From Dehalococcoidia bacterium (GTDB lineage: Bacteria > Chloroflexota > Dehalococcoidia > Bin125): a DNA stretch of 64,000 nucleotides. The stretch covers positions 1-64,000 of the forward strand of contig JAJDYG010000021.1 in assembly GCA_022822855.1 (NCBI GenBank), given 5' to 3'. Both the position numbers and the translations under genes were made by a program. Positions 1 to 64,000 of the stretch are shown here, one piece after another. Each line of letters starts with the position of its first letter. Position 1 is the first letter of the stretch. Below the pieces are notes generated by a model. It ran no database searches and had not been told where the DNA came from. It saw only the letters and a program-made list of their open reading frames with translations.

Positions 1-206
1 AGGGCGTCGCGGGCGGCTTCGTAGGCGAGCCGGGCCTCGTAGCGGGCTTCGGCGTAGAGGCCCTTGAGGTGGGCGAGGGCCTTGGTCGCGCTGTGCTGCA
101 CGTAGGCGGGGCCGTTGGTGGCCTGGTGGCGGAGTTGGTTGACGATGGCGTCCTTGGTGAAGGGCAGGGGCGGGTTGGCGTGGGCGATGGCGGCGTCGCG
201 GGGCAT
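1..206 (-). CDS. Small protein of the NPGYI/KAL paralog family, SOS-like promoter (3' part outside window)
   Basis: The visible part encodes 68 residues starting MPRDAAIAHANP and runs off the left edge. ATG is at 204-206 and an AGGAG Shine-Dalgarno lies about 11 nt upstream. Residues 17-50 (KDAIVNQLRH..NGPAYVQHSATKALAHLK) align with two other small proteins in this window (20795-21052 and 54231-54557), all with the pattern aromatic/NxPxY, then K-A, then a leucine-rich helix. All three have the same promoter layout with a LexA-like box. The visible end is alanine- and arginine-rich, probably helical. I do not recognise a named family and assign no function. Small helical DNA-binding proteins such as terminase small subunits look vaguely similar, but that is only an impression. 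Confidence 0.6.
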   Translation of the reverse strand, partial: MPRDAAIAHANPPLPFTKDAIVNQLRHQATNGPAYVQHSATKALAHLKGLYAEARYEARLAYEAARDA

Positions 207-244
207 TGGGCGGAACTCCTGTTCTTGCGGTGCGAATGGGGACA

Positions 245-266
245 ATGGTATGCGAACCGGCGTTCG
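245..266 (-). promoter_or_regulatory. LexA-like operator and -10 box of the small gene at the left edge
   Basis: Positions 253-266 read CGAACCGGCGTTCG, a perfect CGAAC-N4-GTTCG inverted repeat, the LexA box form of Gram-positive bacteria and Actinobacteria. Two nucleotides away, 245-250 gives TACCAT on the minus strand as a -10 hexamer. Identical box-N2-TACCAT spacing is found at the two paralogous genes. Confidence 0.6.
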
Positions 267-324
267 GTGCGGGGTGGGGGTGTGTGTTGGGGTTTGCGGA
301 GGGGGAGGGAGCGGGAGGGAGCGG

Positions 325-345
325 GTCCCCGAACAAGTCGGGGAC
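325..345. repeat. GTCCCCGA/TCGGGGAC hairpin, copy 1
   Basis: A GTCCCCGA stem, five-base loop and TCGGGGAC stem within GAGCGGG...TGGG. Other copies lie at 51936-51956 and 54875-54895. Confidence 0.7.
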
Positions 346-502
346 TGGGGAGGGAGGGGTTTCGGCGGTTGAGGTGAGGCGGGCGGTGTTGACGTGGCGG
401 AGTTGGGTGGTCTGGGCCCCGTGTCAAGCACGGGGGATCGGAAGGGGGAGGGGATGGGTGCTGTTTGGCGGGGTTTGGTCTTGCGGGGCCGGCGTTGGGG
501 GG

Positions 503-550
503 ACCCCCTCTGTCACTGCGTGACATCTCCCCCGCTCCGCGGGGGAGAAA
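503..550 (+). repeat. CCCCCTC double-hairpin repeat, copy 1
   Basis: ACCCCCTC, then TGTCACTGCGTGACA (hairpin 1), then CTCCCCC/GGGGGAG (hairpin 2) and AAA. This is the most common intergenic repeat in the window. Confidence 0.8.
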
Positions 551-708
551 ACTGGGAGCGCGGGTTGCGGTGTCTGAGGTGAGGCGGGCGGTGTTTGCCT
601 GGCGGAGTTGGGTGGTCTGTGCCCCGTGTCGCGGCGCGGGGCATCGGGGAGGGGAAGGGATGGGTGCTGTTTGGCGGGGTTTGGTCTTGCGGGGCCGGCG
701 TCGGGGGG

Positions 709-756
709 ACCCCCTCTGTCACTGCGTGACATCTCCCCCGCTCCGCGGGGGAGAAA
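709..756 (+). repeat. CCCCCTC double-hairpin repeat, copy 2
   Basis: Almost identical to the copy at 503-550. It is duplicated as part of the 205-bp tandem unit. Confidence 0.8.
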
Positions 757-921
757 ATTGGGAGCTCGGGCTGCGGTGTCTGAGGTGAGGCGGGCGGTGT
801 TGGCCTGGCGGAGGTGGTCGCTCTGGGCCCCGTGTCCCCCGGTCAAGCCGGGGGCAGGCAAGCACGGGGCATCGGAAGGTGGAGAGGACGGGTTGAAGTA
901 GCAGTCGGACTACCTCCGGTG

Positions 922-1263
922 TCAGCATTGTTCCAGGAGCGAACTGACCTCCTGGATGAGGAATGGCAGGCTGAGCGTGACTGTGCTCCATACGCGGCGA
1001 TGGTCGAGGTCGCCGTAACGGTGGACCAGCACGATGCGCATCCCGATGATCGATTCGTGGTCGGAGATCTGCTCGGCGATCGACCCGTCGCTGGAGACGA
1101 GCTGGGTCATCGCTTCGCAGAGGATCGTGAGCTGACGTTCGACCGCTGAACGGACGAGGATGTCCGACTCATAGTCGGCCAGGGTCTTGCCGTGGGTGAA
1201 TTGCCTGACCAGCAGCGCAGCGTCGAGGATGTCGCGCAGGTACTTCTTCGACCTAGGCGGCAT
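922..1263 (-). CDS. hepT: HepT-like ribonuclease toxin (DUF86/HEPN)
   Basis: This 113-residue protein carries the HEPN ribonuclease signature R-x4-H-x-Y (RIVLVHRY), followed by an acidic/aromatic C-terminus. In known pairs HepT cleaves RNA and is neutralised when its partner MntA adds AMP to the motif tyrosine. The start ATG at 1261-1263 overlaps the end of the upstream nucleotidyltransferase gene by 11 bp, so the two are translationally coupled in the usual order (nucleotidyltransferase first). Length is typical of the family (about 110-140 residues). Function as a toxin is inferred from the motif and pairing. Confidence 0.85.
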   Translation of the reverse strand: MPPRSKKYLRDILDAALLVRQFTHGKTLADYESDILVRSAVERQLTILCEAMTQLVSSDGSIAEQISDHESIIGMRIVLVHRYGDLDHRRVWSTVTLSLPFLIQEVSSLLEQC

Positions 1264-1564
1264 AGAGCAGAGTCCGCGTCTGTTCGACGGCCTCGGCGAA
1301 GTAGGGGTTCCTGAACGGCTGCTCGATCACGAGATCAACTGGGCGGTCGAAAAGCTCTGCCAGTGCGGCCTGCAGTTCCAGGTGTTTGCGGAACCATGGA
1401 TCGGGATCGGCGTGCGGTTGGTAGGCGACGATGAAGTCGAGGTCGCTGGAGGCTGGGTCGAAGTCGGCGGTGGCTGCGGAGCCGAACAGGTCGAGCCGCT
1501 CCACCTGGTATTGGCGGCAGAGGTCGGAGAGTTCGTCGAGGTACTGGTCGATCAGCGCAATCAC
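1253..1564 (-). CDS. mntA: MntA-like minimal nucleotidyltransferase antitoxin
   Basis: This 103-residue protein has the minimal nucleotidyltransferase core: FGSA near residue 26 and a downstream SDLDF aspartate pair. The loop between GS and DxD is slightly longer than usual, which may affect nucleotide binding. A third acidic residue is likely D in PVDLVIE. The start is GTG at 1562-1564. A TACGCT hexamer at 1598-1603 (minus strand) is a plausible -10 box, giving a leader of about 27 nt. It overlaps hepT by 11 bp. In the family this enzyme AMPylates HepT and so acts as antitoxin. Confidence 0.85.
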   Translation of the reverse strand: MIALIDQYLDELSDLCRQYQVERLDLFGSAATADFDPASSDLDFIVAYQPHADPDPWFRKHLELQAALAELFDRPVDLVIEQPFRNPYFAEAVEQTRTLLYAA

Positions 1565-1696
1565 GGTTCAGGCCCCTGCTCCGAGTTCGACGGGTCCAGC
1601 GTAGTCGTTTCGGGCTGTAGTCGGTGGGGTCCTCACACCCGGCTTCCGCCTCTCCCCGAGAGCGAAGTCCGCCCTTCCGGCGCCGGCGTCGGAGGG

Positions 1697-1744
1697 ACCC
1701 CCTCTGTCACTTCGTGACATCTCCCCCGCGGAGCGGGGGAGAAA
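1697..1744 (+). repeat. CCCCCTC double-hairpin repeat, copy 3
   Basis: ACCCCCTC, hairpin TGTCACTTCGTGACA, hairpin CTCCCCC..GGGGGAG, AAA. It lies in the 214-bp gap between mntA and the end of purB. Confidence 0.8.
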
Positions 1745-1778
1745 TTCAGAAGGCAGGAGGTCGAGGAAGCCGGGGTGT

Positions 1779-3071
1779 TTAGAGGCCCAGGCGGGCGAAG
1801 GAGGCGTCGATGTGCTGGGTGAAGTAGCCGGGGTCGAAGACGGCGTCCATTGCCTCGGGGTTGAGGGCGGCGGTGATCACTTCGTCTTGCTCGATGAGGT
1901 CTCGGAACTGGATGCCCTCGTCCCAGGCGGTCATGGCGTAGGACTGGACCCGCTTGTAGGCGTCGTCGCGGCCGACTCCGGCTTCGGTCAGGGCGAGCAT
2001 GACTCGCTGGCTGTAGATCAGGCCGTAGGAGGACTCGAGGTTGGCCTGCATCCGGTCGGCGTCGATGACGAGGCCGTCGATAATCCAGGCGAGCATGTCG
2101 GTGATGTAGTCGAGGGCGAAGCAGGCGTCGGGGATGGCGATGCGCTCGGCCGAGGTGTGGGAGATGTCACGCTCGTGCCAGAGGGCGACGTTTTCCAGCG
2201 CGGTCAGTGCGTTGGCTCGGATTGTGCGGGCGAGTCCGCAGACGCGCTCGGCTTTCTCGGGGTTGCGCTTGTGGGGCATGGCGGAGGAGCCGGCCTGGCC
2301 CTCGGCGAAGGGCTCGCGGACCTCGCGGACCTCGGTGCGCTGGAGGTGGCGGATCTCGGTGGCGAAGCGCTCCAACGAGGCGGCGATCACGGCCAGCGTC
2401 GAGAGGAAGTGGGCGTGGCGGTCGCGCTGGACGACCTGGGTGGAGATCGCCTCGACGCCCAGTCCGAGCTCGCGGCAGACGCGCTCCTCGATGTGCGGCG
2501 GCACGGTGGCGTGGGTGCCGACGGCGCCGGAGATCTTGCCGACTGCGACCGACTCGATGGCGTCGGCCAAGCGCCGTCGGTTGCGGCGGGTCTCGTCGAC
2601 CCAACTGGCCAGCTTGAGGCCGAAGGTCGTGGGCTCACCGTGGATCCCGTGCGTGCGGCCAATGCAGAGCGTGTGCTTGTGTTCGACGGCTCGCCTCGTG
2701 ATCGATGCTTCGAGTCGCTCGAGGTCGTCCTCGATGATCCGCGCGGCGTCACGAATCTGGAGTGCGGAGGCGGTGTCCCAGACGTCGGACGTGGTCAACC
2801 CGTGGTGGACCCAGCGGGACTCGGGGCCCAGCGTGTCGGCGACGGAGCGGAGGAAGGCGAGCGTGTCGTGGTGGACTTCGGCCTGGTAACGGTCGATGTC
2901 GGCGACGTTGTAGCCGGCGTTGGCGGCGATCAGTTCGGCGTCTTCGTGCGGCACGATGCCCTCGTCGGCCCAGGCGTTGACGACGGCGATCTCGACATCG
3001 AGCCAGCGCCGCCACTTGGCGTCATCGGTCCAGAGCGCGGCCATCTCCGCGCGTTGATAGCGGGGGATCAT
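1779..3071 (-). CDS. purB: Adenylosuccinate lyase
   Basis: This 430-residue enzyme performs two beta-eliminations in purine synthesis: SAICAR to AICAR plus fumarate, and adenylosuccinate to AMP plus fumarate. The fumarase/aspartase superfamily signature GSSAMPHKRNP is at residues 261-271 on the flexible catalytic loop, and the RTHGIHGEP segment near 139-147 holds the conserved active-site histidine. TTSDVWDT near 93-100 is the substrate-binding region. The protein is cytosolic and works as a homotetramer in the family. The ATG at 3069-3071 overlaps the TAA of the upstream cupin gene (TAATG), so translation is coupled. It is the last gene of the minus-strand purine block. Confidence 0.97.
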   Translation of the reverse strand: MIPRYQRAEMAALWTDDAKWRRWLDVEIAVVNAWADEGIVPHEDAELIAANAGYNVADIDRYQAEVHHDTLAFLRSVADTLGPESRWVHHGLTTSDVWDTASALQIRDAARIIEDDLERLEASITRRAVEHKHTLCIGRTHGIHGEPTTFGLKLASWVDETRRNRRRLADAIESVAVGKISGAVGTHATVPPHIEERVCRELGLGVEAISTQVVQRDRHAHFLSTLAVIAASLERFATEIRHLQRTEVREVREPFAEGQAGSSAMPHKRNPEKAERVCGLARTIRANALTALENVALWHERDISHTSAERIAIPDACFALDYITDMLAWIIDGLVIDADRMQANLESSYGLIYSQRVMLALTEAGVGRDDAYKRVQSYAMTAWDEGIQFRDLIEQDEVITAALNPEAMDAVFDPGYFTQHIDASFARLGL

Positions 3072-3418
3072 TAGGGGATGTACTCCTCGCGGGCGGGAGA
3101 AAAGATGTCGAGCGCGACCGCGTCTTCGAGTGCGGTGACCTCGTGCGGGACCTCCGACGGGATGATCCAGGAGTCTCCGGCGGAAAGTTCCTTGATCTCG
3201 TCGCCGAGTTCGAAGCGGACTCGGCCGGAGACGAGGTATCCGATCTGCTCATGCGGATGGGTGTGCATGGGGACGGTGCAGCCCTGGGCGATCTGGATCT
3301 CGTGGATCGAGGTGCGTTCGCCGGCATTCAACGTGCGGCGGGCGACGCCCGGGAACATCTCGATCGGCGCGACGTCGTCGTGGGCTTGCAGATTGGGTTT
3401 GATCGTGCGGGTGGTCAT
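3071..3418 (-). CDS. Single-domain cupin protein
   Basis: A 115-residue cupin with both conserved motifs. Motif 1, around residues 49-70, contains HTHPHEQ and a G in LVSGR. Motif 2, around 89-101, is PSEVPHEV. The H-x-H, E and H residues should bind one divalent metal. Stop and start codons overlap its neighbours on both sides: ATGA with purD upstream and TAATG with purB downstream. It is therefore a true member of the purine operon, although no cupin is a standard part of that pathway. Substrate is unknown. Small cupins are often isomerases, dioxygenases or sugar/effector-binding proteins. Confidence 0.8.
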   Translation of the reverse strand: MTTRTIKPNLQAHDDVAPIEMFPGVARRTLNAGERTSIHEIQIAQGCTVPMHTHPHEQIGYLVSGRVRFELGDEIKELSAGDSWIIPSEVPHEVTALEDAVALDIFSPAREEYIP

Positions 3419-4683
3419 GGTGGTACCTCTCTAAGGGCGATGTCGGTGCGGTGGAATGCGCCGTCGAAGGTGATGCGCTGGACGTTGTCGTAGGCGATGC
3501 CTCGCGCTTCCGCCAGCGTATCGGCGACGGCGGTGACAGCGAGCACGCGTCCGCCGGCGGTGACGGTGCGGCCGTCGTCGTCGATCGCGGTGCCGGCGTG
3601 GAAGACGTCGACGGAATCGTCGACTGCGTCGAGGCCGTGGATCGGCTTGCCGGTGTCGTAGGGGCCGGGATATCCGCCGCTGACGATGGCGACGCTGACC
3701 GAGGCTCGGCCGGAGTGCGAGATCGCGTCGCGGGGCAAGGCTTCGCCGCGGGCGGAGGCTTCGAGCACGGGCAGCAGGTCGCCCTCCAGCAGGGGGAGGA
3801 CTGCCTGAGTCTCGGGATCGCCGAAGCGGGCGTTGAACTCGAGCACGTTGAGCGAGCCGTCGTCGATCATCAGTCCGGCGTAGAGCAGGCCGCGGAACTC
3901 TATTGCGTCAGAGGCCATCTGATCGACGACCGGTTGGTGGATGGAGGAAAAGACGTCGTCCGGGTCGCCGACGAATCCGGGGGGGGCGTAGACGCCCATG
4001 CCGCCGGTGTTGGGTCCCTGGTCGCCGTCCATGATCCGCTTGTAGTCACAGCTCAGCGGGAGCGGCAGGATGTCGGCGCCGGAGACGATCGCCATGGCCG
4101 AGGCTTCCATGCCGGAGAGGCGATCTTCTATCACGACCCGCTCGCCGGCCGAGCCGAAAGCGCCGGAGAACATCTGGTCGACGGCGTCGTGGGCGTCGTC
4201 AATGTGGTCGGGGACGATCACGCCTTTGCCTGCGGCGAGGCCGTCGGCCTTGAGCACGGGCAGGTCGTAGGGGCCGAGGATCTCGAGCCACTTGTGGGCG
4301 GCCTGCGGTGTGTCGAAGAGCTCGCCTCCGGCGTGGGGGACGCGCGCAGCCTGCATGATCGACTTGGCGAACCACTTGGAGGACTCGATCCGGGCGGCGG
4401 CCTGGGTCGGCCCGAAGGCGAGGATGCCACGCTCGCTCAGGGCGTCTACGAGACCGGCGGCCAGCGGGGCCTCGGGCCCGACGACCACGAGGTCAATGCG
4501 GTGCCCTTCGGCTGCATCGCAGATCCCGTCGATGTTGGAGTCGTGTATCGCGAGGTTTTCGCCGACCTCGGCCGTGCCGGCGTTGCCGGGTGCGGCGAAG
4601 ATCGCCTCGCAGGAGGGCGACTGCGCCAGTTTCCAGGCGAGGGCGTGCTCGCGTCCGCCGCCGCCGACGATCAGGATTCGCAT
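3415..4683 (-). CDS. purD: Phosphoribosylamine-glycine ligase
   Basis: A 422-residue ATP-grasp enzyme that joins glycine to 5-phosphoribosylamine (second step of purine synthesis). The N-terminal domain begins MRILIVGGGGREHALAW, the family start with its phosphate-binding glycine run. LKADGLAAGKGV marks the ATP-grasp entry and RFGDPETQ the metal-binding Asp/Glu of the catalytic centre. Length matches the monofunctional bacterial enzyme. The ATG is at 4681-4683, 9 nt after the stop of the preceding gene, and the stop overlaps the cupin start by 4 nt (ATGA). It lies in the minus-strand purine block. Confidence 0.97.
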   Translation of the reverse strand: MRILIVGGGGREHALAWKLAQSPSCEAIFAAPGNAGTAEVGENLAIHDSNIDGICDAAEGHRIDLVVVGPEAPLAAGLVDALSERGILAFGPTQAAARIESSKWFAKSIMQAARVPHAGGELFDTPQAAHKWLEILGPYDLPVLKADGLAAGKGVIVPDHIDDAHDAVDQMFSGAFGSAGERVVIEDRLSGMEASAMAIVSGADILPLPLSCDYKRIMDGDQGPNTGGMGVYAPPGFVGDPDDVFSSIHQPVVDQMASDAIEFRGLLYAGLMIDDGSLNVLEFNARFGDPETQAVLPLLEGDLLPVLEASARGEALPRDAISHSGRASVSVAIVSGGYPGPYDTGKPIHGLDAVDDSVDVFHAGTAIDDDGRTVTAGGRVLAVTAVADTLAEARGIAYDNVQRITFDGAFHRTDIALREVPP

Positions 4684-4692
4684 GAGGCGAGG

Positions 4693-5121
4693 CTATCCCA
4701 CCGCCGCCGATGCGTCGGCTGGTATGAGGCTCAAGTCTCCGTCGACCACGATTGGGTCCATGGCCAGCATTTCGGAGCGGTATGGGGACTCGGGGACGTC
4801 CTGCATCAGGTAGATCGGGATGTCGAGGACGTGGGCGAAGCCCATCTCGAGGAAGCTGTTGCCGCCGATGTAGCGGGGCTTGCCTGGGAGGTCTTCGTTG
4901 AGGACGAGGATGGCGTCGGAGATCTTGATCTTCTCGTAGTGGGTGCGGATCAGGTCTTTGTCACGCTTTAGTTCGGCGCGCTCATTGTCGTTGGCGCGCT
5001 CGTAGTCGAACTCTCGAGTGTCGACGGGGGTGAGCACCTCGTGTCCGGCCGCCTCCAGCACTCCGCAGATGTCGGGCAGTCGGTGTCGCAGGGACATGCT
5101 CATGCAGATCGTGATGACCAC
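4693..5121 (-). CDS. Nucleoside 2-deoxyribosyltransferase-like protein
   Basis: This 142-residue protein has the outline of the nucleoside 2-deoxyribosyltransferase-like fold: an N-terminal strand (VITICMS), a KISDAILVLN segment, and a YIGGNSFLEMGFAHVL segment in which the glutamate would correspond to the family's catalytic Glu. The GTG start at 5119-5121 is 12 nt after guaA stops. No ATG in frame gives a better N-terminus, because VITICMS is the first beta strand. It sits between guaA and purD in one transcription unit, suggesting a role in purine nucleoside or nucleotide salvage or hydrolysis. That role is inferred and the exact substrate is unknown. Confidence 0.6.
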   Translation of the reverse strand: MVITICMSMSLRHRLPDICGVLEAAGHEVLTPVDTREFDYERANDNERAELKRDKDLIRTHYEKIKISDAILVLNEDLPGKPRYIGGNSFLEMGFAHVLDIPIYLMQDVPESPYRSEMLAMDPIVVDGDLSLIPADASAAVG

Positions 5122-5133
5122 GTGTTCAGCCCT

Positions 5134-6714
5134 TCACTCCCACTCGATCGTGCCTGGGGGCTTGGAGGTGATGTCGTAGACGACCCGGTTGATCTCGGGG
5201 ATCTCGTTGACGATTCGATTGGCGATCGTGCCCAGTACGTCGTAAGGGATACGGGCCCAGTCGGCGGTCATGGCGTCGTCGGCCGTCACGGCACGGAGCG
5301 CGCAGACCCAGCCGTAGGTGCGGGCGTCGCCCTGGACTCCGACGGTGCGTGTGTCGGTGAGGATGGCGAAGGACTGCCAGAGTTGGTCGTAGAGACCCGC
5401 TTCGCGGATCTCGTCCATGACGACGGCGTCGGCGAGTTGCAGGACTCGGACCTTCTCGTGAGTGACCGGTCCGATGATGCGGATGGCGAGGCCGGGACCG
5501 GGATACGGCTGGCGTCCGACAATCTCTTCGGGCAGGCCGAGTTCCCGGCCGACTTCGCGGACTTCGTCCTTGAACAGGTGACGCAGCGGCTCGATCAGCT
5601 CGAAGCGCAGGTCGTCGGGCAGACCACCGACATTGTGGTGCGACTTGATCATCGCGGTGGCCGAGCCGTGGCCCGAGCCGGCGCTCTCGACGACGTCCGG
5701 ATAGGTCGTGCCCTGGACGAGATAGTCGACGCCGTGGTCGTCCCTGGCGATCTCAATGGCGGTCTCTTCGAAGACCGAGATGAAGGTCTCGCCGATCCGC
5801 TTGCGCTTGGTCTCCGGATCGTCGACGCCAGCCAGTTCCTCGAGGAACTGATCGCCGGAGCGCGCGACGCGCAGGTTCATGTGCATGTTGCGCTGGAAGG
5901 TCTCGACGACCTGCTCGGTCTCACCCAGCCGCATGAGTCCGTTGTCGACGTAGATGCAGGTGAGTTGGTCGCCGACGGCGCGATGGACCAGCGCCGCGGC
6001 GACCGATGAATCGACGCCGCCGGAGAGTCCGCAGATCACGTGGTCGACGCCGACCTGCGCTCGGATCTCGGCGACGGTCTCGGTGATGAAGTGGGCGGCG
6101 TCCCAGTCGCCCGAACAGCGGCAGATCTCGTAGACGAAGTTGCTGAGCAGATGGAGGCCGTGGGGCGTGTGGACCACCTCGGGATGGAACTGGATGCCGT
6201 AGCGGTCGTCATCGTCGCCCATCGCGGCGATCGGGATGCTGTCAGTGCTGGCGAGCGTGCGGAAGCCACCGGGCATCCGATCGACGCGGTCGCCGTGGGA
6301 CATCCAGACCGGCATCGGGCGCGGCAGATTCTCCAGTAGCGGCGATTCGTCGCTGGGATAGATATGAGCCGAGCCGAATTCGCGTTCACGACCGCTCTCG
6401 ACGCGCCCGCCGAGCTGGCTAGCCATCGTCTGCATGCCGTAGCAAATGCCCAGCACCGGCATCCGGCCGTCGAGCGCCCAATCGGGTGCCGCGGGCGCTC
6501 CGTCGTCGTGGACGCTGGCCGGTCCGCCGCTGAGGATCACACCGCGGGGATTGAGCGCTCGCACCCGTTCCCAGGAAGCCGTCGGTGGGACCAACTCGCA
6601 ATAGACGTTGAGTTCTCGAACCCGACGCGCAATCAGCATCGCGGTTTGTGAGCCGAGGTCGACGATGACGATCGATTCGTGCTCGGAAGTGCCCGGTGAC
6701 GCCCCGCTGTTCAC
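5134..6714 (-). CDS. guaA: GMP synthase (glutamine-hydrolysing)
   Basis: A 526-residue enzyme that converts XMP to GMP using ATP and glutamine. The N-terminal class I amidotransferase domain has nucleophile C91 (GICYGMQ) and partners H177 and E179 (QFHPEV). The ATP-pyrophosphatase loop SGGVDSS is at about 231-237, and the C-terminal dimerisation domain ends DITSKPPGTIEWE, the usual family terminus. The GTG start at 6712-6714 has no Shine-Dalgarno sequence. It lies exactly 6 nt after a TATCAT hexamer, so the mRNA is probably leaderless. It is the first gene of the purine block, divergent from tsaC. Confidence 0.97.
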   Translation of the reverse strand: MNSGASPGTSEHESIVIVDLGSQTAMLIARRVRELNVYCELVPPTASWERVRALNPRGVILSGGPASVHDDGAPAAPDWALDGRMPVLGICYGMQTMASQLGGRVESGREREFGSAHIYPSDESPLLENLPRPMPVWMSHGDRVDRMPGGFRTLASTDSIPIAAMGDDDDRYGIQFHPEVVHTPHGLHLLSNFVYEICRCSGDWDAAHFITETVAEIRAQVGVDHVICGLSGGVDSSVAAALVHRAVGDQLTCIYVDNGLMRLGETEQVVETFQRNMHMNLRVARSGDQFLEELAGVDDPETKRKRIGETFISVFEETAIEIARDDHGVDYLVQGTTYPDVVESAGSGHGSATAMIKSHHNVGGLPDDLRFELIEPLRHLFKDEVREVGRELGLPEEIVGRQPYPGPGLAIRIIGPVTHEKVRVLQLADAVVMDEIREAGLYDQLWQSFAILTDTRTVGVQGDARTYGWVCALRAVTADDAMTADWARIPYDVLGTIANRIVNEIPEINRVVYDITSKPPGTIEWE

Positions 6715-6747
6715 GTCATAATGATACGCGCGGAGTATGCTGCATCT
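6715..6747. promoter_or_regulatory. Divergent leaderless promoters of guaA and tsaC
   Basis: The 33-bp gap holds two -10-like hexamers. TATCAT (6721-6726, minus strand) is 6 nt before the guaA GTG. TATGCT (6736-6741, plus strand) is 6 nt before the tsaC GTG at 6748. The -10 boxes are 9 bp apart, so any -35 elements would lie inside the opposite coding sequence. Confidence 0.6.
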
Positions 6748-7416
6748 GTGTCATTCGATGTACTTGCTCAGGCAGTTGATCATTTGAGACGAAGCGGAGT
6801 CGTGGCCTTGCCAACCGACACGCAGTACGCCCTGAGCGCTGTCGCCAGGGACGACCAGGCCGTCGGCGCGGTCTTCCGTCTTAAGCGTCGGCCGGGCGGC
6901 GAGAACCTGCCTGTGTTTCTCCCGCCGGCTCGCTGGCGCGAGCACCTGGCGGCGATGGCCGAGCCGTTGGAAGAGCGGGTGATGGCACTGGCAGAATCTG
7001 CCTGGCCGGGCGCGGTAACGCTGATCGTGAACAAGCGAGCCGACTGGTCAACCAATGCGGTGGACGGCGCGACGATCGCGCTGAGGATTCCCGATCATCC
7101 AGTCGCAACCGCAGTGCTCGACCTGCTGGATCAACCGTTGACAGGAACGTCGGCCAACATCCACGGGGAGCCGGCGTCGCTCACTGCCGATGACGTTCGA
7201 CGTCAATTCGATAGTTCTTCTCCGAACGATAGGTTTAGTGAATCACTTCACATACTTGCCGAGAATGGGGTGATGCCGGCCGGTACCGCCTCTACTATCT
7301 TGGATTGCACAGGCAGGGTGCCGCGCGTGCTACGTCGCGGTGCGATGCTCAGTGCGAACGTCGGAGAGCTGCTGATGCAGCACTGGGGACTCTCCGATGC
7401 CGACACCGCCTCCTGA
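6748..7416 (+). CDS. tsaC: Threonylcarbamoyl-AMP synthase (Sua5/YciO/YrdC family)
   Basis: A 222-residue single YrdC domain, which makes threonylcarbamoyl-AMP for the t6A37 modification of ANN-decoding tRNAs. Visible family features are GGVVALPTDTQYAL-like strand/loop (here SGVVALPTDTQYAL), the basic FRLKRRPGGENLPVFL stretch that binds ATP and carbonate, and the late PLTGTSANIHGEP motif. It lacks the C-terminal Sua5 domain. GTG 6748 is preferred because it is 6 nt after a TATGCT hexamer. An ATG at 6721 in the same frame would add nine residues but overlaps that hexamer. Confidence 0.9.
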   Translation: MSFDVLAQAVDHLRRSGVVALPTDTQYALSAVARDDQAVGAVFRLKRRPGGENLPVFLPPARWREHLAAMAEPLEERVMALAESAWPGAVTLIVNKRADWSTNAVDGATIALRIPDHPVATAVLDLLDQPLTGTSANIHGEPASLTADDVRRQFDSSSPNDRFSESLHILAENGVMPAGTASTILDCTGRVPRVLRRGAMLSANVGELLMQHWGLSDADTAS

Positions 7417-7440
7417 ACAAGTGGAACGGGGCAGCGACAC

Positions 7441-7956
7441 GTGCGTATCGCGATTGGCAGCGACCATGCCGGGTTCGAGCTCAAGGAACGCCTCCGGGAA
7501 CGCCTGACGGGACAGGGTCATCAGGTGCGAGACTTTGGTCCCGCCTCGCTCGACCCAACGGACTACGCCGACATCGCGGCTCCCCTGGCCGAGGCAGTGG
7601 TCGATGGGCAGCATCAGGTCGGCATCGTGATCTGCTCCAACGGCGTCGGCGTCAGTATTGCCGCGAACAAAGTGCGAGGCGCTCGCGCTGCGCTCTGCAC
7701 CGACACCTGGTCGGCCCGCCGCGCCCGCGAACATACCGACTGCAACGTCCTCGCACTGGGCTCCTACGTCACCGGTCACGCGCTCGCCGCGGAGATCGTC
7801 GACGCGTTTGTCGAGGCCGACTTTGAAGGCGGACGGCATGTCCGTCGGCTGGCCAAGCTGGCAGCGGTCGAAGCCAAGCACAGCGAACCGCAGACCGACT
7901 TGTTGGATGAAGGTCATGAGCGACAGGCGCAGGCGGAACTCTCTCCCATGGCCTGA
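7441..7956 (+). CDS. rpiB: Ribose 5-phosphate isomerase B
   Basis: A 171-residue RpiB-type isomerase (ribose 5-phosphate to ribulose 5-phosphate). The N-terminus VRIAIGSDHAGFELK holds the conserved SDHAG. The catalytic cysteine is C65 in GIVICSNGVG, followed by the anion-binding SIAANKVRG loop and the TDCNVLALG strand. The GTG start at 7441 is 24 nt after tsaC. The C-terminal tail after residue 150 is hydrophilic and slightly longer than in the E. coli protein. It precedes pgk and tpiA, consistent with a central carbon unit. Confidence 0.93.
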   Translation: MRIAIGSDHAGFELKERLRERLTGQGHQVRDFGPASLDPTDYADIAAPLAEAVVDGQHQVGIVICSNGVGVSIAANKVRGARAALCTDTWSARRAREHTDCNVLALGSYVTGHALAAEIVDAFVEADFEGGRHVRRLAKLAAVEAKHSEPQTDLLDEGHERQAQAELSPMA

Positions 7957-8010
7957 GCGACCTCCTCGCGCCGGCGCGACCGGTCCGCGACGATCCTGGA
8001 TTGATTCACG

Positions 8011-9240
8011 ATGAGCAAAGTTTCGATTCGCGACCTGGACCTGGCCGGGAAGCGAGTCCTGTTGCGTCTCGACCTGAACGTGCCCATGGAGGGCTCCCGG
8101 GTGCTGGACGATACCCGCATCCGGGCCGGGATCCCGACTGTCAAGTATGCGCTCGAACAAGGCGCCTCCGTCGTGGTCTGCTCTCATCTCGGCCGTCCTC
8201 GGGGAGAACGCAATCCCGAGTTCGATCTGACTCCCGTAGCCGTGCGCCTGGCGCGCAGCCTGAGGATGAACGTCAGGATGGCGCCCGATTGCATCGGCGA
8301 CATTCCCACCCAGATGTCCGCCGAACTCAAGCCCGGCGAGGTCATGATCCTGCAGAATCTTCGCTTCCATGAGGAAGAGGAAGAGAACGACGACGATTTC
8401 GCCGCCCAACTGGCCGACATGGCCGATGTCTACGTCAACGACGCCTTCGGCGCGGCGCATCGCGCCCATGCCTCGACTTATGCGGTTGCCACAATGCTGC
8501 CGGCCGCCGGAGGACTCCTGCTCGACCGCGAGATCGCGGCCCTGGAGCCGATCCGCAATGGCGAGGCCGGCAAACTCGGATTCATCTGCGGCGGAGCCAA
8601 GGTCTCGGACAAGCTGGGCCTGTTGGAGCGGCTGTCGGAGATCTCCGACGTGATCGCCATCGGCGGCGCGATGGCCAACACATTCCTGCTGGCGCGAGGT
8701 CTGCCGACCGGCGCCTCGCTGCTCGAGCAGGACATGGTCGAAGCCGCCAACGAGATCACGGCGATCGCCAGCGACGAAGACTGCAACCTGATGCTGCCCA
8801 GCGATTGCGTGATCGCGCACGGCGCCGACGAGCCGCCTCGCGCGAAGCCGTTGATCTTCGGCGAAGAAGACCTGCCCGAGGATTGGCAGATTCTCGATGT
8901 CGGCCCGGCCACCGTGGAAGCGTTCACGGAAGCGGTCAAAGAGTGCGACACCGTCGTCTGGAACGGACCGCTCGGCCTGTTCGAGCGTGAGGCGTTCTCC
9001 GGCGGCACTCGCGCGATGGCCGAAGCGCTGGCCAAGATGGAAGACGCCACCACCGTGATCTGCGGCGGCGAGACCGCGGCAGCGGTCGCCCAGTTCCGGC
9101 TGACCAGCAAGATGACCCATGTCTCCACCGGAGGCGGCGCGGCGCTGGAGTACCTGCAAGGACTCGACCTGCCGGGCATCGCGGTGCTGCCCGACGCCGA
9201 GACCGCTGACATCCAGGACGACGACGGGGACGCCCCATGA
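8011..9240 (+). CDS. pgk: Phosphoglycerate kinase
   Basis: A 409-residue two-domain kinase that transfers phosphate from 1,3-bisphosphoglycerate to ADP. The N-terminal domain contains LRLDLNVPM (substrate Asp/Asn) and CSHLGRPRGE (substrate histidine and arginine). The C-terminal nucleotide domain holds NGPLGLFE and GGETAAAV. KVSDKLGLL near residue 200 is the hinge lysine region. The stop codon overlaps the tpiA start (ATGA), so both products are made in a fixed ratio. Typical bacterial length. Confidence 0.97.
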   Translation: MSKVSIRDLDLAGKRVLLRLDLNVPMEGSRVLDDTRIRAGIPTVKYALEQGASVVVCSHLGRPRGERNPEFDLTPVAVRLARSLRMNVRMAPDCIGDIPTQMSAELKPGEVMILQNLRFHEEEEENDDDFAAQLADMADVYVNDAFGAAHRAHASTYAVATMLPAAGGLLLDREIAALEPIRNGEAGKLGFICGGAKVSDKLGLLERLSEISDVIAIGGAMANTFLLARGLPTGASLLEQDMVEAANEITAIASDEDCNLMLPSDCVIAHGADEPPRAKPLIFGEEDLPEDWQILDVGPATVEAFTEAVKECDTVVWNGPLGLFEREAFSGGTRAMAEALAKMEDATTVICGGETAAAVAQFRLTSKMTHVSTGGGAALEYLQGLDLPGIAVLPDAETADIQDDDGDAP

Positions 9241-9992
9241 CCAGAACTCCGATCGCGGCCGGCAACTGGAAGATGAACGGCACCAATGCCGAGGCCCGAG
9301 CGCTCTGCCGCGGCCTGGCCGGCATCGAAGCGATCGAGGGCGTTGACGTGGTCCTCTCGCCGAGCTTCACCCAGCTCCCGCTGGTCTGGGACTTCTGGTG
9401 CGGCACCGACGTTCACATCGCCGGACAGAACATGCACACCCAGCCCTCAGGCGCGTACACGGGCGAAGTCTCGCCGGTCCAGCTCGCCGAGGTCGCCGAC
9501 TGGGTCATCCTTGGACACTCCGAACGACGCCAGTTTTTCTGCGAAGACGACCAGGCCCTGGCGCTCAAGCTGCAAGCCGCCGAGGCGCACGGCTTGACGC
9601 CGATCCTCTGCGTCGGTGAATCGGAAGCGGAGCAAGAGAACAACCGAACCAAGGCGGTCCTGACCCGACAGGTTGGTATTGCGCTCGGTGACGATCCTGC
9701 TCCCGCAGGACTCGTGATCGCCTACGAGCCGGTCTGGGCGATCGGCACCGGTAAGGCCGCAACTCCGGACGAGGCGCAATCTGCCTGCGGCCACATCCGA
9801 TCTGTCGTGGCCGACAAGCTCGGCTCGGAGGTCGCGGACGGTGTCCGCATCCTCTACGGCGGCTCGGTCAATCCGGGCAACATCGCCGATTTCATGGCTC
9901 AGCCCGATGTCGACGGCGCGCTCGTCGGCGGCGCGGCGCTCAACGCCGACGCGTTCCTCGCCATCACCGAGGCCATCGCCGCCAGCGCGTAG
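9237..9992 (+). CDS. tpiA: Triosephosphate isomerase
   Basis: A 251-residue TIM barrel interconverting dihydroxyacetone phosphate and glyceraldehyde 3-phosphate. Catalytic residues are visible: lysine in GNWKMNG (residues 9-15), histidine in ILGHSERR, and glutamate in AYEPVWAIGTGKAA, where loop 6 closes over the substrate. The phosphate-binding YGGSVNPGNI motif is near the C-terminus. Its ATG overlaps the pgk stop by 4 nt. It is 13 nt upstream of miaA, so transcription probably continues into that gene. Confidence 0.97.
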   Translation: MTRTPIAAGNWKMNGTNAEARALCRGLAGIEAIEGVDVVLSPSFTQLPLVWDFWCGTDVHIAGQNMHTQPSGAYTGEVSPVQLAEVADWVILGHSERRQFFCEDDQALALKLQAAEAHGLTPILCVGESEAEQENNRTKAVLTRQVGIALGDDPAPAGLVIAYEPVWAIGTGKAATPDEAQSACGHIRSVVADKLGSEVADGVRILYGGSVNPGNIADFMAQPDVDGALVGGAALNADAFLAITEAIAASA

Positions 9993-10005
9993 GTCCGTCG
10001 ATCGA

Positions 10006-10887
10006 ATGGCGCCCGAGGAATCTCCGCTCATCGCCGTCGTTGGTCTGACGGCCTCGGGCAAATCTGACTGGGCAATGCAGATCGCCAGGCGTCTCGACGG
10101 CGAGATTGTGTCGATCGACTCCCGGCAGGTCTATCGCCGCCTCGATATCGGCACGGCCAAACCGACCGCCGAGATGCGCGAGGATATCCCCCACTGGTGC
10201 ATCGACATCGTCGACCCATGCGAACGCTATTCGCTCGGCGCGTATCTCAAAGCCGCCCGCGCGGCGATCGGGGACATCCGGGCGCGGGGCAAGCGACCGA
10301 TCGCCGTGGGAGGCAGCGGCCAGCACATGCGCGCCTTGCTCGAAGGCTGGCGAGTGCCGCCGGTAGCCGAAGACTCCGAGTTCCGCGAGGCGTTGTCGCG
10401 CGAGTCCGGCGAATCCCTGTTCGAGCGGTTGAGCGAGATCGATCCTCGATCGGCCGAACAGATTGGTCCGACGAACACCAGACGGATCATCAGGGCACTG
10501 GAGGTCCACCACGCCACCGGCAAGCCGATCTCCGAGTGGCAACAGATGCGCGAGCCGCTCGATGCCCGAGTCGTGGCGCCTGAGGTTCCACTGGAGGACC
10601 TGGATCAACGGATTGCAGCGAGAACGGAAGCGATGTTCGAGGCCGGATTCGTCGACGAGGTCCGCGCGCTGCTCGCCGACAACGTTCCAGAGAATGCCCC
10701 CGGCTTCGACTCGATCGGCTACCGCGAAGTGCTTGCTCATCTGCGCGGCGAACTCACGCTGGACCAGGCCATCGACGGCGTCGCACAGGCCACTCGACGC
10801 TTCGCGCGGCGTCAGCGCGCCTGGTTCAGACGCGATGATCCCTCGATTTGTTGGGCGGCTGATGTTCCGCTCGCGATGCTTGAGTAA
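10006..10887 (+). CDS. miaA: tRNA dimethylallyltransferase
   Basis: A 293-residue enzyme that attaches a dimethylallyl group to N6 of A37 in UNN-decoding tRNAs. The P-loop is GLTASGKS near residue 15, DSRQVYRRLDIGTAKP is the family DSxQVY motif plus pyrophosphate-binding segment, and the C-terminal QATRRFARRQRAWFRRD block is the tRNA-binding signature. ATG 10006 puts the P-loop at the normal distance from the N-terminus. Longer in-frame starts would overlap most of tpiA's end and add an unconserved serine-rich segment. With tsaC this gives two A37 modification genes close together. Confidence 0.94.
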   Translation: MAPEESPLIAVVGLTASGKSDWAMQIARRLDGEIVSIDSRQVYRRLDIGTAKPTAEMREDIPHWCIDIVDPCERYSLGAYLKAARAAIGDIRARGKRPIAVGGSGQHMRALLEGWRVPPVAEDSEFREALSRESGESLFERLSEIDPRSAEQIGPTNTRRIIRALEVHHATGKPISEWQQMREPLDARVVAPEVPLEDLDQRIAARTEAMFEAGFVDEVRALLADNVPENAPGFDSIGYREVLAHLRGELTLDQAIDGVAQATRRFARRQRAWFRRDDPSICWAADVPLAMLE

Positions 10888-10914
10888 GATGCACTCAACC
10901 GCCGGAGCGTGACC

Positions 10915-11808
10915 ATGTCCATCCCATTCCTCAAGGTGCAGGGCGCAGGCAACGATTTTCTGCTGATCGACGCCCTCGGCGACAACGCGCACCTCAACGA
11001 GATCGACTGGCCGACCCTGGCCCCGCGCATCTGCGACCGGCACTTCGGCGTCGGAGCGGACGGCATTCTGATCGCGCAGGACACCAATGTGGCAGCCGCC
11101 CGGATGGTGATCGTCAACTCCGACGGCTCCGACGGCGAGATGTGCGGCAACGGCTTCCGCTGCTTCACCAAGTACCTCGTCGAGCGAGCCGGGATGACTC
11201 CCACGGACGGAGCGCTGGCGATCGAGACCGGCGCCGGCGTCCTCCAGGCCGACCTGTCCGGTATGACCGACTCAAGCGTGGACCGGGTCCGAGTCGACAT
11301 GGGGCCCGCCTGGCTGCAGGCCGATGAGATTCCGGTCGTCCACGAGGGCCCCGCGCCAATCCTCAATCACGAGGTCGAGATCGAAGGCCGCACGTTCGAT
11401 CTGACCTGCGTCAGCATGGGTAATCCTCACGCCGTCTGGTTCACCGACGAGGAAGTCGATGATTTCCCCCTGACCGAGATCGGCCCGCTGATCGAGTCGC
11501 ATCCAGATTTCCCCCGGAAGACCAACTTCGAGATCGTCAACGTGCTCGCGCCTGACCATCTCAAGATGCGCGTCTGGGAACGCGGCGTCGGGATCACCCT
11601 GGCTTGCGGTTCTGGCGCCTGCGCGGTGTTGGTCGCCGCGCGGCTGCGCGGCCTCGCCGACCGGGAGGCAACCGTCTCGCTGCCCGGCGGCGATCTCCAG
11701 ATCGCCTGGGACGGCCTCGAGGACCCCGACGCTTCGGTCTTCATGACCGGTCCCGCCTCTTTCTCGTTTGAAGGTCAACTGGACGCCAATCTGCTGAGCG
11801 TCCGCTAA
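10915..11808 (+). CDS. dapF: Diaminopimelate epimerase
   Basis: A 297-residue epimerase that converts LL- to meso-diaminopimelate for lysine and peptidoglycan. The two catalytic cysteines are in EMCGNGFRCF and LACGSGACAV, one per pseudo-symmetric domain. KVQGAGNDFLLID at the N-terminus is the family signature. ATG 10915 is chosen over GTG 10909 because GGAG at 10904-10907 is then 7 nt away. The dapL gene lies one gene downstream, so this region encodes the aminotransferase route to meso-DAP. Confidence 0.96.
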   Translation: MSIPFLKVQGAGNDFLLIDALGDNAHLNEIDWPTLAPRICDRHFGVGADGILIAQDTNVAAARMVIVNSDGSDGEMCGNGFRCFTKYLVERAGMTPTDGALAIETGAGVLQADLSGMTDSSVDRVRVDMGPAWLQADEIPVVHEGPAPILNHEVEIEGRTFDLTCVSMGNPHAVWFTDEEVDDFPLTEIGPLIESHPDFPRKTNFEIVNVLAPDHLKMRVWERGVGITLACGSGACAVLVAARLRGLADREATVSLPGGDLQIAWDGLEDPDASVFMTGPASFSFEGQLDANLLSVR

Positions 11809-11854
11809 ACATGCAGAACGTTCCCCACCCGACTCACGAGCGAATGGACAACTG

Positions 11855-12787
11855 ATGGTCATACCTGACTACACGCGGCATGAACAGGACGTCGCGCCCG
11901 GCTTCGTCCGCGAACTGCACGAGACGCTGGCGTCGAAGCAACTCGCCTATCGCAACCAGCCCGATGTCGACTTCGACCAGCTCGTCCGCCTGCCGCGGAT
12001 GCTCTCGACCCAATGCGACGACGGTTATGTGATCGGCATTCCATACGGCCGGCACCTGCGCATCTTCTACGAGTTCGACACGATCAATCACATCCGCCTC
12101 CATCTGACCAACCTGCTCAACGAGATGGGCGAGCTCGCCACCGAGCACTCCGACTCCGAGCTCATGGTGATCGACTACACCGACTTCCCCCATCGCCACT
12201 ACGTCGAGCCGATGCTAATCGGCGCGGGCTTCGTCTCGCCCTCCGAGGTCTCCGTCATGCGCTGCCGCGATGTCCGCGATCAGGCGCTTCCCGAAGTCGC
12301 TCCCGGCATCAGCGTGCGCGACGCGACCCACGCCGACGCCGACGCGGTGGTCGAGATCGAGCAACAGGCCGCCGGCGAAGGCGCTCACGCGCCGCCGCTC
12401 GCGACCCAGTTTTTCGACGACTCCGAGTGGGTCGGGATTGCCGAACGCGACGGCTCGGCCGCTGGATACATCCGCACCGTGCCGGCCGAGAAGCGCGGCA
12501 TTACGGCCGAGGAATTGCTCGTCCATCCGGATCATGATTTCACCGAGATCTCCAGCGCCTTGCTCGCCACCGCGATGCAACGCGGAGCAGAAGCGAATCG
12601 GCGAGCCATGACGCTGCGAGTCGCGGGAGATAGCGCCGGCGAGCCGTTGCTCAAGGAGTTCAACTTCCGCCACGTCACCAACGAACTCACCTATCAACGC
12701 CCCGCCGACCCGGCAGAGGTCGCCCGCCGCCGAGAGGCCAAGGTGACCACCTTCGTCAAGGTCGGCAAGATCTGGGGCCGCTTCTAG
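11855..12787 (+). CDS. GNAT-type acetyltransferase-like protein
   Basis: A 310-residue protein between dapF and dapL. The N-terminal half (about 1-145) is an alpha/beta region with no motif I recognise. The C-terminal half (about 150-300) looks like a GNAT domain: ISVRDATHADADAVVEIEQQA is the typical first strand/helix, GIAERDGSAAGYIRTVP the central strands, and EELLVHPDHDF...LLATAMQRGAEA the acetyl-CoA-binding region, although the R/Q-x-x-G-x-G/A loop is poorly conserved. It could be an acetyltransferase of an amino acid or amine, but substrate and activity are unknown. ATG 11855 follows a weak purine-rich site. Confidence 0.6.
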   Translation: MVIPDYTRHEQDVAPGFVRELHETLASKQLAYRNQPDVDFDQLVRLPRMLSTQCDDGYVIGIPYGRHLRIFYEFDTINHIRLHLTNLLNEMGELATEHSDSELMVIDYTDFPHRHYVEPMLIGAGFVSPSEVSVMRCRDVRDQALPEVAPGISVRDATHADADAVVEIEQQAAGEGAHAPPLATQFFDDSEWVGIAERDGSAAGYIRTVPAEKRGITAEELLVHPDHDFTEISSALLATAMQRGAEANRRAMTLRVAGDSAGEPLLKEFNFRHVTNELTYQRPADPAEVARRREAKVTTFVKVGKIWGRF

Positions 12788-12830
12788 GCCATCGCCTCTC
12801 CTCCGTCCCCGCATTCCGAAAGAAGCACGC

Positions 12831-13994
12831 ATGCGCACCGCTCAACGTGTCCAGGATCTTCCTCCCTATCTGTTTGTCGAGATCTCCCGCAAGATCGCCG
12901 AGCAGCGCGAGAAGGGCGTCCGCGTCATCTCCTTCGGCATCGGCGACCCCGACCTGCCGACCCATCCGCACATCCTCGAGGCCCTGCACGAGCACGCCGA
13001 CATACCGGCCAACCACCGCTATCCCGAGACCGAGGGTCTGCCAGAGCTACGCGAGTGCATCGCGCGCTGGATGGCCCAACGCTTCGAGGTCGCGCTTGAT
13101 CCGGCCACCGAGATCGTCCCGCTGATCGGAGCCAAGGAAGGAATCGCCAACTCCGCCCTCTGCTTCATCGACCCCGGCGACGTGGCCCTCGTTCCCGACC
13201 CCGCCTACCCCGTCTACGCAATTGGCACGATGTTCGCCGGCGGCACTTCGCACTACCTCCCGCTGACCGAGGACAACGGCTTCCTCCCCGACCTCAACGC
13301 CATCCCCGCCGACATCCGGGATCAGGCCCGCGTCCTCTGGATCAACTACCCGAACAATCCGACCGGCGCGCTGGCCGACATCGACTTCTTCGAGCGGGCC
13401 GCCCAATTCGGACTCGACAACGAGATCGCCGTCCTGCACGACAACGCCTACTGCGACGTCACGTTCGACGGCTACGAAGCCCCCGCCTACCTCCAGGCCC
13501 CATCGGGCAAGGTCGCCGGGATGGAGTACTTCTCGCTCTCCAAGACCTTCAACATGACCGGCTGGCGGCTCGGTTGGGCCTGCGGCAACGCCGAGCTCGT
13601 CGACCCGCTGCTGCGTGTCAAGTCGAACATCGACTCCGGCATCCCCCAGGCCATCCAGCAGATGGCCATCGCCGCGCTCGATGGTGACCAGTCCGTGATC
13701 GAGGCCAACAACGCCGTCATTCAGAAGCGCCGTGACAAGGTCGTCAGCGCCCTGCGCTCGATCGGCCTCGAGGTCACCAACCCCAAGGCCTCGCTCTACA
13801 TCTGGGCCAGGATCCCCGAGGGCGACACCTCAGCCGACTTCGCCGCTCGCCTGATCGAGGAGCAGGGAGTCGTCGTCACCCCCGGCAACGGCTACGGCCC
13901 CGCCGGAGAAGGCTACATCCGCCTCTCGCTCACCCTTCCCGACGAAGAGGTCGACGAAGGGGTCGAACGCATCGCCGCGTTCACTTCGCAGTAA
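12831..13994 (+). CDS. dapL: LL-diaminopimelate aminotransferase (class I PLP)
   Basis: A 387-residue fold-type I aminotransferase. The PLP lysine is in SLSKTFNMTGWRLG, PNNPTGA holds the ring-stacking Asn, and ISFGIGDPDLPTH is the N-terminal substrate arm. The family member DapL makes LL-diaminopimelate directly from tetrahydrodipicolinate and glutamate, bypassing succinylated intermediates. That assignment is supported by dapF nearby and by the YRYPE-like HRYPETEGLPELRE region, but related alanine/aspartate aminotransferases look alike. ATG 12831 has GAAAGAAG upstream. Confidence 0.85.
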   Translation: MRTAQRVQDLPPYLFVEISRKIAEQREKGVRVISFGIGDPDLPTHPHILEALHEHADIPANHRYPETEGLPELRECIARWMAQRFEVALDPATEIVPLIGAKEGIANSALCFIDPGDVALVPDPAYPVYAIGTMFAGGTSHYLPLTEDNGFLPDLNAIPADIRDQARVLWINYPNNPTGALADIDFFERAAQFGLDNEIAVLHDNAYCDVTFDGYEAPAYLQAPSGKVAGMEYFSLSKTFNMTGWRLGWACGNAELVDPLLRVKSNIDSGIPQAIQQMAIAALDGDQSVIEANNAVIQKRRDKVVSALRSIGLEVTNPKASLYIWARIPEGDTSADFAARLIEEQGVVVTPGNGYGPAGEGYIRLSLTLPDEEVDEGVERIAAFTSQ

Positions 13995-14031
13995 GCTGAA
14001 GCTAACCACCACACAGGAGGTCCGCGTAGAC

Positions 14032-15325
14032 ATGTTCAGCTAGGCTCCGTCATTTTGCTCTGACTAGACTGCACCTCGTCCGGCGGCGCGAGCCGTCCGA
14101 CGTAGCGACGGAGACCGCTATTCCACGTCAACGCAACAGGCGGCCCAAGGGCGGGCGCCGCAAGCACCATCCCACTCACCCTCCCTTCGAGCGCGCCATC
14201 CTCGTCGGCGTCGACTTCCGTCGCGCCGCCCACTGGAACATCGACGCCTCGCTCGAAGAACTGGCCCAACTCGCCTTCACCGCCGGAGCGATGCCGCTCG
14301 CCCGAGTCAAACAGCGGCTCCGCCACCCCGACCCGCGCTCCTACGTGGGTAAGGGAAAGCTGGAGCAGATCGCGGAACTGCGCGATGAACTCAAGGCGAC
14401 CGTCGCGATCTTCGACGACGAACTCACGCCCGCTCAACAGCGCACGCTCGAGAAGCGGCTGGAGATCAAGATCATCGACCGCACGGCGCTGATTCTCGAC
14501 ATCTTCAGCCAGCGCGCCCACACCCGCGAAGGTGTGGTCCAGGTCGCTCTGGCCCAGCACGAGTACCTGCTGCCGCGCCTGACCGGCCAATGGGAGCACC
14601 TGGAGCGGATGGAAGGCGCGATCGGCTCGCGAGGCCCAGGCGAGACGCAGCTCGAAACCGACCGCCGGCTGATCCGCAACCAGATCAAGCGGCTCAAGAA
14701 AGACCTCGATGGGGTCCGCACGCATCGGCAGCAACACCGGAACAAGCGCGACCGGGCCGGTATCCCGCTTGTCGCGCTGGTCGGCTACACCAACGCCGGC
14801 AAGTCGACCCTGATGAACTCGTTGACCGACGCCAAGGTTCGCGCCCGCGACCGGCTCTTCGAAACCCTCGATCCCACCACCCGACGCTGCCGTCTGTCCG
14901 AGGAACACACCGTGCTCCTCTCCGACACCGTCGGCTTCATCCAGAAGCTGCCGACCCAGCTCGTCGCGGCGTTCCGCGCGACGCTCGAAGAGCTGGAGGA
15001 AGCCGACCTGCTCCTCCACGTCGTCGATGGCACTTCGCCCGATGTCCTGGAGCAGGTCGCCAGCGTGGAACGCACCTTGCGCGAACTGGGCGTCGATCAG
15101 CGCCCCACGCTGACTGTGGTCAACAAGATCGATGCGCTTGAAGAGCCGTTGGGCGAGGTGTTGGAGGCGATCGCCGAAGTGGTCGGTGCTCGGCCGATTG
15201 CGGTGTCGGCCCAGGAACAGATCAACCTGGACGACCTGCGAGCCGCCACCGCACATCTGATTCCGAGCCTCCAGGGAGTGCATATCATCCATCGCCGCCC
15301 GGATCACGCGGCCGCGGCGAGCTGA
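14032..15325 (+). CDS. hflX: HflX ribosome-associated GTPase; start needs a +1 frameshift
   Basis: HflX splits or rescues stalled 70S ribosomes. The GTPase domain has G1 GYTNAGKST, G3 DTVGFI and G4 NKID, after the HflX domain with SRGPGETQLETDRR and PDPRSYVGKGKLEQ. Homology clearly begins near 14189 (FERAILVGVDF), but in that frame no ATG, GTG or TTG occurs before 14291. The frame is closed by TAG at 14027. Directly upstream, AGGAGG (14015-14020) precedes ATG TTC AGC TAG at 14032. Skipping one base at the TAG joins this start to the hflX frame. Either a +1 frameshift, an indel, or a non-standard start (CTG 14060 or 14069) must apply. The uninterrupted ATG frame is 14291-15325 (344 residues) but lacks about 35 conserved residues. 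Confidence 0.85.
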
Positions 15326-15340
15326 ACCATTGCTTCCGAT

Positions 15341-15452
15341 CCCCTCTCCCCGAGGGAGAGGGTTAGAACCTGCCCCCGCGAAGGCGGGGGGTGAGGGCCC
15401 TCCGTCCGCCGGACCCTCACCCCAGCCCTCTCCCAGCGGGAGAGGGAGGTAA
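15341..15452. repeat. Nested hairpin repeat between hflX and a CoA-transferase gene
   Basis: CCCTCTCCC and GGGAGAGGG arms at 15346-15362 and 15427-15447 flank CCTGCCCCCGCG..CGGGGGG and CCGTCCGCCGGAC hairpins. It resembles the double-hairpin repeats elsewhere. It may terminate hflX transcription, though no T run follows. Confidence 0.6.
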
Positions 15453-15506
15453 AGAGATGGCTTGATCCCGTTCAAAGGCGGCACAAAGCGACTGCGATCT
15501 GGCAAG

Positions 15507-15519
15507 TATCATTCACGCC
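15507..15519 (+). promoter_or_regulatory. Leaderless -10 box of CoA-transferase gene
   Basis: TATCAT at 15507-15512 lies 7 nt before the ATG at 15520, and no Shine-Dalgarno sequence is present. Confidence 0.5.
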
Positions 15520-16782
15520 ATGACCACCCAAGCCGCTGCCGGACCACTCGCTCCCTTTCGCGTTATCGACCTGACCAACGAACTCGGCCAACTCGCCGGA
15601 CGCATGCTCGGCGACCTCGGTGCCGAGGTGATCAAGGTCGAGCAGCCCGGCGGCGACGAGTCCCGCTTCATTGGCCCCTTCCGCGGTGATGTCGTCGATC
15701 CCGAGTACTCGCTCCACTGGTGGACGTTCAACTCGAACAAGCTCGGCGCAACGCTCGACCTCACGTCGGCTCGCGGCCAGGAGCTCTTGACGAAGCTGCT
15801 CGACAGCGCCGATTTCCTGATCGAGACCTGCCCGCCCGACGCCGCTGCGGCGCTCGGGCTCGGCGTCGAACGCATCAGCGCTTCCCACCCGGGACTGGTA
15901 CACACATCGATCACGCCGTTCGGCCGCGAAGGCCTCTACGCCAGCTGGAAGGCCACCGACCTCGTCGGCACGGCGATGGGCGGACTCTCTTCGCTCTGCG
16001 GCGCGCCCGGCCGCCCGCCGATCCGCCCGACGGCGTCTCAGGGCTTCACCCAGGTTTCCGCCCAGGCGGTCGTGGGCACGCTGGTCGCCCACTATCAGCG
16101 GACCAAGTCCGGACGCGGTCAGCACGTCGATCAGTCGATGCAGGAGGCCGTGACCTTCACCCACGACAACGCATCGCCGACCTGGGACATTCGCGGGATC
16201 AACAACGGACGCCCGGGCAACGGTCGTGAGATCGGCGGCTACAAGTCGGGCCAGTACGTCTACGAGGCGGCCGACGGCTACGTCGCCGCGCTCTCCTATG
16301 GCGGTCTGTTCGGTCTGACGGCGCGGCAGACGATCGAGTGGCTCGACAAACACGGCATGGCCGGTGACCTGACCTCGGACGAGTGGCTGGCAAAGCTGGA
16401 CGCCACCCAGGGTCTCCTGATCCCGCCCTCCGGCGAGGACGCAGATCATCTCAACGATGTCCTCGTCGCCTTCTGCAAGAAGTTCACCCGCGCCCAACTC
16501 GTCTCCGAGGCCCAGCAGATTCGCAACGGCTGGGGCATCGTCCACACGCCGAAGGACCTGCTCGAGAACGAGCACCTCGCTGCCCGCGACTACTGGACCG
16601 AAGTCGAGCACGAAGGCGCGCACGTCACCTATCCCGGCCCCTGGGCCAAGCTCAGCAAGACCCCGCTCTCGGTCCGCCACCGAGCGCCGCGCATCGGCGA
16701 GCACAACCTCTACGTCTACGGCAACCTGCTCGGCTTCTCCGACGACGAGATCATGGCGCTGTCCGAACAGGGCGTGATTTGA
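15520..16782 (+). CDS. CaiB/BaiF (class III) CoA-transferase
   Basis: A 420-residue family III CoA-transferase, which moves CoA between carboxylic acids. The N-terminal ELGQLAGRMLGDLGAEVIKVEQPGGDE is the family CoA-binding start. The catalytic aspartate is in GRGQHVDQSMQEA near residue 207. Substrate cannot be told from sequence. The gene is followed 81 bp later by a second family member on the same strand, and the two could work as a hetero-oligomer as in some aromatic and dicarboxylic acid pathways. No Shine-Dalgarno is seen; TATCAT is 7 nt upstream of ATG. Confidence 0.92.
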   Translation: MTTQAAAGPLAPFRVIDLTNELGQLAGRMLGDLGAEVIKVEQPGGDESRFIGPFRGDVVDPEYSLHWWTFNSNKLGATLDLTSARGQELLTKLLDSADFLIETCPPDAAAALGLGVERISASHPGLVHTSITPFGREGLYASWKATDLVGTAMGGLSSLCGAPGRPPIRPTASQGFTQVSAQAVVGTLVAHYQRTKSGRGQHVDQSMQEAVTFTHDNASPTWDIRGINNGRPGNGREIGGYKSGQYVYEAADGYVAALSYGGLFGLTARQTIEWLDKHGMAGDLTSDEWLAKLDATQGLLIPPSGEDADHLNDVLVAFCKKFTRAQLVSEAQQIRNGWGIVHTPKDLLENEHLAARDYWTEVEHEGAHVTYPGPWAKLSKTPLSVRHRAPRIGEHNLYVYGNLLGFSDDEIMALSEQGVI

Positions 16783-16789
16783 CGTTCCG

Positions 16790-16836
16790 CTCTCCCCCCG
16801 CGCAGCGGGGGGAAATGCCGAAGGCAGAGGGGGGCA
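16790..16836 (-). repeat. CCCCCTC double-hairpin repeat, inverted copy
   Basis: CTCCCCCCGCGCAGCGGGGGG, then ATGCCGAAGGCA, then GAGGGGGGC. This is the reverse orientation of the CCCCCTC/CTCCCCC repeat family, between the two CoA-transferase genes. Confidence 0.7.
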
Positions 16837-16863
16837 TCGGCCCCGGCGAGGAAGGCGATCAAC

Positions 16864-18069
16864 ATGAGCACAGACACCGCGGACAAGGTCTTCGAGGGCA
16901 TCCGTATCGCCGACTTCGCCTGGGTTGGCGTCGGGCCGCTGGTCTCCAAGTACCTGGCCGACCATGGGGCGGAAGTGATCCGGATCGAATCCTCGGTTCG
17001 ACCCGAGCCGCTGCGCCGCGCGCCGCCGTTCGTCAACGACGAACCCGGACTCGACAACAGCGGCTACTACGCCGACTTCAACTCATCCAAGAAGTGCGCC
17101 TCGCTCAACCTGCAGCATCCGGACGGGGTCAAGATCGCGAAGCGGATTGTCGAGCACTGCGACATCGTGACCGAGTCCTTCACGCCCAAGGCGATGCGCG
17201 CCTGGGGCATGACCTACGAAGACCTCTGCGAGGTGCGCCCCGACCTGATCATGATCTCGATGCCGATGTACGGCCTGACCGGACCGTGGTCAATGTGGCA
17301 GGGCTACGGACACGTGCTCCAGGCCGCCGCCGGCATCTCGCACCTGACCGCCTATCCGGGCGAGGAGCCGATCGGCACCGGCGTCGCCTACACAGACTTC
17401 CTCGTGCCCCACTTCGCCGCCTCGGCGCTGCTGGCCGCGCTCGACCACCGTCAGCGCACCGGCGAGGGACAGAACATCGATTTCGGCCAGATGGAAGCCG
17501 CGATCCATGCGACCGAAACGATGGTGCTCGACTACACGGTCAACGGCCGCGAGCAGGAAGCTCTTGGCGCTGGGCATCCCGACTATCACCCCTACGGCAC
17601 CTACCAGTGCGCCGCCCGAGGCGATGACGATGATCGCTGGATCGCGATCACAGTGACCAACGCCGACGAACTGGCCGCGCTGGCCGATGCCGCGGGTCAG
17701 CCGTCATGGACCTCGATGGACCCGCAGGCGCTCGATGACGCCATCGCCGCCTGGACTCGGACTCAGCAGGCCGAAGAACTCATGCAGCGGCTACAGGACG
17801 GCGGAGTCCCGGCCGGCGTCGTGCAGACACCCGAGGACCTGCGTAGCGATCCGCAACTCGCGCACCGAGGCCACTACTGGATGCTCGATCACCCCACGAT
17901 GGGTCACCGCGCCTACGATGGGCCGTCATTCCGGCTCTCCGACACCCCCGCCGAGTTGACCAAGGCCGCGCCGCTGCTTGGCGAGGACAACGAGTACGTC
18001 TACAAGGACATCGTCGGCATGTCGGACGAGGAGTACGTCGAGCACCTGGTCTCGGGTGCGTTCGACTAG
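16864..18069 (+). CDS. CaiB/BaiF (class III) CoA-transferase
   Basis: A 401-residue second CoA-transferase with the start RIADFAWVGVGPLVSKYLADHG and the catalytic aspartate in GEGQNIDFGQMEA near residue 207. The MISMPMYGLTGP segment is the family's central strand and loop, and SDTPAELTKAAPLLGEDNE the C-terminal closing segment. It is only modestly similar to the upstream member, so the pair is not a recent duplication. Both carry the catalytic Asp, suggesting two separate activities or a symmetric pair. The next gene begins 7 nt after its stop. Confidence 0.92.
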   Translation: MSTDTADKVFEGIRIADFAWVGVGPLVSKYLADHGAEVIRIESSVRPEPLRRAPPFVNDEPGLDNSGYYADFNSSKKCASLNLQHPDGVKIAKRIVEHCDIVTESFTPKAMRAWGMTYEDLCEVRPDLIMISMPMYGLTGPWSMWQGYGHVLQAAAGISHLTAYPGEEPIGTGVAYTDFLVPHFAASALLAALDHRQRTGEGQNIDFGQMEAAIHATETMVLDYTVNGREQEALGAGHPDYHPYGTYQCAARGDDDDRWIAITVTNADELAALADAAGQPSWTSMDPQALDDAIAAWTRTQQAEELMQRLQDGGVPAGVVQTPEDLRSDPQLAHRGHYWMLDHPTMGHRAYDGPSFRLSDTPAELTKAAPLLGEDNEYVYKDIVGMSDEEYVEHLVSGAFD

Positions 18070-18075
18070 CCGACC

Positions 18076-18939
18076 GTGACCGTCGTCGTCGAGTCTTACG
18101 ACGCCTCGCAGATCCTCACGCCCGGGGCCGGATACCTCAGCGAGTACGACTACTCGCTCAACCCTTACGTCGGCTGCGCCTTCGGTTGCTCCTACTGCTA
18201 CGCGGCCTTCTTCGCCCCGTTCGACAAGCAGGACTCGTGGGGCGATTGGGTCCGGGTCAAGCGGAACGCCGCGCTCAAACTCTCACGGCTGCGCCGGCCG
18301 CTCGATGGCAGGACGATCTACATGAGCAGCGCCACCGATCCGTATCAGCCGATCGAACGACGACTCGAGCTCACTCGCTCGCTCCTGCCGATCCTCGCCG
18401 AGCGCGGGGTTCACCTCGTGGTTCAAACGCGAAGTCCGCTGGTTGCGCGCGATATCGACCTGCTCAGACAGTTCGATCAGGTGTGCGTCAATGTGAGCAT
18501 CACGACCGATTCCGAGGATGTCCGCCGGGCCTTCGAACCTCGCAACCCGCCGATTCAGGATCGGCTGCGGGCGGCGAGACTGGTTGCCGAGGCCGGCATC
18601 CCTGTCGCGATCACAATGACGCCCTTGCTGCCGCTCGACAACCCGCGACGGTTCGCCGACCAGGTTGCGGAGACAGGCGCTCACAGGTTTGTCATCGATG
18701 ACTTTGCCAACTCGGCCGGCCACTTCCGCGCCGGTACCGGCGACACAGCCCGCAGCGTCGCCGAGCAGTACTCATGGGATGACGCGAGCTATCGACGAGC
18801 CAGAGATGTGCTGCTTGAGGCGCTCGCTCCCAACATCGGTCAGGGCGAGGCGGGATTCAGTTCTCGGAGTCTTCTGAGCAGTCCCGGGCCACGATTGTCA
18901 TCGTCTCGGCGACGGCGTCAGGACGGCGCATTGGGATGA
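18076..18939 (+). CDS. SPL/Rv2578c-like radical SAM protein
   Basis: A 287-residue radical SAM protein. The cluster motif is C-x3-C-x2-C (GCAFGCSYCYA, near residues 34-44) and SSATDPYQPIERRLELTR is typical of spore photoproduct lyase-like and Rv2578c-like proteins. Family members are often of unknown substrate, and some repair DNA photoproducts. The GTG start is 7 nt after the CoA-transferase stop, so it may be cotranscribed. Its last 83 bp overlap the end of the convergent hydrolase gene, and the C-terminal 27 residues (serine/arginine-rich) are unconserved in character. Confidence 0.8.
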   Translation: MTVVVESYDASQILTPGAGYLSEYDYSLNPYVGCAFGCSYCYAAFFAPFDKQDSWGDWVRVKRNAALKLSRLRRPLDGRTIYMSSATDPYQPIERRLELTRSLLPILAERGVHLVVQTRSPLVARDIDLLRQFDQVCVNVSITTDSEDVRRAFEPRNPPIQDRLRAARLVAEAGIPVAITMTPLLPLDNPRRFADQVAETGAHRFVIDDFANSAGHFRAGTGDTARSVAEQYSWDDASYRRARDVLLEALAPNIGQGEAGFSSRSLLSSPGPRLSSSRRRRQDGALG

Positions 18940-19738
18940 AGTGGTCTGAGTCCTCGACCACCGACTCGAAGGCGTTCGGGAACACATCCACCGCGTTCTG
19001 ACCGGTCGGCGAGCCGTGTCCCTGGGCTTCGCCGGCTCGCAGGATCAGGGTTGGCTGACCTGCTGCAGCCATGTCGGGCCAGGGATCGACGGTTGGCGCG
19101 TACTCGAAGCACCAGGCTTCGACCTCGGGGTCGCAGGCCAGCTCCCACTCGCCCAGCGTGCTGGTCGGGTTCAGCCCGTAGCGGACATAACTCTCGACGG
19201 CTTCCTTCGGCCAGTGCGTGAACGCGCCTCGGCCGATCAGGGACTCCGACATCTCTTTGGGACTGCCCCAGATCCTGCGGCGCTTGCGCGCCGCCACGGA
19301 GAGGCTGTCCGGTGGCGTTGGGGGCATCGGGCCGCGCGGGTTGACGAGCACGGGGTCGATCAGCGCGAGCGATTCGATCCTGTCCCCCGTTGCCGCTGCG
19401 ATCGTGCAGACGCAACCGCCCATCGAGTGACCTGCAGCGACCACGTCGGTCAGATCCTCCTGCGCCAGCCACTCATTCAGGTCGGCGGCCATCTCGCGCC
19501 AGTCCGCGCCGGCCTTGTCGGGCGGGGCCTGGGAGGCACCGTGTCCCCGCATGTCGAGCGCGAACACGCGCCAGTCCTCGGGTAGCAGGCGGACGACGGC
19601 GTCCCAGGTTCGGGCGTGGAAGCCGGTGGCGTGGATCAGGACGGCCGTGCGCTCGGGATCGCCGGTTGAGGGCCACTCCCAGACTCGCAGCGCGTAGCCG
19701 CGGACCTGCGCCGTCGATGCTGTCGGTAGTGGTCGCAT
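18857..19738 (-). CDS. Alpha/beta hydrolase
   Basis: A 293-residue alpha/beta hydrolase. The oxyanion strand is LIHATGFHARTWD, the nucleophile elbow GHSMGG contains the serine (near residue 104), and the late SDHFIPMRRP supplies the histidine. The acid is probably D in the LALIDP or the later LILRAGE region. It starts 6 nt downstream of the enoyl-CoA hydratase stop on the same strand, so the two form a unit and the substrate may be an acyl ester or thioester from that pathway. It ends inside the convergent radical SAM gene. Confidence 0.88.
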   Translation of the reverse strand: MRPLPTASTAQVRGYALRVWEWPSTGDPERTAVLIHATGFHARTWDAVVRLLPEDWRVFALDMRGHGASQAPPDKAGADWREMAADLNEWLAQEDLTDVVAAGHSMGGCVCTIAAATGDRIESLALIDPVLVNPRGPMPPTPPDSLSVAARKRRRIWGSPKEMSESLIGRGAFTHWPKEAVESYVRYGLNPTSTLGEWELACDPEVEAWCFEYAPTVDPWPDMAAAGQPTLILRAGEAQGHGSPTGQNAVDVFPNAFESVVEDSDHFIPMRRPDAVAETMTIVARDCSEDSEN

Positions 19739-19744
19739 CGCCGT

Positions 19745-20629
19745 CTACGTCCGACGCTTGAGCGCGCCGCGACCGTCGCCGAACGGGTCGTCGCGCCACT
19801 CGAGGGCGACCTTGAGGCCTTTCTCGCGGCCGATGTTGACGAACTCGTTGATGCTCGGCGCTTCGTGCCAGATCGCGTCGAAGTCTGCGCCCTCGGACGC
19901 GGCGACTCGCAGACCCATCAGCTCGAACCAGCGGTTGGTCGAGTGCTTGTGGACCGTCAGACCGTCCAGCGGCACGTTGGCGATCCGCTGGCAGTAGGCC
20001 ATCGTCTCCTCGTCCAGCAGCTCCTCGGGGTAGGCGCGGTTGATCATGCCGATTCGTTCGGCCTCGATGCCGTCGACCGTGTCGCCGCTGAAGAGCAGCT
20101 CCTTGGTTTTCAGCATTCCGATCTTGGCGGGCCACATGCCCAGCGTGGGCGGGATGCCGATCGCGCGGCCTGCCGGGTGGCCGAAGCGTGCGGTCTCCGA
20201 GGCGAAGACGATGTCGCAGGCGCCGATCATCTCGCCGCCGCCGGCCAGGCACCAGCCGTGGACCTGGGCGACGATGGGTTTGCGATAGCCCCACATCCAG
20301 AGCCAGCGGTCGACGGAGACGCGCAGGTTCTCGCGGTCCAGGGCGATCCGGGACTCTCCCAGCTCCCAGGCCTGGTCGCCGGTGCGCTGGTTGGGCCGCC
20401 AGTTCATCGCGCCGCCGCCCGGGGTCAGGTCGTAGCCGGCGCAGAAGGCGCGGCCCGCGCCTTTGAGCCGGATCACGCGGATGTCGTCGCCGGGATTCAG
20501 TTCGCGCAGCGCTGCCTCGAGGTCGTCGCGCAGCCCGCCCGAGATGGCGTTGAGTTTCTCGGGGCGGTTGAGCGTGATGGTCGCGACGGGGCCGTCGGTT
20601 TCGACGAGGACGTTTTCGTAGTCGGTCAT
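19745..20629 (-). CDS. Enoyl-CoA hydratase/isomerase family protein
   Basis: A 294-residue crotonase-fold protein. The N-terminal VATITLNRPEKLNAI motif and the oxyanion-hole segments GRAFCAGYDLTP and GWCLAGGGEMIGACD are clear. The insertion around WELGESRIALDRENLRVSVDRWLWMWGYRKP is longer than in typical hydratases and is shared with the paralog at 21484-22362 (roughly 75% identical by eye). Hydratase, isomerase or C-C lyase activity cannot be told apart. A GAGAGAGG site precedes ATG 20627-20629. Confidence 0.92.
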   Translation of the reverse strand: MTDYENVLVETDGPVATITLNRPEKLNAISGGLRDDLEAALRELNPGDDIRVIRLKGAGRAFCAGYDLTPGGGAMNWRPNQRTGDQAWELGESRIALDRENLRVSVDRWLWMWGYRKPIVAQVHGWCLAGGGEMIGACDIVFASETARFGHPAGRAIGIPPTLGMWPAKIGMLKTKELLFSGDTVDGIEAERIGMINRAYPEELLDEETMAYCQRIANVPLDGLTVHKHSTNRWFELMGLRVAASEGADFDAIWHEAPSINEFVNIGREKGLKVALEWRDDPFGDGRGALKRRT

Positions 20630-20740
20630 TGGGGCCTCTCTCGGGTGATATCGCTCGCATGGTACCTGCCGGGTTCGCTTCTCCTGTTCTCCGGGCTTGA
20701 TTTCCGGGTATGCGGCGGCTGTCGGAGTTCGGCCTGCGAT

Positions 20741-20794
20741 TTGGGGTGCGGCCCCAGGAAAAAAAAGAAATCGGAAAAAGAGAAGAGACGGGGA
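20741..20794 (-). other. Pyrimidine-rich 3' tract and hairpin after the small SOS-box gene
   Basis: On the transcribed strand a T/C-rich tract (CTTTTTCC...CTTTTTTTTCC) directly follows the TAA and leads into GGGG-CCGCA-CCCC. The same arrangement follows the paralogous gene at 54231-54557. It could act as an unusual terminator or an RNA-stability element. Confidence 0.5.
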
Positions 20795-21052
20795 TTATGG
20801 CGGCTCGTCCTCCTCGCCGTGAGTGGAGGGGTCGTCCTCGTCGGTTGAGTCGTCCTCGGCCTCCGCGCCGGGAGCGGCGTCAACGGCGGGTTGGCTGAGG
20901 AGGCTCATGATGTCGTGGTGACGGGGGTTGGCGGGCGAGAGGAGATCGACGAGCTTGCAGGCGGCCTTGACCGCGATGTAGCCAGGATTGGCGGGCGAGG
21001 CGAGCTCGGCGAGGGTCTGGACGGCGGCCTGGAAGCTGGGTTGGATTGGCAT
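20795..21052 (-). CDS. Small acidic-tailed protein of the NPGYI/KAL family, SOS-like promoter
   Basis: An 85-residue protein starting MPIQPSFQAAVQTLAE. Residues 20-38 contain ANPGYIAVKAACKLVDLL, the shared family core, and the last 30 residues are very acidic, ending GEEDEPP. ATG 21050-21052 is chosen because the -10 box and LexA-like box lie just upstream; the longer open frame would run through them. Shine-Dalgarno is weak. The gene sits between two tandem enoyl-CoA hydratase genes, with no functional link visible. The family is not recognised and the function is unknown; LexA-type control would suggest a DNA-damage role. Confidence 0.6.
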   Translation of the reverse strand: MPIQPSFQAAVQTLAELASPANPGYIAVKAACKLVDLLSPANPRHHDIMSLLSQPAVDAAPGAEAEDDSTDEDDPSTHGEEDEPP

Positions 21053-21099
21053 TCTGCGATCGCTTTCGGTCGTGGTTGGGCCTGGTCTGTGCGGGATCG

Positions 21100-21121
21100 A
21101 TGGTATACGAACATGTGGTCG
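21100..21121 (-). promoter_or_regulatory. LexA-like operator and -10 box of the small gene at 20795-21052
   Basis: CGAACATGTGGTCG at 21108-21121 matches CGAAC-N4-GTTCG with one mismatch. The minus-strand TACCAT -10 box is at 21100-21105, two nucleotides away, exactly as at the other two paralogs. Confidence 0.6.
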
Positions 21122-21200
21122 GTGAGATGAGCTGTGTGTCGGGGATGTCGATGGGTTGGCGGGTACAAGGACGGTGGCTGTCGCGGGGCGCGGGAACCAG

Positions 21201-21430
21201 GGTGTGTTCACCGGCCCATTCCGCGTCGTCCCGTGCTTGACACGGGGCCCAGATCTGGACGCTCGCGAGCAGCAACGCCTTCAGCCTTGGCTCCACGGTG
21301 GAGCGGGCGGACTCACGCGCGAGCGTCGAGCTGAGACCAACGTCACACCGCGCGCGAGCCTGGTTGCTCTAGGCCCCGTGTCAAGCACGGGGCGACGATC
21401 GTTTGCGGCATTGCGGCCAGATAGGCGCTG
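21201..21430 (-). mobile_element. MITE-like repeat, copy A (core between two palindromes)
   Basis: It begins with GGTGTGTTCAC (21201-21211), like the terminal repeat of the copy at 30391-30686. A 126-bp core (21248-21373) lies between CCCGTGCTTGACACGGGG and CCCCGTGTCAAGCACGGGG (21374-21392). The outer arms are inverted relative to copy B while the core is not. With the operator this accounts for the 430-bp gap. Confidence 0.65.
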
Positions 21431-21483
21431 CGCGGCCCCACCTACGCCGGGCCGACTTCGGAGGGTTGACGCAACGGTCTCCT

Positions 21484-22362
21484 CTAGCGGCGTATGCCGC
21501 CTCGGCCGTCGCCGAAGGGGTTGTCTCGCCATTCGAGGGCGGCTTTGAGGCCTTTGGAGCGGGAAATCTTGCCGAACTCTTCGATGGTCGCGGTCTCGGC
21601 GAAGATTGCGTTGAACTCGGCTCCTTCGATCGCCGACATCCGCAGGCCCATCAACTCGAACCAGCGATTGGTCGAGTGCTTGTGAACGGTCAGACCGTCG
21701 AGCGGAACGTTGGCGATCCGCCGGCAGTAGGCCATCGTCTCTTCGTCGAGCGCTTCCTCCGAGTAGACGCGGTTGACCATCCCGATCCGCTCGGCCTCAA
21801 CGCCGTCGATCGTGTCGCCGCTGAACAGCATCTCTTTCGTCTTGAGCATGCCGATCTTGGCAGGCCACATACCCAGCGTCGGCGGTTGACCCAGGGCGCG
21901 ACCGGCCGGGTGGCCGAAGCGGGCTGTTTCAGACGCGAAGATGATGTCGCAGGCGCCAACCAGATCGTTGCCGCCGGCCAGACACCAGCCGTGAACCTGC
22001 GCGACGATCGGCTTGCGATAGGACCAGATCCAGAGCCAACGCTCGATTGAGTCGCGCAGGTGCTCGCGGTTCATGGCCGCCATCGACTCGCCCAGCTCCC
22101 AGGCCTGATCGCCGGTTCTGCTGGACGGAATGAACTGGAAATCGTTGTCGTCGGGCGTGATGTCGTAGCCGGCGCAAAATGCCCGCCCGGCGGCCTTGAT
22201 CCGGATCACGCGCACGGCGTCGCCGGGATTCAGCTCCTGCAGAGCCTCGGCGATCTCGCGGCGCAGCCCTTCCGAGAGCGCGTTCAACTTCTCCGGCCGG
22301 TTGAGGGTGATCGTCGCGACGGCATCATCGACGTCGACGAGGATGTTGTCGTAGCTGGTCAT
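21484..22362 (-). CDS. Enoyl-CoA hydratase/isomerase family protein
   Basis: A 292-residue crotonase-fold protein, a close paralog of the product of 19745-20629. Shared features are VATITLNRPEKLNALS, GRAFCAGYDITP, GWCLAGGNDLVGACD and the unusual WLWIWSYRKPIVAQVHGW insertion. Differences concentrate around residues 70-95 (substrate pocket side) and the C-terminus, suggesting different acyl preference. The ATG overlaps the stop of the J-protein gene by 4 nt (ATGA), so it is the last gene of a four-gene overlapping operon. Confidence 0.92.
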   Translation of the reverse strand: MTSYDNILVDVDDAVATITLNRPEKLNALSEGLRREIAEALQELNPGDAVRVIRIKAAGRAFCAGYDITPDDNDFQFIPSSRTGDQAWELGESMAAMNREHLRDSIERWLWIWSYRKPIVAQVHGWCLAGGNDLVGACDIIFASETARFGHPAGRALGQPPTLGMWPAKIGMLKTKEMLFSGDTIDGVEAERIGMVNRVYSEEALDEETMAYCRRIANVPLDGLTVHKHSTNRWFELMGLRMSAIEGAEFNAIFAETATIEEFGKISRSKGLKAALEWRDNPFGDGRGGIRR

Positions 22363-23168
22363 GGGCGATTCCTCGCCGATGCGGTCTGGCGCTGCTTACC
22401 GCGGCGGAACTCGAGATACTCCTCATAGTGCTGGTGGCAGAAGCGTCTCGGCCCCAACGCCGTTTCCAGGGGGACCGCGAGTTCATCCGCCTCGTGGCAA
22501 CCCTTCCAGGCGCACTCGAGCGGCTGGTCCCCCATCCGCTCCGCGCGTCTCGCGCGCCTCTCTCGGTCGCGCGCTTCGCGATCCTCTCGATCACGTTCAG
22601 CCCGCTCGCGCTTTGCCCGTTCCAGTTCCTCAATCGTCCGCCGACGCGCCTCCTCCATGCGCTGGCGCGCTTCGGCGTCCGCGGCCGCCCGCTCGCGCTC
22701 CTCTCGCTCAGCTTGCAGGCGTTGGTCTCGCTCGCGCTGTAACTCTTCCCGCTGCCTGGTCTCGAACGCCGCCCGACGCCGAGCCATCTCCTCCTGGAAC
22801 GCGTCGTTCTCACGTTGCGCCCGCCGCGCCTGACCCTTGACCGCCGATCGCCGCCGAGACCTCCGTCGCGCCTCCGCCTCGCGCCGCCGACGGAACGAGT
22901 TGATGATGCTCTCGCGCTCCTGGTCGCTCACATCGCGAGTCGGCCGGTACAGGTCTTCGTCCCGCAGCGGCGCCTCCGGGCTGGTCAGCCGCTCGATCAG
23001 CAGATCATGGGCGTCCTTGAGCCGTTTGAACTGCTCCGCCGCGTCCGGAGCATCCGAGACATCGGGATGCACGGTCTTGGCCTTGCGGCGAAACGCCCTG
23101 CGAATCTCCTCCTCCGAGGAACCGGGCTCGATTCCGAGCAACTCGTTGGGGTCGTAGGAATCAGGCAT
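22359..23168 (-). CDS. J-domain protein with charged coiled coil and C-terminal Cys/His motif
   Basis: A 269-residue protein. Residues 5-65 are a J-domain with the HPD motif (TVHPDVSD), which stimulates DnaK ATPase. Residues about 85-210 are an extremely Arg/Glu-rich helix, probably one long coiled coil or single alpha-helix. The C-terminus has C-x4-C...C-x2-H (CAWKGC, FCHQH), a possible zinc site. It is not DnaJ itself, since the G/F region and CxxCxGxG repeats are absent. ATG 23166-23168 overlaps the previous stop (TGATG). The domain order is unusual and the client is unknown. Confidence 0.8.
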   Translation of the reverse strand: MPDSYDPNELLGIEPGSSEEEIRRAFRRKAKTVHPDVSDAPDAAEQFKRLKDAHDLLIERLTSPEAPLRDEDLYRPTRDVSDQERESIINSFRRRREAEARRRSRRRSAVKGQARRAQRENDAFQEEMARRRAAFETRQREELQRERDQRLQAEREERERAAADAEARQRMEEARRRTIEELERAKRERAERDREDREARDRERRARRAERMGDQPLECAWKGCHEADELAVPLETALGPRRFCHQHYEEYLEFRRGKQRQTASARNRP

Positions 23169-23695
23169 CAACTCGATACTTTACTGAGCCTCAGCGCGTA
23201 TTCCGACACTCTCGCGCCCAGCGTTCGTGCCTGCTCTCGATCCAGGTCCGTGACCTTGCGCACGGCTGTGGCTCCGTAGTAGCTGCCAGAGTGGTTCATG
23301 GTTGAGGTCCAGGGCAGGCCGACGATCAGCATGCCGTGACCGATCAGCAGGTGGACCAACTGCAGCAGCGTCGCCTCGAGTCCGCCCGACGGGCTCCAGC
23401 CGGCGCTGAAGGCGGCGGCCGGCTTGTCGGCCAGCTCGCCCGACTCCCACAGATCGCCCGTGTAGTCCCACCAGTGCTTGAGCCGACCGGTGATCCCGGT
23501 CCAGTTCGGGCTGCCGAGGATCAGCGCGTCGCATTTGACCAGTTCGTCCTTGTCGGCGATGTCGAGCGGCCGATCCCAGACCTCGATGCCCTCGACAGAG
23601 GACGCGCCCTCGACGATTGATTTGGCCAGCTCCGCGACCAGGCCCTGCGAGTCATAGAGGACCAGCACGACCGTCATGTCCGAGTCGGCAGGCAT
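23168..23695 (-). CDS. Flavodoxin-fold NAD(P)H-quinone/FMN reductase-like protein (WrbA-like)
   Basis: A 175-residue flavodoxin-like protein: VVLVLYDSQGLVAELAKSIV is the FMN phosphate strand-loop-helix, ALILGSPNWTG the isoalloxazine loop, and KPAAAFSAGWSPSGGLE the third flavin loop, as in WrbA-type quinone reductases. ATG 23693-23695 overlaps the stop of the QueD-like gene (TGATG) and its own stop overlaps the J-protein start. Likely cytosolic, reducing quinones or another small acceptor. Confidence 0.85.
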   Translation of the reverse strand: MPADSDMTVVLVLYDSQGLVAELAKSIVEGASSVEGIEVWDRPLDIADKDELVKCDALILGSPNWTGITGRLKHWWDYTGDLWESGELADKPAAAFSAGWSPSGGLEATLLQLVHLLIGHGMLIVGLPWTSTMNHSGSYYGATAVRKVTDLDREQARTLGARVSEYALRLSKVSS

Positions 23696-24204
23696 CAGAG
23701 ATCGGTTTCAAACCATGCGGCCTGGCCGGGCATTTCCTCGACGCCGACCCGCAGCCTCGCCAACCCCGGCGGTCCCGACGAGCCCAGCGACGCGATCACT
23801 TGGCCGGCGATGTACTGCGAGAGCCGCTCTGCGGTGCTGTTATCGATCGGCAGCGCGGCCACATCGTGCTTGGGCAAGCGGTACGACAGTTCGTCGCGGT
23901 ACTGAATCAGGTAGTGCGTGTCGTCGTCGGCGATCGTCAGCGTGCGCGAGTCCATCTGCAGCAGGAACTTGTGGTCCAGCGTCTCGCAGACCTCGCGCGT
24001 CAGGCGCTTGAGCAGGGAGAAGTCGATCACCCAGGATTCATCGGTCAAGGGGCCGACGACCTCGACGAACACGTCGTAGTTGTGCCCGTGGATCGGCTCG
24101 AGCTCGTCGGCGAAGGTGGCGAAGTGTCCAGCGGCGAAGCGCAGGCGTTGCCGTTCGACGGTGACGGAGTGACTCGCAGGTCGGCTGGGAGACTGATCTG
24201 GCAT
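23695..24204 (-). CDS. queD: 6-pyruvoyl-tetrahydropterin synthase/QueD family protein
   Basis: A 169-residue T-fold enzyme. Zinc histidines are in AGHF and IHGHNYDV, DFSLLKRL is the family helix start, LDHKFLL the second conserved block, and NSTAERLSQYI plus VGVEEMP complete the pterin pocket (glutamate). QueD makes 6-carboxytetrahydropterin for queuosine; eukaryotic-type homologs make 6-pyruvoyl-tetrahydropterin. No other queuosine genes are nearby, so the exact reaction is open. First gene of an operon, leaderless: TACGCT is 6 nt before ATG. Confidence 0.88.
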   Translation of the reverse strand: MPDQSPSRPASHSVTVERQRLRFAAGHFATFADELEPIHGHNYDVFVEVVGPLTDESWVIDFSLLKRLTREVCETLDHKFLLQMDSRTLTIADDDTHYLIQYRDELSYRLPKHDVAALPIDNSTAERLSQYIAGQVIASLGSSGPPGLARLRVGVEEMPGQAAWFETDL

Positions 24205-24252
24205 AGGCGCAGCGTATCGCGCCCTCGCAGACGCACCACCTAGCCTGAGCCG
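24205..24252. promoter_or_regulatory. Divergent leaderless promoters of queD-like gene and MFS gene
   Basis: TACGCT (24211-24216, minus strand) is 6 nt before the queD-like ATG. TAGCCT (24241-24246, plus strand) is 6 nt before the MFS ATG at 24253. Neither gene has a Shine-Dalgarno sequence. Confidence 0.6.
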
Positions 24253-25563
24253 ATGAAGCTGCCTCCGCCGAGCGCGATCGCCAGTTGGCTCTGGACCTGG
24301 CGGCAGATCATCTTCCTGGGCATCCTGACCTGCGGATCATATGGGCTGGTGCTGTACGGATTCGGGATCATGACGGGTCCGATGCAGGAGGACGAGGGCT
24401 GGTCGTCGGCGGCGGTCAACGCGGCGTTCATGGGCTCGTACTTGCTCGGCGCTGCGGCGTCGCTGGTCTCCGGTCGGGTGCTCGACGCGCTGGGTCCGCG
24501 TCCGGTGCTGTGGACGGGGCTGATCGTCGGGACGATCTTCCTGATGGCGGCCTCGTACGCGGAGAACATCTGGTTGTTCATCGTGTTCTGGACACTGGGC
24601 GGGGCGGTGACGATCGCCGGGCTGTTCTACAACGTGACCATGCCGATCGCGGCCCGGCTGTTTCCTCAGCGCCAGACCGCCGCGATGACCGTGCTCGTTA
24701 CGACCGGTGGTTTCTCCTCGGTGATCTTCATGCCGCTGACCGGCCTCTTCACCGACGAGTTCGGCTGGCGCTGGGCGGTGCGGATTTTGCTGATCGTGGC
24801 GGCGGCGATCTCGTTGCCGGCTGTGTTATCGGTCCGGCGTCTGCCGCCGATTCCGCCTCCTGATCCGGCGACGGTCGGTCGGGCCGGCGGTGGCGCGGGT
24901 CAACACGGCTTTGGCGGTGTGCGGGAGGCGCTGCGCTCGCGGGAAGTGCAGCTCATGCTGCTGATGGTGATTACGAGCTCGTTCGGGCTGGGCGCGCTGC
25001 TCAATCACTTCGTCCCGGCGTCGACGGCGGCGGGGATGTCGATCACGGCGGCCGGCGCACTCACGGGTCTGCGGGGCTTTCTCTCGATTCCCGGTCGGGC
25101 GTTGATCGGTCCGATGTCGGCGCTGCTTGGGCTGCGTCCGTCGTTGGGCGTGGCCTATGGCGTGATGCTCCTGGGCACGCTGGCGCTGCTGGCGGCCGGG
25201 CCGATCTGGTGGATCTATCTCTCGGCGATCATCGCCGGTTTGGTCTGGGGTCAGACGATGCCGCTGCAGGGCTTGATCGCGTCGGATGTGTTTGGGTTGC
25301 GGCGTCTGGGAACGCTGATGGCGTTGCAAACGGCGATGGGCAATGTGGCGCTGGCGATCGGGCCATTCGCCGCCGGCGTGCTGCTGGGTCTGGTGGACGA
25401 AAACTACCAGCCTGTGCTGATTGGGATCGCGGCGATCAATGCGCTGACGCTGGGTCTGCTGATTGTGATGGCCAGGGTGCACCGCAAGCCGTTGAAGCAA
25501 CTGGCCGCTAATCTGATTGCGAGCCGGACGGCCCCACAGAAGCGCCGGTTTGGCGCTCAATAG
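24253..25563 (+). CDS. MFS transporter (monocarboxylate/oxalate-formate-type)
   Basis: A 436-residue membrane protein with about 12 hydrophobic segments in two halves separated by the hydrophilic RRLPPIPPPDPATVGRAGGG linker near residues 195-220. The first segment has YGLVLYGFGIMTGPMQEDEGWSSAAVNAAFMGSYL, as in monocarboxylate-type MFS carriers, and SGRVLDALGPRPVLWTG is the loop 2-3 motif. Substrate unknown; an organic acid fits the surrounding CoA-ester genes. Leaderless start (TAGCCT, 6 nt). A SDR gene follows after 44 nt. Confidence 0.88.
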   Translation: MKLPPPSAIASWLWTWRQIIFLGILTCGSYGLVLYGFGIMTGPMQEDEGWSSAAVNAAFMGSYLLGAAASLVSGRVLDALGPRPVLWTGLIVGTIFLMAASYAENIWLFIVFWTLGGAVTIAGLFYNVTMPIAARLFPQRQTAAMTVLVTTGGFSSVIFMPLTGLFTDEFGWRWAVRILLIVAAAISLPAVLSVRRLPPIPPPDPATVGRAGGGAGQHGFGGVREALRSREVQLMLLMVITSSFGLGALLNHFVPASTAAGMSITAAGALTGLRGFLSIPGRALIGPMSALLGLRPSLGVAYGVMLLGTLALLAAGPIWWIYLSAIIAGLVWGQTMPLQGLIASDVFGLRRLGTLMALQTAMGNVALAIGPFAAGVLLGLVDENYQPVLIGIAAINALTLGLLIVMARVHRKPLKQLAANLIASRTAPQKRRFGAQ

Positions 25564-25607
25564 CTGCTCCGAAGCCACGCCAACAGCGATAGAAGAGGAC
25601 ACACGAC

Positions 25608-26399
25608 ATGGGACGACTGGATGGCAAGGTCGCGCTGGTGACCGGTAGCGCGCGCGGCATCGGCAAAGGCATCGCCACCGTGCTGGCCAGAGAGGGCGCC
25701 GACGTGATCGTCGCCGATCTGCTGATCGATCTGGCCTATCAGACGGCCGGCGAGTTGCAGAACCGGCACGGCGTCACGACGATGGCGCTGGAGATGGATG
25801 TGACCAGCGAGGATTCGATCGCGACGAACCTGGAGCAGGCCCTCTCGGAGATGGGCCGGATCGACATCCTGGTCAACAACGCCGGCGTCGCGCCGGACAA
25901 TCTGAGCGAGAACGAGGTTGAGTCGGACTGGGACCGCTGCTTTGAGGTCAACCTGAAGGCGATCTGGAAGGTCAGCAGCGCGCTGAAGCCGCACTTCATC
26001 GAGAACGGCGGCGGCAAGATCGTCAACATCGCGTCGATCGCCGCGCGGCAGGGCGGTACGATTGCCGCCTACTCTGCCTCCAAGGCCGGCGCGGTCAGCA
26101 TCACCCAGTCGCAGGCGATCGAACTCGGACCGCACAACGTCAACGTCAACGCCGTCTGCCCGGGATTGCTCTGGACCGACATGTGGCGCAAACTCGAGGG
26201 GATGCTGGTTGGCGATCACGCGGATGAGGTCGTGGACCGCCGGGCGGCATTCGAGACAGCGGTGAAGAACAATATGCCGCTCGGTCGGGAGCAGACGCCG
26301 GAAGACATCGGCAAGGCCGTCGCGTTCTTCGCCTCGGACGACGCCAAGAACATCACCGGACAAGCGCTCAACGTCGACGGCGGTATGCGGATGAACTGA
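25608..26399 (+). CDS. Short-chain dehydrogenase/reductase (SDR)
   Basis: A 263-residue classical SDR: TGSARGIGKGIA cofactor loop, NNAG, catalytic serine in NIASIA, and YSASKAG with the Tyr/Lys pair. The acidic residue after strand 2 (VADLL) suggests NAD+ preference. SAKGR-type long insert EGMLVGDHADEVVDRRAAFE before the C-terminal NVDGGMRMN is shared with the paralog at 26580-27371 (about 75% identical). It probably oxidises a hydroxyacyl-CoA or alcohol. Confidence 0.9.
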   Translation: MGRLDGKVALVTGSARGIGKGIATVLAREGADVIVADLLIDLAYQTAGELQNRHGVTTMALEMDVTSEDSIATNLEQALSEMGRIDILVNNAGVAPDNLSENEVESDWDRCFEVNLKAIWKVSSALKPHFIENGGGKIVNIASIAARQGGTIAAYSASKAGAVSITQSQAIELGPHNVNVNAVCPGLLWTDMWRKLEGMLVGDHADEVVDRRAAFETAVKNNMPLGREQTPEDIGKAVAFFASDDAKNITGQALNVDGGMRMN

Positions 26400-26479
26400 G
26401 CCGGGACTCGGCTAGGACTCGAACAAGACTCGGCCGGGTCTCGACCAGTACCGGTTGACAGTCGCTGAAGAGCCTGGCA

Positions 26480-26542
26480 AGCGACTGGCCGCTAGTCTGA
26501 TCGCGAGCCAACCTGCTACCGGAAACGCAGGTTCGGCGCACC
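26480..26542 (+). pseudogene. Remnant of the 3' end of the MFS gene
   Basis: The stretch resembles the last codons of the MFS gene (25500-25562): CTGGCCGCTA..CTGAT.GCGAGCC is shared, encoding RLAASLIAS versus QLAANLIAS, and GGTT.GGCGC near the end. It lies about 40 nt before the second SDR gene, the same spacing as between the MFS gene and the first SDR. It is therefore probably left from a tandem duplication of MFS end plus SDR. Confidence 0.55.
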
Positions 26543-26579
26543 ATGGTCAATGCAGTAGCACTAGAACTGGACGAGAATC

Positions 26580-27371
26580 ATGGGACGACTGGACGACAAG
26601 GTTGCGTTGGTGACCGGCTCCGCGCGGGGCATCGGCAAGGGCATCGCCACGGTGTTGGCCAGAGAGGGTGCGACCGTCATCGTCGCCGACCTGCTCAGCG
26701 ATCTGGCCGGCGAGACTGCTGCCGAACTCGGGAATGAGTACGGCGTGAGCACGCTGGCGCTGGAAATGGACGTGACGAGCGAAGACTCGATCTCGAGCAA
26801 CGTGGAGAAAGCCGTCTCCGAGTTCGGCCGGATCGACATCCTCGTCAACAACGCCGGCGTCCCGCCCGAGAACTTCGGCCAGGCCGAGACAGAGGCCGAC
26901 TGGGACATCTGCTACGAGGTCAACCTCAAGGGCATCTGGAAGGTGACGTCCGCCGTCGCGCCGAAGATGCAGGAGCAGGGCGGGGGCAAGATCGTCAACA
27001 TCGCTTCAATCGCCGGACGCATCGGCGGCGGCATGGCCTCATACTCTGCCTCCAAGGCAGGAGCGATCAGCATCACCCAATCGCAGGCCGCCGAGCTGGG
27101 CCGCTTCAACATCAACGTCAACGCGATCTGCCCGGGTCTGCTCTGGACCGACCTCTGGCGCCAGATCGAGGGCATGTTCGCCGGCGACCACACCGAGGAA
27201 GTCGTCGATCGACGCGAGCGCTTCGAGGCCGTGATCGCCTCCAACATGCCGCTCGGTCGCGAACAGAAGCCGGAGGACATCGGCAACGCCGTTGCCTTCT
27301 TCGCCTCCGACGAAGCGAACAACATCACCGGACAGTCGCTGAACGTCGACGGCGGCATGCGGATGAACTAG
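26580..27371 (+). CDS. Short-chain dehydrogenase/reductase (SDR), tandem paralog
   Basis: A 263-residue SDR with the same length and motifs as its upstream neighbour: TGSARGIGKGIA, NNAG, NIASIAG, YSASKAG, and the same C-terminal NVDGGMRMN. The main differences are in the region around residues 90-115 and 150-155 (substrate lid), so the copies may have diverged in specificity. The ATG follows a weak GACGAGA site. It is followed 68 nt later by an enoyl-CoA hydratase on the same strand. Confidence 0.9.
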   Translation: MGRLDDKVALVTGSARGIGKGIATVLAREGATVIVADLLSDLAGETAAELGNEYGVSTLALEMDVTSEDSISSNVEKAVSEFGRIDILVNNAGVPPENFGQAETEADWDICYEVNLKGIWKVTSAVAPKMQEQGGGKIVNIASIAGRIGGGMASYSASKAGAISITQSQAAELGRFNINVNAICPGLLWTDLWRQIEGMFAGDHTEEVVDRRERFEAVIASNMPLGREQKPEDIGNAVAFFASDEANNITGQSLNVDGGMRMN

Positions 27372-27439
27372 CGCCAAGCCCGAACGACAGCGAACAGGCC
27401 CGTACAGGTCCGACCAGCGAGAGGCGGAAGTCCCCGGCC

Positions 27440-28246
27440 ATGACCGAAGAACTGCTCTACGACGTCCAGGATCACATCGCCGTGATCACCCTCAACCGAC
27501 CCGAGAAGCTCAACGCGTTCTCCAACGAGATGCTCGACGCCTGGCAAGAGTCGATCACCCGCGCCTCCGTCGACCAGGATGTGCGCGTGATCATCGTCAC
27601 CGGCGAGGGTCGCGGTTTCTGCTCGGGCGCGGACGTCGGACGTGAACGTGCCGGCGCAGACGTCCTCGGCGGCGATCCCAACGCCCCGGCCGCGAATCGC
27701 AACTCGTTGCGCAACTCCGTCCAGCGCGTTCCGCGAGCCCTGTTCAACTGCGAGAAGCCCTACATCGCGGCGGTCAATGGCGCGGCCGTCGGCGCGGGCA
27801 TGGACATGGCTTCGATGGCCGACCTGCGGATCGCCTCCGACCGGGCCAAGTTCGGCATGGCCTACGTCCGCATGGCACTGATCCCCGGCGACGGCGGGGC
27901 ATACTACCTGCCCCGCATCGTCGGGATGTCGAAAGCGCTCGAACTGATGTGGACGGGCAAGATCTTCACTGCTCAGGAAGCGCTGGAGATGGGCTACGTC
28001 AGCAAGGTCGTCGAGCACGACGATCTGATGCCGGCCACGCTCGAACTAGCTGAGTCGATCGCCAAAATGCCGGCTGTCTCGGTTCAGATGATCAAGCGTC
28101 TCGCCTACCGCTCGGCCGAAACCGGTCTGCACGAGTCGCTCGAAATGGCCGACCACGCCATGGTCATCGCCCGCTCGACCCAGGACGCCATCGAAGGTCC
28201 CAAAGCCTTCGCCGAGAAGCGCGAACCGAACTTCCGGGGGTTCTAG
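27440..28246 (+). CDS. Enoyl-CoA hydratase/isomerase family protein
   Basis: A 268-residue crotonase-fold protein: HIAVITLNRPEKLNAF, oxyanion hole GRGFCSGADVG and GAAVGAGMDMASMAD. The catalytic region LIPGDGGAYYLPRIVG keeps a Asp/Gly pair rather than the two glutamates of classic hydratases (Glu144/Glu164 type), so isomerase or thioesterase-like chemistry is possible. The C-terminal DAIEGPKAFAEKREPNFRG is the normal family ending. It is downstream of two SDRs, as for successive steps of acyl-CoA oxidation. Confidence 0.9.
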   Translation: MTEELLYDVQDHIAVITLNRPEKLNAFSNEMLDAWQESITRASVDQDVRVIIVTGEGRGFCSGADVGRERAGADVLGGDPNAPAANRNSLRNSVQRVPRALFNCEKPYIAAVNGAAVGAGMDMASMADLRIASDRAKFGMAYVRMALIPGDGGAYYLPRIVGMSKALELMWTGKIFTAQEALEMGYVSKVVEHDDLMPATLELAESIAKMPAVSVQMIKRLAYRSAETGLHESLEMADHAMVIARSTQDAIEGPKAFAEKREPNFRGF

Positions 28247-28252
28247 TTCTGT

Positions 28253-28286
28253 ACCCTGACCACATAGCGGACGAACGGTCCAGGGT
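28253..28286. promoter_or_regulatory. Imperfect inverted repeat between hydratase and Uma2 genes
   Basis: ACCCTGACC (28253-28261) and GGTCCAGGGT (28277-28286) form a 9-10 bp stem with one bulge and a 15-nt loop. It could be a terminator of the hydratase gene or an operator of the next gene. Confidence 0.3.
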
Positions 28287-28300
28287 GCGAGTCACGGGAC

Positions 28301-29035
28301 ATGACGACTACAGAAGCTACGACGGACGCAACGCGAACGCTGTTCCGCTTGCCGGATCCGCCTAAACGAGAGTATGACGAGGTGACGGCGCATCACTTTG
28401 TGTACTTGCCGGGCATTCCAGTGAACCTGGCCGTGCATTTTGGTCGGCCAGAGACGACGCTGGTGGTGGCGGACCAATGGATCGTGGCGTTCCCTGGATC
28501 GCGGCCGCTCTTGCGTCCTGATCTCTTGATCGCCTTCAATGTCGATTCGAGTCAGTACTGGGACCAGAACGGCTATGTGATCTCGGATCAGGGCAAGCCG
28601 CCCGACTTTGTGCTCGAAGTCGCGTCGCCTAGCACCGCCGAGCGCGATACGGGTTACAAGCGAGTCGAGTACGCGGCGATGGGCATTGCCGAGTATTGGC
28701 GCTTCGACGACACAGGAGAGTCCCACGGCGCGCGGCTCGCAGGCGACCGTTTGGCCGGTAGTCGCTACGAACCGATGCCAATCACCGAGGTTGCGCCGAA
28801 CGTGCTGGAAGGCCACAGCGAAGTACTCAATCTGATCCTGCGCTGGGAGGACGGCGAGCTGAACTGGATCGATCCCGCCACTGCTCAGCCACTCCCGGGT
28901 CTGGTGTCGGAACGCGAGGCGAGGATCGATGCCGAGTCTCGGGCCCAACAGGCGCAAGTGGCTTTGCAGCGCGCCGAGGCCCGGGCAGAGGCCTTGGAGG
29001 CAGAACTGCAGCGCTTACGCGAGCGCAAGGACTGA
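28301..29035 (+). CDS. Uma2-family (PD-(D/E)XK-like) protein with C-terminal coiled coil
   Basis: A 244-residue protein. Residues about 25-185 match the Uma2 (DUF820) pattern: LRPDLLIAFNVD, PPDFVLEVASPSTAERDTGYKRVEYAAMGIAEYWRFD. The D, E-V-x-S-P-S and K/Y residues form the expected PD-(D/E)XK nuclease core. The last 45 residues (EREARIDAESRAQQAQVALQ and on) are a heptad-rich coiled coil, a common Uma2 ending. Such proteins are abundant in Chloroflexota and Cyanobacteria, with unproven function. Confidence 0.88.
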   Translation: MTTTEATTDATRTLFRLPDPPKREYDEVTAHHFVYLPGIPVNLAVHFGRPETTLVVADQWIVAFPGSRPLLRPDLLIAFNVDSSQYWDQNGYVISDQGKPPDFVLEVASPSTAERDTGYKRVEYAAMGIAEYWRFDDTGESHGARLAGDRLAGSRYEPMPITEVAPNVLEGHSEVLNLILRWEDGELNWIDPATAQPLPGLVSEREARIDAESRAQQAQVALQRAEARAEALEAELQRLRERKD

Positions 29036-29046
29036 CCCGCTCAAGC

Positions 29047-29424
29047 TCAGTCGTCCGAGACGTAGATCGTCCCGTCCGCTACGCGTGTCTGGAACGTCTG
29101 GATCGACTCCGGCTCGATCTTGTTCTTGATGAACGGCGGGGACGGCGGCATCATCTTGTGAATCATGTTCCAGATGCCGTTGGGCAGCCAGGCCTTGGTC
29201 TTGCCTGTGCGCATGTCGAACTCGCAGTCGTGCCAGGGACAGACGATGTGCGCGTTCTTCAGTTCACCGACCGAGAGCGGCGCGAACAGGTGCGGACACT
29301 TGTCCTGCACCGCGAAGATCTCGCCGTGAACATTCGCAACGCAGACCCGGGTACCGTCGAGATCAGCGGCGGTGACCTCGCCCGGCGGCAGCTCCGACAG
29401 CGGACAGACGACGGTTTCGGTCAC
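29047..29424 (-). CDS. Rieske [2Fe-2S] ferredoxin-like protein
   Basis: A 125-residue single Rieske domain. The cluster ligands are C-x-H in DKCPHL and C-x2-H in VCPWHDC, separated by about 16 residues. The C-terminal part has an inserted PNGIWNMIHKMMPPSPPFIKN segment not typical of dioxygenase ferredoxins. GTG 29422-29424 is preferred over upstream starts because AGGGAGG lies 5 nt before it. It could donate electrons to an oxygenase, possibly a P450 or di-iron enzyme elsewhere in the window, but no oxygenase is adjacent. Confidence 0.85.
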   Translation of the reverse strand: MTETVVCPLSELPPGEVTAADLDGTRVCVANVHGEIFAVQDKCPHLFAPLSVGELKNAHIVCPWHDCEFDMRTGKTKAWLPNGIWNMIHKMMPPSPPFIKNKIEPESIQTFQTRVADGTIYVSDD

Positions 29425-29523
29425 GGCGGCCTCCCTCTTGGTTGCTCTGCGGCCCGTGTGACAGATCATCGCCTGACGCCGTTACACAGTCAACGCGCCA
29501 CACGCTCTTGTGACATGCGCTCA

Positions 29524-29535
29524 TACACTGAGCCA
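29524..29535 (+). promoter_or_regulatory. Leaderless -10 box of sppA
   Basis: TACACT (29524-29529) lies 6 nt before the ATG at 29536, with no ribosome-binding site. Confidence 0.55.
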
Positions 29536-30390
29536 ATGACGTCGAAGATTGGAATGACAGCTATGGACTTCGAACAGTACCTCTTCCCGCCGCGCGTCGC
29601 CGTCGTCGAGGTCGCCGGACAGATCGGCGCGCGCCTCAACCCTCGCGAGATGGCGCGCACATTTAACAGCATTGCCGAGAACCCGCGCTATCCCGCCGTT
29701 GTGCTCGATATCGACTCGCCGGGCGGCGGCGCGGCTGCCTCCGAGGCGCTCTATCTGGCGGCCAAGCGGCTGTCCGACAAGAAACCGGTGGCAGCGGCGA
29801 TCCGGGGCGTTGGCGCGTCGGGCGGTTACATGATCGCCTGCGCCGCCAACCCGATCTTCGCCCTGCCGACCTCCGTGGTCGGCTCAATTGGCGTGATCTG
29901 GACGGCGCCGATGATCTCCGAGGCCCTCGATCGGGTCGGCGTCAAGATGCGGACTCGCGCCGCGGGCGAATACAAGGACATGGGCTCGCTGTTCCGCGAG
30001 AACACGCCCGAGGAGGACGAGAAGCTCGACGCGCTGATTCACTCGGTCTACGAGCGCTTCGTCGACATCGTCGCCGAAGGCCGTCCCGAGCTCGACCGCG
30101 ACCGCGTCGCCGAGCTTGCGTCGGGAGAGATCCACACCGGCGCAGAGGCGCACGAGCTCGGTCTTGTGGACCAACTCGGCGACCTCAGCGACGCCGTCGA
30201 ATGGGCTGCGGACGCCGTCGGCATCGAGAAGCGAACTACCCTCGTCCGACCCAAGCGAGGCCTGCTGCAGATGCTGATGACCCAGGGAGCCGATTCGATG
30301 GCGCAGGCCCTGGTCGACGCGTTCGTCGATCGCGTGGAGACCTCAAGGATGGAGCGCTTCCTGGAGGCCAGGCTGCGCATCAATCGCTAG
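29536..30390 (+). CDS. sppA: SppA-like signal peptide peptidase (S49)
   Basis: A 284-residue S49 protease. The catalytic serine is in GVGASGGYMIA and the lysine general base in GEYKDMGSLFR, the Ser/Lys dyad of SppA. DIDSPGGGAAASEALY is the conserved oxyanion/loop segment. It is the short, single-domain form. No N-terminal signal anchor is seen from ATG 29536, unlike E. coli SppA, so it may be cytosolic or anchored otherwise. The C-terminal 50 residues are helical and charged. Confidence 0.88.
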   Translation: MTSKIGMTAMDFEQYLFPPRVAVVEVAGQIGARLNPREMARTFNSIAENPRYPAVVLDIDSPGGGAAASEALYLAAKRLSDKKPVAAAIRGVGASGGYMIACAANPIFALPTSVVGSIGVIWTAPMISEALDRVGVKMRTRAAGEYKDMGSLFRENTPEEDEKLDALIHSVYERFVDIVAEGRPELDRDRVAELASGEIHTGAEAHELGLVDQLGDLSDAVEWAADAVGIEKRTTLVRPKRGLLQMLMTQGADSMAQALVDAFVDRVETSRMERFLEARLRINR

Positions 30391-30686
30391 GGCGTGTTCA
30401 CACTTCTGTCTCAGCAGGATGATCCACTTTGGCGCAAGTCGAGGCGGGTCGGAACAGGTCACGCCAATCGCAATGCCACGAGTGATCGTCGCCCCGTGCT
30501 TGACACGGGGCCCAGATCCCGACGCTTGCCAGGAGCAACGCGGTCATTCTCAGCTCAAGGGTGGAGCGGGCGTACCCACGCGCGAGCATCGAGGTGAGGC
30601 CAAGGTCATTTCGCGCATGAATCTGGGCGCTCTGGGCCCCGTGTCAAGCACGGGGCGACGCGGAATGGGTCAAGTGTGAACACGCC
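30391..30686. mobile_element. MITE-like repeat, copy B, with perfect 15-bp terminal inverted repeats
   Basis: GGCGTGTTCACACTT (30391-30405) and AAGTGTGAACACGCC (30672-30686) are perfect inverted ends of a 296-bp element with no ORF. Inside, palindromes 30492-30510 and 30637-30655 flank a 126-bp core (30511-30636). Left of the element is CTAG. This element fills most of the 338-bp gap. Related copies lie at 21201 and 34431, with the core in the opposite orientation relative to the arms. Confidence 0.75.
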
Positions 30687-30728
30687 GTGGTCGAGGCAGT
30701 GCTGTAGCACCGCCCTCAGGCACGACAG

Positions 30729-31286
30729 TCACAGCGTCCGCATCATCTTCGGGCCGTTGATGATGTCGTCGGCGTGTTCGTTGTCATGCGACGCCCACGC
30801 CTCCAACAGCGACAGCGCATTGCCGGCGAATCCCATCCGCATCAACACCTGATCCTCTGTCAGAGCAGCGAAGTACATCGTCGACTTCTCCGCGCCGACC
30901 TGAAGCTGCTCGGCCAGGGATTCGACCGACTGGCCGATGAACTGCTCGGCGTTCAGGACGTTCGCCCGATCGAGCTCTCGGCTCGGCACCGAGGGATCCG
31001 GCTTCCACTCTTCCAGCGGCGAGCCGTTGAGTACCGCGATCAGCACGTCGTGGTAGCGCCGATCTGATGCGGTCAGGTGTGCCAGGACATCGCGCCGCGA
31101 CCAGGCAGGGGCCGCCGACTCCCGCAGCCATTGCTCGGTAGGCAGCACCTCCACCATCTGGATCAGCCGCCGCCGCGCGCGCAGTGCTCGAGTCAGCGGC
31201 ACCCAGAGCGCCGGAACGAAGTCGTCGGCCGGTAGCGGCGGATCGGTCGCCAGCAGCGGCCGCTCATCCATCCCTTGCACGCACAT
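30729..31286 (-). CDS. DinB/maleylpyruvate-isomerase-N-like protein
   Basis: A 185-residue four-helix protein of the DinB/MDMPI type: WSRRDVLAHLTASDRRYHDVL supplies one metal histidine in the family pattern, and WASHDNEHADDI near the C-terminus supplies H-x3-E/H-type ligands. Such proteins are metal-dependent thiol transferases or of unknown function. ATG 31284-31286 is the longest start; a second ATG 15 nt downstream (MDERPLL) is equally possible. Confidence 0.7.
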   Translation of the reverse strand: MCVQGMDERPLLATDPPLPADDFVPALWVPLTRALRARRRLIQMVEVLPTEQWLRESAAPAWSRRDVLAHLTASDRRYHDVLIAVLNGSPLEEWKPDPSVPSRELDRANVLNAEQFIGQSVESLAEQLQVGAEKSTMYFAALTEDQVLMRMGFAGNALSLLEAWASHDNEHADDIINGPKMMRTL

Positions 31287-31317
31287 CGCCGAATCCGCCT
31301 AGTGACCAACCGGAAGA

Positions 31318-31827
31318 CTACCAGCTCATCGACGGATCGGGCGGGCCCATCTTGCGATAGTTGCCGCCGTAGAACAGGATCGGTTCCTCGTCCGACTGCT
31401 TCTCGAACGCCTTGACCTCGCCCACGATGATCTCGTGGTCGCCGCCCTCGAGCACCGAGTGAATCGTGCAGTCGAACACCATCGTCGCGCTGGCCAGTCG
31501 GGGCTGACCGGTCTCGCCGAGCGCGTGTTCGTGCTCATCGAATTGATGCGGCGGCGGCGGACGCTTGCTGCTGGCGAAGAAGTTCGACGTATCCATCGCC
31601 GTGTCCGGCAGAATGTTGACCGTGTACGCGCCGGTCTCCTTGAGCAGCGGCAGCACGCTCGCGCCCTTGTCGACGCACACGAGCACCAGCGGAGGATCGA
31701 GAGACAATGAAGAAAACGATTGGGCCGTCATTCCCACGAAATTCGGATCGGTGCCCGTCGTGATCACCGTGACGCCGCTGGGGAACATGCCCAACGCATT
31801 GCGGAACTCTCGGTCGTCAAAAGTCAT
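31318..31827 (-). CDS. Flavin reductase-like FMN-binding split-barrel protein
   Basis: A 169-residue flavin reductase domain: FRNALGMFPSGVTVITT at the N-terminus, TAQSFSSLSLDPPLVLVCV is the flavin-binding signature, and GDHEIIVGEVKAFE the C-terminal strands. It would reduce FMN or FAD with NAD(P)H and pass it to a monooxygenase, or act alone. GAGAGGGA precedes the ATG and a TAAACT hexamer lies about 37 nt upstream. No partner monooxygenase is adjacent. Confidence 0.9.
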   Translation of the reverse strand: MTFDDREFRNALGMFPSGVTVITTGTDPNFVGMTAQSFSSLSLDPPLVLVCVDKGASVLPLLKETGAYTVNILPDTAMDTSNFFASSKRPPPPHQFDEHEHALGETGQPRLASATMVFDCTIHSVLEGGDHEIIVGEVKAFEKQSDEEPILFYGGNYRKMGPPDPSMSW

Positions 31828-31866
31828 GGCAGTTCCCTCTCAGCCTCACTCCTGCGGAACGCTAGT

Positions 31867-32826
31867 TTAACGCAGGGGCAGATCGAGCACCGTCATCAGA
31901 CCTCGCCGCGTATGAGGAATCACCCTGGCCGCCCGCAGGACCGAGGCCGCCGTGGCGTCATCGCCGAAGACGCCGCCCTCGAACCGAAGCTTGAGCGGCG
32001 GCGTCCCGTCGACCACGATCTCGTCATACTCCTCCTCGACCGACGCGTTGGCCTCGAAGTGCAGCCGGATCGTGTGCCCGTCAAACGTTGAGCCTTCGAG
32101 CGTTTCCAGCGTTCCCGCGACCAGTTCCTGCCCCGCAACCTCGCAGGGAACCATGTCGTGGCGCCAGTCGACGATCTTCCAGCCCAGCGGATAGGCCAGT
32201 AGTCTCGCCGACTCCATCAGCCCCACATGGCCGAAACCACCGGCCTCGCGCTTGGCCTCCCACTGCCCTCTTGAGATGCCCATCCCCACTTTCTCCTGGA
32301 AGGGCACACGCCGCCGCGACGGGTCCTGCACCCGCTTGACCGAGACAGACTTGATGCTGTGGGAGATCGAAGACAGTGAAGCGGGCAGCGCGTCCATCAG
32401 GAATCCGGGATTGACGCCGGTGCCGACGACCGTCCGGTCGGCGCGACGAGCCAGGACATCCAGGCCTGCCGCAATCTCCGGATGGCCGACCTGAGCGAAG
32501 GCCAGTTCCTCGCAGGTTGAGACCACGTGCAGATCCTGCCGCAACGCCTCTTCGATCTGAGCCGAGACCTGATCCAGATAGGAGCCGGTGCAATGGACCA
32601 GAATCCCGCCGTCCGACCGCGAGTCGACCCGCGCCGCGGCGACCGATTGCCGGATCACGATGTCGGGAGCGCCCTCAACGAAGGCCGAAAGCGGCTTGCC
32701 AACCATCTCCGGACTGATCTCGACCGCGCCGACGACCTCGAGAAACGAGTCGGTCAGCGCCGCCTCAGCGATCCGCAGCCCGATCGGCCCCAGCCCCTGG
32801 ATGATGACCGGAAGTGGTGCACTCAT
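31867..32826 (-). CDS. DapB-like NAD(P)-binding oxidoreductase
   Basis: A 319-residue protein with a Rossmann start GLGPIGLRIAEAAL and the dihydrodipicolinate-reductase-like layout, including HCTGSYLDQVSAQIEEAL and GTGVNPGFLMD, which resembles 2,4-diaminopentanoate dehydrogenase-type proteins. It is longer than DapB (about 250-270) and the DapB catalytic histidine motif is absent. I see no evidence for a lysine role. GGGGAGA precedes ATG 32824-32826; it is divergent from the methyltransferase. Confidence 0.75.
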   Translation of the reverse strand: MSAPLPVIIQGLGPIGLRIAEAALTDSFLEVVGAVEISPEMVGKPLSAFVEGAPDIVIRQSVAAARVDSRSDGGILVHCTGSYLDQVSAQIEEALRQDLHVVSTCEELAFAQVGHPEIAAGLDVLARRADRTVVGTGVNPGFLMDALPASLSSISHSIKSVSVKRVQDPSRRRVPFQEKVGMGISRGQWEAKREAGGFGHVGLMESARLLAYPLGWKIVDWRHDMVPCEVAGQELVAGTLETLEGSTFDGHTIRLHFEANASVEEEYDEIVVDGTPPLKLRFEGGVFGDDATAASVLRAARVIPHTRRGLMTVLDLPLR

Positions 32827-32907
32827 GTCGATCTCCCCATGCAGATTCTGGATACGGTGATAGAGTCAGCAGTCTGCGCCTACGGTACCAACGAAACCGA
32901 GACCGCC

Positions 32908-33723
32908 ATGGTCGACTACCCGGATCACAACGCCGAGTCGCTCGCCGCTTGGGAAACGAACGCCGAGTTCTGGGACATCGTCCAGGGCGACGAGGGCAAC
33001 TACTGGCAGCGAACGCTCGTCTTTCCCTACACGATGGAACTGCTCCAGCCGCTTCCAGGCACCGCGCTGGAGATCGCCTGCGGCAACGGCAACTTCGCGC
33101 GGCAGCTCGCTGGGCTCGGTGTGTCCGTCACCGCCACCGACGGTTCCCGGGCACAGCTCGAGCGAGCAAGAGCGCGGTCGGACGGACAACGGATCAACTG
33201 GATCCGCCTCGACGCAACGGACCGAAGCGCGCTCGCTGCACTCTCGGGAGCATCCGGAGCTCCGTTTGGGGCCGCCGTCTGCAACATGGCGCTCATGGAC
33301 ATCGCCGAGATCAACCCGCTGTTCGACATGTTCCCGCTGGCCCTCGCGGAAGGTGCGCCGTTTGTGTTCTCGGTGCTGCATCCCGCATTCAACCCCGGAC
33401 CGGACGTGCGCCTGTTCGTCGAGCGCTCCGAGACTGCGGACGGCCGGCTGGTCACGGAGTCTGGCGTACGGATCACCGGCTACCTCGCGACCGGCGTGCA
33501 GCACGGCATCGCCTCGGTCGGACAGCCTGCGCAGCAGCCCTACTTCCACCGATCGCTGACGGAACTCTTCAGCACCGCATTCGATCGAGGCTGGGTGCTT
33601 GACGGCATCCGAGAGCCATCATTCAGAGACCGCGGCGATCCCGATTCAGAGAGTCGTCTCTCCTGGGACGACCTGCCCGATATTCCCCCGGTGCTGGTCG
33701 CGAGAATGCGCCATCGGGGCTAA
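32908..33723 (+). CDS. Class I SAM-dependent methyltransferase
   Basis: A 271-residue methyltransferase. Motif I is ALEIACGNGNFARQLA, the second acidic strand VTATDGSRAQLERAR, and IRLDATDR motif III. Motif IV region AAVCNMALMDIAEI is typical of small-molecule methyltransferases, and the tail FLARMRHRG-like end is normal. ATG 32908 is chosen because the domain begins shortly after; longer starts extend over the divergent gene. Substrate unknown. Confidence 0.85.
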   Translation: MVDYPDHNAESLAAWETNAEFWDIVQGDEGNYWQRTLVFPYTMELLQPLPGTALEIACGNGNFARQLAGLGVSVTATDGSRAQLERARARSDGQRINWIRLDATDRSALAALSGASGAPFGAAVCNMALMDIAEINPLFDMFPLALAEGAPFVFSVLHPAFNPGPDVRLFVERSETADGRLVTESGVRITGYLATGVQHGIASVGQPAQQPYFHRSLTELFSTAFDRGWVLDGIREPSFRDRGDPDSESRLSWDDLPDIPPVLVARMRHRG

Positions 33724-33727
33724 CCAA

Positions 33728-34018
33728 TCAGTCGCGACTGTCGGGATGTTCGAAGCCCTCGTAAGCAACTGCTCGCAAGGCGATGCGGAAGACGGTGATC
33801 TGGTGCTGGTCCGGACCGGGCCGAAACAGAATCCGATAGCCGTCCTCTCGAACGCGGTACACGATCTCATCGGTCTGCAGGGTCAACTGTCTCGAGATTT
33901 GTCCGAATGGATCGCTCTTGAGGTCGGTAAGCAACAGGTTGACTCGTTGTTTGGGATGAGGTGGCAAGACGGCCCGCTGCGCCCTCGCTTCAGCGCTCAG
34001 CGTTACTCTGAATCGCAC
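33728..34018 (-). CDS. RelE/ParE-superfamily toxin-like protein
   Basis: A 96-residue protein with RelE fold features: RFRVTLSAEARAQRAVLPPHPKQRV is the N-terminal strand/helices and EIVYRVREDGYRILFRPGPDQHQITVFRIALRAVAY the antiparallel sheet with the catalytic arginines and tyrosine. GTG 34016-34018 lies 3 nt after the stop of the upstream gene, so translation is coupled. RelE members cleave mRNA on the ribosome; ParE members poison gyrase. Which applies is not clear. Confidence 0.75.
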   Translation of the reverse strand: MRFRVTLSAEARAQRAVLPPHPKQRVNLLLTDLKSDPFGQISRQLTLQTDEIVYRVREDGYRILFRPGPDQHQITVFRIALRAVAYEGFEHPDSRD

Positions 34019-34021
34019 CCC

Positions 34022-34363
34022 TCAGTCTTCCACATCATCGAGTTCGTCGAGGTCGTACAGACGGGCCCTACCGGCAGCTAGGTCTTCGTCGAGCCTGCGC
34101 AGCACTTCGCTGAGATTCGCTTCGGCCTCAGGCGTGATCTCAGGGTCGTAACAGATGCCCACACCGGGATCAGGCTCCCACATCGGCACCCACGCGCGGC
34201 CCTGTGCGTCGATCATCCGACGCGCCAGACGCGATTCCGTCCACTCCCACCAGGGATGCTTGGCGCAGAACTCATCGAACGGCATCCCCTGGCGCCGCCT
34301 GATCTCGTCCATCGACGTGACGGGCTGAGGCTCCGCGTCGCCGTGAGTCTTCCTGAGGGCCAC
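34022..34363 (-). CDS. Putative antitoxin of the RelE-like pair
   Basis: A 113-residue protein starting at GTG 34361-34363 with AGGAGG 6 nt upstream. It is tryptophan-rich in the middle (PWWEWTESRL, WVPMWEPDP) and acidic at the C-terminus (LYDLDELDDVED), which could be the toxin-binding tail. No ribbon-helix-helix, Phd or HTH motif is obvious, so an unfamiliar antitoxin type is possible. Role is inferred only from being upstream and coupled to the toxin-like gene. TACCCT about 20 nt before the Shine-Dalgarno may be its -10 box. Confidence 0.55.
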   Translation of the reverse strand: MALRKTHGDAEPQPVTSMDEIRRRQGMPFDEFCAKHPWWEWTESRLARRMIDAQGRAWVPMWEPDPGVGICYDPEITPEAEANLSEVLRRLDEDLAAGRARLYDLDELDDVED

Positions 34364-34430
34364 GTGAGGCCTCCTGACTCAGTTCAGGGTATCGGCTTCC
34401 GCAGAGTCGGAGCTGCGCCATCGCGGCTAG

Positions 34431-34740
34431 GGCCTGTTCACACTTCTGTCCCCGCGGGATGATTCATATTGGTGTAAGCCGACGCGAGTCAGAACGGCCC
34501 ACGCCAAGCGCAATACGCCAAGCGATCGTCGCCCCGTGCTTGACACGGGGCCCAGAGCTCCCAAGTTCATGCGCGAGATGACCTTGGCCTCACCTCGATG
34601 CTCGCGCGTGAGTGCGCCCGCTCCACCGTTCAGCCAAGGACAACGGCGTTGCTGCTCCCAGGCGTCGAGGTCTGGGCCCCGTGTCAAGCACGGGGCAACG
34701 AACCCAAGCGGCATCGCGAACAACGTCTCCGTCTCGCGCA
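34431..34740. mobile_element. MITE-like repeat, copy C (core inverted)
   Basis: The left end GGCCTGTTCACACTT (34431-34445) and left arm match copy B (30391) in the same orientation. The 126-bp core (34551-34676), between palindromes 34532-34550 and 34677-34695, is inverted relative to copy B. The right arm looks like a degenerate left arm in reverse, and no right terminal repeat is visible. CTAG precedes the element, as at copy B. With the promoter of the next gene this fills the 474-bp gap. Confidence 0.65.
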
Positions 34741-34792
34741 ACGTCGTCCGCTGTCCGAGATCGCTGCGACGGGTGACGCTGCCAGTCTCTGG

Positions 34793-34798
34793 TACGCT
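34793..34798 (+). promoter_or_regulatory. Candidate -10 box of the di-iron protein gene
   Basis: TACGCT, 39 nt before ATG 34838. GTGACG at 34772-34777 could be a weak -35 element. Confidence 0.35.
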
Positions 34799-34837
34799 GA
34801 AACCGAACAACCGCGCCCCGCATGACAGGAAGCCAAC

Positions 34838-35872
34838 ATGGTCACCGCGATTGAGAACCCCGGCCTCAACCTGGACTGGTTGAATCTGGAAACCGATGAC
34901 GATTTCGAGATCACGACCGGTCGCAAGGGCGTCACCTTGCAGTCGATCAACCAGCAAATGGCCGGTGTTGAGGGTGTAGACCAGGCGGATTGGCGCTCCT
35001 TCGCTCCGCGCGGCATTGAGGCCGACCCGCGCTCGAACGCTCACGCCCGGCAGTACCGCGACAAGGGCGACGTCTGGTCCGAGTCGGCCATGCTGCTCTA
35101 CGAGGAAGCGCTGCAGCGCCAGTGGTCGTCGGCCCGCGACATTCCCTGGGAGACGATCGGCGATCAGCCCGACGACATCGAAAAGGCGATGTGCACCCTC
35201 TGCACATTCCTCACCCAGGTCGAGTTCATTGCCGGAGACGTTCCGGGACGCTTCCTTGAGACGGTTCACCCCGATTTCTTCGAGTCACAGCTCTTCCTCG
35301 GTACCCAGCTCATGGACGAAGCGCGTCACCTTGACGTGTTCCGCAAGCGCGTGTTGGTCAACGGCGGCGGCATGTCGCCGGCCGGCCTCGGCGCGGTCGG
35401 GCTGCTCGCCCTGGACGACTTCACCGAGATGACCGCGATCCTGCACCTCTTCGCCGAGGGCCTGGTCCAGTCGCTCTTCCGCATGGGCGAGCTGATCGGC
35501 CAGAACGAGGCCGAGAAGCGCATGTTCCGACTCTCCGCCCAGGACGAGTCGCGTCACCTCGCGTTCGGCGTCACCCACACCAAGTACACGGTCGAGACCC
35601 AGCCCTGGCGCAAGGAAGAACTGCACCACTACCTCGACATCAACGAGACCGTGCAGAACACGCAGGCCGGCCTGACCACCAACCCGATCACCGGTGAGGC
35701 GCTGGCCGTGCTCGCAGGCGGCGGGATCGAGCACCTCGACGAGGGCTACAACCTGGTCATGCTGATGCGCAAGAAGCAGATCAACGAGTACTACCACCGA
35801 CTCCAGGTGGTCGGACTCGGCGACCGCCTCGATCGCATGGCGCCAGAGCTGCGCGAACTGATCACCGTCTAG
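34838..35872 (+). CDS. Ferritin-like (R2/BMM-like) di-iron oxidase, ligand-complete subunit
   Basis: A 344-residue protein with the full class II di-iron signature in two matched halves: E129-x31-E161-x2-H164 (TQVEFIAG and MDEARH) and E207-x29-E237-x2-H240 (FAEGLV and QDESRH). This is the layout of ribonucleotide reductase R2, bacterial multicomponent monooxygenase alpha subunits and R2-like oxidases. Helix-rich throughout, cytosolic. AGGAAG precedes ATG 34838. The downstream gene is a ligand-deficient relative, so the two may form an alpha/beta complex. Substrate unknown; an O2-dependent oxidation is likely. Confidence 0.85.
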   Translation: MVTAIENPGLNLDWLNLETDDDFEITTGRKGVTLQSINQQMAGVEGVDQADWRSFAPRGIEADPRSNAHARQYRDKGDVWSESAMLLYEEALQRQWSSARDIPWETIGDQPDDIEKAMCTLCTFLTQVEFIAGDVPGRFLETVHPDFFESQLFLGTQLMDEARHLDVFRKRVLVNGGGMSPAGLGAVGLLALDDFTEMTAILHLFAEGLVQSLFRMGELIGQNEAEKRMFRLSAQDESRHLAFGVTHTKYTVETQPWRKEELHHYLDINETVQNTQAGLTTNPITGEALAVLAGGGIEHLDEGYNLVMLMRKKQINEYYHRLQVVGLGDRLDRMAPELRELITV

Positions 35873-35880
35873 AGCGAACA

Positions 35881-35990
35881 GGGCTTGGACATGGTTGGAC
35901 GGAACTGGACAGTTTTGGACACAGTTGGACAAATTTGGACAACATTGGACACGGCTGGACAGACCTGGACACCGTTGGACGCCTTTGGAC
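35881..35990 (+). repeat. Eleven-copy TGGAC array with exact 10-bp period
   Basis: TGGAC ends at 35890, 35900 and every 10 bp to 35990, eleven perfect copies. Most are TTGGACA followed by three variable bases. A degenerate copy (CGAAC) follows in phase at 35996-36000. It lies between the two di-iron-type genes. Spacing by one helical turn puts all units on the same DNA face, as for cooperative binding of a regulator. Confidence 0.9.
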
Positions 35991-36042
35991 GCTGCCGAAC
36001 CGCTCGGACGCCGTACAGCCTCAAACGCACGGGAACATTCTG

Positions 36043-37317
36043 ATGCCGACTCTTTCACCCGCCCAGAAAATGCGCGCGCAGGTTCGCGGCTGGTCCGCCG
36101 AACTGATCGAACGCGCCGAACAGTCCCCCGCTTCCGGTCGCCAGCTCGACAACATCCTCAACATCTCCATCGAGCCCGACCGCGTCGGCAAGTGGCTGGA
36201 CTTCGTCGAGAACGATCCTGAGCACCCGTTCGCTCAGGCGCAGTTCATCATGTTCGAGGACGGCGGCGAGACCGGCCTCAAGCCGACGGCGTCCGAGGAC
36301 GGCATGCGGCTCAGCGATGTCGACATCGGCTCCTACGGCCATGTGCCCGATATCTGGAACTACCGCAACGACCTCCCGCGCGGCACCAAGCCGGTGCCCG
36401 GCATGTACATGCCCGCCGGCTACGCGATCTACGACCGCGCCGAAGTCTGGGCCGAGGGCGTCGCCGACCTCTACGAGGACGCGATCCGCGACCGCTGGAT
36501 TCCGGCCACGGACCTCGACTGGGAGAACCGCGAAGAATTGTCACCCGAGGTCGAGCGCGCCACCGGCCAGATCTGCGCCGTCTACTCGACCTACGGCATC
36601 GCCGAGCAGAAGATCATCTCCAAGTGGCTCGAAGAGATCTCCTACGGATTCCACGAGGTCAAGCTCTTCCTCGCGACCCAGGTCTACGACGCCGGCCGCA
36701 AGGTCGAGTCGCTGCGTAAGCGCGCTCTGCACGGCCAGGGGATCATCGGCAAGGCCCCGCTCTCCGACGTGTCCGAGTCCTGGTACAACGCGCTGACCTT
36801 CACCGACATGATCATTGCGCTCGATGTCGTCTACAAGTCCTACGAACTGACGGCGTTCGAGTGCGCGACCGACTGGGCCCGGTCGGACTTCGACCGCGAC
36901 CTCTTCGCCCGGCTGGCCGAGGACAGCAAGCGCCATCTCGAGTACGGCCTCAAGCACCTTGAGTGGTACAACCGCTACGCCGAGCGCGCCGACCTCGAAC
37001 TGCCGATCTTCTTCATCAAGGCCGAGGGTGGATTGTCCTCCGAGCTCGCGCAGTCTCCGCTCGAGCGCGAGGCGCTGGCCGTGCTCTACGCCGATGGTGT
37101 TGAGCGTCTCGACGCCGGGGTCGAGGCATTGCGCAAACTGCGCGAGAAGCAGTACCACGACTACCTGCATCGCCTGCACGAGCATGGCTTCAACCGAATC
37201 GGCGAAACGGCCACGATCCTCGGTATGGTCACCCAGGATCCGCTGCTCAAGGCGCTCACCCCCGAGGCGCTGACCGAGGGCGCCGCCGCGGGCACGACCG
37301 CCACCGACCGCGACTAA
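36043..37317 (+). CDS. Ferritin-like di-iron paralog lacking metal ligands
   Basis: A 424-residue helical protein related to the upstream gene product: LFLATQVYDAGRKVESLRKR aligns with LFLGTQLMDEARHLDVFRKR, and LAEDSKRHLEYG with SAQDESRHLAFG. At ligand positions Glu161, His164 and Glu237 it has Ala217, Lys220 and Ser295; the first glutamates are also not matched, only His298 is kept. It should not bind a di-iron centre and resembles a structural beta subunit. ATG 36043 is chosen since upstream codons fall in the 10-bp array. The unconserved first 110 residues are an extra N-terminal region. Confidence 0.8.
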   Translation: MPTLSPAQKMRAQVRGWSAELIERAEQSPASGRQLDNILNISIEPDRVGKWLDFVENDPEHPFAQAQFIMFEDGGETGLKPTASEDGMRLSDVDIGSYGHVPDIWNYRNDLPRGTKPVPGMYMPAGYAIYDRAEVWAEGVADLYEDAIRDRWIPATDLDWENREELSPEVERATGQICAVYSTYGIAEQKIISKWLEEISYGFHEVKLFLATQVYDAGRKVESLRKRALHGQGIIGKAPLSDVSESWYNALTFTDMIIALDVVYKSYELTAFECATDWARSDFDRDLFARLAEDSKRHLEYGLKHLEWYNRYAERADLELPIFFIKAEGGLSSELAQSPLEREALAVLYADGVERLDAGVEALRKLREKQYHDYLHRLHEHGFNRIGETATILGMVTQDPLLKALTPEALTEGAAAGTTATDRD

Positions 37318-37357
37318 CCGGTCCGTCGATCCGGCAGCCTGCGTATCATTACCCACG

Positions 37358-37369
37358 TATCATTGCTTG
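37358..37369 (+). promoter_or_regulatory. Leaderless -10 box of alpha/beta hydrolase gene
   Basis: TATCAT (37358-37363) is 6 nt before GTG 37370. CGTATCATT occurs twice, at 37342 and 37356. Confidence 0.55.
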
Positions 37370-38164
37370 GTGACTGCGCCCGATATCGAGCTGAACTACG
37401 TCATCGACGGCCCGGCCGATGGTCGGCCTGTGCTGTTTGTTCACGGCATCCTGACCTGTCGCGCGCACTGGCTGCTGAATCTGCCCGCGTTCCACGAAGC
37501 CGGCTTCCGCAGCATCACGATCGATCTGTTCGGTCACGGCTCCTCGCCCGCTCCCGAGGACGAGGCGGCATATCATCCCGACCGCTACGTTGACCGCTTT
37601 GCCGCCCTGCGCCGGTTGGTCGAGGCGGAGCGCTGGTTCGTCGTCGGACAATCGTTGGGCGCAGCGTTGACATTGAACTACGCGATGTCGCGTCCCGACG
37701 AGGTGGTCGCCCACGTCGTCACCAACTCGCATTCCGCCTTTGGTGATCCCAATCGGATCGGCAACCCCGAGGCTGCGCGCGAGCGGGCCCAGATGATGAT
37801 CGACGGCGGGATCACGGCGGTGATGAAGCACCCGCTCAATCCCAGGCGGGCGCGCGCATTCAGCAACGAGCAGCGCGCGCAGTTCGATGACGCGATGCTG
37901 CTCAGCAACGCCGCAGGCATCGCGCGAACGATGCTGCACACGTCGCCTTACACGCCGCTCCGTCATCGACTGCCTGCGAATCCGGTCGATACCTTGTTGG
38001 TCGCCGGCGACCGAGAGGAAGCGTTCACCCCAGCCCGAGAATGGGTCGAGGAGCACGCAGCCAACTTCATGGTCGAGCGAGTATCAGCCACGCATGCCGT
38101 CAACATCAGCGCCGCTGACGAGTTCAATAGGATCGCCATAGAGTTTCTCAACAGGTACATGTAG
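37370..38164 (+). CDS. Alpha/beta hydrolase
   Basis: A 264-residue alpha/beta hydrolase. VLFVHGILTCRAHW is the oxyanion strand (HG), the nucleophile elbow is VGQSLGAAL with serine near residue 93, TLLVAGDREEAF carries the acid region and ATHAVN the histidine. GTG 37370 is preferred over TTG 37367 because of the upstream TATCAT at 6 nt spacing. It may hydrolyse esters or lactones arising from the oxygenases next door, but this is inference. A Kef antiporter gene follows 27 nt later. Confidence 0.88.
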   Translation: MTAPDIELNYVIDGPADGRPVLFVHGILTCRAHWLLNLPAFHEAGFRSITIDLFGHGSSPAPEDEAAYHPDRYVDRFAALRRLVEAERWFVVGQSLGAALTLNYAMSRPDEVVAHVVTNSHSAFGDPNRIGNPEAARERAQMMIDGGITAVMKHPLNPRRARAFSNEQRAQFDDAMLLSNAAGIARTMLHTSPYTPLRHRLPANPVDTLLVAGDREEAFTPAREWVEEHAANFMVERVSATHAVNISAADEFNRIAIEFLNRYM

Positions 38165-38191
38165 ACCGCAGGCGCGCAGAGAGGCTGAGCT

Positions 38192-40126
38192 GTGGAGGAA
38201 TCGCTGGATTTCACGCCGCTCCTGTTGGTCAGTGTCCTGGCGGTGGTGGTTCCCTTCGTCGCCTGGCGACTGACGGGCGGTCTGGTCCCCGCGGTCGTCG
38301 GTGAAGTCCTGGTCGGCATCCTGTTCGGTGAGCCCCTGCTCGGCATCATCACTCGCGACAACGAGTGGTTGACGTTCCTCGGTCTGTTCGGCTTCGCCTA
38401 CCTGATGTTTCTCTCCGGGCTGGAGATCAACCTCAGCCTGCTCGGCCAGTCTCCGGGCCGGCGTTGGTACATTCCCGGCGTTGCGCTGCGCCATCCGCTG
38501 ATTTCCGGCACAGTGCTCCTGGCGTTGGTCGTCGTGTTCACCTACGTCGCTTTGCACTTGATGAGCACGGTCGGGCTGATCACCTCAAGCCAGATTCCCA
38601 TGCTGCTGTTCATCCTGATCGCCACGGCGGTTGGTGTGATCGTGCCGGTGCTCAAGGATCGCCCGGATCTCGGACGGATGGGGCAATCGCTACTGGTCGG
38701 AGGATTTCTACTCGAGTTCGTCGCGATTGTCGGTGTCGGAGTGGTCGCGGCGCTTGAGCGGGAGGGAATCAGTTGGAAGATCTTCCTGATTCTCTCGGTT
38801 CCGGCCGCGCTCGTGCTGATGGTCTGGCTGTCCAGGTTCGGCAGCGGTCGGTTCCCGATCATTCCCAAGACGATGCACGAACTCGCCCAGACTTCTTCGC
38901 AGTTGAAGATCCGCGCATCGCTGGCCTTGCTCGTGATCTTCGTGGCGCTCTCACAGGTTGCCGGGACGGAAATGGTACTGGGAGCGTTCGTGGCGGGCCT
39001 GGCGGTCACCGTGGTCTCGCCGCGGCATGGCTCGTCGCTGCGCGGCAAGCTCGATGCCCTGGGCTACGGGTTCTTCGTGCCCATCTTTTTCATCCACGCC
39101 GGGGCGACGCTTGACCTCGGTGCGGTGTTCGACTCCGCGGACTCACTGATCCTGGTGCCGGTGCTGTTGCTGGTCGCGTTCGGCGCGAAGCTGGCGCCGT
39201 CGCTGCTGGGACTGGTCCCGGCCTGGGGGATTCGCCCGGGCCTGGCAGGTGGTTCGCTGTTGAGTGCGAACCTGTCGCTCGTCCTGGCGGCGGGCGCCAT
39301 TGCGGCTGACCTGGGAGTCATCGACGACGGGCTGCATGGCGCATTGTTGCTGATGGCGCTGTTGACGACAGTCCTGGCTCCGTTGATGTTCTCGACGATT
39401 GCCGGGCGCGCGCCCGATCAGGGGGATGGCCATACATTGATCGTCGGCGGCAACGATCTGGCCAAGACGCTGTCTGAACGGCTCATGGCCGGTGGACGCC
39501 GGGTGATCGTGCTGGATCCCGATCCGAATGCTGCGGCTCGATGGGACCCGCTTGGCGTCGAGAGCGTCGTCGGCGATCCGCTTGATGCTCTGACCCTGAT
39601 CAGCGTCCGGCTGCTGCAGACGGATGTGGCGGTGGTCGTCGACTCCGGCGACCCGGACCGAGTGATGGCCTACACCCGCTCGATGCGCCGCATTCACCCG
39701 ACGCTCCGCGTCGTGACCTGGACATCGGAGCACAACTCGCAGTTCGAACACCTCGATGTCGAGGCTCACTCGCTCTCGGACGTGACCGCCCTGGCGTTGG
39801 AAGAGGCGGTGCTGAGGCCCGGTCTGCACGCCGCTCGCAGTGATCCGGAATCGGGATTGGTCGAGGTGGAAGTGCTCAATCCAGCGTTCGACGGGCAGAC
39901 GCTGCGCGAGATCGACTTTGAGGGAGATGTACGGGTGTTGGTGGTGATGCGCGAGGGCGAGTCATCAGTGGCGACGGGCGACACATCGATCTTCATGCAC
40001 GATCGGCTGACGCTGGCCGGCGAACCGGCTGCCGTGGCCATGATGAGCGGCCGATTCCAACAGCGTGGCAGGCATCGCTGGCTGATCGACGTGCGAACGA
40101 CGAGCAGGTTCGAGCGAAAAATCTAG
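38192..40126 (+). CDS. Kef-type monovalent cation/H+ antiporter with RCK domain
   Basis: A 644-residue protein. Residues 1-400 form a 12-13 segment Na+/H+ exchanger (CPA2) domain; GLFGFAYLMFLSGLEIN is typical of KefB/KefC. Residues about 415-545 form a TrkA-N Rossmann domain (TLIVGGNDLAKTLSERLM, VIVLDPDPNA), and 555-640 a TrkA-C domain. Expected to exchange K+ or Na+ for protons under nucleotide or ligand control. GTG 38192. Its last 4 bp overlap the stop of the convergent ccdA-like gene. Confidence 0.9.
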   Translation: MEESLDFTPLLLVSVLAVVVPFVAWRLTGGLVPAVVGEVLVGILFGEPLLGIITRDNEWLTFLGLFGFAYLMFLSGLEINLSLLGQSPGRRWYIPGVALRHPLISGTVLLALVVVFTYVALHLMSTVGLITSSQIPMLLFILIATAVGVIVPVLKDRPDLGRMGQSLLVGGFLLEFVAIVGVGVVAALEREGISWKIFLILSVPAALVLMVWLSRFGSGRFPIIPKTMHELAQTSSQLKIRASLALLVIFVALSQVAGTEMVLGAFVAGLAVTVVSPRHGSSLRGKLDALGYGFFVPIFFIHAGATLDLGAVFDSADSLILVPVLLLVAFGAKLAPSLLGLVPAWGIRPGLAGGSLLSANLSLVLAAGAIAADLGVIDDGLHGALLLMALLTTVLAPLMFSTIAGRAPDQGDGHTLIVGGNDLAKTLSERLMAGGRRVIVLDPDPNAAARWDPLGVESVVGDPLDALTLISVRLLQTDVAVVVDSGDPDRVMAYTRSMRRIHPTLRVVTWTSEHNSQFEHLDVEAHSLSDVTALALEEAVLRPGLHAARSDPESGLVEVEVLNPAFDGQTLREIDFEGDVRVLVVMREGESSVATGDTSIFMHDRLTLAGEPAAVAMMSGRFQQRGRHRWLIDVRTTSRFERKI

Positions 40127-40965
40127 GCTGAGCGGATCGTCGCCTGCTCGGAGCCGATGCCGGCCAGGTGGCCGAGGTAGATCGGAACGAGCGGCAGCAC
40201 GCAGGGGCTGATGAAACTGACGAAGCCTCCGGCGAAGGCGATGGCGGCCGAACCGGCGTTGAGGTCAAGCATCTTGGTCGATGAGCCGTCCGAGCCCGCC
40301 AGGACGTCAACGCCGAAGCTGCCCAGGGCCTCGTTGAGCACGACGACGCGGTCGAGCGCGATCAGCATCCCGACGAAGACCAACAGCACGCCCGAGACGA
40401 CGCCGATCAGCGGCATCCAACGGTTGAGCTTGCGCAGGAACTGCGTCGAAGCGCCGAAGGTCGCGCCGACGATCAGGAACGGGATGCCGAGTCCGGCGGC
40501 GTAGCAGATCAAGAGGACGATGGCCTGCAGCAGGGAGGCCGAGTCGAGGGCGAGGACGAGGATGCCCGCGAGGATTGGTCCGACGCAAGGGGTCCAGCCA
40601 ACCGAGAAGGCGACCCCGACCACGACCGAGCGGCCGTAATCGGCCGCGGCGCGGGCGCGGGAGACGCCGGCGGCCGGGGTCGAAGAGGCGGACGGTCCAC
40701 CGGGTCCGCCGACCTGGAAACTGCGATAGAGCAGCGGGATGGTGATCACCTCGGCGAGGTGCAGGCCGAGGATGACGAGCAGGACCCCGGCGACGCGCTG
40801 GAACCAGATCAGTTCGTCCTGGAAGGCGGAGCCGAGCGCCCCGAGCAGCGCGCCGAGGGCGACGAAGACGACGCTGAAGCCGAGCACGAACGAGGCGGCG
40901 TGCAGGAACACGACGCGCCTGGCGGTGGTCTGTCCTGGGTCTACAGCCCCGGTTGCGATTGCCAT
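40123..40965 (-). CDS. ccdA: CcdA/DsbD-type thiol-disulfide transporter, circularly permuted
   Basis: A 280-residue membrane protein with six hydrophobic segments and both family cysteine sites: GWTPCVGPI near residue 112 and SPCVLPLVP near 260. In ordinary CcdA the SPCVLPLVP segment is the first transmembrane helix. Here the protein begins with the usual second helix (VFLHAASFVLGFSVVF) and the first helix (GGFVSFISPCVLPLVP) is at the C-terminus after a long linker. Reading frame is continuous. ATG 40963-40965 has TACACT 6 nt upstream. CcdA passes electrons across the membrane to thioredoxin-like proteins. Confidence 0.85.
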   Translation of the reverse strand: MAIATGAVDPGQTTARRVVFLHAASFVLGFSVVFVALGALLGALGSAFQDELIWFQRVAGVLLVILGLHLAEVITIPLLYRSFQVGGPGGPSASSTPAAGVSRARAAADYGRSVVVGVAFSVGWTPCVGPILAGILVLALDSASLLQAIVLLICYAAGLGIPFLIVGATFGASTQFLRKLNRWMPLIGVVSGVLLVFVGMLIALDRVVVLNEALGSFGVDVLAGSDGSSTKMLDLNAGSAAIAFAGGFVSFISPCVLPLVPIYLGHLAGIGSEQATIRSA

Positions 40966-40977
40966 GTCGTCAGTGTA
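40966..40977 (-). promoter_or_regulatory. Leaderless -10 box of ccdA-like gene
   Basis: TACACT (40972-40977, minus strand) is 6 nt before ATG 40965. This supports the N-terminus used for the permuted protein. Confidence 0.55.
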
Positions 40978-41020
40978 TGCCAACTCTGCTGCGTCAACAG
41001 CCGTTCACTCTCGGCCGCGT

Positions 41021-41899
41021 TCAGTGAGCGACCCCTGCGTCCTCTTCGGCCGAGAGCAAGGTGGCCATGACCGATTTCATCCCGTAGCCGCGGTTCTTGG
41101 CGCGATTGAGCATGTCGCTGGCGGCGGAGGCCAGCGGCGAGGGAATGCCCTGCTCGCGTGCGACCTGGACCGCGAGCGAGACATCCTTGGCCGCCCACTG
41201 GAGGAAGAACGAGGCGTCGTCGAAGTCTCGCTCGAGGAGCGTGGGCATATTGCGGACGTAATTCTGAGCCGAGGCGACGCTCATCACCTCGTAGGCCTTC
41301 TGGGCGTCCAGGCCTGCGGCTTCGGCGATCACGGTGGCCTCGATCAAGAGCTGGATTGAGCTGATGCTGACCATGTTGTTGGTGATCTTGGTCAATGCGC
41401 CCATGCCGAGTTCGCCCATGTGGAAGACATTGCTGCCGATGCATTCGAGCACCGGCTTGTACTTGTCGAAGGAGGCCTCGTCTCCTCCGACCATGACGGC
41501 GAGGGTGGCATCGATGGCGCCCTGGACGCCGTTGGAGACAGGCGAGTCGAGGAAGGTGACGCCCTGCTCGGCGGCGCGCTCGGCGAGCAGCTTGACCGTC
41601 GAGGGGAGGTTGGTGGAGAGGTCGAAGCAGACCAACCCGGGCTCCGCGCCTTCGAGGATGCCGTCGGCGCCGCGGAGGACGGCAGTGACTTCTGGCGGGC
41701 CCGGCAGAGAGGTGAGAACGACCTCGGACTGTGCGGCAACCTGGGCCGGCGATTCCGCCCAGATCGCGCCGAGCTCGATCAGGTTGGCGGCGTGTTCCTC
41801 GACGAGGTCGTTGACGACGACCCGGTGTCCGCCCTTGAGCACGTTCGCGCACATCGGGTTGCCAATCTTACCCACGCCGATGAAGCCAACGTCTGACAT
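41021..41899 (-). CDS. 3-hydroxyisobutyrate dehydrogenase-family oxidoreductase
   Basis: A 292-residue beta-hydroxyacid dehydrogenase. GFIGVGKIGNPMCANVL is the Rossmann start, DSPVSNGVQGA (DAPVSGG-like) the substrate loop, and ALTKITNNMVSISS holds the catalytic lysine region (usually GxxxKxxxN). The loop after strand 2 (VVNDLVEE) suggests NAD+ or NADP+ is open. AAAGGAG precedes ATG 41897-41899. It starts 12 nt after the stop of the PaREP1-like gene. Confidence 0.9.
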   Translation of the reverse strand: MSDVGFIGVGKIGNPMCANVLKGGHRVVVNDLVEEHAANLIELGAIWAESPAQVAAQSEVVLTSLPGPPEVTAVLRGADGILEGAEPGLVCFDLSTNLPSTVKLLAERAAEQGVTFLDSPVSNGVQGAIDATLAVMVGGDEASFDKYKPVLECIGSNVFHMGELGMGALTKITNNMVSISSIQLLIEATVIAEAAGLDAQKAYEVMSVASAQNYVRNMPTLLERDFDDASFFLQWAAKDVSLAVQVAREQGIPSPLASAASDMLNRAKNRGYGMKSVMATLLSAEEDAGVAH

Positions 41900-41911
41900 G
41901 CGGTGCTCCTT

Positions 41912-42334
41912 TCAGCCGTGACGATTGCGGTAGTGTCGGTCGTCGGGCATAGGCAGGTCGGGCGGAAGAGTGCGGTGGGCGCTGTCGAGGAGCGAGCACA
42001 ACGTGCGGATGTCTTCGAGCCGCTTCGCGAGTTCATCGATCATCAATCGGTCCTCGAAGTGGTTCTGATGGGAATCGTTGGCGACGGCCAATAGTTGAGA
42101 GATGCGACGGTCTCCGGTCTGCTTCTCCAGGTGATGAATGATCGACCAACCGTCGGCATGGCTGATGTTCGGCCACCCCCGTTCGGCCGCGATCTGTTTG
42201 AGACGATGGGCGGCTGCGCCCCAGATCTTCTCCGACGCCTGGACGCGGTCACCTTCGGCGATCATCTCGGCTGCGTGTTCGAGCATCCGCGCGCTATGCA
42301 CGTCGTGGCTCTCGATCGGCTCAGTGGTGGTCAT
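41912..42334 (-). CDS. HEPN/PaREP1-like small protein
   Basis: A 140-residue helical protein. SEKIWGAAAHRLKQIAAERGW resembles the PaREP1/HEPN-like family with the conserved W-G-A-A-A-H and a later H. LAVANDSHQNHFEDRLMIDEL is the second long helix. The function of these proteins is not established; some HEPN members are RNases. Leaderless start: TAGAAT is 6 nt before ATG 42332-42334. First gene of a unit with the dehydrogenase downstream. Confidence 0.65.
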   Translation of the reverse strand: MTTTEPIESHDVHSARMLEHAAEMIAEGDRVQASEKIWGAAAHRLKQIAAERGWPNISHADGWSIIHHLEKQTGDRRISQLLAVANDSHQNHFEDRLMIDELAKRLEDIRTLCSLLDSAHRTLPPDLPMPDDRHYRNRHG

Positions 42335-42414
42335 CGGCCCATTCTACTCTCCGGCGCTGTCTAGGCTCTGTCGTTTACAGGGGCGCCGAGTGGGTGGCGG
42401 GGTATCCTGCCTCG
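42335..42414. promoter_or_regulatory. Divergent leaderless promoters (PaREP1-like gene and CoA-transferase)
   Basis: TAGAAT (42341-42346, minus strand) and TATCCT (42403-42408, plus strand) each lie 6 nt before their start codons. Confidence 0.6.
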
Positions 42415-43617
42415 GTGACTGAGCGAGAGTCGGCATCTGCAGCGGGGCCACTGGACGGCGTACGAGTCGTCGAGTTGTCGGAGACGCCGGCGGGCGCGTA
42501 CTGCGGGCGGTTGCTGGCCGGGTTCGGTGCGAGCGTGACGATGGTGGAGCCGCTGGCGGGCTCTCCGATCAGGCGCAGAGGCCCGTTTCGTGAGGATGTC
42601 CCCGATATCGAGGGCGGGGCGGCGCATCTGCACCTGAATCGGCGAAAGGGTTCGATCAGGCTCGATATCGGGGGGTCAGCCGGCCGGAGACTGCTTGAGG
42701 GGATGCTGAGTGAGGCGGATGTGTTTGTCGCCGATGTTCCGCTGCAGCGATGGGACGGCGTGGGCATCGACCCTGATGGGGTAGGCGTTCGGCATCCGGG
42801 TCTGCAGGTCTGCACGATCACGCCGTATGGGCGCGAGGGTCCGAAATCGAACTGGCTGGGCTCGGAGCTGACCCTCTATGCGGCAGGCGGATACTTGCGA
42901 ATTGGTGGAGAGCCGGACCGGGAGCCGGTGAAGGCGTGGGGCGAGCAGGGGCATCTGCAGGCCGGGCTGCAGGCGGCGCTGGGGATTGTGTCGGCGATGT
43001 ATGCCGACCGCGGCGGGCAACAGGTCGATACGGCGATCTTCGAGGCGGTGGCGTTCCTGCTTGGCGGCGGGTACCAGCACGCGTGGTTCTCGGATCGGGA
43101 GCCGATGCGCAACGGCGCCAGGCTGGTTGGTTTTGGACCGGGACACCTGTATCCATCGACGATTCGTCCCTGTCTCGATGGATGGGTCCATGCGCATTGC
43201 AACAATCGCTACCCCGAGGCCATGGCGGTGCTCTTTGACGAACCGCGCCTGGCCGAGCCCGATCTGCTGGCATCGCTGATGGGTCGTGCGGACGAGGTTG
43301 ACGAACTGATGGCGCCGATGCTGATGCGGACTCGTCGGCGAGAGGTTGTCAAGCAGGCGCAGGAACTGAGGATCCCGTTTACCGAGGTGCTGGCACCCTC
43401 GGAAGTGATGGCGGACGCCGATGGCCATCATGGTTCGCGGGATTTCTGGCAGAGCACGCCTCACCCGCGCGGAGGCGAGTACCGGGCGCCGGGGCCTGCG
43501 GTTCGCTTTGGCCGGACAGCGTGGGCGGAGGGCGTCGCGCCTCGGTTGGGGCATGACAACGAGAGTCTCGGGTCGCGTGAGGAACGGGTCCGCTGGAGGC
43601 GCGCCGGTGTTGCCTGA
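42415..43617 (+). CDS. CaiB/BaiF (class III) CoA-transferase, subunit with catalytic Asp
   Basis: A 400-residue CoA-transferase. GVRVVELSETPAGAYCGRLLAGFGASV is the N-terminal CoA-binding region, and GGQQVDTAIFEA near residue 204 holds the catalytic aspartate. GTG 42415 is chosen because TATCCT is 6 nt upstream; the longer frame from 42394 would run through that hexamer. It overlaps the next CoA-transferase start by 11 bp. The overlap suggests a two-subunit enzyme. Confidence 0.88.
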   Translation: MTERESASAAGPLDGVRVVELSETPAGAYCGRLLAGFGASVTMVEPLAGSPIRRRGPFREDVPDIEGGAAHLHLNRRKGSIRLDIGGSAGRRLLEGMLSEADVFVADVPLQRWDGVGIDPDGVGVRHPGLQVCTITPYGREGPKSNWLGSELTLYAAGGYLRIGGEPDREPVKAWGEQGHLQAGLQAALGIVSAMYADRGGQQVDTAIFEAVAFLLGGGYQHAWFSDREPMRNGARLVGFGPGHLYPSTIRPCLDGWVHAHCNNRYPEAMAVLFDEPRLAEPDLLASLMGRADEVDELMAPMLMRTRRREVVKQAQELRIPFTEVLAPSEVMADADGHHGSRDFWQSTPHPRGGEYRAPGPAVRFGRTAWAEGVAPRLGHDNESLGSREERVRWRRAGVA

Positions 43618-44893
43618 GGCTCGGTTGAATGCGTTTGGTCGGAGCGGCTGCCGGCCGCTCGACGGGGTTCGGGTGCTCGACATGACGACGGCCGTCGCCG
43701 GTCCGGTCGCGACCACGCTGCTGGGCGCTCTGGGCGCCGAGGTGGTGCGGATCGAGACTCCGTGGGGGAAGCCGAGGAATCCGTCATCGGCGCTGCCGCT
43801 GCTGGTCGAAGGTCCGGACGAACCGTGGAATCGTGAGCCTCGGCAGAATGAGCTCGCGCACAGCAAACGCTCGGTTGCGCTCAATCTGACGACGGATGGT
43901 GGGCGTGAGGTCTTCCTTGACCTGGTCGAGCGAGCGGATGTTGTGCTGGAGAACTACTCGCCTCGCGTGATGGGTAACTTCGGGCTCGAGTGGGATGTGC
44001 TCCGACGCCGCAATCCCCGGATTATCCACGTGTCGATGCCCGCATTCGGCAATGCCGGGCCGTGGCGCGACCGGATCTCCTATGGGCCGGGAATCGACGC
44101 GATGAGCGGCATGTCCTGGTTGACCGGATACGTGGACGGATCGCCGCTCAAGCCGGGCAACTTCTATTGCGACCAGAATGCCGGGCTGAGCGCTGCGCTC
44201 TCGGCGATCGCGGCCCTGATGGCTCGCGGACGGGTGGGCGGCCAGACCGTCGAGCTGGCGATGCTGGAGGGCGAACTCCAGTTGATCGGCGAGGCGATGG
44301 TGGGTCAGCAACTGTCGGGGCGCGAACCGACGCGAATCGGCAATGAGCACTCATCAGCCGCGCCGCATGGCGTCTATCCATCTGCGCCGATCCTGGACGC
44401 TCCGGATTCCTGGATCGCCATCGCCTGTCGCGACGACGACGAGTGGGAGGCGCTGCTCGGTGTCTGGCGGGAGGAAGCCGTTGTCTGCGATCCGCGCTTC
44501 AGGACTGGACTGCGTCGTTGGCGGCATCGCGCCGTCCTCGATCGGCTCCTATGTGAGTGGACCCCGAGGTTCGACCCGATTGAGCTGTCGGAGCGATTGC
44601 AGGACGCCGGAGTTCCCGCTTCGCCGGTGATGGGCGCGAGGTCGCTGCTTCGAGACGAGCAAGTTCTCGCGCGCCAATCGGTCGGCGGTCTGGAACATCC
44701 TCAGCTCGGGCTGTCGCCGGCGCCGCAGGCGGCGTTCCGGCTGTCGGAGACGCCTGCCCCGCCCAAGAACGCGGCGCCGCTGTTCGCGGTTGACACGCTG
44801 CCAGTGCTGCGTGAGATCCTGGAATACTCCGAAGAGCGGATTGCCGAGTTGCTGGAGTCCGGCGCGGCCAGCGACCGACTGCAAGAGCGCTAG
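43607..44893 (+). CDS. CaiB/BaiF CoA-transferase, subunit with Glu at the catalytic Asp position
   Basis: A 428-residue CoA-transferase homolog. GVRVLDMTTAVAGPVATTLLGALGAEV is the family start. At the catalytic motif it reads GGQTVELAMLEG, with Glu in place of the usual Asp of GQxVD. GTG 43607 has GGAGG 7 nt upstream; ATG 43553 is an alternative. Overlap with the preceding active-looking member suggests a hetero-oligomer in which this subunit may be structural. It contains an extra loop PLLVEGPDEPWNREPRQNEL near residue 60. Confidence 0.85.
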   Translation: MLPEARLNAFGRSGCRPLDGVRVLDMTTAVAGPVATTLLGALGAEVVRIETPWGKPRNPSSALPLLVEGPDEPWNREPRQNELAHSKRSVALNLTTDGGREVFLDLVERADVVLENYSPRVMGNFGLEWDVLRRRNPRIIHVSMPAFGNAGPWRDRISYGPGIDAMSGMSWLTGYVDGSPLKPGNFYCDQNAGLSAALSAIAALMARGRVGGQTVELAMLEGELQLIGEAMVGQQLSGREPTRIGNEHSSAAPHGVYPSAPILDAPDSWIAIACRDDDEWEALLGVWREEAVVCDPRFRTGLRRWRHRAVLDRLLCEWTPRFDPIELSERLQDAGVPASPVMGARSLLRDEQVLARQSVGGLEHPQLGLSPAPQAAFRLSETPAPPKNAAPLFAVDTLPVLREILEYSEERIAELLESGAASDRLQER

Positions 44894-44915
44894 CGTCGTT
44901 GAGAGCGAGGTGAGG

Positions 44916-45314
44916 ATGCCAATCCGGAAGCCGTGGATTCAGCCAACGGCCGAGTCGATTCGCGCGATACCAGCGGTGGTTGGCGTGTATGAGATCGCCG
45001 ACGCCGAGGGGAATCTGCTCTATATCGGGCAGGCCGGCGGTCGCGAACCGTTTGGTCTGCGCACGCGGATCGCGCTGCACTTTGGCGGGGATGATCCGAA
45101 TGCTGTCTTGCGAGAGCGGGCCGCGCAGTTTCGCTGGGAAGCGAACCAGCAGTACACGACCAAGCGGCTGGAGATGCTGATGCAGTTCCAGCGCGACCAA
45201 AGCGATGATGGGGGCGTCGAGTGGCCACCGGCGCACCCGGCGGGCGACTGGCGCGATACGCCGCAACTCGGTCGGCTGCGTCGATCCCAGCCGGCTGAGC
45301 GACCGAGCGGCTGA
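44916..45314 (+). CDS. GIY-YIG-like small protein
   Basis: A 132-residue protein. AVVGVYEIADAEGNLLYIGQAGG has the GIY (GVY) and YIG signature of the GIY-YIG nuclease fold, and the arginine LRTRIALHF may be the catalytic one. The C-terminal 30 residues (PAHPAGDWRD and on) are not conserved in character. It lies between CoA-transferase and acyl-CoA dehydrogenase genes on the same strand but with no obvious functional link. ATG 44916 follows GAGG; longer starts overlap the preceding gene. Confidence 0.65.
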   Translation: MPIRKPWIQPTAESIRAIPAVVGVYEIADAEGNLLYIGQAGGREPFGLRTRIALHFGGDDPNAVLRERAAQFRWEANQQYTTKRLEMLMQFQRDQSDDGGVEWPPAHPAGDWRDTPQLGRLRRSQPAERPSG

Positions 45315-45326
45315 AGGAGGTTTCTG

Positions 45327-46496
45327 ATGGAAGTCTTGATGTCCGAGGAACAGCGGATGATCACGCAGGCGGTGAAGCGGTTCGTGCGTGAAGAGGTGCA
45401 ACCGCTCGAGCGCGATCTCGATCCCGATGCGGTCGAGTTGCCGCCGGGCGAGCTGGACCGGTTGAAGGGCATTGTCCAGCAGATGGGGTTGTATCACATC
45501 GACGTGCCGGAGGAGTATGGCGGGCCTGGACTGCCCCTGACGACGCGCGGGCTGGTGGCGGAGGAGATGTCGCAGCATCGCGCCGGACTCTACCTGCCCT
45601 GTTACGGCGCGTTCGGCTCGGCCGGCCTGGCGCAGCTATATGCGGCCTCGGACGACCAGAAGGAGCGCTATCTCTACCCGATGTTGGAGGGCGAGAAGCG
45701 GGCGTTCTTCGGCCTGACGGAGCCGTCGGGCGGGTCGGATCCGGCTCGTGCGATTCAGACCAAGGCGGTCAAGGACGGCGACGACTGGATTTTGAACGGA
45801 TCGAAGCTGTTCAGTTCGGGCGCCGACCGAGCTGACTTCGGTCTGGTCTTCGCTCGCACCGATCCATCGAACGGTCGGCGTGGGATCTCAGCGTTCCTGG
45901 TCGACACGGACTCGCCGGGCTTCGAGGTTCGGCGGGTCGTGCATACGCTGCGCTCGGCCAACTACGGCACCGAGCTGTCGTTTGACGATGTGCGGGTCCC
46001 GGCGGCCAACCTGGTCGGGGAAGAGGGTGGGGGGTTCTCGCTGGCCAACGCCAATCTGACTCGGCAACGGATTCCCTATTCGGCCACGTGCGTCGGGATT
46101 GCCGTGGCGGCGCAGGAGATGGCGATCTCCTACTCGCAGCAGCGCGAGACGTTTGGGGCAGCGCTGGCCTCGCGACAGGCGATCCAGTGGATGATCGTCG
46201 ACAACGAGATCGACATCCGCACGGGCCGGATGATGTACCTGGCGGCCGCCGAGAAGGCGGAACAGGGCGATCCGTTCCGGTTTGAGGCGGCGATGGCCAA
46301 GCTGACCACGACCGAAGGCGCGAGCCGCGTGGTCGATCGGGCGATCCAGATTCACGGCGGGATTGGCGTGACCAAGGACCTCCCGCTCGAGCGCTGGTAT
46401 CGCGAAATGCGCATCCGACGGATCGGCGAGGGCCCGTCAGAAGTCCAGCGGATCATCATGGCTCGCGACCTTCTGGGCCGGGGCAGCAGCGGATAG
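45327..46496 (+). CDS. Acyl-CoA dehydrogenase
   Basis: A 389-residue FAD enzyme that forms the alpha-beta double bond in acyl-CoA. LTEPSGGSDPA is the flavin/substrate loop, NGSKLFSSGADRADFGLVFART the middle beta domain, and HGGIGVTKDLPLERWYREMRIRRIGEGPSEVQR the C-terminal signature; the glutamate in GEGPSE is probably the catalytic base. AAGGAGG precedes ATG 45327. It is next to a CoA-transferase pair and a hydratase, giving the first three steps of acyl-CoA breakdown. Confidence 0.95.
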   Translation: MEVLMSEEQRMITQAVKRFVREEVQPLERDLDPDAVELPPGELDRLKGIVQQMGLYHIDVPEEYGGPGLPLTTRGLVAEEMSQHRAGLYLPCYGAFGSAGLAQLYAASDDQKERYLYPMLEGEKRAFFGLTEPSGGSDPARAIQTKAVKDGDDWILNGSKLFSSGADRADFGLVFARTDPSNGRRGISAFLVDTDSPGFEVRRVVHTLRSANYGTELSFDDVRVPAANLVGEEGGGFSLANANLTRQRIPYSATCVGIAVAAQEMAISYSQQRETFGAALASRQAIQWMIVDNEIDIRTGRMMYLAAAEKAEQGDPFRFEAAMAKLTTTEGASRVVDRAIQIHGGIGVTKDLPLERWYREMRIRRIGEGPSEVQRIIMARDLLGRGSSG

Positions 46497-46532
46497 TCTG
46501 CACGGGCTAGCCGGCAGAGGCAGGAGATTCAG

Positions 46533-47294
46533 ATGAGCGAGATCATTGAGGTCGATGTCGACGGCGCCGTTCGCACCGTGACTCTGAACCGTCCGGAGAA
46601 GCGCAACGCCCTGAACAGCGAAATGCTGTCCGAATTGCACGCCGCGTTCGCCGGTGAGCCGTCGGCGGAGGAGCGGGTCGCGGTGATTCGGGCGAATGGT
46701 CCGGTCTTCTGCGCCGGACTCGATCTGCGTGAGCGGGAAGAGGGTCTGCCGGGCGGCGATGTCTCGATCGAGCAGATGTTGGACGCGATCCAGCACTGGC
46801 CGCTGCCGGTTGTCGCGGTCGTCCAGGGCGACGCGATCGCGGGCGGCAATGAGCTGGCGCTGCACTGCGATTTTGTCGTCGCCGACGTCGACGCGAAGTT
46901 CGGTATGTCGTTGGCGCAGATCGGCCTCGCGCCGTCGTGGTTCCTGGCCAAGAAGCTGCTTGAGGTCGCGGGGCCGGTGGCGACCCGGGAGATCCTGTTG
47001 CTCGGCGATCGGATTCCGGCCTGGCGGATGCATGAGTGGGGTGTGATCGCTCGGGTGGCCAACTCTGAGGAGCTTGACGACGCGGCCGAGGCCGTGATTG
47101 ATCGGCTGAGCAGGAATGCTCCGTTGAGTTTGCGCGCGATGAAGGCGCTGATCGTTCGTGAGATGGACTTCCGCGATCACATCCCGCACGAGGATGTCGA
47201 CGAACTCGTCGCCGCCGCCAGGAACTCCAACGACGCCAGAGAGGGCATCCGAGCCCTCTTCGAGCGCCGCCCCCCGGCATTCGCCGGCGAGTAG
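46533..47294 (+). CDS. Enoyl-CoA hydratase/isomerase family protein
   Basis: A 253-residue crotonase-fold protein: VRTVTLNRPEKRNALN, oxyanion hole PVFCAGLDLRERE and VQGDAIAGGNELALHCD. The active-site region GLAPSWFLAKKLLEVAG lacks the usual acidic residue at the second catalytic position, so a non-hydratase activity is possible. GCAGGAG precedes the ATG. It ends the plus-strand unit CoA-transferase pair, GIY-YIG-like, dehydrogenase, hydratase, and faces the convergent CocE-type gene. Confidence 0.9.
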   Translation: MSEIIEVDVDGAVRTVTLNRPEKRNALNSEMLSELHAAFAGEPSAEERVAVIRANGPVFCAGLDLREREEGLPGGDVSIEQMLDAIQHWPLPVVAVVQGDAIAGGNELALHCDFVVADVDAKFGMSLAQIGLAPSWFLAKKLLEVAGPVATREILLLGDRIPAWRMHEWGVIARVANSEELDDAAEAVIDRLSRNAPLSLRAMKALIVREMDFRDHIPHEDVDELVAAARNSNDAREGIRALFERRPPAFAGE

Positions 47295-47306
47295 CCGAGC
47301 GACCCC

Positions 47307-49199
47307 CTAGCGGGAGATCGGCGCGTCGACCGGGCGGCGGAAGGCAAAGCCACCGGACTCTCCGTTGAAGCCTCCTTCGACGACCTGCGCCGTAGGAGTC
47401 ACCGTCTCGTTGACGGTCGGCAGGATCAGCCTCGATGCCCGCTCGCCGCCGATGCTGATCGTCAGCGTCGCCTCGTCGCCCTGGGTCGGGACGACCAGGT
47501 TGTCGGCGTCGGCGGCTGCGACGGTCAGACGGATGCGCTGACCGGCCCGGACGATGGCCGAGACGGGATACATCTCGACCTGAACGTCCATCGCTTCGCC
47601 GGGGTTGACGGGGGCGAGGTCGGCCTTGCTCCAGCTATGCCAGACCGGACCCTCGTGACCGCCCGGATCGTCGCCGGCTCGGCGATGGGCGAAGTTGAGG
47701 AAGCCCTCCGAGAGGTAGGCGGCAGACCCATCCGCGGCGATCTGCTCCAGCGTCACGACGACCGCGCCGCGATCCGAAGAGGTCGAGAGCTCAAGCTGGA
47801 CGGCCGGCCATCCGGTGATCTCAACGTCTTCCGCCAACGGCTCGCTGCTGAAGCTCAGGCAGCCCTCGGCGCGGGCGTTGAGGTCGACCGTGTTGATGTA
47901 GAGATCCTGGCTGTAGTAGCTGTGCCGGCTCATCGGGCCCAGGCTCACCTTGTGGTCCACCTCGTACGTGATCTCTGCGCGGTCGGTGGGACGAGTGGCA
48001 GTCAATCCGCCATCGGCGCTCAGCCAATGTGTGTGGTTCTGGGCCTCGGGCAGCGGTAGGCGCGGCGCCGACTTCCACTGCGTCGCGCCCGAAGGTTCGC
48101 TAGCGCCGTAGTGGACCTGGGGATCGTCCATCACGCCGTTGTCGACGTCCTTGAGCCAGTAGTCGAACCAGCGCAGCAGCTCAGGGTCGCCGCCCTGTCC
48201 GTGATTCCAGGGACCGACAAGCAGCTTCTTGGGCACGTCCAGACGATTGAACGCGTCGATCAGGTATCCGGGAAAGGTCAGGTCCCACCAGCCGGTGACG
48301 AGGTAGGTTGGAACGCCGCTCGCGTTGATCATGTCGGTGGAGTCGAACCAGCCGCTGGCGACCTCGCCCAGGCCGATGTCGGGTCGCGGCTTGCGACGCA
48401 TCAGGCCGTCGTACGACGACATCCGCGTGACATCGCGTGGATCCATCTCCGAGAACGCTTCGACCCAGCGATACCCGTCGGGCGAGTGCGAGTCCATTGC
48501 GTCTCGCTGCAGGGCGTCGCCATCGGGACCGTCAACGGGGGCGGATGGTTCGTGTTCGGAGAGTCCCTTGTGCAACTGCTCCCAGACGCGGGCGAAGCTG
48601 CTGATTGCCAGCCCGCCGTCGACATAACACTGCGGCAGCCCCGGGTACTGCGGAGCGATGCACTTGAGCCCCTCGGGCTGGTGCGCGGCCGTGAAGAACT
48701 GGATCATCCCCTCATAGGAAATGCCGACCATGCCGACGCGGCCGGTCGACCAGTCCTGTGCGCAGATCCAGTCGATCACCTCGGCAATGTCGTGGCCGGC
48801 CAACCACGAGTCGTTGTACAGCTCGCCGAACGAGGCGCCGGTGCCGCGCAGGTCGAGCGAAACGAAGCGATAGCCGTGATGGATCAGGTCGCGCGCAATG
48901 GGGCGCTCCTCGTACTGCGTGACGAGCTGTCCCGGCTCCATCGCGCGCAGCTCTTGCTGGTAGCGCGCAGCCGACGTCCCCTCGCCGGTGAGGACGAACG
49001 AGCGGCGGTACGGCGTCGCATGCAGCACGGCCGGCGACGCAGACTCGATCCGCCGACCGTCAAGCGTGGGATGCAGCACGTCGATGGCGATTCGGCAGCC
49101 GTCCTGCATCGTGAGGTACAGCGACTCTCGCTCATAACCGTCGGCGACCTGTTCCGTGAAACCGTCGTAGACGCCGAGTAGTGATCGTTTGCTGGACAT
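47307..49199 (-). CDS. CocE/NonD-family (X-Pro dipeptidyl-peptidase S15-type) hydrolase
   Basis: A 630-residue hydrolase. The first two thirds form an alpha/beta fold: DLRGTGASFG, the nucleophile elbow VGISYEGMIQ, and GPWNHGQGG with the histidine. The last 230 residues are the C-terminal jelly-roll domain of CocE-type esterases and cephalosporin acylases. No signal peptide is seen at MSSKRSLLGVYDGF, so it is probably cytosolic. It could hydrolyse ester or amide bonds of xenobiotic-like molecules. GGGAG precedes ATG 49197-49199. Confidence 0.88.
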   Translation of the reverse strand: MSSKRSLLGVYDGFTEQVADGYERESLYLTMQDGCRIAIDVLHPTLDGRRIESASPAVLHATPYRRSFVLTGEGTSAARYQQELRAMEPGQLVTQYEERPIARDLIHHGYRFVSLDLRGTGASFGELYNDSWLAGHDIAEVIDWICAQDWSTGRVGMVGISYEGMIQFFTAAHQPEGLKCIAPQYPGLPQCYVDGGLAISSFARVWEQLHKGLSEHEPSAPVDGPDGDALQRDAMDSHSPDGYRWVEAFSEMDPRDVTRMSSYDGLMRRKPRPDIGLGEVASGWFDSTDMINASGVPTYLVTGWWDLTFPGYLIDAFNRLDVPKKLLVGPWNHGQGGDPELLRWFDYWLKDVDNGVMDDPQVHYGASEPSGATQWKSAPRLPLPEAQNHTHWLSADGGLTATRPTDRAEITYEVDHKVSLGPMSRHSYYSQDLYINTVDLNARAEGCLSFSSEPLAEDVEITGWPAVQLELSTSSDRGAVVVTLEQIAADGSAAYLSEGFLNFAHRRAGDDPGGHEGPVWHSWSKADLAPVNPGEAMDVQVEMYPVSAIVRAGQRIRLTVAAADADNLVVPTQGDEATLTISIGGERASRLILPTVNETVTPTAQVVEGGFNGESGGFAFRRPVDAPISR

Positions 49200-49294
49200 G
49201 ACACTCCCAAACCGTGGCGCGTGCGCTGTGAACCAGATTGATACGCTCGATGTGAGGATATCCGGGCCTGCCTGAGCGGACAGGGAGGAAGTCC

Positions 49295-50572
49295 ATGAGC
49301 ACTAGGTATGCTTCTTCACCTCGGTCTCTGGAAGAGGTCGACATTACCTCGCCCGACGCATTCTCGGCCAATGGCTATCCGTATCCGCACTGGGCCTATC
49401 TGCGAGAGCACGCTCCCGTCTACTGGTATGAGCGACCGAACATTGCGCCGTTCTGGGCGATCACGAGGTACCACGACATTCAACGGATCTCGCGTGATCC
49501 GAAGACCTTCTCCAACAATGCGGACATCACCATCCGCGCTGATCCGGAGGAGAGCAACACGGTCAGCTCGACGCAGACGCACCACCTGCTGCAGATGGAC
49601 CCGCCCGAGCATGCGGAGTATCGCTCGCTGGTCAACCGCCGATTCACGCCCGGCGGCCTGCGCATTCTGGAGGATCGGATCGACGAGATATCGGCGGGCA
49701 TCGTCGACCGGGTTGCGGCGGAGCTGGTTGACGAGGTCTCGGGGCGCGGTCAGGCCGAGTTTGTGGCCGACGTGGCGGCCAGGCTTCCGCTGGCGGCGAT
49801 CTGCGAGCTGCTGGGCGTTCCGCGACGAGACTGGGATGACATTCATCAGTGGACGAATGAGACGATTGGTGCCTCGGACCCGGAGTTTCAGCAGGGCCGC
49901 ACCCGCCGCGAGACCGCTCGGGCGGGCACTCAGGCGCTGTTCATGTACTTCATGCAACTGGCCGAGCAGAAGCGGCGGGAGCCCGCCGACGACCTGATGA
50001 CCACCCTCGTGCAGGCCGAGTTGCACGGCGAGCCGCTGAACGCCGTCGACCTGCTCTCCTACGCGTTCATCCTGATCCTCGGCGGCAACGAGACAACTCG
50101 GAACGCGACATCGGGCGGGCTGCTCGCCCTGATTGAGCATCCGGAGCAGATGGAGCGGCTGCGCGCCGATCGAGCGTTGTTGGAGAGCGCGGTCGAGGAG
50201 ATCCTGCGCTGGACCACGCCGATCGTCCACTTCGGCCGTTTGGTCACTGAGGACACCGAGATCGGCGGGCAGCCGATCGCGGCTGGCGAGATGGTGATGA
50301 TGTGGTATCCGTCGGGCAATCGGGACGAAGAGGTGTTCGACCGGCCCGACCAGTTCGATGTCGGCCGGGATCCGAACGAGCACATTGCATTCGGCGGATT
50401 CGGAGAGCACTTCTGTCTCGGCGCCAACCTGGCCCGGCTGGAGCTGCGTTCGATCTTCCACCACGTGCTGGAGCGTCTCGACGACATTCAACTGGCCGGC
50501 GACGTGGAGCGCCTGCGGTCGGGGTTCGTGGGCGGGATCAAACACCTGCCGGTCTCGTTCACAGTGCGCTGA
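49295..50572 (+). CDS. Cytochrome P450
   Basis: A 425-residue soluble bacterial P450. The heme cysteine is in FGGFGEHFCLGANLAR near residue 370, the I-helix oxygen motif is LILGGNETTRNA, and EEILR gives the K-helix E-x2-R. The N-terminal NGYPYPHWAYLREHAPVYWYE is the family start with no membrane anchor. GGGAGGAAG precedes ATG 49295, and TACGCT at 49242-49247 may be its -10 box. No ferredoxin or reductase is beside it. A close paralog follows 72 nt later. Confidence 0.95.
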   Translation: MSTRYASSPRSLEEVDITSPDAFSANGYPYPHWAYLREHAPVYWYERPNIAPFWAITRYHDIQRISRDPKTFSNNADITIRADPEESNTVSSTQTHHLLQMDPPEHAEYRSLVNRRFTPGGLRILEDRIDEISAGIVDRVAAELVDEVSGRGQAEFVADVAARLPLAAICELLGVPRRDWDDIHQWTNETIGASDPEFQQGRTRRETARAGTQALFMYFMQLAEQKRREPADDLMTTLVQAELHGEPLNAVDLLSYAFILILGGNETTRNATSGGLLALIEHPEQMERLRADRALLESAVEEILRWTTPIVHFGRLVTEDTEIGGQPIAAGEMVMMWYPSGNRDEEVFDRPDQFDVGRDPNEHIAFGGFGEHFCLGANLARLELRSIFHHVLERLDDIQLAGDVERLRSGFVGGIKHLPVSFTVR

Positions 50573-50644
50573 GCGCGGTTGCCGCCCTCGCTTCGATACT
50601 CTGAGAACAGATAGCCGCGGTGTTGCCGGCGACGGGAGCGGATC

Positions 50645-51916
50645 ATGACGACGATGACCAGCGGACTTGAGCAGATTGACCTGGTGACACCGGAGCTCTA
50701 CTCGACGCGGGGCTATCCGTGGGACGAGTGGGCGTTGCTGCGACGCGAGGCGCCGGTCTACTGGTACGACCGGCCGGGGGTCACGCCGTTCTGGGCGATC
50801 ACCAAGTACGACGACATTCAGCAGATATCCCGTGATCCTGAGACGTTTATCAGCAGCAAGCGACTGGTCATCCGCTCGGCCGGGTCAGGCGATGGCGGCG
50901 CGAACGATCCGTCGCTGACCGTGCCCAACCTGATCAACATGGACCCGCCGGAGCACGGCAAGTATCGCAACGCGACCAGTCGTCGATTCTCGCCGCGGGG
51001 GATGCGCCTGCTGGAGGACCGGATCAACGAGATCGCGGAGGAGGTGGTGGACGCCGCGGCAGCTCACCTCGTGGATCAACTGACCAGCCGCCGTCGGGCG
51101 GACTTCGTTCGGGATGTCGCGGCCAAGATGCCGATGGCGGCAATCTGCGAGCTGCTGGCGGTGGATCGGGAGTCGTGGGAGGACATCTTCGGTTACACGA
51201 ACGAGTTCCTCGGCTCGGAGGATCCGGAGTATCAGCAGGGCCGGACGCGTCGTGAGACCTGGCAATCGGGCATGCGCGGACTGCAGGGCTACTTCACCGC
51301 GCACATCGAGCGCAAGCGGCGCGAGCCCGACGACAGCGTGATGACGACGCTGGTGCAGGCGGAGATCGACGGCGAGCCGATGCCCGATCATGAGATCCTG
51401 TCGTACGCGATCCTGCTGATCCTGGCCGGCAACGAGACGACTCGGAACGCGACGTCGGGCGGGATGCAGGCGCTGATCGAGAATCCCGAGCAGTTTGAGC
51501 GGCTTCGCGATCAGCCGGTGCTGCTGGACAGCGCGGTCGAGGAGATGCTGCGCTGGACGTCGCCGGTCGTGCATTTCGCTCGGACGGTGACGCAGGACAC
51601 GGAGATTCGGGGCGTGCCGATCCAGGCGGGCGAGACGCTGGCGATGTGGTATCCGTCTGCGAACCGCGACGAGGATCACTTTGGGGACCCCGATGTGTTC
51701 GACATTGCGCGGTCGCCCAACGAGCACCTGGCCTTCGGAGGCTTCGGCGAGCACTTCTGCCTAGGCGCGCACCTGGCACGGTTGGAGATGCGGTCGATCT
51801 TCAGGCACGTGATCGAGCGGTTGGATCACGTGGAGTTCGACGGCGACGTTGAGCGGTTGTCGTCGGGGTTGATCGGCGGGATCAAGCGGTTGCCGGTGTC
51901 GTACACGGTTCGCTAA
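50645..51916 (+). CDS. Cytochrome P450, tandem paralog
   Basis: A 423-residue P450, about 60% identical by eye to its upstream neighbour. It shares FGGFGEHFCLGAHLAR (heme Cys), LILAGNETTRNA (I-helix) and EEMLR. Differences are concentrated in the N-terminal 100 residues and the region before the I-helix, the usual substrate-recognition sites, so different substrates are likely. GGGAGCGG precedes ATG 50645. TACTCT about 43 nt upstream could give an internal promoter. Confidence 0.95.
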   Translation: MTTMTSGLEQIDLVTPELYSTRGYPWDEWALLRREAPVYWYDRPGVTPFWAITKYDDIQQISRDPETFISSKRLVIRSAGSGDGGANDPSLTVPNLINMDPPEHGKYRNATSRRFSPRGMRLLEDRINEIAEEVVDAAAAHLVDQLTSRRRADFVRDVAAKMPMAAICELLAVDRESWEDIFGYTNEFLGSEDPEYQQGRTRRETWQSGMRGLQGYFTAHIERKRREPDDSVMTTLVQAEIDGEPMPDHEILSYAILLILAGNETTRNATSGGMQALIENPEQFERLRDQPVLLDSAVEEMLRWTSPVVHFARTVTQDTEIRGVPIQAGETLAMWYPSANRDEDHFGDPDVFDIARSPNEHLAFGGFGEHFCLGAHLARLEMRSIFRHVIERLDHVEFDGDVERLSSGLIGGIKRLPVSYTVR

Positions 51917-51935
51917 CCGGGCGCGGACCGAGCGG

Positions 51936-51956
51936 GTCCCCGAATGAGTCGGGGAC
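51936..51956. repeat. GTCCCCGA/TCGGGGAC hairpin, copy 2
   Basis: The same GAGCGGG-flanked hairpin as at 325-345. It lies between convergent genes and could serve as a bidirectional terminator. Confidence 0.6.
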
Positions 51957-51977
51957 TGGGATGACCAACAGCGTCGT

Positions 51978-52739
51978 TTACAGCGTTGCGCCTCCGTCGA
52001 CTGTGATGGTTTGGCCGGTGACGAAGACGTTTCTCTCGATCAGGGCGACGATGGCGTCGGCGCAGGTTTCCGGGGTGGCGACTCCGCGGAGCGGGGCGGT
52101 CTCGCCGAGGCGCTTGCGGCCGGCTTCGTAGGTGTCCTCTCCGAGGCCTCCCCGGAGCCAGCGGCCTTCGATGAAGCCGGGGGCGATGGTGTTGATGCGG
52201 ATTTCGGGGCCGAGGACCCGGGCGAGGGATTTGGTGATGACGTTGACGCCGGCTTTGCTGGCGGCGTAGGGGATGCAGGAGCCTCCGCCGCCGGCTCCCG
52301 CGACGCTACTGACGTTGACGACTGCGCCTTCGCCTGCGGCGCGCATGTGCGGCGCGGCGGCTCGGGTGCAGTTGAAGACGCCCCTGAGGTTGGCGCCGAT
52401 GATGTCGTCCCAGACGTCGTCGGTGACGGCTTCGAGGTCGTCGTGGGCGATGAAGTGGGTCATGCCGGCGTTGTTGACGAGGATCTCGAGGTGGCCGTAT
52501 TCGTCGATGGCGGCCTGGATCAGTTTGCGGCAGTCGGCGTCGGAGCGGGTGTCGGCCTGGACGGCGATGGCGGAGCCTCCGGCGGCCTGGATTTCGTCGA
52601 CGATCTGTTGGGCGGCGTCGGCGCCTCGGAAGTAGTTGACGACAACCGAGGCTCCGAGCGAGGCCAGGAGCTTTGCGGTGGCTGCTCCGACGCCTGACGA
52701 GGAGCCGGTGACGACCGCGACTTTGCCGTTGATGTCCAT
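51978..52739 (-). CDS. Short-chain dehydrogenase/reductase (SDR)
   Basis: A 253-residue classical SDR: TGSSSGVGAATA cofactor loop, NNAG, NVSSVAG with the catalytic serine, YAASKAG with Tyr/Lys, and the C-terminal ITVDGGAT. The residue after strand 2 (VVNYFRG) lacks an acidic anchor, suggesting NADPH. The Tyr lies in a segment with GGGGSCIP inserted before it. GGAGACAC precedes ATG 52737-52739. It is downstream of the amidohydrolase gene on the same strand. Confidence 0.9.
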   Translation of the reverse strand: MDINGKVAVVTGSSSGVGAATAKLLASLGASVVVNYFRGADAAQQIVDEIQAAGGSAIAVQADTRSDADCRKLIQAAIDEYGHLEILVNNAGMTHFIAHDDLEAVTDDVWDDIIGANLRGVFNCTRAAAPHMRAAGEGAVVNVSSVAGAGGGGSCIPYAASKAGVNVITKSLARVLGPEIRINTIAPGFIEGRWLRGGLGEDTYEAGRKRLGETAPLRGVATPETCADAIVALIERNVFVTGQTITVDGGATL

Positions 52740-52807
52740 GAGTGTGTCTCCGTTTACACATGCGAGAGGCCGCTCCAGCAGGAGCGGCCTCTCGAAGCTG
52801 GCAGGGA

Positions 52808-52850
52808 GCCCCCTCCGTCGCTTCGCGACACCTCCCCCAGAGGGGGAGGT
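52808..52850 (+). repeat. CCCCCTC double-hairpin repeat, copy between SDR and amidohydrolase
   Basis: GCCCCCTCCGTCGCTTCGCG, then ACACCTCCCCCAGAGGGGGAGG. It follows the stop of the amidohydrolase gene as read on the minus strand and may help terminate it. Confidence 0.75.
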
Positions 52851-52860
52851 CTGCGATCGG

Positions 52861-54057
52861 CTAGCCGCCGCCTGCTGCGGCGGCTGCGGCGAGGCCGGCG
52901 GGCATGACTTCGGGGATGTCGATGTTATAGAGCCTGGCCGAGTTCTCCCAGAGGATCTTTCGGCGGACTTCGTCGGACTGTCCCTCGAGGCCGTCTTCGA
53001 TGGTTTCCTGCACGTTGCCGTAGAGGCAGGTGGGGTGGGGGAAATCGGTCTCGAAGAGGATGTTGTCGGCTCCGATGTCGTCGATCAGCTTGCGCGGGGC
53101 GACCTTCTCGAACCAGTAGCAGGCGTAGACCTGTCGGCGGAAGTAGTCGGAGGGCATCATCTCGAACTCGGGGCGGGCCTTGCGCACGTCGGCGGCGATG
53201 AAGTGGTAGTCGCAGCTTTCGAGGCAGAAGGGGACCCAGCCGATGCCGGATTCGACGGAGATGAACTTGAGATCGGGGAAGCGCGGGAGGACGCCGGAGA
53301 GCAGCAGGTCGGTCATCTGTAGGCCGTTGGCCATGAAGAGGACCGTCGAGGTGCGAGCGTAGGTGACCTCGGGGCCGTCGACCGCGAGGCGCTCAGGGGT
53401 GAAGCCGTCGGTGAAGTCGCCGGAGCCGATGTGGAAGGAGATCGGCAATCCGGCGTCGGAGGCGATGTTCCAGAGCGGGTCCCAGTGGTGGTCGCCGAGG
53501 AAGGGCTGGCCGTGGGACTGAGGGTCGCCGGTGAAGAGGATGCCGCGCATGCCCCTAGGGGCGACGCGCTCGATCTCCTTGATGGAGGCATCAATGTCCC
53601 AGAAGGGGATCGAGATGTTGGCGACGAAGCGCTCGGGGGCGACGGAGATCCAGTCGATCTGGAAGTCGTTCCAGGCGCGGACGCACTCGAGCATCAGCTC
53701 GGGGTCCTTGAGCGAGAGGAAGCGCTGGGAGGCGAAGCCGGCGACGTTGGGGTAGAGGACCTGGGCGTAGACGCCGGTCTCGTCCATCAGCTTGAGCCGC
53801 TCGTGGACGTCGAACGATGCGGGGTGAGCCTCTTCGTAGGTGGGAGGCGAGCTGGGGAACTTGCCTTTCCAGCCGGCGAAGACACCGGAAGGCGCGGCCG
53901 CCACTTTCTCGTCACCGACGAACCAGGAGTTGATTCCCTTGTCGTCCTGCTTGACGTGGAGCACCTTGTCGCCCCACTTGGAGGAGACGCGGGAGGTCCA
54001 GAGGTCGGCGGGTTCGGTGATGTGGGTGTCGGCGTCAATGAAGGTCTCGAACGCCAT
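52861..54057 (-). CDS. Amidohydrolase 2 (ACMSD-like) family protein
   Basis: A 398-residue TIM-barrel amidohydrolase. The metal/catalytic residues are visible as DADTHITEP at the N-terminus, FHIGSGD, SVESGIGW and ETDFPHPT. Such enzymes decarboxylate or hydrolyse aromatic or acyl substrates and often use one zinc. AAGGAG precedes ATG 54055-54057 and TACACT about 45 nt upstream is a likely -10 box. The C-terminus is alanine/glycine-rich and probably disordered. It is common as multiple paralogs in SAR202-like genomes; that remark is from general knowledge. Confidence 0.9.
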   Translation of the reverse strand: MAFETFIDADTHITEPADLWTSRVSSKWGDKVLHVKQDDKGINSWFVGDEKVAAAPSGVFAGWKGKFPSSPPTYEEAHPASFDVHERLKLMDETGVYAQVLYPNVAGFASQRFLSLKDPELMLECVRAWNDFQIDWISVAPERFVANISIPFWDIDASIKEIERVAPRGMRGILFTGDPQSHGQPFLGDHHWDPLWNIASDAGLPISFHIGSGDFTDGFTPERLAVDGPEVTYARTSTVLFMANGLQMTDLLLSGVLPRFPDLKFISVESGIGWVPFCLESCDYHFIAADVRKARPEFEMMPSDYFRRQVYACYWFEKVAPRKLIDDIGADNILFETDFPHPTCLYGNVQETIEDGLEGQSDEVRRKILWENSARLYNIDIPEVMPAGLAAAAAAGGG

Positions 54058-54164
54058 AGGTGCTCCTTCAACTCAGGGGTCGGTGTTGATTGTGAACAGT
54101 GTAACGGGGCGACAGTGGGCCGTGGTCTTTGCTCCGGGCCGGATGTCGGTTTGCTCGCGGACAC

Positions 54165-54230
54165 GGCGAAGTCTGGGGTTGGGGGACCCCAGAGAAAAAA
54201 AGAAAAGCGGGGAAAAGAGAAAGAGGTGGG
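54165..54230 (-). other. Pyrimidine-rich 3' tract after the third small SOS-box gene
   Basis: On the transcribed strand CTCTTTCTCTTTTCC and CTTTTCTTTTTTTC follow the TAA directly and run into CTGGGGTCCCCC. The arrangement is the same as at 20741-20794. Confidence 0.5.
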
Positions 54231-54557
54231 TTACAGGGGGTCGTCTTCTTCCTCGGGCGATTCCTCGTCTTGAGCGGAGCCCCCCTCTGTCACTCCGTGA
54301 CATCTCCCCCCGCCGGAGGCGGGGGGAGAAAGGGAAGGCGAGGCGCGGTCGTAGAGGTCACGGAGCTGGTGTCGGGCGACATCGTAGGGGTCGGTGGCGA
54401 GGTACATCTCGTGATTGAGCCGCGCTCGCTCGGTGGGGGCGAACAGTTCTCGGATGATGGCGTTGAGGGCCTTGAGTCGGATGTAGCCGGGGTTGTGGTC
54501 GCCGGAGCGTCTCCAGAGTCGGTCGATCTTTGCTCGGAAGTGGTAGGGGTTGGGCAT
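54231..54557 (-). CDS. Small protein of the NPGYI/KAL family with an in-frame repeat insertion
   Basis: A 108-residue protein starting MPNPYHFRAKIDRLWRR. Residues 19-38 (DHNPGYIRLKALNAIIREL) are the family core; the tail ends EEEDDPL-TAA, like EEDEPP-TAA of the paralog at 20795. Between them a CCCCCTC double-hairpin repeat (54280-54331) is inserted in frame and translated as SPPASGGGRCHGVTEGG. AAAGGAG lies 6 nt before ATG 54555-54557, a strong ribosome-binding site. The LexA-like promoter is at 54578-54599. Function unknown. Confidence 0.65.
   Translation of the reverse strand: MPNPYHFRAKIDRLWRRSGDHNPGYIRLKALNAIIRELFAPTERARLNHEMYLATDPYDVARHQLRDLYDRASPSLSPPASGGGRCHGVTEGGSAQDEESPEEEDDPL
54280..54331 (+). 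repeat. CCCCCTC double-hairpin repeat inside a coding sequence
   Basis: CCCCCTCTGTCACTCCGTGA, then CATCTCCCCCCGCCGGAGGC, then GGGGGGAGAAAG. It lies inside the small gene at 54231-54557 without breaking the frame. Confidence 0.75.
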
Positions 54558-54577
54558 GGGGGTCTCCTTTGGAGATC

Positions 54578-54599
54578 ATGGTATCGGAATATGTGTTCT
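54578..54599 (-). promoter_or_regulatory. LexA-like operator and -10 box of the small gene at 54231-54557
   Basis: GGAATATGTGTTCT (54586-54599) is a degenerate GAAC-N4-GTTC box, and TACCAT (54578-54583, minus strand) follows after two nucleotides. Same spacing as the two paralogs. Confidence 0.5.
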
Positions 54600-55105
54600 T
54601 TGCGGATTGTTCGGGGATGCTGAAGGGTCTCCGGGGTAGGTGGGTGGTCGGGCGATTCTTGGCGTGGGACCCCTTTAGTCGCTTCTCGACAGCTCCCCCT
54701 GCGAGGGGGAGCAACCTTCCGTTGGCGGCACGGAGGGGAGATGGCGTTGTTGGAGTGATGTCGAGGCCGAGCCTGGGTCGGGAATGGTGAGGTGAGGCGG
54801 AGGGTGTTGCTGTGGCGGCGGTGGGTGCTCTGGGCCCCGTGTCAAGCACGGGGCATCGGAGGAAGAAGGAGCGGGTCCCCGAATGAATCGGGGACTGGGA
54901 ATGGGGAGGGGAGGTTGGTGGTGAGAGGTGAGCTTGGTGGTGTATGCGGGGTGTTGGGCGGCCCCCTCCGCCGTTTCGCGGCACCCCCGCATCAAGTGCG
55001 GGGCAGGCTCCCCCAGAGGGGGAGGAAAGGGGAATACGTAGAGTTCTCCGAGGGTGGAGGTCTTGGCGGAGTGTTGAGCGGCGTCTCCCAGAAGGGGGGG
55101 GGTCG
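54600..55105. repeat. Gene-free repeat field
   Basis: This stretch contains a CCCCCTC-type repeat (54669-54714), a GAGGTGAGGCGG module near 54790, the palindrome CCCCGTGTCAAGCACGGGG (54835-54853), the hairpin GTCCCCGAATGAATCGGGGAC (54875-54895, longer form abbreviated in other copies), and a double-hairpin copy (54961-55027) split by CCCCGCATCAAGTGCGGGG. No coding signal is seen. Confidence 0.7.
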
Positions 55106-56818
55106 TCAGGGGATGACGGGTTCTCCGGAGACGGCTTTGATGATGTCGAAGTAGCTGATCACGACGATGAAGATGAGGAGGGCGGCAAAGCCGGCCATGT
55201 GGACGAGGCCTTCTCGTTCGGGGCTGATTTTCTTGCCGCGGCGGGCGATTTCGATGAGGACGAACATGATCCGGCCACCGTCAAGCATGGGGAGGGGGAG
55301 GATGTTGATGATGGCGAGGTTGAGCGAGATGAGGGCGGCGAGCTCGATCAGGCGGGACCAGCCCGCCCGGTCGACGACTTCCCCGGTGACACGGGCGATG
55401 CCGACCGGTCCGGAGAGTTCGATTGGTTCTCCGCCAGCGATCCAGGAGCGGATGCGGTTGCGGACGAGGACGAAGGTGTCGCGGGTCTGGGTCCAGCCGA
55501 GGGCGATGGACTCCCCCAGCGACGGGCTGTCGCGGGCGACGAGCAGGGAGGCGTTGGCGATGCTGATTCCGGTCGCGCCCTGTGGGACCTCGATCTCGAT
55601 GCCGGGCGGCGGGTGGACGGGGTCGATGTCGAGGGCGGCGTAGACGGAGGCCATTCTGACCTGTTCCTCGATCGCGATGCTGAGCATCGTGTCGTCCTTC
55701 TCGGTCACGTAGATGACGCCGCCGGGCAGCTCAAGTTCGAGTCCCTCCTTCAGCTTCTCGGTCTCGATGCCCCATCCGGCGATCACCGAGGCGGGCGGGA
55801 CGCCGAGGTTGTCGGCGATGTCGTGGACGGAGTCTCCGGGCTGGACGACGTGGGTCAGCGGTTGCGGCGCCAGGCGGGCGTGGACGCTGACCTCGAAGCG
55901 TTCGGGTTCCTGCGAGGCGCGGCTGGCGGTCAGCGATGAGGCGGGCGGCCGCTCGACCGTGACCAGCAGGGTTTCACCAAGGTTGAGCTGGATGGCGCGG
56001 GAGAGATCGGCGGCGTTCTGGATCGGTTCGCCGTCGATGGCGACGATGCGGTCGCCGGCGCGGATGCCGGCCTGGTGGGCGGGGGCTTGCTCGATGGTGC
56101 TGGTGACGACGGCGGGGCCGGCGGAGACGTTGTCGGGGATCAGCGCGCCGACGGCGAAGAGGATGATGGGTAGGATGGCGTTGACGATGGCACCTGCGGC
56201 GAGGATGGCGATGCGGGTGAGGCGCGATTTTGCGCCGAGCGAACGGGGATCAATGCCGACGGTGAGGCCGAGGATGGTCGCCTCGCCGCGCTCGTTCATG
56301 AACTGGGAGCGTTGCTCCTCGGTCGTGATCAGGTTTCGGGCCGGGGCCGCGTCGCTGTTGGAGTCCTCGATGGCTGTGGTCGTGAGCGTCCAGGTGGTCT
56401 TGCGGCCGTCGGACTCGGTGTGGTCGAAGGTGATCTCGCGCTTCTCTTCGCCGTGGGTGCGGAAGACGCGGTCGAGGAACTGGTCCGGCGTGACGACGCG
56501 CTTGCCGCTGACCTTGAGGATGCGGTCGCCGGCGACGAAGTGGTCCTTCATTCGGCTGTCGGGGTCGACGGCGGTGATCAGGAGACCTGAGGCTTCCTCG
56601 CCCGTGAGTCGAACGAAGCCTCCGATGGGGAGCCAGTTGAAGGAGTAGAGGGTTTCACCGAACTGCCAGCCCTTGCCGATGCGGGGCGGGAGGCCGATGC
56701 CGAATTCCTCGACTCGGACGCCGGCGAGTTTGGCGGCGATGAAGTGTCCGAGTTCGTGGAGGACGACGAGTCCGAGGAGGACTCCGATGAAGGGGAGGAC
56801 GGTGTCGACGAGGACCAT
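55106..56818 (-). CDS. rseP: RseP-type site-2 intramembrane protease with PDZ and LysM-like repeats
   Basis: A 570-residue M50 protease. HELGH at residues 21-25 in the first membrane segment is the zinc site; LAIINILPLPMLDGGR near 501-516 supplies the third ligand aspartate. Two PDZ-like regions lie at about 92-140 and 240-300. Between the second PDZ and the catalytic C-terminal helices are two LysM-like units: THVVQPGDSVHDIADNLGVP (about 332-375) and IYVTEKDDTMLSIAIEEQV (about 379-420). Standard RseP is about 350-450 residues without LysM. It would cleave anti-sigma factors or remnant signal peptides. ATG 56816-56818. Confidence 0.9.
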   Translation of the reverse strand: MVLVDTVLPFIGVLLGLVVLHELGHFIAAKLAGVRVEEFGIGLPPRIGKGWQFGETLYSFNWLPIGGFVRLTGEEASGLLITAVDPDSRMKDHFVAGDRILKVSGKRVVTPDQFLDRVFRTHGEEKREITFDHTESDGRKTTWTLTTTAIEDSNSDAAPARNLITTEEQRSQFMNERGEATILGLTVGIDPRSLGAKSRLTRIAILAAGAIVNAILPIILFAVGALIPDNVSAGPAVVTSTIEQAPAHQAGIRAGDRIVAIDGEPIQNAADLSRAIQLNLGETLLVTVERPPASSLTASRASQEPERFEVSVHARLAPQPLTHVVQPGDSVHDIADNLGVPPASVIAGWGIETEKLKEGLELELPGGVIYVTEKDDTMLSIAIEEQVRMASVYAALDIDPVHPPPGIEIEVPQGATGISIANASLLVARDSPSLGESIALGWTQTRDTFVLVRNRIRSWIAGGEPIELSGPVGIARVTGEVVDRAGWSRLIELAALISLNLAIINILPLPMLDGGRIMFVLIEIARRGKKISPEREGLVHMAGFAALLIFIVVISYFDIIKAVSGEPVIP

Positions 56819-57242
56819 TGGGTCAGCGTACTAGCGAAGGTTGCGGGTCAAAGGTGGGGTTTGCGGCGGGAGTGTGGAGTCGGCGTCGGAGGTGAGGCGG
56901 ACGGTGGTGCAGCTGGCGGTCGCTGAGGTCTGGGCCCCGCGTCGGGGCGCGGGGCATCGGAATGGGGAGGTTGGAGGTGGTGAAGGCGGGTCGGTGGCTG
57001 CTCCGAGGGTGGAGGTGGTGGCGGGGTGTTGGGCGGCCCCCTCCGCCGCTTCGCGGCACCCCCGCATCAAGTGCGGGGCAGGCTCCCCCAGAGGGGGAGG
57101 AAAATGGAGTAGGCGGTGGTCTCCAAAGGAGGGAGGCTTGGCGAGGTATGGGGCGGGACCCCCTCCGCCTTCGGCACCTTCCCCTGCAAGGGGGAGGAAA
57201 TGGGATTGCGCGCAGGTATCCGCAGGGGGAGGTCTCTGGGGG
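56819..57242. repeat. Gene-free repeat field between rseP and dxr
   Basis: It holds a GAGGTGAGGCGG module near 56889, a CCCCGCGTCGGGGCGCGGGG hairpin near 56936, a double-hairpin copy (57036-57103) split by CCCCGCATCAAGTGCGGGG, and another copy (57158-57200). Since dxr and rseP are on the same strand, these hairpins lie inside the operon and may weaken or stabilise the distal transcript. Confidence 0.7.
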
Positions 57243-58415
57243 TTAGACGGCGGCGGCGATTCGGCCGGTGGTGAAGCCTCGGGCCCAGGCGTCGGCGGCG
57301 TCGATGGCTTCGATGTTGGGGTTTTGGGTGTCTCGGTGGGCGTCCATGGCCTGGTTGACGTAGTCGGCGATCTCGGTGAAGGCGATTCGCCGCTCAAGGA
57401 AGGCCTCGACGGCGACCTCGTCGGCGGCGGCCATGACGGCGGGGTAGGTGCCGCCGGCTCGGCCGGCTTGCTGGGCGAGCTTGAGGCAGGGGTAGCGGTC
57501 GAGGTCGGGCCGGGAGAAGTTGAGGGTGCCGACGGAGGCGAGGTCGAGGGGCTCGACGGTCGGCTCGAGGCGCTGGGGGTAGGAGAGCGCGAGCTGGATG
57601 GGGAGCTTCATGTCGGGGTAGCCGAGCTGGGCCTTGACCGAACCGTCGCCGAACTCGACCAGGGAGTGGACGATGGACTCGGCGTGCTGGACGATCTCGA
57701 CTCGCTCGTAGGGGACATCGAAGAGCCACTTGGCCTCGATGGTCTCCATGCCCTTGTTCATCAGGGTGGCGCTGTCGATGGTGATCTTGTCGCCCATGTT
57801 CCAGGTCGGGTGATTGAGGGCCTGTTCGGGGGTGACGTCGGCGAGTTGGTCGGCGGGTAAGTGGCGGAGGGCTCCGCCGGAGGCGGTGAGCAGGATGCGA
57901 CGGATCTCGTGGCCGTCCTCGCCCCAGAGGCATTGCCAGATGGCGGAGTGCTCGGAGTCGACGGGCCGGAGCTGCCCGCCGCCCCGGTCGACGGCGTCGC
58001 GGACGAGCTGTCCGGCCATGACAACGACTTCCTTGTTGGCCAGGGCCACGGCTCCGCCGCGTTCGAGGGAGGTGAGGGTGGGTTCGAGTCCGGCGCGTCC
58101 GGCGGTGCCGACGACGAGGACGTGGCCGTCGGGGTCGGCGGCCATCTCGTCCATGGGGGCGAGGGCGCTGCCGCTGTCGGTTGCGATCTGCGACAGGCGG
58201 GATTCGTCGTCGGAGGCGGCCCAGATGTACCTCGGTTGGAACTCGTTGGCCTGGGACTCGAGGGCGTCGAGGTTTCGTCCGGCGGCGAGTCCGAGGATGT
58301 TGAAGCGGTCGGGCATGGCGCGGACGACATCGAGGGTCTGCCGGCCGATGCTGCCGGTGGAGCCGAGTAGCACGAGGTTGATCGGCTCGCCGTGGTTGGA
58401 GTTCAAGTCGTCCAT
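57243..58415 (-). CDS. dxr: 1-deoxy-D-xylulose 5-phosphate reductoisomerase
   Basis: A 390-residue NADPH-dependent enzyme that makes 2-C-methyl-D-erythritol 4-phosphate in the MEP isoprenoid route. LVLLGSTGSIGRQTLDV is the NADPH loop, ALANKEVVVMAG the conserved linker, DSEHSAIWQCL the metal/substrate loop, TASGGALR the flexible-loop region and WNMGDKITIDSATLMNKG the C-terminal signature. ATG 58413-58415 lies 13 bp inside the end of cdsA. uppS and cdsA are immediately upstream, so isoprenoid and lipid carriers are co-supplied. Confidence 0.96.
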   Translation of the reverse strand: MDDLNSNHGEPINLVLLGSTGSIGRQTLDVVRAMPDRFNILGLAAGRNLDALESQANEFQPRYIWAASDDESRLSQIATDSGSALAPMDEMAADPDGHVLVVGTAGRAGLEPTLTSLERGGAVALANKEVVVMAGQLVRDAVDRGGGQLRPVDSEHSAIWQCLWGEDGHEIRRILLTASGGALRHLPADQLADVTPEQALNHPTWNMGDKITIDSATLMNKGMETIEAKWLFDVPYERVEIVQHAESIVHSLVEFGDGSVKAQLGYPDMKLPIQLALSYPQRLEPTVEPLDLASVGTLNFSRPDLDRYPCLKLAQQAGRAGGTYPAVMAAADEVAVEAFLERRIAFTEIADYVNQAMDAHRDTQNPNIEAIDAADAWARGFTTGRIAAAV

Positions 58416-59242
58416 TGCAAGAAGAAATATACGACGGGCAGGCCGAAGAGGAGGGAATCGAGCCGGTCGAGGACGCCGCCGTGTCCGGGGATGAGGTTTG
58501 AGGAGTCTTTGACATCCATGGCGCGCTTGAAGAGGGACTCGACGAGGTCGCCGAGCTGGGAGAAGACGGGCAGGACGAGGGCGAGGATGACGAGCGGCCA
58601 GATTTCCACGTCGAGGTCCAGGATCTGGTCGAGGGCGATGGTGGCGCCGAAGCCTCCGAGCCAGCCGGCGACGGCGCCCTCGATGGTTTTGTTGGGCGAG
58701 ACGGAGGGCGCGAGCTTGTGGCGTCCGAGGAGGCGTCCACCGGCGTAGGCGGCGGCGTCGGCGGACATGACGGCGAGCATGGCGAGGAGAACCCAGCGGT
58801 CGCCGTGCTCGAAGGCGCGGACGAAGATGAAGGTTGCTCCGGGGACGGCGAGGTAGAGCATGCCTCCGAGCATGGAGAGTCCGCCTCGGAGGACCTTTCG
58901 GAGCTGCTCGGGATCGGGCTTGGGGACGGTCCTGATCGCGTAGATGGTGGTGACGCCGGCGATCGCCAGGGTCCCGATTGCGAGCGGGGTGAGGACGGGC
59001 AGGCTGGGGTGCGCGGCGGCTCCGATGATCGCTCCGACAGTGGCGTCGGCAACGATGAAGAGGACGCTGCGCGGGTTGACTCCGACGATGACGGCGATCT
59101 CGCCGAGTGCGATGGCGAGGCTGAGCGCGACAAGTGCGGCGAAGAGGGGGACGCCGACGAGGATGGCGGCGATGATCAGCGGCATACCGATAGCGGCGCT
59201 GATGAGTCGGAGCCCGAGTCCCGTTCCCAGCAGGCGGTTCAT
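58403..59242 (-). CDS. cdsA: Phosphatidate cytidylyltransferase
   Basis: A 279-residue membrane enzyme that makes CDP-diacylglycerol from phosphatidate and CTP. About eight hydrophobic segments are visible. The C-terminal signature KRAMDVKDSSNLIPGHGGVL-DR (residues about 240-262) is characteristic of CdsA and binds metal and CTP, and SPNKTIEGAVAGW is the second conserved block. ATG 59240-59242 is 129 bp downstream of the uppS stop, with a repeat in between. It overlaps dxr by 13 bp. Confidence 0.95.
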   Translation of the reverse strand: MNRLLGTGLGLRLISAAIGMPLIIAAILVGVPLFAALVALSLAIALGEIAVIVGVNPRSVLFIVADATVGAIIGAAAHPSLPVLTPLAIGTLAIAGVTTIYAIRTVPKPDPEQLRKVLRGGLSMLGGMLYLAVPGATFIFVRAFEHGDRWVLLAMLAVMSADAAAYAGGRLLGRHKLAPSVSPNKTIEGAVAGWLGGFGATIALDQILDLDVEIWPLVILALVLPVFSQLGDLVESLFKRAMDVKDSSNLIPGHGGVLDRLDSLLFGLPVVYFFLQWTT

Positions 59243-59279
59243 CGAACGAGGATTCCGCTTGGCACCCGCAGAGCGGGGA

Positions 59280-59350
59280 TCCCCCCTCTGCCCCCGGGTC
59301 GTCGCCCGGGGCCGGCTTCGGCATCTCCCCCCTCGAAGCGGGGGGAGAAA
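59280..59350 (+). repeat. CCCCCTC double-hairpin repeat with inserted hairpin, between uppS and cdsA
   Basis: CCCCCCTCTGCC is followed by an extra CCCGGGTCGTCGCCCGGGG hairpin before TTCGGCATC and CTCCCCCC..GGGGGGAG, AAA. It is one of four palindromes in the window that carry another hairpin inside. Confidence 0.7.
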
Positions 59351-59371
59351 TGGGTTGGGCGTCGGTCGAGT

Positions 59372-60163
59372 TCAGTCGGCATTGGCGGGTCGTCCGCCGA
59401 AGTTTCTGGTTCGTTGGGCGTAGGTTTGGAGGGCGAGGTCGACGTCTTGCTCACAGAAGTCGGGCCAGTAGGTGTCGGAGAAGATGTACTCGGCGTAGGC
59501 GGCCTGCCAGAGGAGGAAGTTGGAGACTCGCTGGTCGCCGCCGGTGCGGATGATCAGGTCGGGGTCTGGCAGCTCGCGGGTGTAGAGGTAGTCGGAGAGG
59601 GTGCGCTCGCTGACGTCGTCCGGGTCGAGGCCGTCGGCGACCATTCTGCGGACGGCGTCAACCAGTTCGGCTCGTGAGCCGTAGTTGAAGGCGACGCAAA
59701 CAGTCATGCGGTCGTTGTGCTGGGTGAGCGTGATCGCTTCGTCGATCTTGCGTCGGAGGCGGGCGTCGAGCGCGTCGAGGCGTCCGATGTAGCGGAGCTT
59801 GACGCCGGCTTCGTGGAGCGGTTGGACCTCGCGGTCGATGGTTGAAGAGAGGATGCGCATAAGTCCGCGAACTTCGGGTCGGGGGCGCTTCCAGTTTTCG
59901 GTGGAGAAGGCGAAGAGGGTGAGGCAGCGAACGCCGCGCTCGGCGAAGGCTTCGATGGCGGCGCGGATGTTCTCGGTGCCGGCTCGGTGACCGTCGGTGG
60001 GTCGCAGGCCGCGTTGTGCGGCCCAGCGTCCGTTGCCGTCCATGATCACGGCGACGTGGTGCGGGGTCTCGGAGGGATCGCCGATATGGACGCCGTTGGC
60101 GGCGGCGGGCAGAGGATGCTGTGTGGCCGGCAGGGTGATGGTGGAAGCGGATGTGATTGACAC
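59372..60163 (-). CDS. uppS: Undecaprenyl diphosphate synthase
   Basis: A 263-residue cis-prenyltransferase that builds the C55 carrier lipid for cell-wall synthesis. VAVIMDGNGRWA contains the catalytic aspartate, FAFSTENWKRP the substrate strand, and DLIIRTGGDQRVSNFLLWQ the diphosphate-binding arginines with the family GGxxRxS motif. The N-terminal 35 residues before the fold are poorly conserved and probably flexible. GTG 60161-60163 follows frr by 3 nt with GAGG upstream. Confidence 0.96.
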   Translation of the reverse strand: MSITSASTITLPATQHPLPAAANGVHIGDPSETPHHVAVIMDGNGRWAAQRGLRPTDGHRAGTENIRAAIEAFAERGVRCLTLFAFSTENWKRPRPEVRGLMRILSSTIDREVQPLHEAGVKLRYIGRLDALDARLRRKIDEAITLTQHNDRMTVCVAFNYGSRAELVDAVRRMVADGLDPDDVSERTLSDYLYTRELPDPDLIIRTGGDQRVSNFLLWQAAYAEYIFSDTYWPDFCEQDVDLALQTYAQRTRNFGGRPANAD

Positions 60164-60166
60164 GTA

Positions 60167-60739
60167 CTAGACCTCGAGGAGCTCGCGCTCCTTCTGACTG
60201 CCCGCAGCATCAACTTTAGCGATGAACTGGCTGGTCAGCGTGTCGAGTTGGGATTCGGCGCGTCGTTCTTCGTCCTGGGAGAGGTCGCCGTCGCGTTGCA
60301 GACCGCGCAGATCGTCGTGAATGTGGCGGCGGACGTTGCGGATCGCGACTCGGGCGGTCTCGGCCTTCTGATGGACCAGCTTGACCAGGTCGCGACGGCG
60401 ATCCTCGGTCAGTTCGGGCAGCGCCAGACGGATCAATATGCCGTCCGACTGTGGATTGATTCCGATGTCGGAAGTCTGGATCGCTTTGGTGATCGGGTCG
60501 AACGCATTCTTGTCCCAAGGTTGGATCGCGATGACGCGAGCCTCGGGCGTGGAGATGGTCGCGAGCTGGTTGAGCGCCATGGTGGTGCCGTAGTAGTCGA
60601 CGCGGAGCTGGTCGACGAGCGACGTGTGGGCGCGTCCGGTGCGGACGGCCATGAGGTCGCGCTCGAGCGCGCTGACGGCTCCGGCCATGCGGCTGTTGGC
60701 GTCATCAAAGGCGAGGTCGAGGAGCTCGTTTTCGGACAT
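60167..60739 (-). CDS. frr: Ribosome recycling factor
   Basis: A 190-residue two-domain tRNA-shaped protein that splits post-termination ribosomes with EF-G. The N-terminal coiled-coil arm contains MAGAVSALERDLMAVRTGRAH, and PEARVIAIQPWDKNAFDPITKAIQTSDIGINPQSDG is the conserved hinge and domain II. RLALPELTEDRRRDLVKLVH is the return helix. Length and start match the family. It lies 56 nt downstream of pyrH. Confidence 0.97.
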   Translation of the reverse strand: MSENELLDLAFDDANSRMAGAVSALERDLMAVRTGRAHTSLVDQLRVDYYGTTMALNQLATISTPEARVIAIQPWDKNAFDPITKAIQTSDIGINPQSDGILIRLALPELTEDRRRDLVKLVHQKAETARVAIRNVRRHIHDDLRGLQRDGDLSQDEERRAESQLDTLTSQFIAKVDAAGSQKERELLEV

Positions 60740-60795
60740 GTCGCGCTCCAGTGAGGCCTGGGGTGAGGCTTGGGCGGATCGTCAGCGGGCAGACC

Positions 60796-61554
60796 TCAGC
60801 TGGCGAGAACGGTGTCTCCGTGATCGACGCGCGTACCGGCCTGCTCCAGATTGGGACCGTCGATCACAGTGCTCACGATAGCGTCAGGGGCCTCGATGTT
60901 GAACACGACGATCGGCAGGGAGTGCTCCTCGCAGAGGGCGAGCGCTGAGGCGTCCATCAGGACGCCGAGATTTTGCTGCAGCGCCTCGCGATAGTTGAGG
61001 CGGGCGTAGCGCTGGGCGTCGGGATGGGTGGCCGGATCGGCGGTGTAGACGCCGTCGGTGCCGTGCTTGCCCATGAGAAGTTGATCGGCGTCGAGCTCGA
61101 TCCCGCGCAGCGCGGCCGCGGTGTCGGTTGTGACGTAGGGATTGCCGGTGCCGCCGACGCAGAGCACGATGCGTCCCTTCTCGAGATGTCGGAGGGCGCG
61201 TCGGCGGATGAAGATCTCGGAGACCTGGCGGACCTGGAGCGCGGACATGGTCCTGACCTCGCCGCCTGCGGCTTCGATGGCGTCCTGCAGGGCGAGTCCG
61301 TTGATGATGGTGGCGAGCATTCCGGCGTAGTGGGCTGTCGCCTCGGCCATGCCGAGCTGACTGGCGAGCCGGCCGCGGAAGAGGTTGCCTCCGCCGACGA
61401 CCACGCCGATCTCGACGCCTCGATTGCGGCACTCGACGATCTGTCGGGCGATGTCGTTGAGCGACGCTGAGTCGATGCCGGAGTCGCGTTGTCCCTGGAG
61501 GGCCTCTCCGGAGACTTTGAGGACGACTCTGGGTTTACTTTGCTGTTCGTTCAC
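60796..61554 (-). CDS. pyrH: UMP kinase
   Basis: A 252-residue bacterial UMP kinase (amino acid kinase fold), which phosphorylates UMP to UDP. RVVLKVSGEALQG is the phosphate-binding N-terminus, GVVVGGGNLFRG the UMP loop, CVGGTGNPYVTTDTAAALRGIE the ATP/acceptor loop, and HGTDGVYTADP the magnesium region. GTG 61552-61554 is the first good start; the strand begins directly after it. Normally allosteric to GTP and UTP. Confidence 0.97.
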   Translation of the reverse strand: MNEQQSKPRVVLKVSGEALQGQRDSGIDSASLNDIARQIVECRNRGVEIGVVVGGGNLFRGRLASQLGMAEATAHYAGMLATIINGLALQDAIEAAGGEVRTMSALQVRQVSEIFIRRRALRHLEKGRIVLCVGGTGNPYVTTDTAAALRGIELDADQLLMGKHGTDGVYTADPATHPDAQRYARLNYREALQQNLGVLMDASALALCEEHSLPIVVFNIEAPDAIVSTVIDGPNLEQAGTRVDHGDTVLAS

Positions 61555-61778
61555 GGGGCATCAATCGATGCTGCAGGACTGCGATTCCTTTGCTCCCCCT
61601 CGCAGGGGGAGCTGGCACGCAGTGACTGAGGGGGTCGGGGCGCCTTGTGTTGGCGACGGCGTGTGTGCGCGGAAGGACCCCCTCCGCCTTCGGCACCTCC
61701 CCCTGCGAGGGGGAGGAAAAAAGAGAGCCCAAACATGTTTGTGTGTAGGCCATGACCGGCGGCAAGGAACACCCGTAC
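61555..61778. repeat. Two opposing CCCCCTC double-hairpin repeats between tsf and pyrH
   Basis: An inverted copy (61592-61635) and a direct copy (61677-61720) face each other, so the transcript could form a long cruciform-like hairpin of about 130 nt between the tsf and pyrH genes. No gene signal is seen in the 224 bp. Confidence 0.7.
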
Positions 61779-62273
61779 CTACTCGCCCATTTCGTAGCGG
61801 GTGAAGCGGGCGACTTCGATTCGCTCTCCGATAGAGGCGATGACGTCGTTGATTCGGTCGGCGATGGTTTGCGAACCGTCGCGGATGAATTCCTGGTCGA
61901 GGAGAGCGACGGCTCCCGGTTCGGCATCGTCCGGGATGTCATCGGCGCTGACGGCGGCCGGGTTCATCGAGGCAACCTGCATCGCGATGTCGTGAGCGAG
62001 TTCCTTGAACGGCTCGGTCTTGGCCACGAAGTCGGTCTCGCAGCGGAGGTCAACGAGGACGCCGATGCGTCCGCCGTGGATGTAGCTGTGGATCAGGCCC
62101 TGTCCGGTGGCCCGGTCGGCTCGCTTGGTGGCTGTGGCGATGCCCTTTGCGCGCAGCGCGAGACGCGCCTGCTCGATGTCGCCGTCGGCGTCGGTCAGGG
62201 CCTGTCGGCAATCCATGACGCCTGCGCCGGTCTCGGCGCGCAGGGCCTTGATCTGGTCAATCGTTACGGGCAC
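61779..62273 (-). CDS. tsf: Elongation factor Ts, short form
   Basis: A 164-residue EF-Ts, which reloads EF-Tu with GTP. IKALRAETGAGVMDCRQAL is the N-terminal TDV-like motif region (T-G-A-G-x-x-D), CETDFVAKTEPFKELAHDIAMQVA the core domain. It is much shorter than E. coli EF-Ts (283 residues) and near the Thermus-type short form, lacking the second core subdomain and coiled coil. GTG 62271-62273 has GAGGAG 8 nt upstream. Confidence 0.96.
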   Translation of the reverse strand: MPVTIDQIKALRAETGAGVMDCRQALTDADGDIEQARLALRAKGIATATKRADRATGQGLIHSYIHGGRIGVLVDLRCETDFVAKTEPFKELAHDIAMQVASMNPAAVSADDIPDDAEPGAVALLDQEFIRDGSQTIADRINDVIASIGERIEVARFTRYEMGE

Positions 62274-62334
62274 GTTGGTGGCTCCTCAGGTGGTTGGTTG
62301 GGTGTGTTGACGGCTGGCTGATGTGTCGCAGGAG

Positions 62335-63090
62335 TCAGTTCGCGGCGACGGGCTCCGGCTGGGGCGCCGCCTCGAAGGAATCATCACCCTCGACGGCGCT
62401 CTGACGCATCATGCCGCCGGACTGGGCAGCGTCGGCGATCTGCGCGGTCAGCAGCCGCACGGCGCGAATGGCGTCGTCGTTCGAGGGAATCGGGAAGTCG
62501 ACGAGGTTCGGATCGGAGTTGGTGTCGCAGACGGCGATGATCGGTATGTTCAACCTTCGCGCTTCGGCGATAGCGATGTGTTCGCGCGGGACGTCGACGA
62601 CGAACAGCGCGCCGGGCAGGGAAGTCATGTCGCGCAGGCCTCGCAGGTAGCGATGCAGCCGGGTGAGCTTGTCGCGCAGCTTGAGCGCCTCTTTCTTCGG
62701 CAGCAGGTCGAGTTGGCCGGCCTCTTCGCGCCGCTCGAGCTCGATCATGTAGTCCACGCGAGAGCGAATCGTCTGGAAGTTGGTCAGCGTGCCGCCCAGC
62801 CAGCGAGTGACGACGTAGGGCATGTTGGCGCGATCGGCCTCGTTGCGGATGACGTCCTGGGCCTGCCGCTTGGTGCCGACGAACAGGACTTGTTGTCCTG
62901 AAGCGGAGAGTTCGCGGACGAACTCGGTGGCGTCCTCAAGACGGGTGACGGTCTGGGCGAGATCGAGGATGTGAACGCCGTTGCGCGCGCCGTAGATGTA
63001 CGGCGCCATTTTTGGATTCCAGCGTCCGGTCTGGTGGCCGAAGTGAACTCCGGCCTCCAGCAGGTCGCGCATTGAGATCGATGTCGTCAT
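62335..63090 (-). CDS. rpsB: Ribosomal protein S2
   Basis: A 251-residue small-subunit protein. LLEAGVHFGHQTGRWNPKMAPYIYG is the family N-terminal motif, and FVGTKRQAQDVI, RWLGGTLTNFQTIRSRV and DVPREHIAIAEARRLNIPIIAVCDTN the conserved blocks. GAGGAG lies 4 nt before ATG 63088-63090. The C-terminal 30 residues are acidic/alanine-rich, typical of a tail. Followed by tsf after 61 nt, the universal rpsB-tsf order. Confidence 0.97.
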   Translation of the reverse strand: MTTSISMRDLLEAGVHFGHQTGRWNPKMAPYIYGARNGVHILDLAQTVTRLEDATEFVRELSASGQQVLFVGTKRQAQDVIRNEADRANMPYVVTRWLGGTLTNFQTIRSRVDYMIELERREEAGQLDLLPKKEALKLRDKLTRLHRYLRGLRDMTSLPGALFVVDVPREHIAIAEARRLNIPIIAVCDTNSDPNLVDFPIPSNDDAIRAVRLLTAQIADAAQSGGMMRQSAVEGDDSFEAAPQPEPVAAN

Positions 63091-63156
63091 CCGGCTCCTC
63101 AGATGGTGTCTGGTGAAGTCACGTGGAACCCGTCCCTCTGGCGGGCATATGGATCG

Positions 63157-63162
63157 AGTATA
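63157..63162 (-). promoter_or_regulatory. Candidate -10 box of the rpsB operon
   Basis: TATACT (minus strand), which would give a leader of about 60 nt before rpsB. No clear -35 element is visible. The leader could hold an S2 autoregulatory site, but I see no supporting structure. Confidence 0.4.
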
Positions 63163-63245
63163 GAGGTGTGGCCGGAGTACGCGCACCGAATGGGGCGTCG
63201 TGATAGCTTACGTGGTGTTGTCTGGTATCTGCGCGGAGGAAGTAC

Positions 63246-63563
63246 GTGCCCCGCTACGTCTACGAGTGTTTTGAGTGCGGCCACACGGTCGAGAAGCTGG
63301 AAGGATGGAGCGCGCCCGCGCAGCAACCCTGCACGGAGTGTGAGCACATGCTTCAGCGAATCCCGAGCGCCCCGGCGATTGTGTTCAAGGGTTCGGGCTG
63401 GTACTCCACCGACAGCAAGAAGAGCAGTTGGAAGTCGCGCCGCGACGAAGATCGCGACGGCGGCGGCGAGTCTGAGGGAGACGGGGGACCGGAGTCCGAG
63501 CGCGCTTCATCCAACGGCACAGACTCGGGTGAGCGCGAAGCGTCTGCCGCCGCTGCCGAGTAA
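63246..63563 (+). CDS. FmdB-family putative regulatory zinc-ribbon protein
   Basis: A 105-residue protein. The N-terminal 50 residues (PRYVYECFECGHTVEKLEGW, then QQPCTECEHMLQRIPS) contain C-x2-C and C-x2-C pairs of the FmdB zinc ribbon. The C-terminal half is Ser/Glu/Arg-rich and probably disordered. Family role is unproven; such proteins are named after a putative regulator of formamidase genes. GGAGGAA lies 5 nt before GTG 63246, divergent from rpsB. Confidence 0.85.
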   Translation: MPRYVYECFECGHTVEKLEGWSAPAQQPCTECEHMLQRIPSAPAIVFKGSGWYSTDSKKSSWKSRRDEDRDGGGESEGDGGPESERASSNGTDSGEREASAAAAE

Positions 63564-63599
63564 CGCTGCCCTGATCGCCGTTCATTCAGGACCTGTCCG

Positions 63600-64000
63600 A
63601 TGCGAGTTGTACTGCAGCGCGTGACGCGCGCGTCGGTATCGGTGGACGACGCGGTCGTTGGCGCGATTGATCATGGGCTGCTGATCCTGGTTGGCGTGGC
63701 CGAAGGCGACGGCGAAGCGCAGGCCGACGCGCTGGCGCGCAAGGTGGCGGGATTGCGCATTTTCGCGGATAGCAGCGGGCGGTTCAACGAGAGTCTGGTC
63801 GATGTGAGCGGAGCGGCGCTGGTCGTCAGCCAGTTCACGCTGCACGCCGATGTGCGCAAGGGGCGTCGTCCGAGCTTTACGGAGGCTGCTCGTCCTGAGG
63901 TTGCAGAGCCGCTCTGCGACTATTTCGCAGAGTCGTTGCGAGGGCAGGGAGTCTCGGTTGAGAGCGGCGTGTTCGGGGCGATGATGTCGGTGGAGCTGGT
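63600..64000 (+). CDS. dtd: D-aminoacyl-tRNA deacylase, 3' end outside window
   Basis: The first 133 residues are present, starting [17 protein letters not shown], and the gene runs off the right edge. The [17 protein letters not shown] block (about residues 80-96) contains the family SQxTL motif; the C-terminal G-P-V/L-T motif is outside the window. Dtd hydrolyses D-aminoacyl-tRNAs (and glycyl-tRNA-Ala) as quality control. ATG 63600 has CAGGA 9 nt upstream and lies 36 nt after the FmdB-like gene, so cotranscription is likely. Confidence 0.95.

Follow-up and report, generated by a model that had tools for sequence, protein, structure and literature searches.

What is a strictly phased series of short direct repeats doing in the gap between two genes of a Dehalococcoidia bacterium? 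Here, a stretch of 64,000 nucleotides (the window) was analyzed together with related genomes. The repeats occupy most of a 170-bp gap between two co-directional genes. Eleven exact TGGAC cores lie on the + strand, starting at 35886, 35896 and so on up to 35986, the last core ending at 35990; both direct reading and a lag-10 scan confirmed the exact 10-bp steps reported in an earlier, sequence-only reading. Each unit of the array (35886–35995, + strand) comprises the core and a 5-base spacer, with TTGGACA or CTGGACA as the extended core. The core is invariant inside the window array. Of the 11 units, 8 continue with A after the core and 3 with G; the spacer closes with T in 7 units and with C in 4, immediately ahead of the following core, and its three middle bases are mixed. 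A degenerate twelfth unit follows in phase (35996–36005, + strand), read from the sequence as a CGAAC core with 3 of 5 matches. A single strand of the window contains TGGAC 104 times, and from base frequency the probability that eleven copies would fall in phase by chance is approximately 3e-26. Lag-10 self-identity reaches 70/100 at position 35883, compared with a window mean of 26 (sd 4.8) and a next best value of 48, and the array is thus unique within the window, its peak without rival there. A 206-bp tandem repeat of 2.3 copies at 91% identity was additionally recorded at window positions 370–836 with Tandem Repeats Finder.

The two flanking genes, called with a simple script on sequences from metagenome-assembled genomes, differ in their metal ligands. 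The upstream gene (34838–35872, + strand, 344 aa) is R2-like/ferritin-like and retains both ExxH motifs, as DEARH and DESRH. The downstream gene (36043–37317, + strand, 424 aa) is a weak relative of it at 28% identity, and the corresponding positions, DAGRK and DSKRH, display no such ligand motifs, which fits the earlier description of a ligand-complete gene beside a ligand-deficient one. NCBIfam returned only a weak R2-like match for the former and no match for the latter, and searches of Pfam and of PDB sequences with the flanking genes gave no match. A Shine-Dalgarno-like ACGGGAA lies upstream of the second gene (36029–36035, + strand), and the 3' flank containing it is kept whether or not a species has the array. 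A scan for a consensus promoter between the array and the second gene found nothing; TACAGC at 36014–36019 (+ strand), located 13 bp past the CGAAC unit and reading TACAAC in the related genome G014, may represent a weak −10 hexamer.

The period itself constrains how the array could be read. Relaxed B-DNA has a helical repeat of 10.5 bp, and because the period of 10.0 bp is shorter, eleven sites would drift by about half a turn. The proposal that one helical turn per unit places every site on a single face of the DNA consequently holds approximately, and a left-handed wrap would fit better. RNA arrays recognized by TRAP also have eleven repeats, although these are GAG/TAG triplets at a spacing of 4–6 nt; the window array has TGGAC at a 10-bp DNA period and no such triplets 4–6 nt apart, so that TRAP had rightly been dismissed at the outset.

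Conservation distinguishes the cores from the bases between them. The orthologous gap of G014 contains the same 11 units, in register with those of G000, the genome of the window. At this R2 locus the two genomes differ at 2/55 core and 14/55 spacer positions, and at a second array, that of the HTH-D locus described below, at 5/60 core and 31/60 spacer positions (p = 1.3e-9 for the contrast, both arrays pooled). Third-codon divergence of the upstream R2 gene between the same genomes is 0.246. Spacer divergence is close to this value, indicating that spacers drift at an approximately neutral rate while cores do not. Unit counts are kept, 11/11 at the R2 locus and 12/12 at the HTH-D locus, so that the free variation in copy number or phase typical of unstable repeats is not seen between G000 and G014. 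An ordinary microsatellite or VNTR would account for a tandem 10-bp period and for lengths at the locus that differ across the genus, but hardly for spacers that have diverged within each array, for units in register between species, or for the recurrence of the phasing at many unrelated loci; such an origin is scarcely credible.

The expectation that the core would be kept while the spacers drift was borne out between G000 and G014, but core type differs in other species. When the orthologous R2 gap was compared across 14 species, TTGGACA arrays were present in G000 and G014, CTGGACAAAT arrays in G010, G002, G006 and G005, mixed TGAAC/TGGAC arrays in G007 and G008, a CTGACC array in G011, and CGAAC-like arrays in G012 and G004. 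G009 and G013 have no array and G001 retains only traces. There is a tendency for this position to hold a 10-bp-phased array, but the core letters are rewritten and the array can be missing. Since the array type varies among species and three of 14 lack it, a role specific to the di-iron locus is not supported: homologous loci lacking the array, which were to count against the initial proposal, do exist in this respect. Moreover, the same kind of array is present at dozens of unrelated loci, and the suggested link to di-iron genes as such likewise lacks support. In the gaps of G011, G012 and G004 (L147, L150, L155), a REP-like repeat, CTCCCCC..GCGAAGCGGGGGGAGATGCC..AGGCAGAGGGGG, was observed upstream of the array, and this motif recurs near other loci.

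The rewriting of core letters between species raises the question of whether DNA shape alone is recognized. Every core variant keeps a 10-bp alternation of A/T-rich with G/C-rich bases (AAAT or TT versus GGAC/GAC), as would be expected of intrinsic curvature or a site read by shape by a nucleoid protein. However, within TTGGACA arrays TGGAC is conserved as a specific sequence while spacer A/T content is free, and core type follows the subfamily of a helix-turn-helix (HTH) protein, as set out below. Recognition by curvature is, on this evidence, very improbable.

Searches of complete genomes demonstrated that the window array is one of many. A second long array, of 12 TTGGACA units, was found in G000 at C1:24539-24653, bearing out the idea that other 10-bp-phased TGGAC arrays should be sought there, and a pattern search identified short ones elsewhere in that genome, three long arrays in G014, and many short CTGGACAAAT arrays in the genus relatives G010, G012 and G005. 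The genome-wide figures rest on such pattern searches and on a profile of 32 elements (A1, R1), for which a covariance model without structure was used as a sequence profile. The R1 profile detected 60 copies in G000, 56 in G010, 47 in G006, 46 in G012, 42 in G002 and 27 in G005; the remaining genomes have fewer or none, and a single weak match lies outside the genus. It can be observed that the elements extend beyond the array itself: a promoter-like −10, a GAACAT box and often an RBS with ATG accompany the phased units and a conserved tail. Nearly all are intergenic, and in 41 of 54 cases the downstream gene lies on the same strand; amidohydrolase, PAC2 and other metabolic genes are among these. 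At G000:C40:1580-2008 (L100, L102), TGAAC-type elements are tandemly duplicated on the minus strand, with three consecutive copies. As a source of the elements, DUF222/13E12 HNH genes were considered and rejected, none scoring above the cut-off in the own genome. A coding repeat was likewise rejected, in view of TGA stops in every frame of the TGAAC and TGACC types and of phasing in HTH genes beyond that of synonymous shuffles.

All arrays are placed where transcription along the array strand is probable, which is compatible with an element acting as RNA, the transcript of which would be bound or would fold at the 3' end of the upstream gene or in the 5' region of the downstream one. The gap RNA (35873–36045) folds better than shuffled sequences (z from about −2.6 to −2.8), and also better than its spacer-permuted counterparts (−56 versus −50 kcal/mol). 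However, TTGGAC pairs with itself through G-U, so the repeats fold by default. Also against this reading stand the array of the HTH-D locus in G014, which displays no such folding (z +0.56), the dispersed elements, which have no consensus structure, the lack of any Rfam match in array or elements, and a 10-base period without obvious meaning on single-stranded RNA. Because the folding of the gap is not common to all arrays, a role at the RNA level is only a minor rival, and an improbable one.

The main rival to an operator holds that a mobile unit left the solo arrays behind. According to this explanation, the HTH gene, promoter, 3' array and tail together form a unit that is or was mobile, and most solo arrays are deletion derivatives without function where they now lie. 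Some dispersed elements do hold a complete HTH gene while others lack its middle part, and the shared promoter, box and tail, the presence of up to approximately 60 copies per genome, the varying host genes around them and the difference in array type among species at one locus are all in keeping with it. Nevertheless, no transposase, terminal inverted repeats or target duplication were recognised, orthologous positions are kept between species, elements are preferentially located upstream of same-strand genes, and the combination of constrained cores with near-neutral spacers at two loci would not be expected of debris. We consider this explanation rather unlikely.

The arrays are linked to HTH genes. 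A search with the element-borne HTH protein gave 6–10 matches in each of seven genomes, and one of these lies directly upstream of the second TTGGACA array of G000. This gene, HTH-D (G000:C1:24018-24506), encodes 163 aa, and the 12-unit array begins 30 bp past its stop codon; the arrangement is the same in G014. Among 15 genus genomes, relatives of HTH-D at 71–100% identity are present in G000 and G014 only, the same two that have long TTGGACA arrays, a co-occurrence of p ~0.01 if the 15 related genomes are taken as independent and their phylogeny is ignored. Several paralogous HTH genes are present per genome in the genus, most with a 10-bp-phased array at the 3' end. In subfamilies other than HTH-D, the coding sequence itself contains the array, toward its 3' end, with core CTGGACAAAT in subfamily A, CGAAC in subfamilies B and N, and a weak CTGACC in subfamily C. 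Outside subfamily C, the lag-10 signal near the 3' end exceeded the maximum of 114 control genes, drawn from independent loci that had not been chosen for arrays, in 31 of 35 genes. Furthermore, in many HTH genes the phasing exceeds that of synonymous-codon shuffles which keep the protein.

The distribution of the family agrees in part with that of the arrays. It is nearly limited to the genus: among 294 genomes of the class, 11 of the 15 from the genus and a few others have it. The number of dispersed elements tracks the number of HTH matches across 13 genomes (Spearman 0.80–0.90, uncorrected for phylogeny, on approximate counts in which some R1 matches overlap HTH genes). At the R2 locus an array is present in G007, G008 and G004 with no HTH gene detected, and it is absent or a trace in G009 and G001, in which HTH genes are present. 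Isolate names such as PNGco suggest that the genus is mostly sponge- or coral-associated. Some HTH genes, although apparently disrupted by in-frame stops or a frame shift, still have their arrays (L234 in G010:C20; L235/L143 in G012:C16). Regarding expression of the HTH genes, 15 of 43 have a GAAC-N4-GT[AT]C box, mostly GTAC where a LexA/SOS operator has GAAC-N4-GTTC, and the lexA of G000 has GAACGCAAGTTC upstream (L274, G000:C7, ~1289 of the reverse complement). Boxes similar to GAACATATGTAC were also observed in HTH genes, a short way past the −10, and may point to damage-induced or repressor-controlled expression.

The predicted structure of HTH-D is compatible with a small DNA-binding protein. 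The AlphaFold model is all-helical and confident (mean pLDDT 89.6), with an HTH at residues 21–60, a helix at 62–83 and a long helix at 90–152. Against Pfam, HTH_23 scored above the cut-off and sigma-70 region 4 (Sigma70_r4-like) below it; the resemblance of TTGGACA to a −35 element would suit an HTH of the latter kind. There was no HTH_17/MerR match, and the model, being all helix, does not resemble a MerR-like winged HTH. Foldseek comparison with PDB and viral libraries returned short HTH matches only, none with E <= 0.001. In profile comparison with phage regulator families the HTH alone aligned, and weakly; phrog_36 was absent from the HTH-D matches and from the 25 best families for A2.

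The statement that no described array of this form was known holds only in part, since BldC sites and the repeat regions of phage late regulators are close in form, although shorter. The late regulators Ltr, Alt and RinA (Quiles-Puchalt 2013, as cited in PMC13123087; among them phi13 Ltr and TP901-1 Alt) offer the first parallel. The gene for such a small DNA-binding activator immediately precedes a set of direct repeats located at its own 3' end or beyond it, and these in turn lie upstream of the activated gene (PMC13123087). The position of HTH-D directly upstream of its repeats is alike, as is the 3'-end lag-10 signal of most HTH genes. The known cases differ in having about four repeats (18-bp repeats in phi13; four imperfect ones from −76 to −32 for Alt) at one site per phage, before late operons, whereas the Dehalococcoidia arrays have 11–12 units and are dispersed by the dozen, with host metabolic genes downstream and no terS or late operon; by sequence, moreover, the HTH proteins fall outside the phrog_36 family. 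A scan of Alt of TP901-1 gave no clear 10-bp array. In IMG/VR, the TTGGACA pattern was found in 33 contigs, seven of them with at least four units, compared with 7 contigs for a permuted core, three of them with four units. Two viral contigs hold comparable arrays of 10-bp period: that of L300, with six TTGGACA units, follows a sigma70-r4-like regulator and is followed by terS and terL, and that of L302, with five, overlaps the end of a DUF1492/phrog_36 regulator and adjoins terL and portal genes.

The second parallel is BldC of Streptomyces, monomers of which line up head-to-tail along direct repeats that vary in number, with one helical turn between 5-bp tracts at smeA-sffA (PMC5859096). An RdfS/Xis filament similarly spans approximately 10 bp per RdfS monomer (PMC11963761). 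The likeness to BldC lies in the 10-bp phasing of repeats on the DNA; BldC is a winged, MerR-like HTH protein on AT-rich 9-bp repeats, two to four per site, whereas HTH-D is predicted to be all-helical and homeodomain/sigma-r4-like with a long helix, its core contains G and C, and 11–12 units are present.

Small terminases provide a third comparison, as a ring of homeodomain-like HTH domains contacts repeated DNA at pac, near the gene for the protein itself (PMC4737164). Together with the LexA-like box in HTH genes and the TTGGACA repeats of 10- or 11-bp period in or near phage replication-protein genes (e.g. L287), this led us to weigh whether the arrays are origin- or pac-like, with HTH proteins that play a part akin to that of phage replication initiators or small terminases. 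The SF6 DNA-binding domain, however, has little preference for repeats. No helicase loader, large terminase or capsid gene lies beside the chromosomal HTH genes, the neighbours of which are metabolic, and up to approximately 60 copies per chromosome and solo sites of the R2 type are ill-suited to origins. Pfam searches of the HTH proteins gave no terminase small-subunit match above the cut-off and only a weak Terminase_5 in 2 of 29. An identity as small terminases was rejected, as packaging genes do not adjoin and no TerS domain scores above the cut-off, and an iteron or packaging role for the arrays is quite improbable. In IMG/VR contigs L328–L447 (e.g. L332, 1018–1110), triplet groups of TTGGACA with an 11-bp period, often two groups 66 bp apart, are common among phage sequences, in or near replication-type genes, and look like iterons. 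These 11-bp repeats, mostly short 3-unit groups, were not counted as the same thing as the arrays studied here.

As described above, the evidence points to a cooperative DNA operator, which was among the possibilities put forward initially. The contrast between conserved cores and drifting spacers, the genetic association of this array type with an HTH gene and a 10-bp phasing that persists even inside coding sequence are what this explanation would predict. The array is probably an operator of this kind, bound by a small HTH protein of a family expanded in the genus, with HTH-D the candidate. The best reading by analogy is that it would work in the manner of Ltr/Alt repeat regions or BldC filaments, with one HTH subunit per turn. 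Subunits would bind one per 10-bp unit, side by side, to build a filament or wrap, and since the period of 10.0 bp falls below the helical repeat, a left-handed wrap would be expected of the complex in preference to a straight course. The bound array may then switch the next gene, most likely activating it. In the window, the ligand-less R2-like gene at 36043 would be controlled apart from the gene upstream of it. From their sequences, the genes of the HTH proteins themselves look to carry the same kind of array, and dozens of arrays appear to be scattered through the genomes of the genus. A further possibility, which we put forward tentatively as a minority view, is a self-seeding regulator–operator unit, copies of which would spread, shed the HTH part and leave solo operators before host genes, while new HTH subfamilies with new core specificities would repeatedly overwrite arrays at the same loci. 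The network would then have been rewired by a selfish or domesticated element.

An odd repeat in one gap thus becomes a testable system, a lineage-specific HTH family in which each member has a long phased array, inside its gene or behind it, together with matching solo arrays elsewhere. With 11–12 sites, the arrays far exceed BldC or Ltr sites, which have two to four, and would for this reason be a good case for studying how proteins form filaments on DNA. Core type changes from one paralogue to another and, at one locus, from species to species, which supplies natural pairs for following the co-evolution of HTH specificity and operator. Finally, the results suggest that regulator/repeat modules of the phage type can be converted to dispersed regulation of the chromosome.
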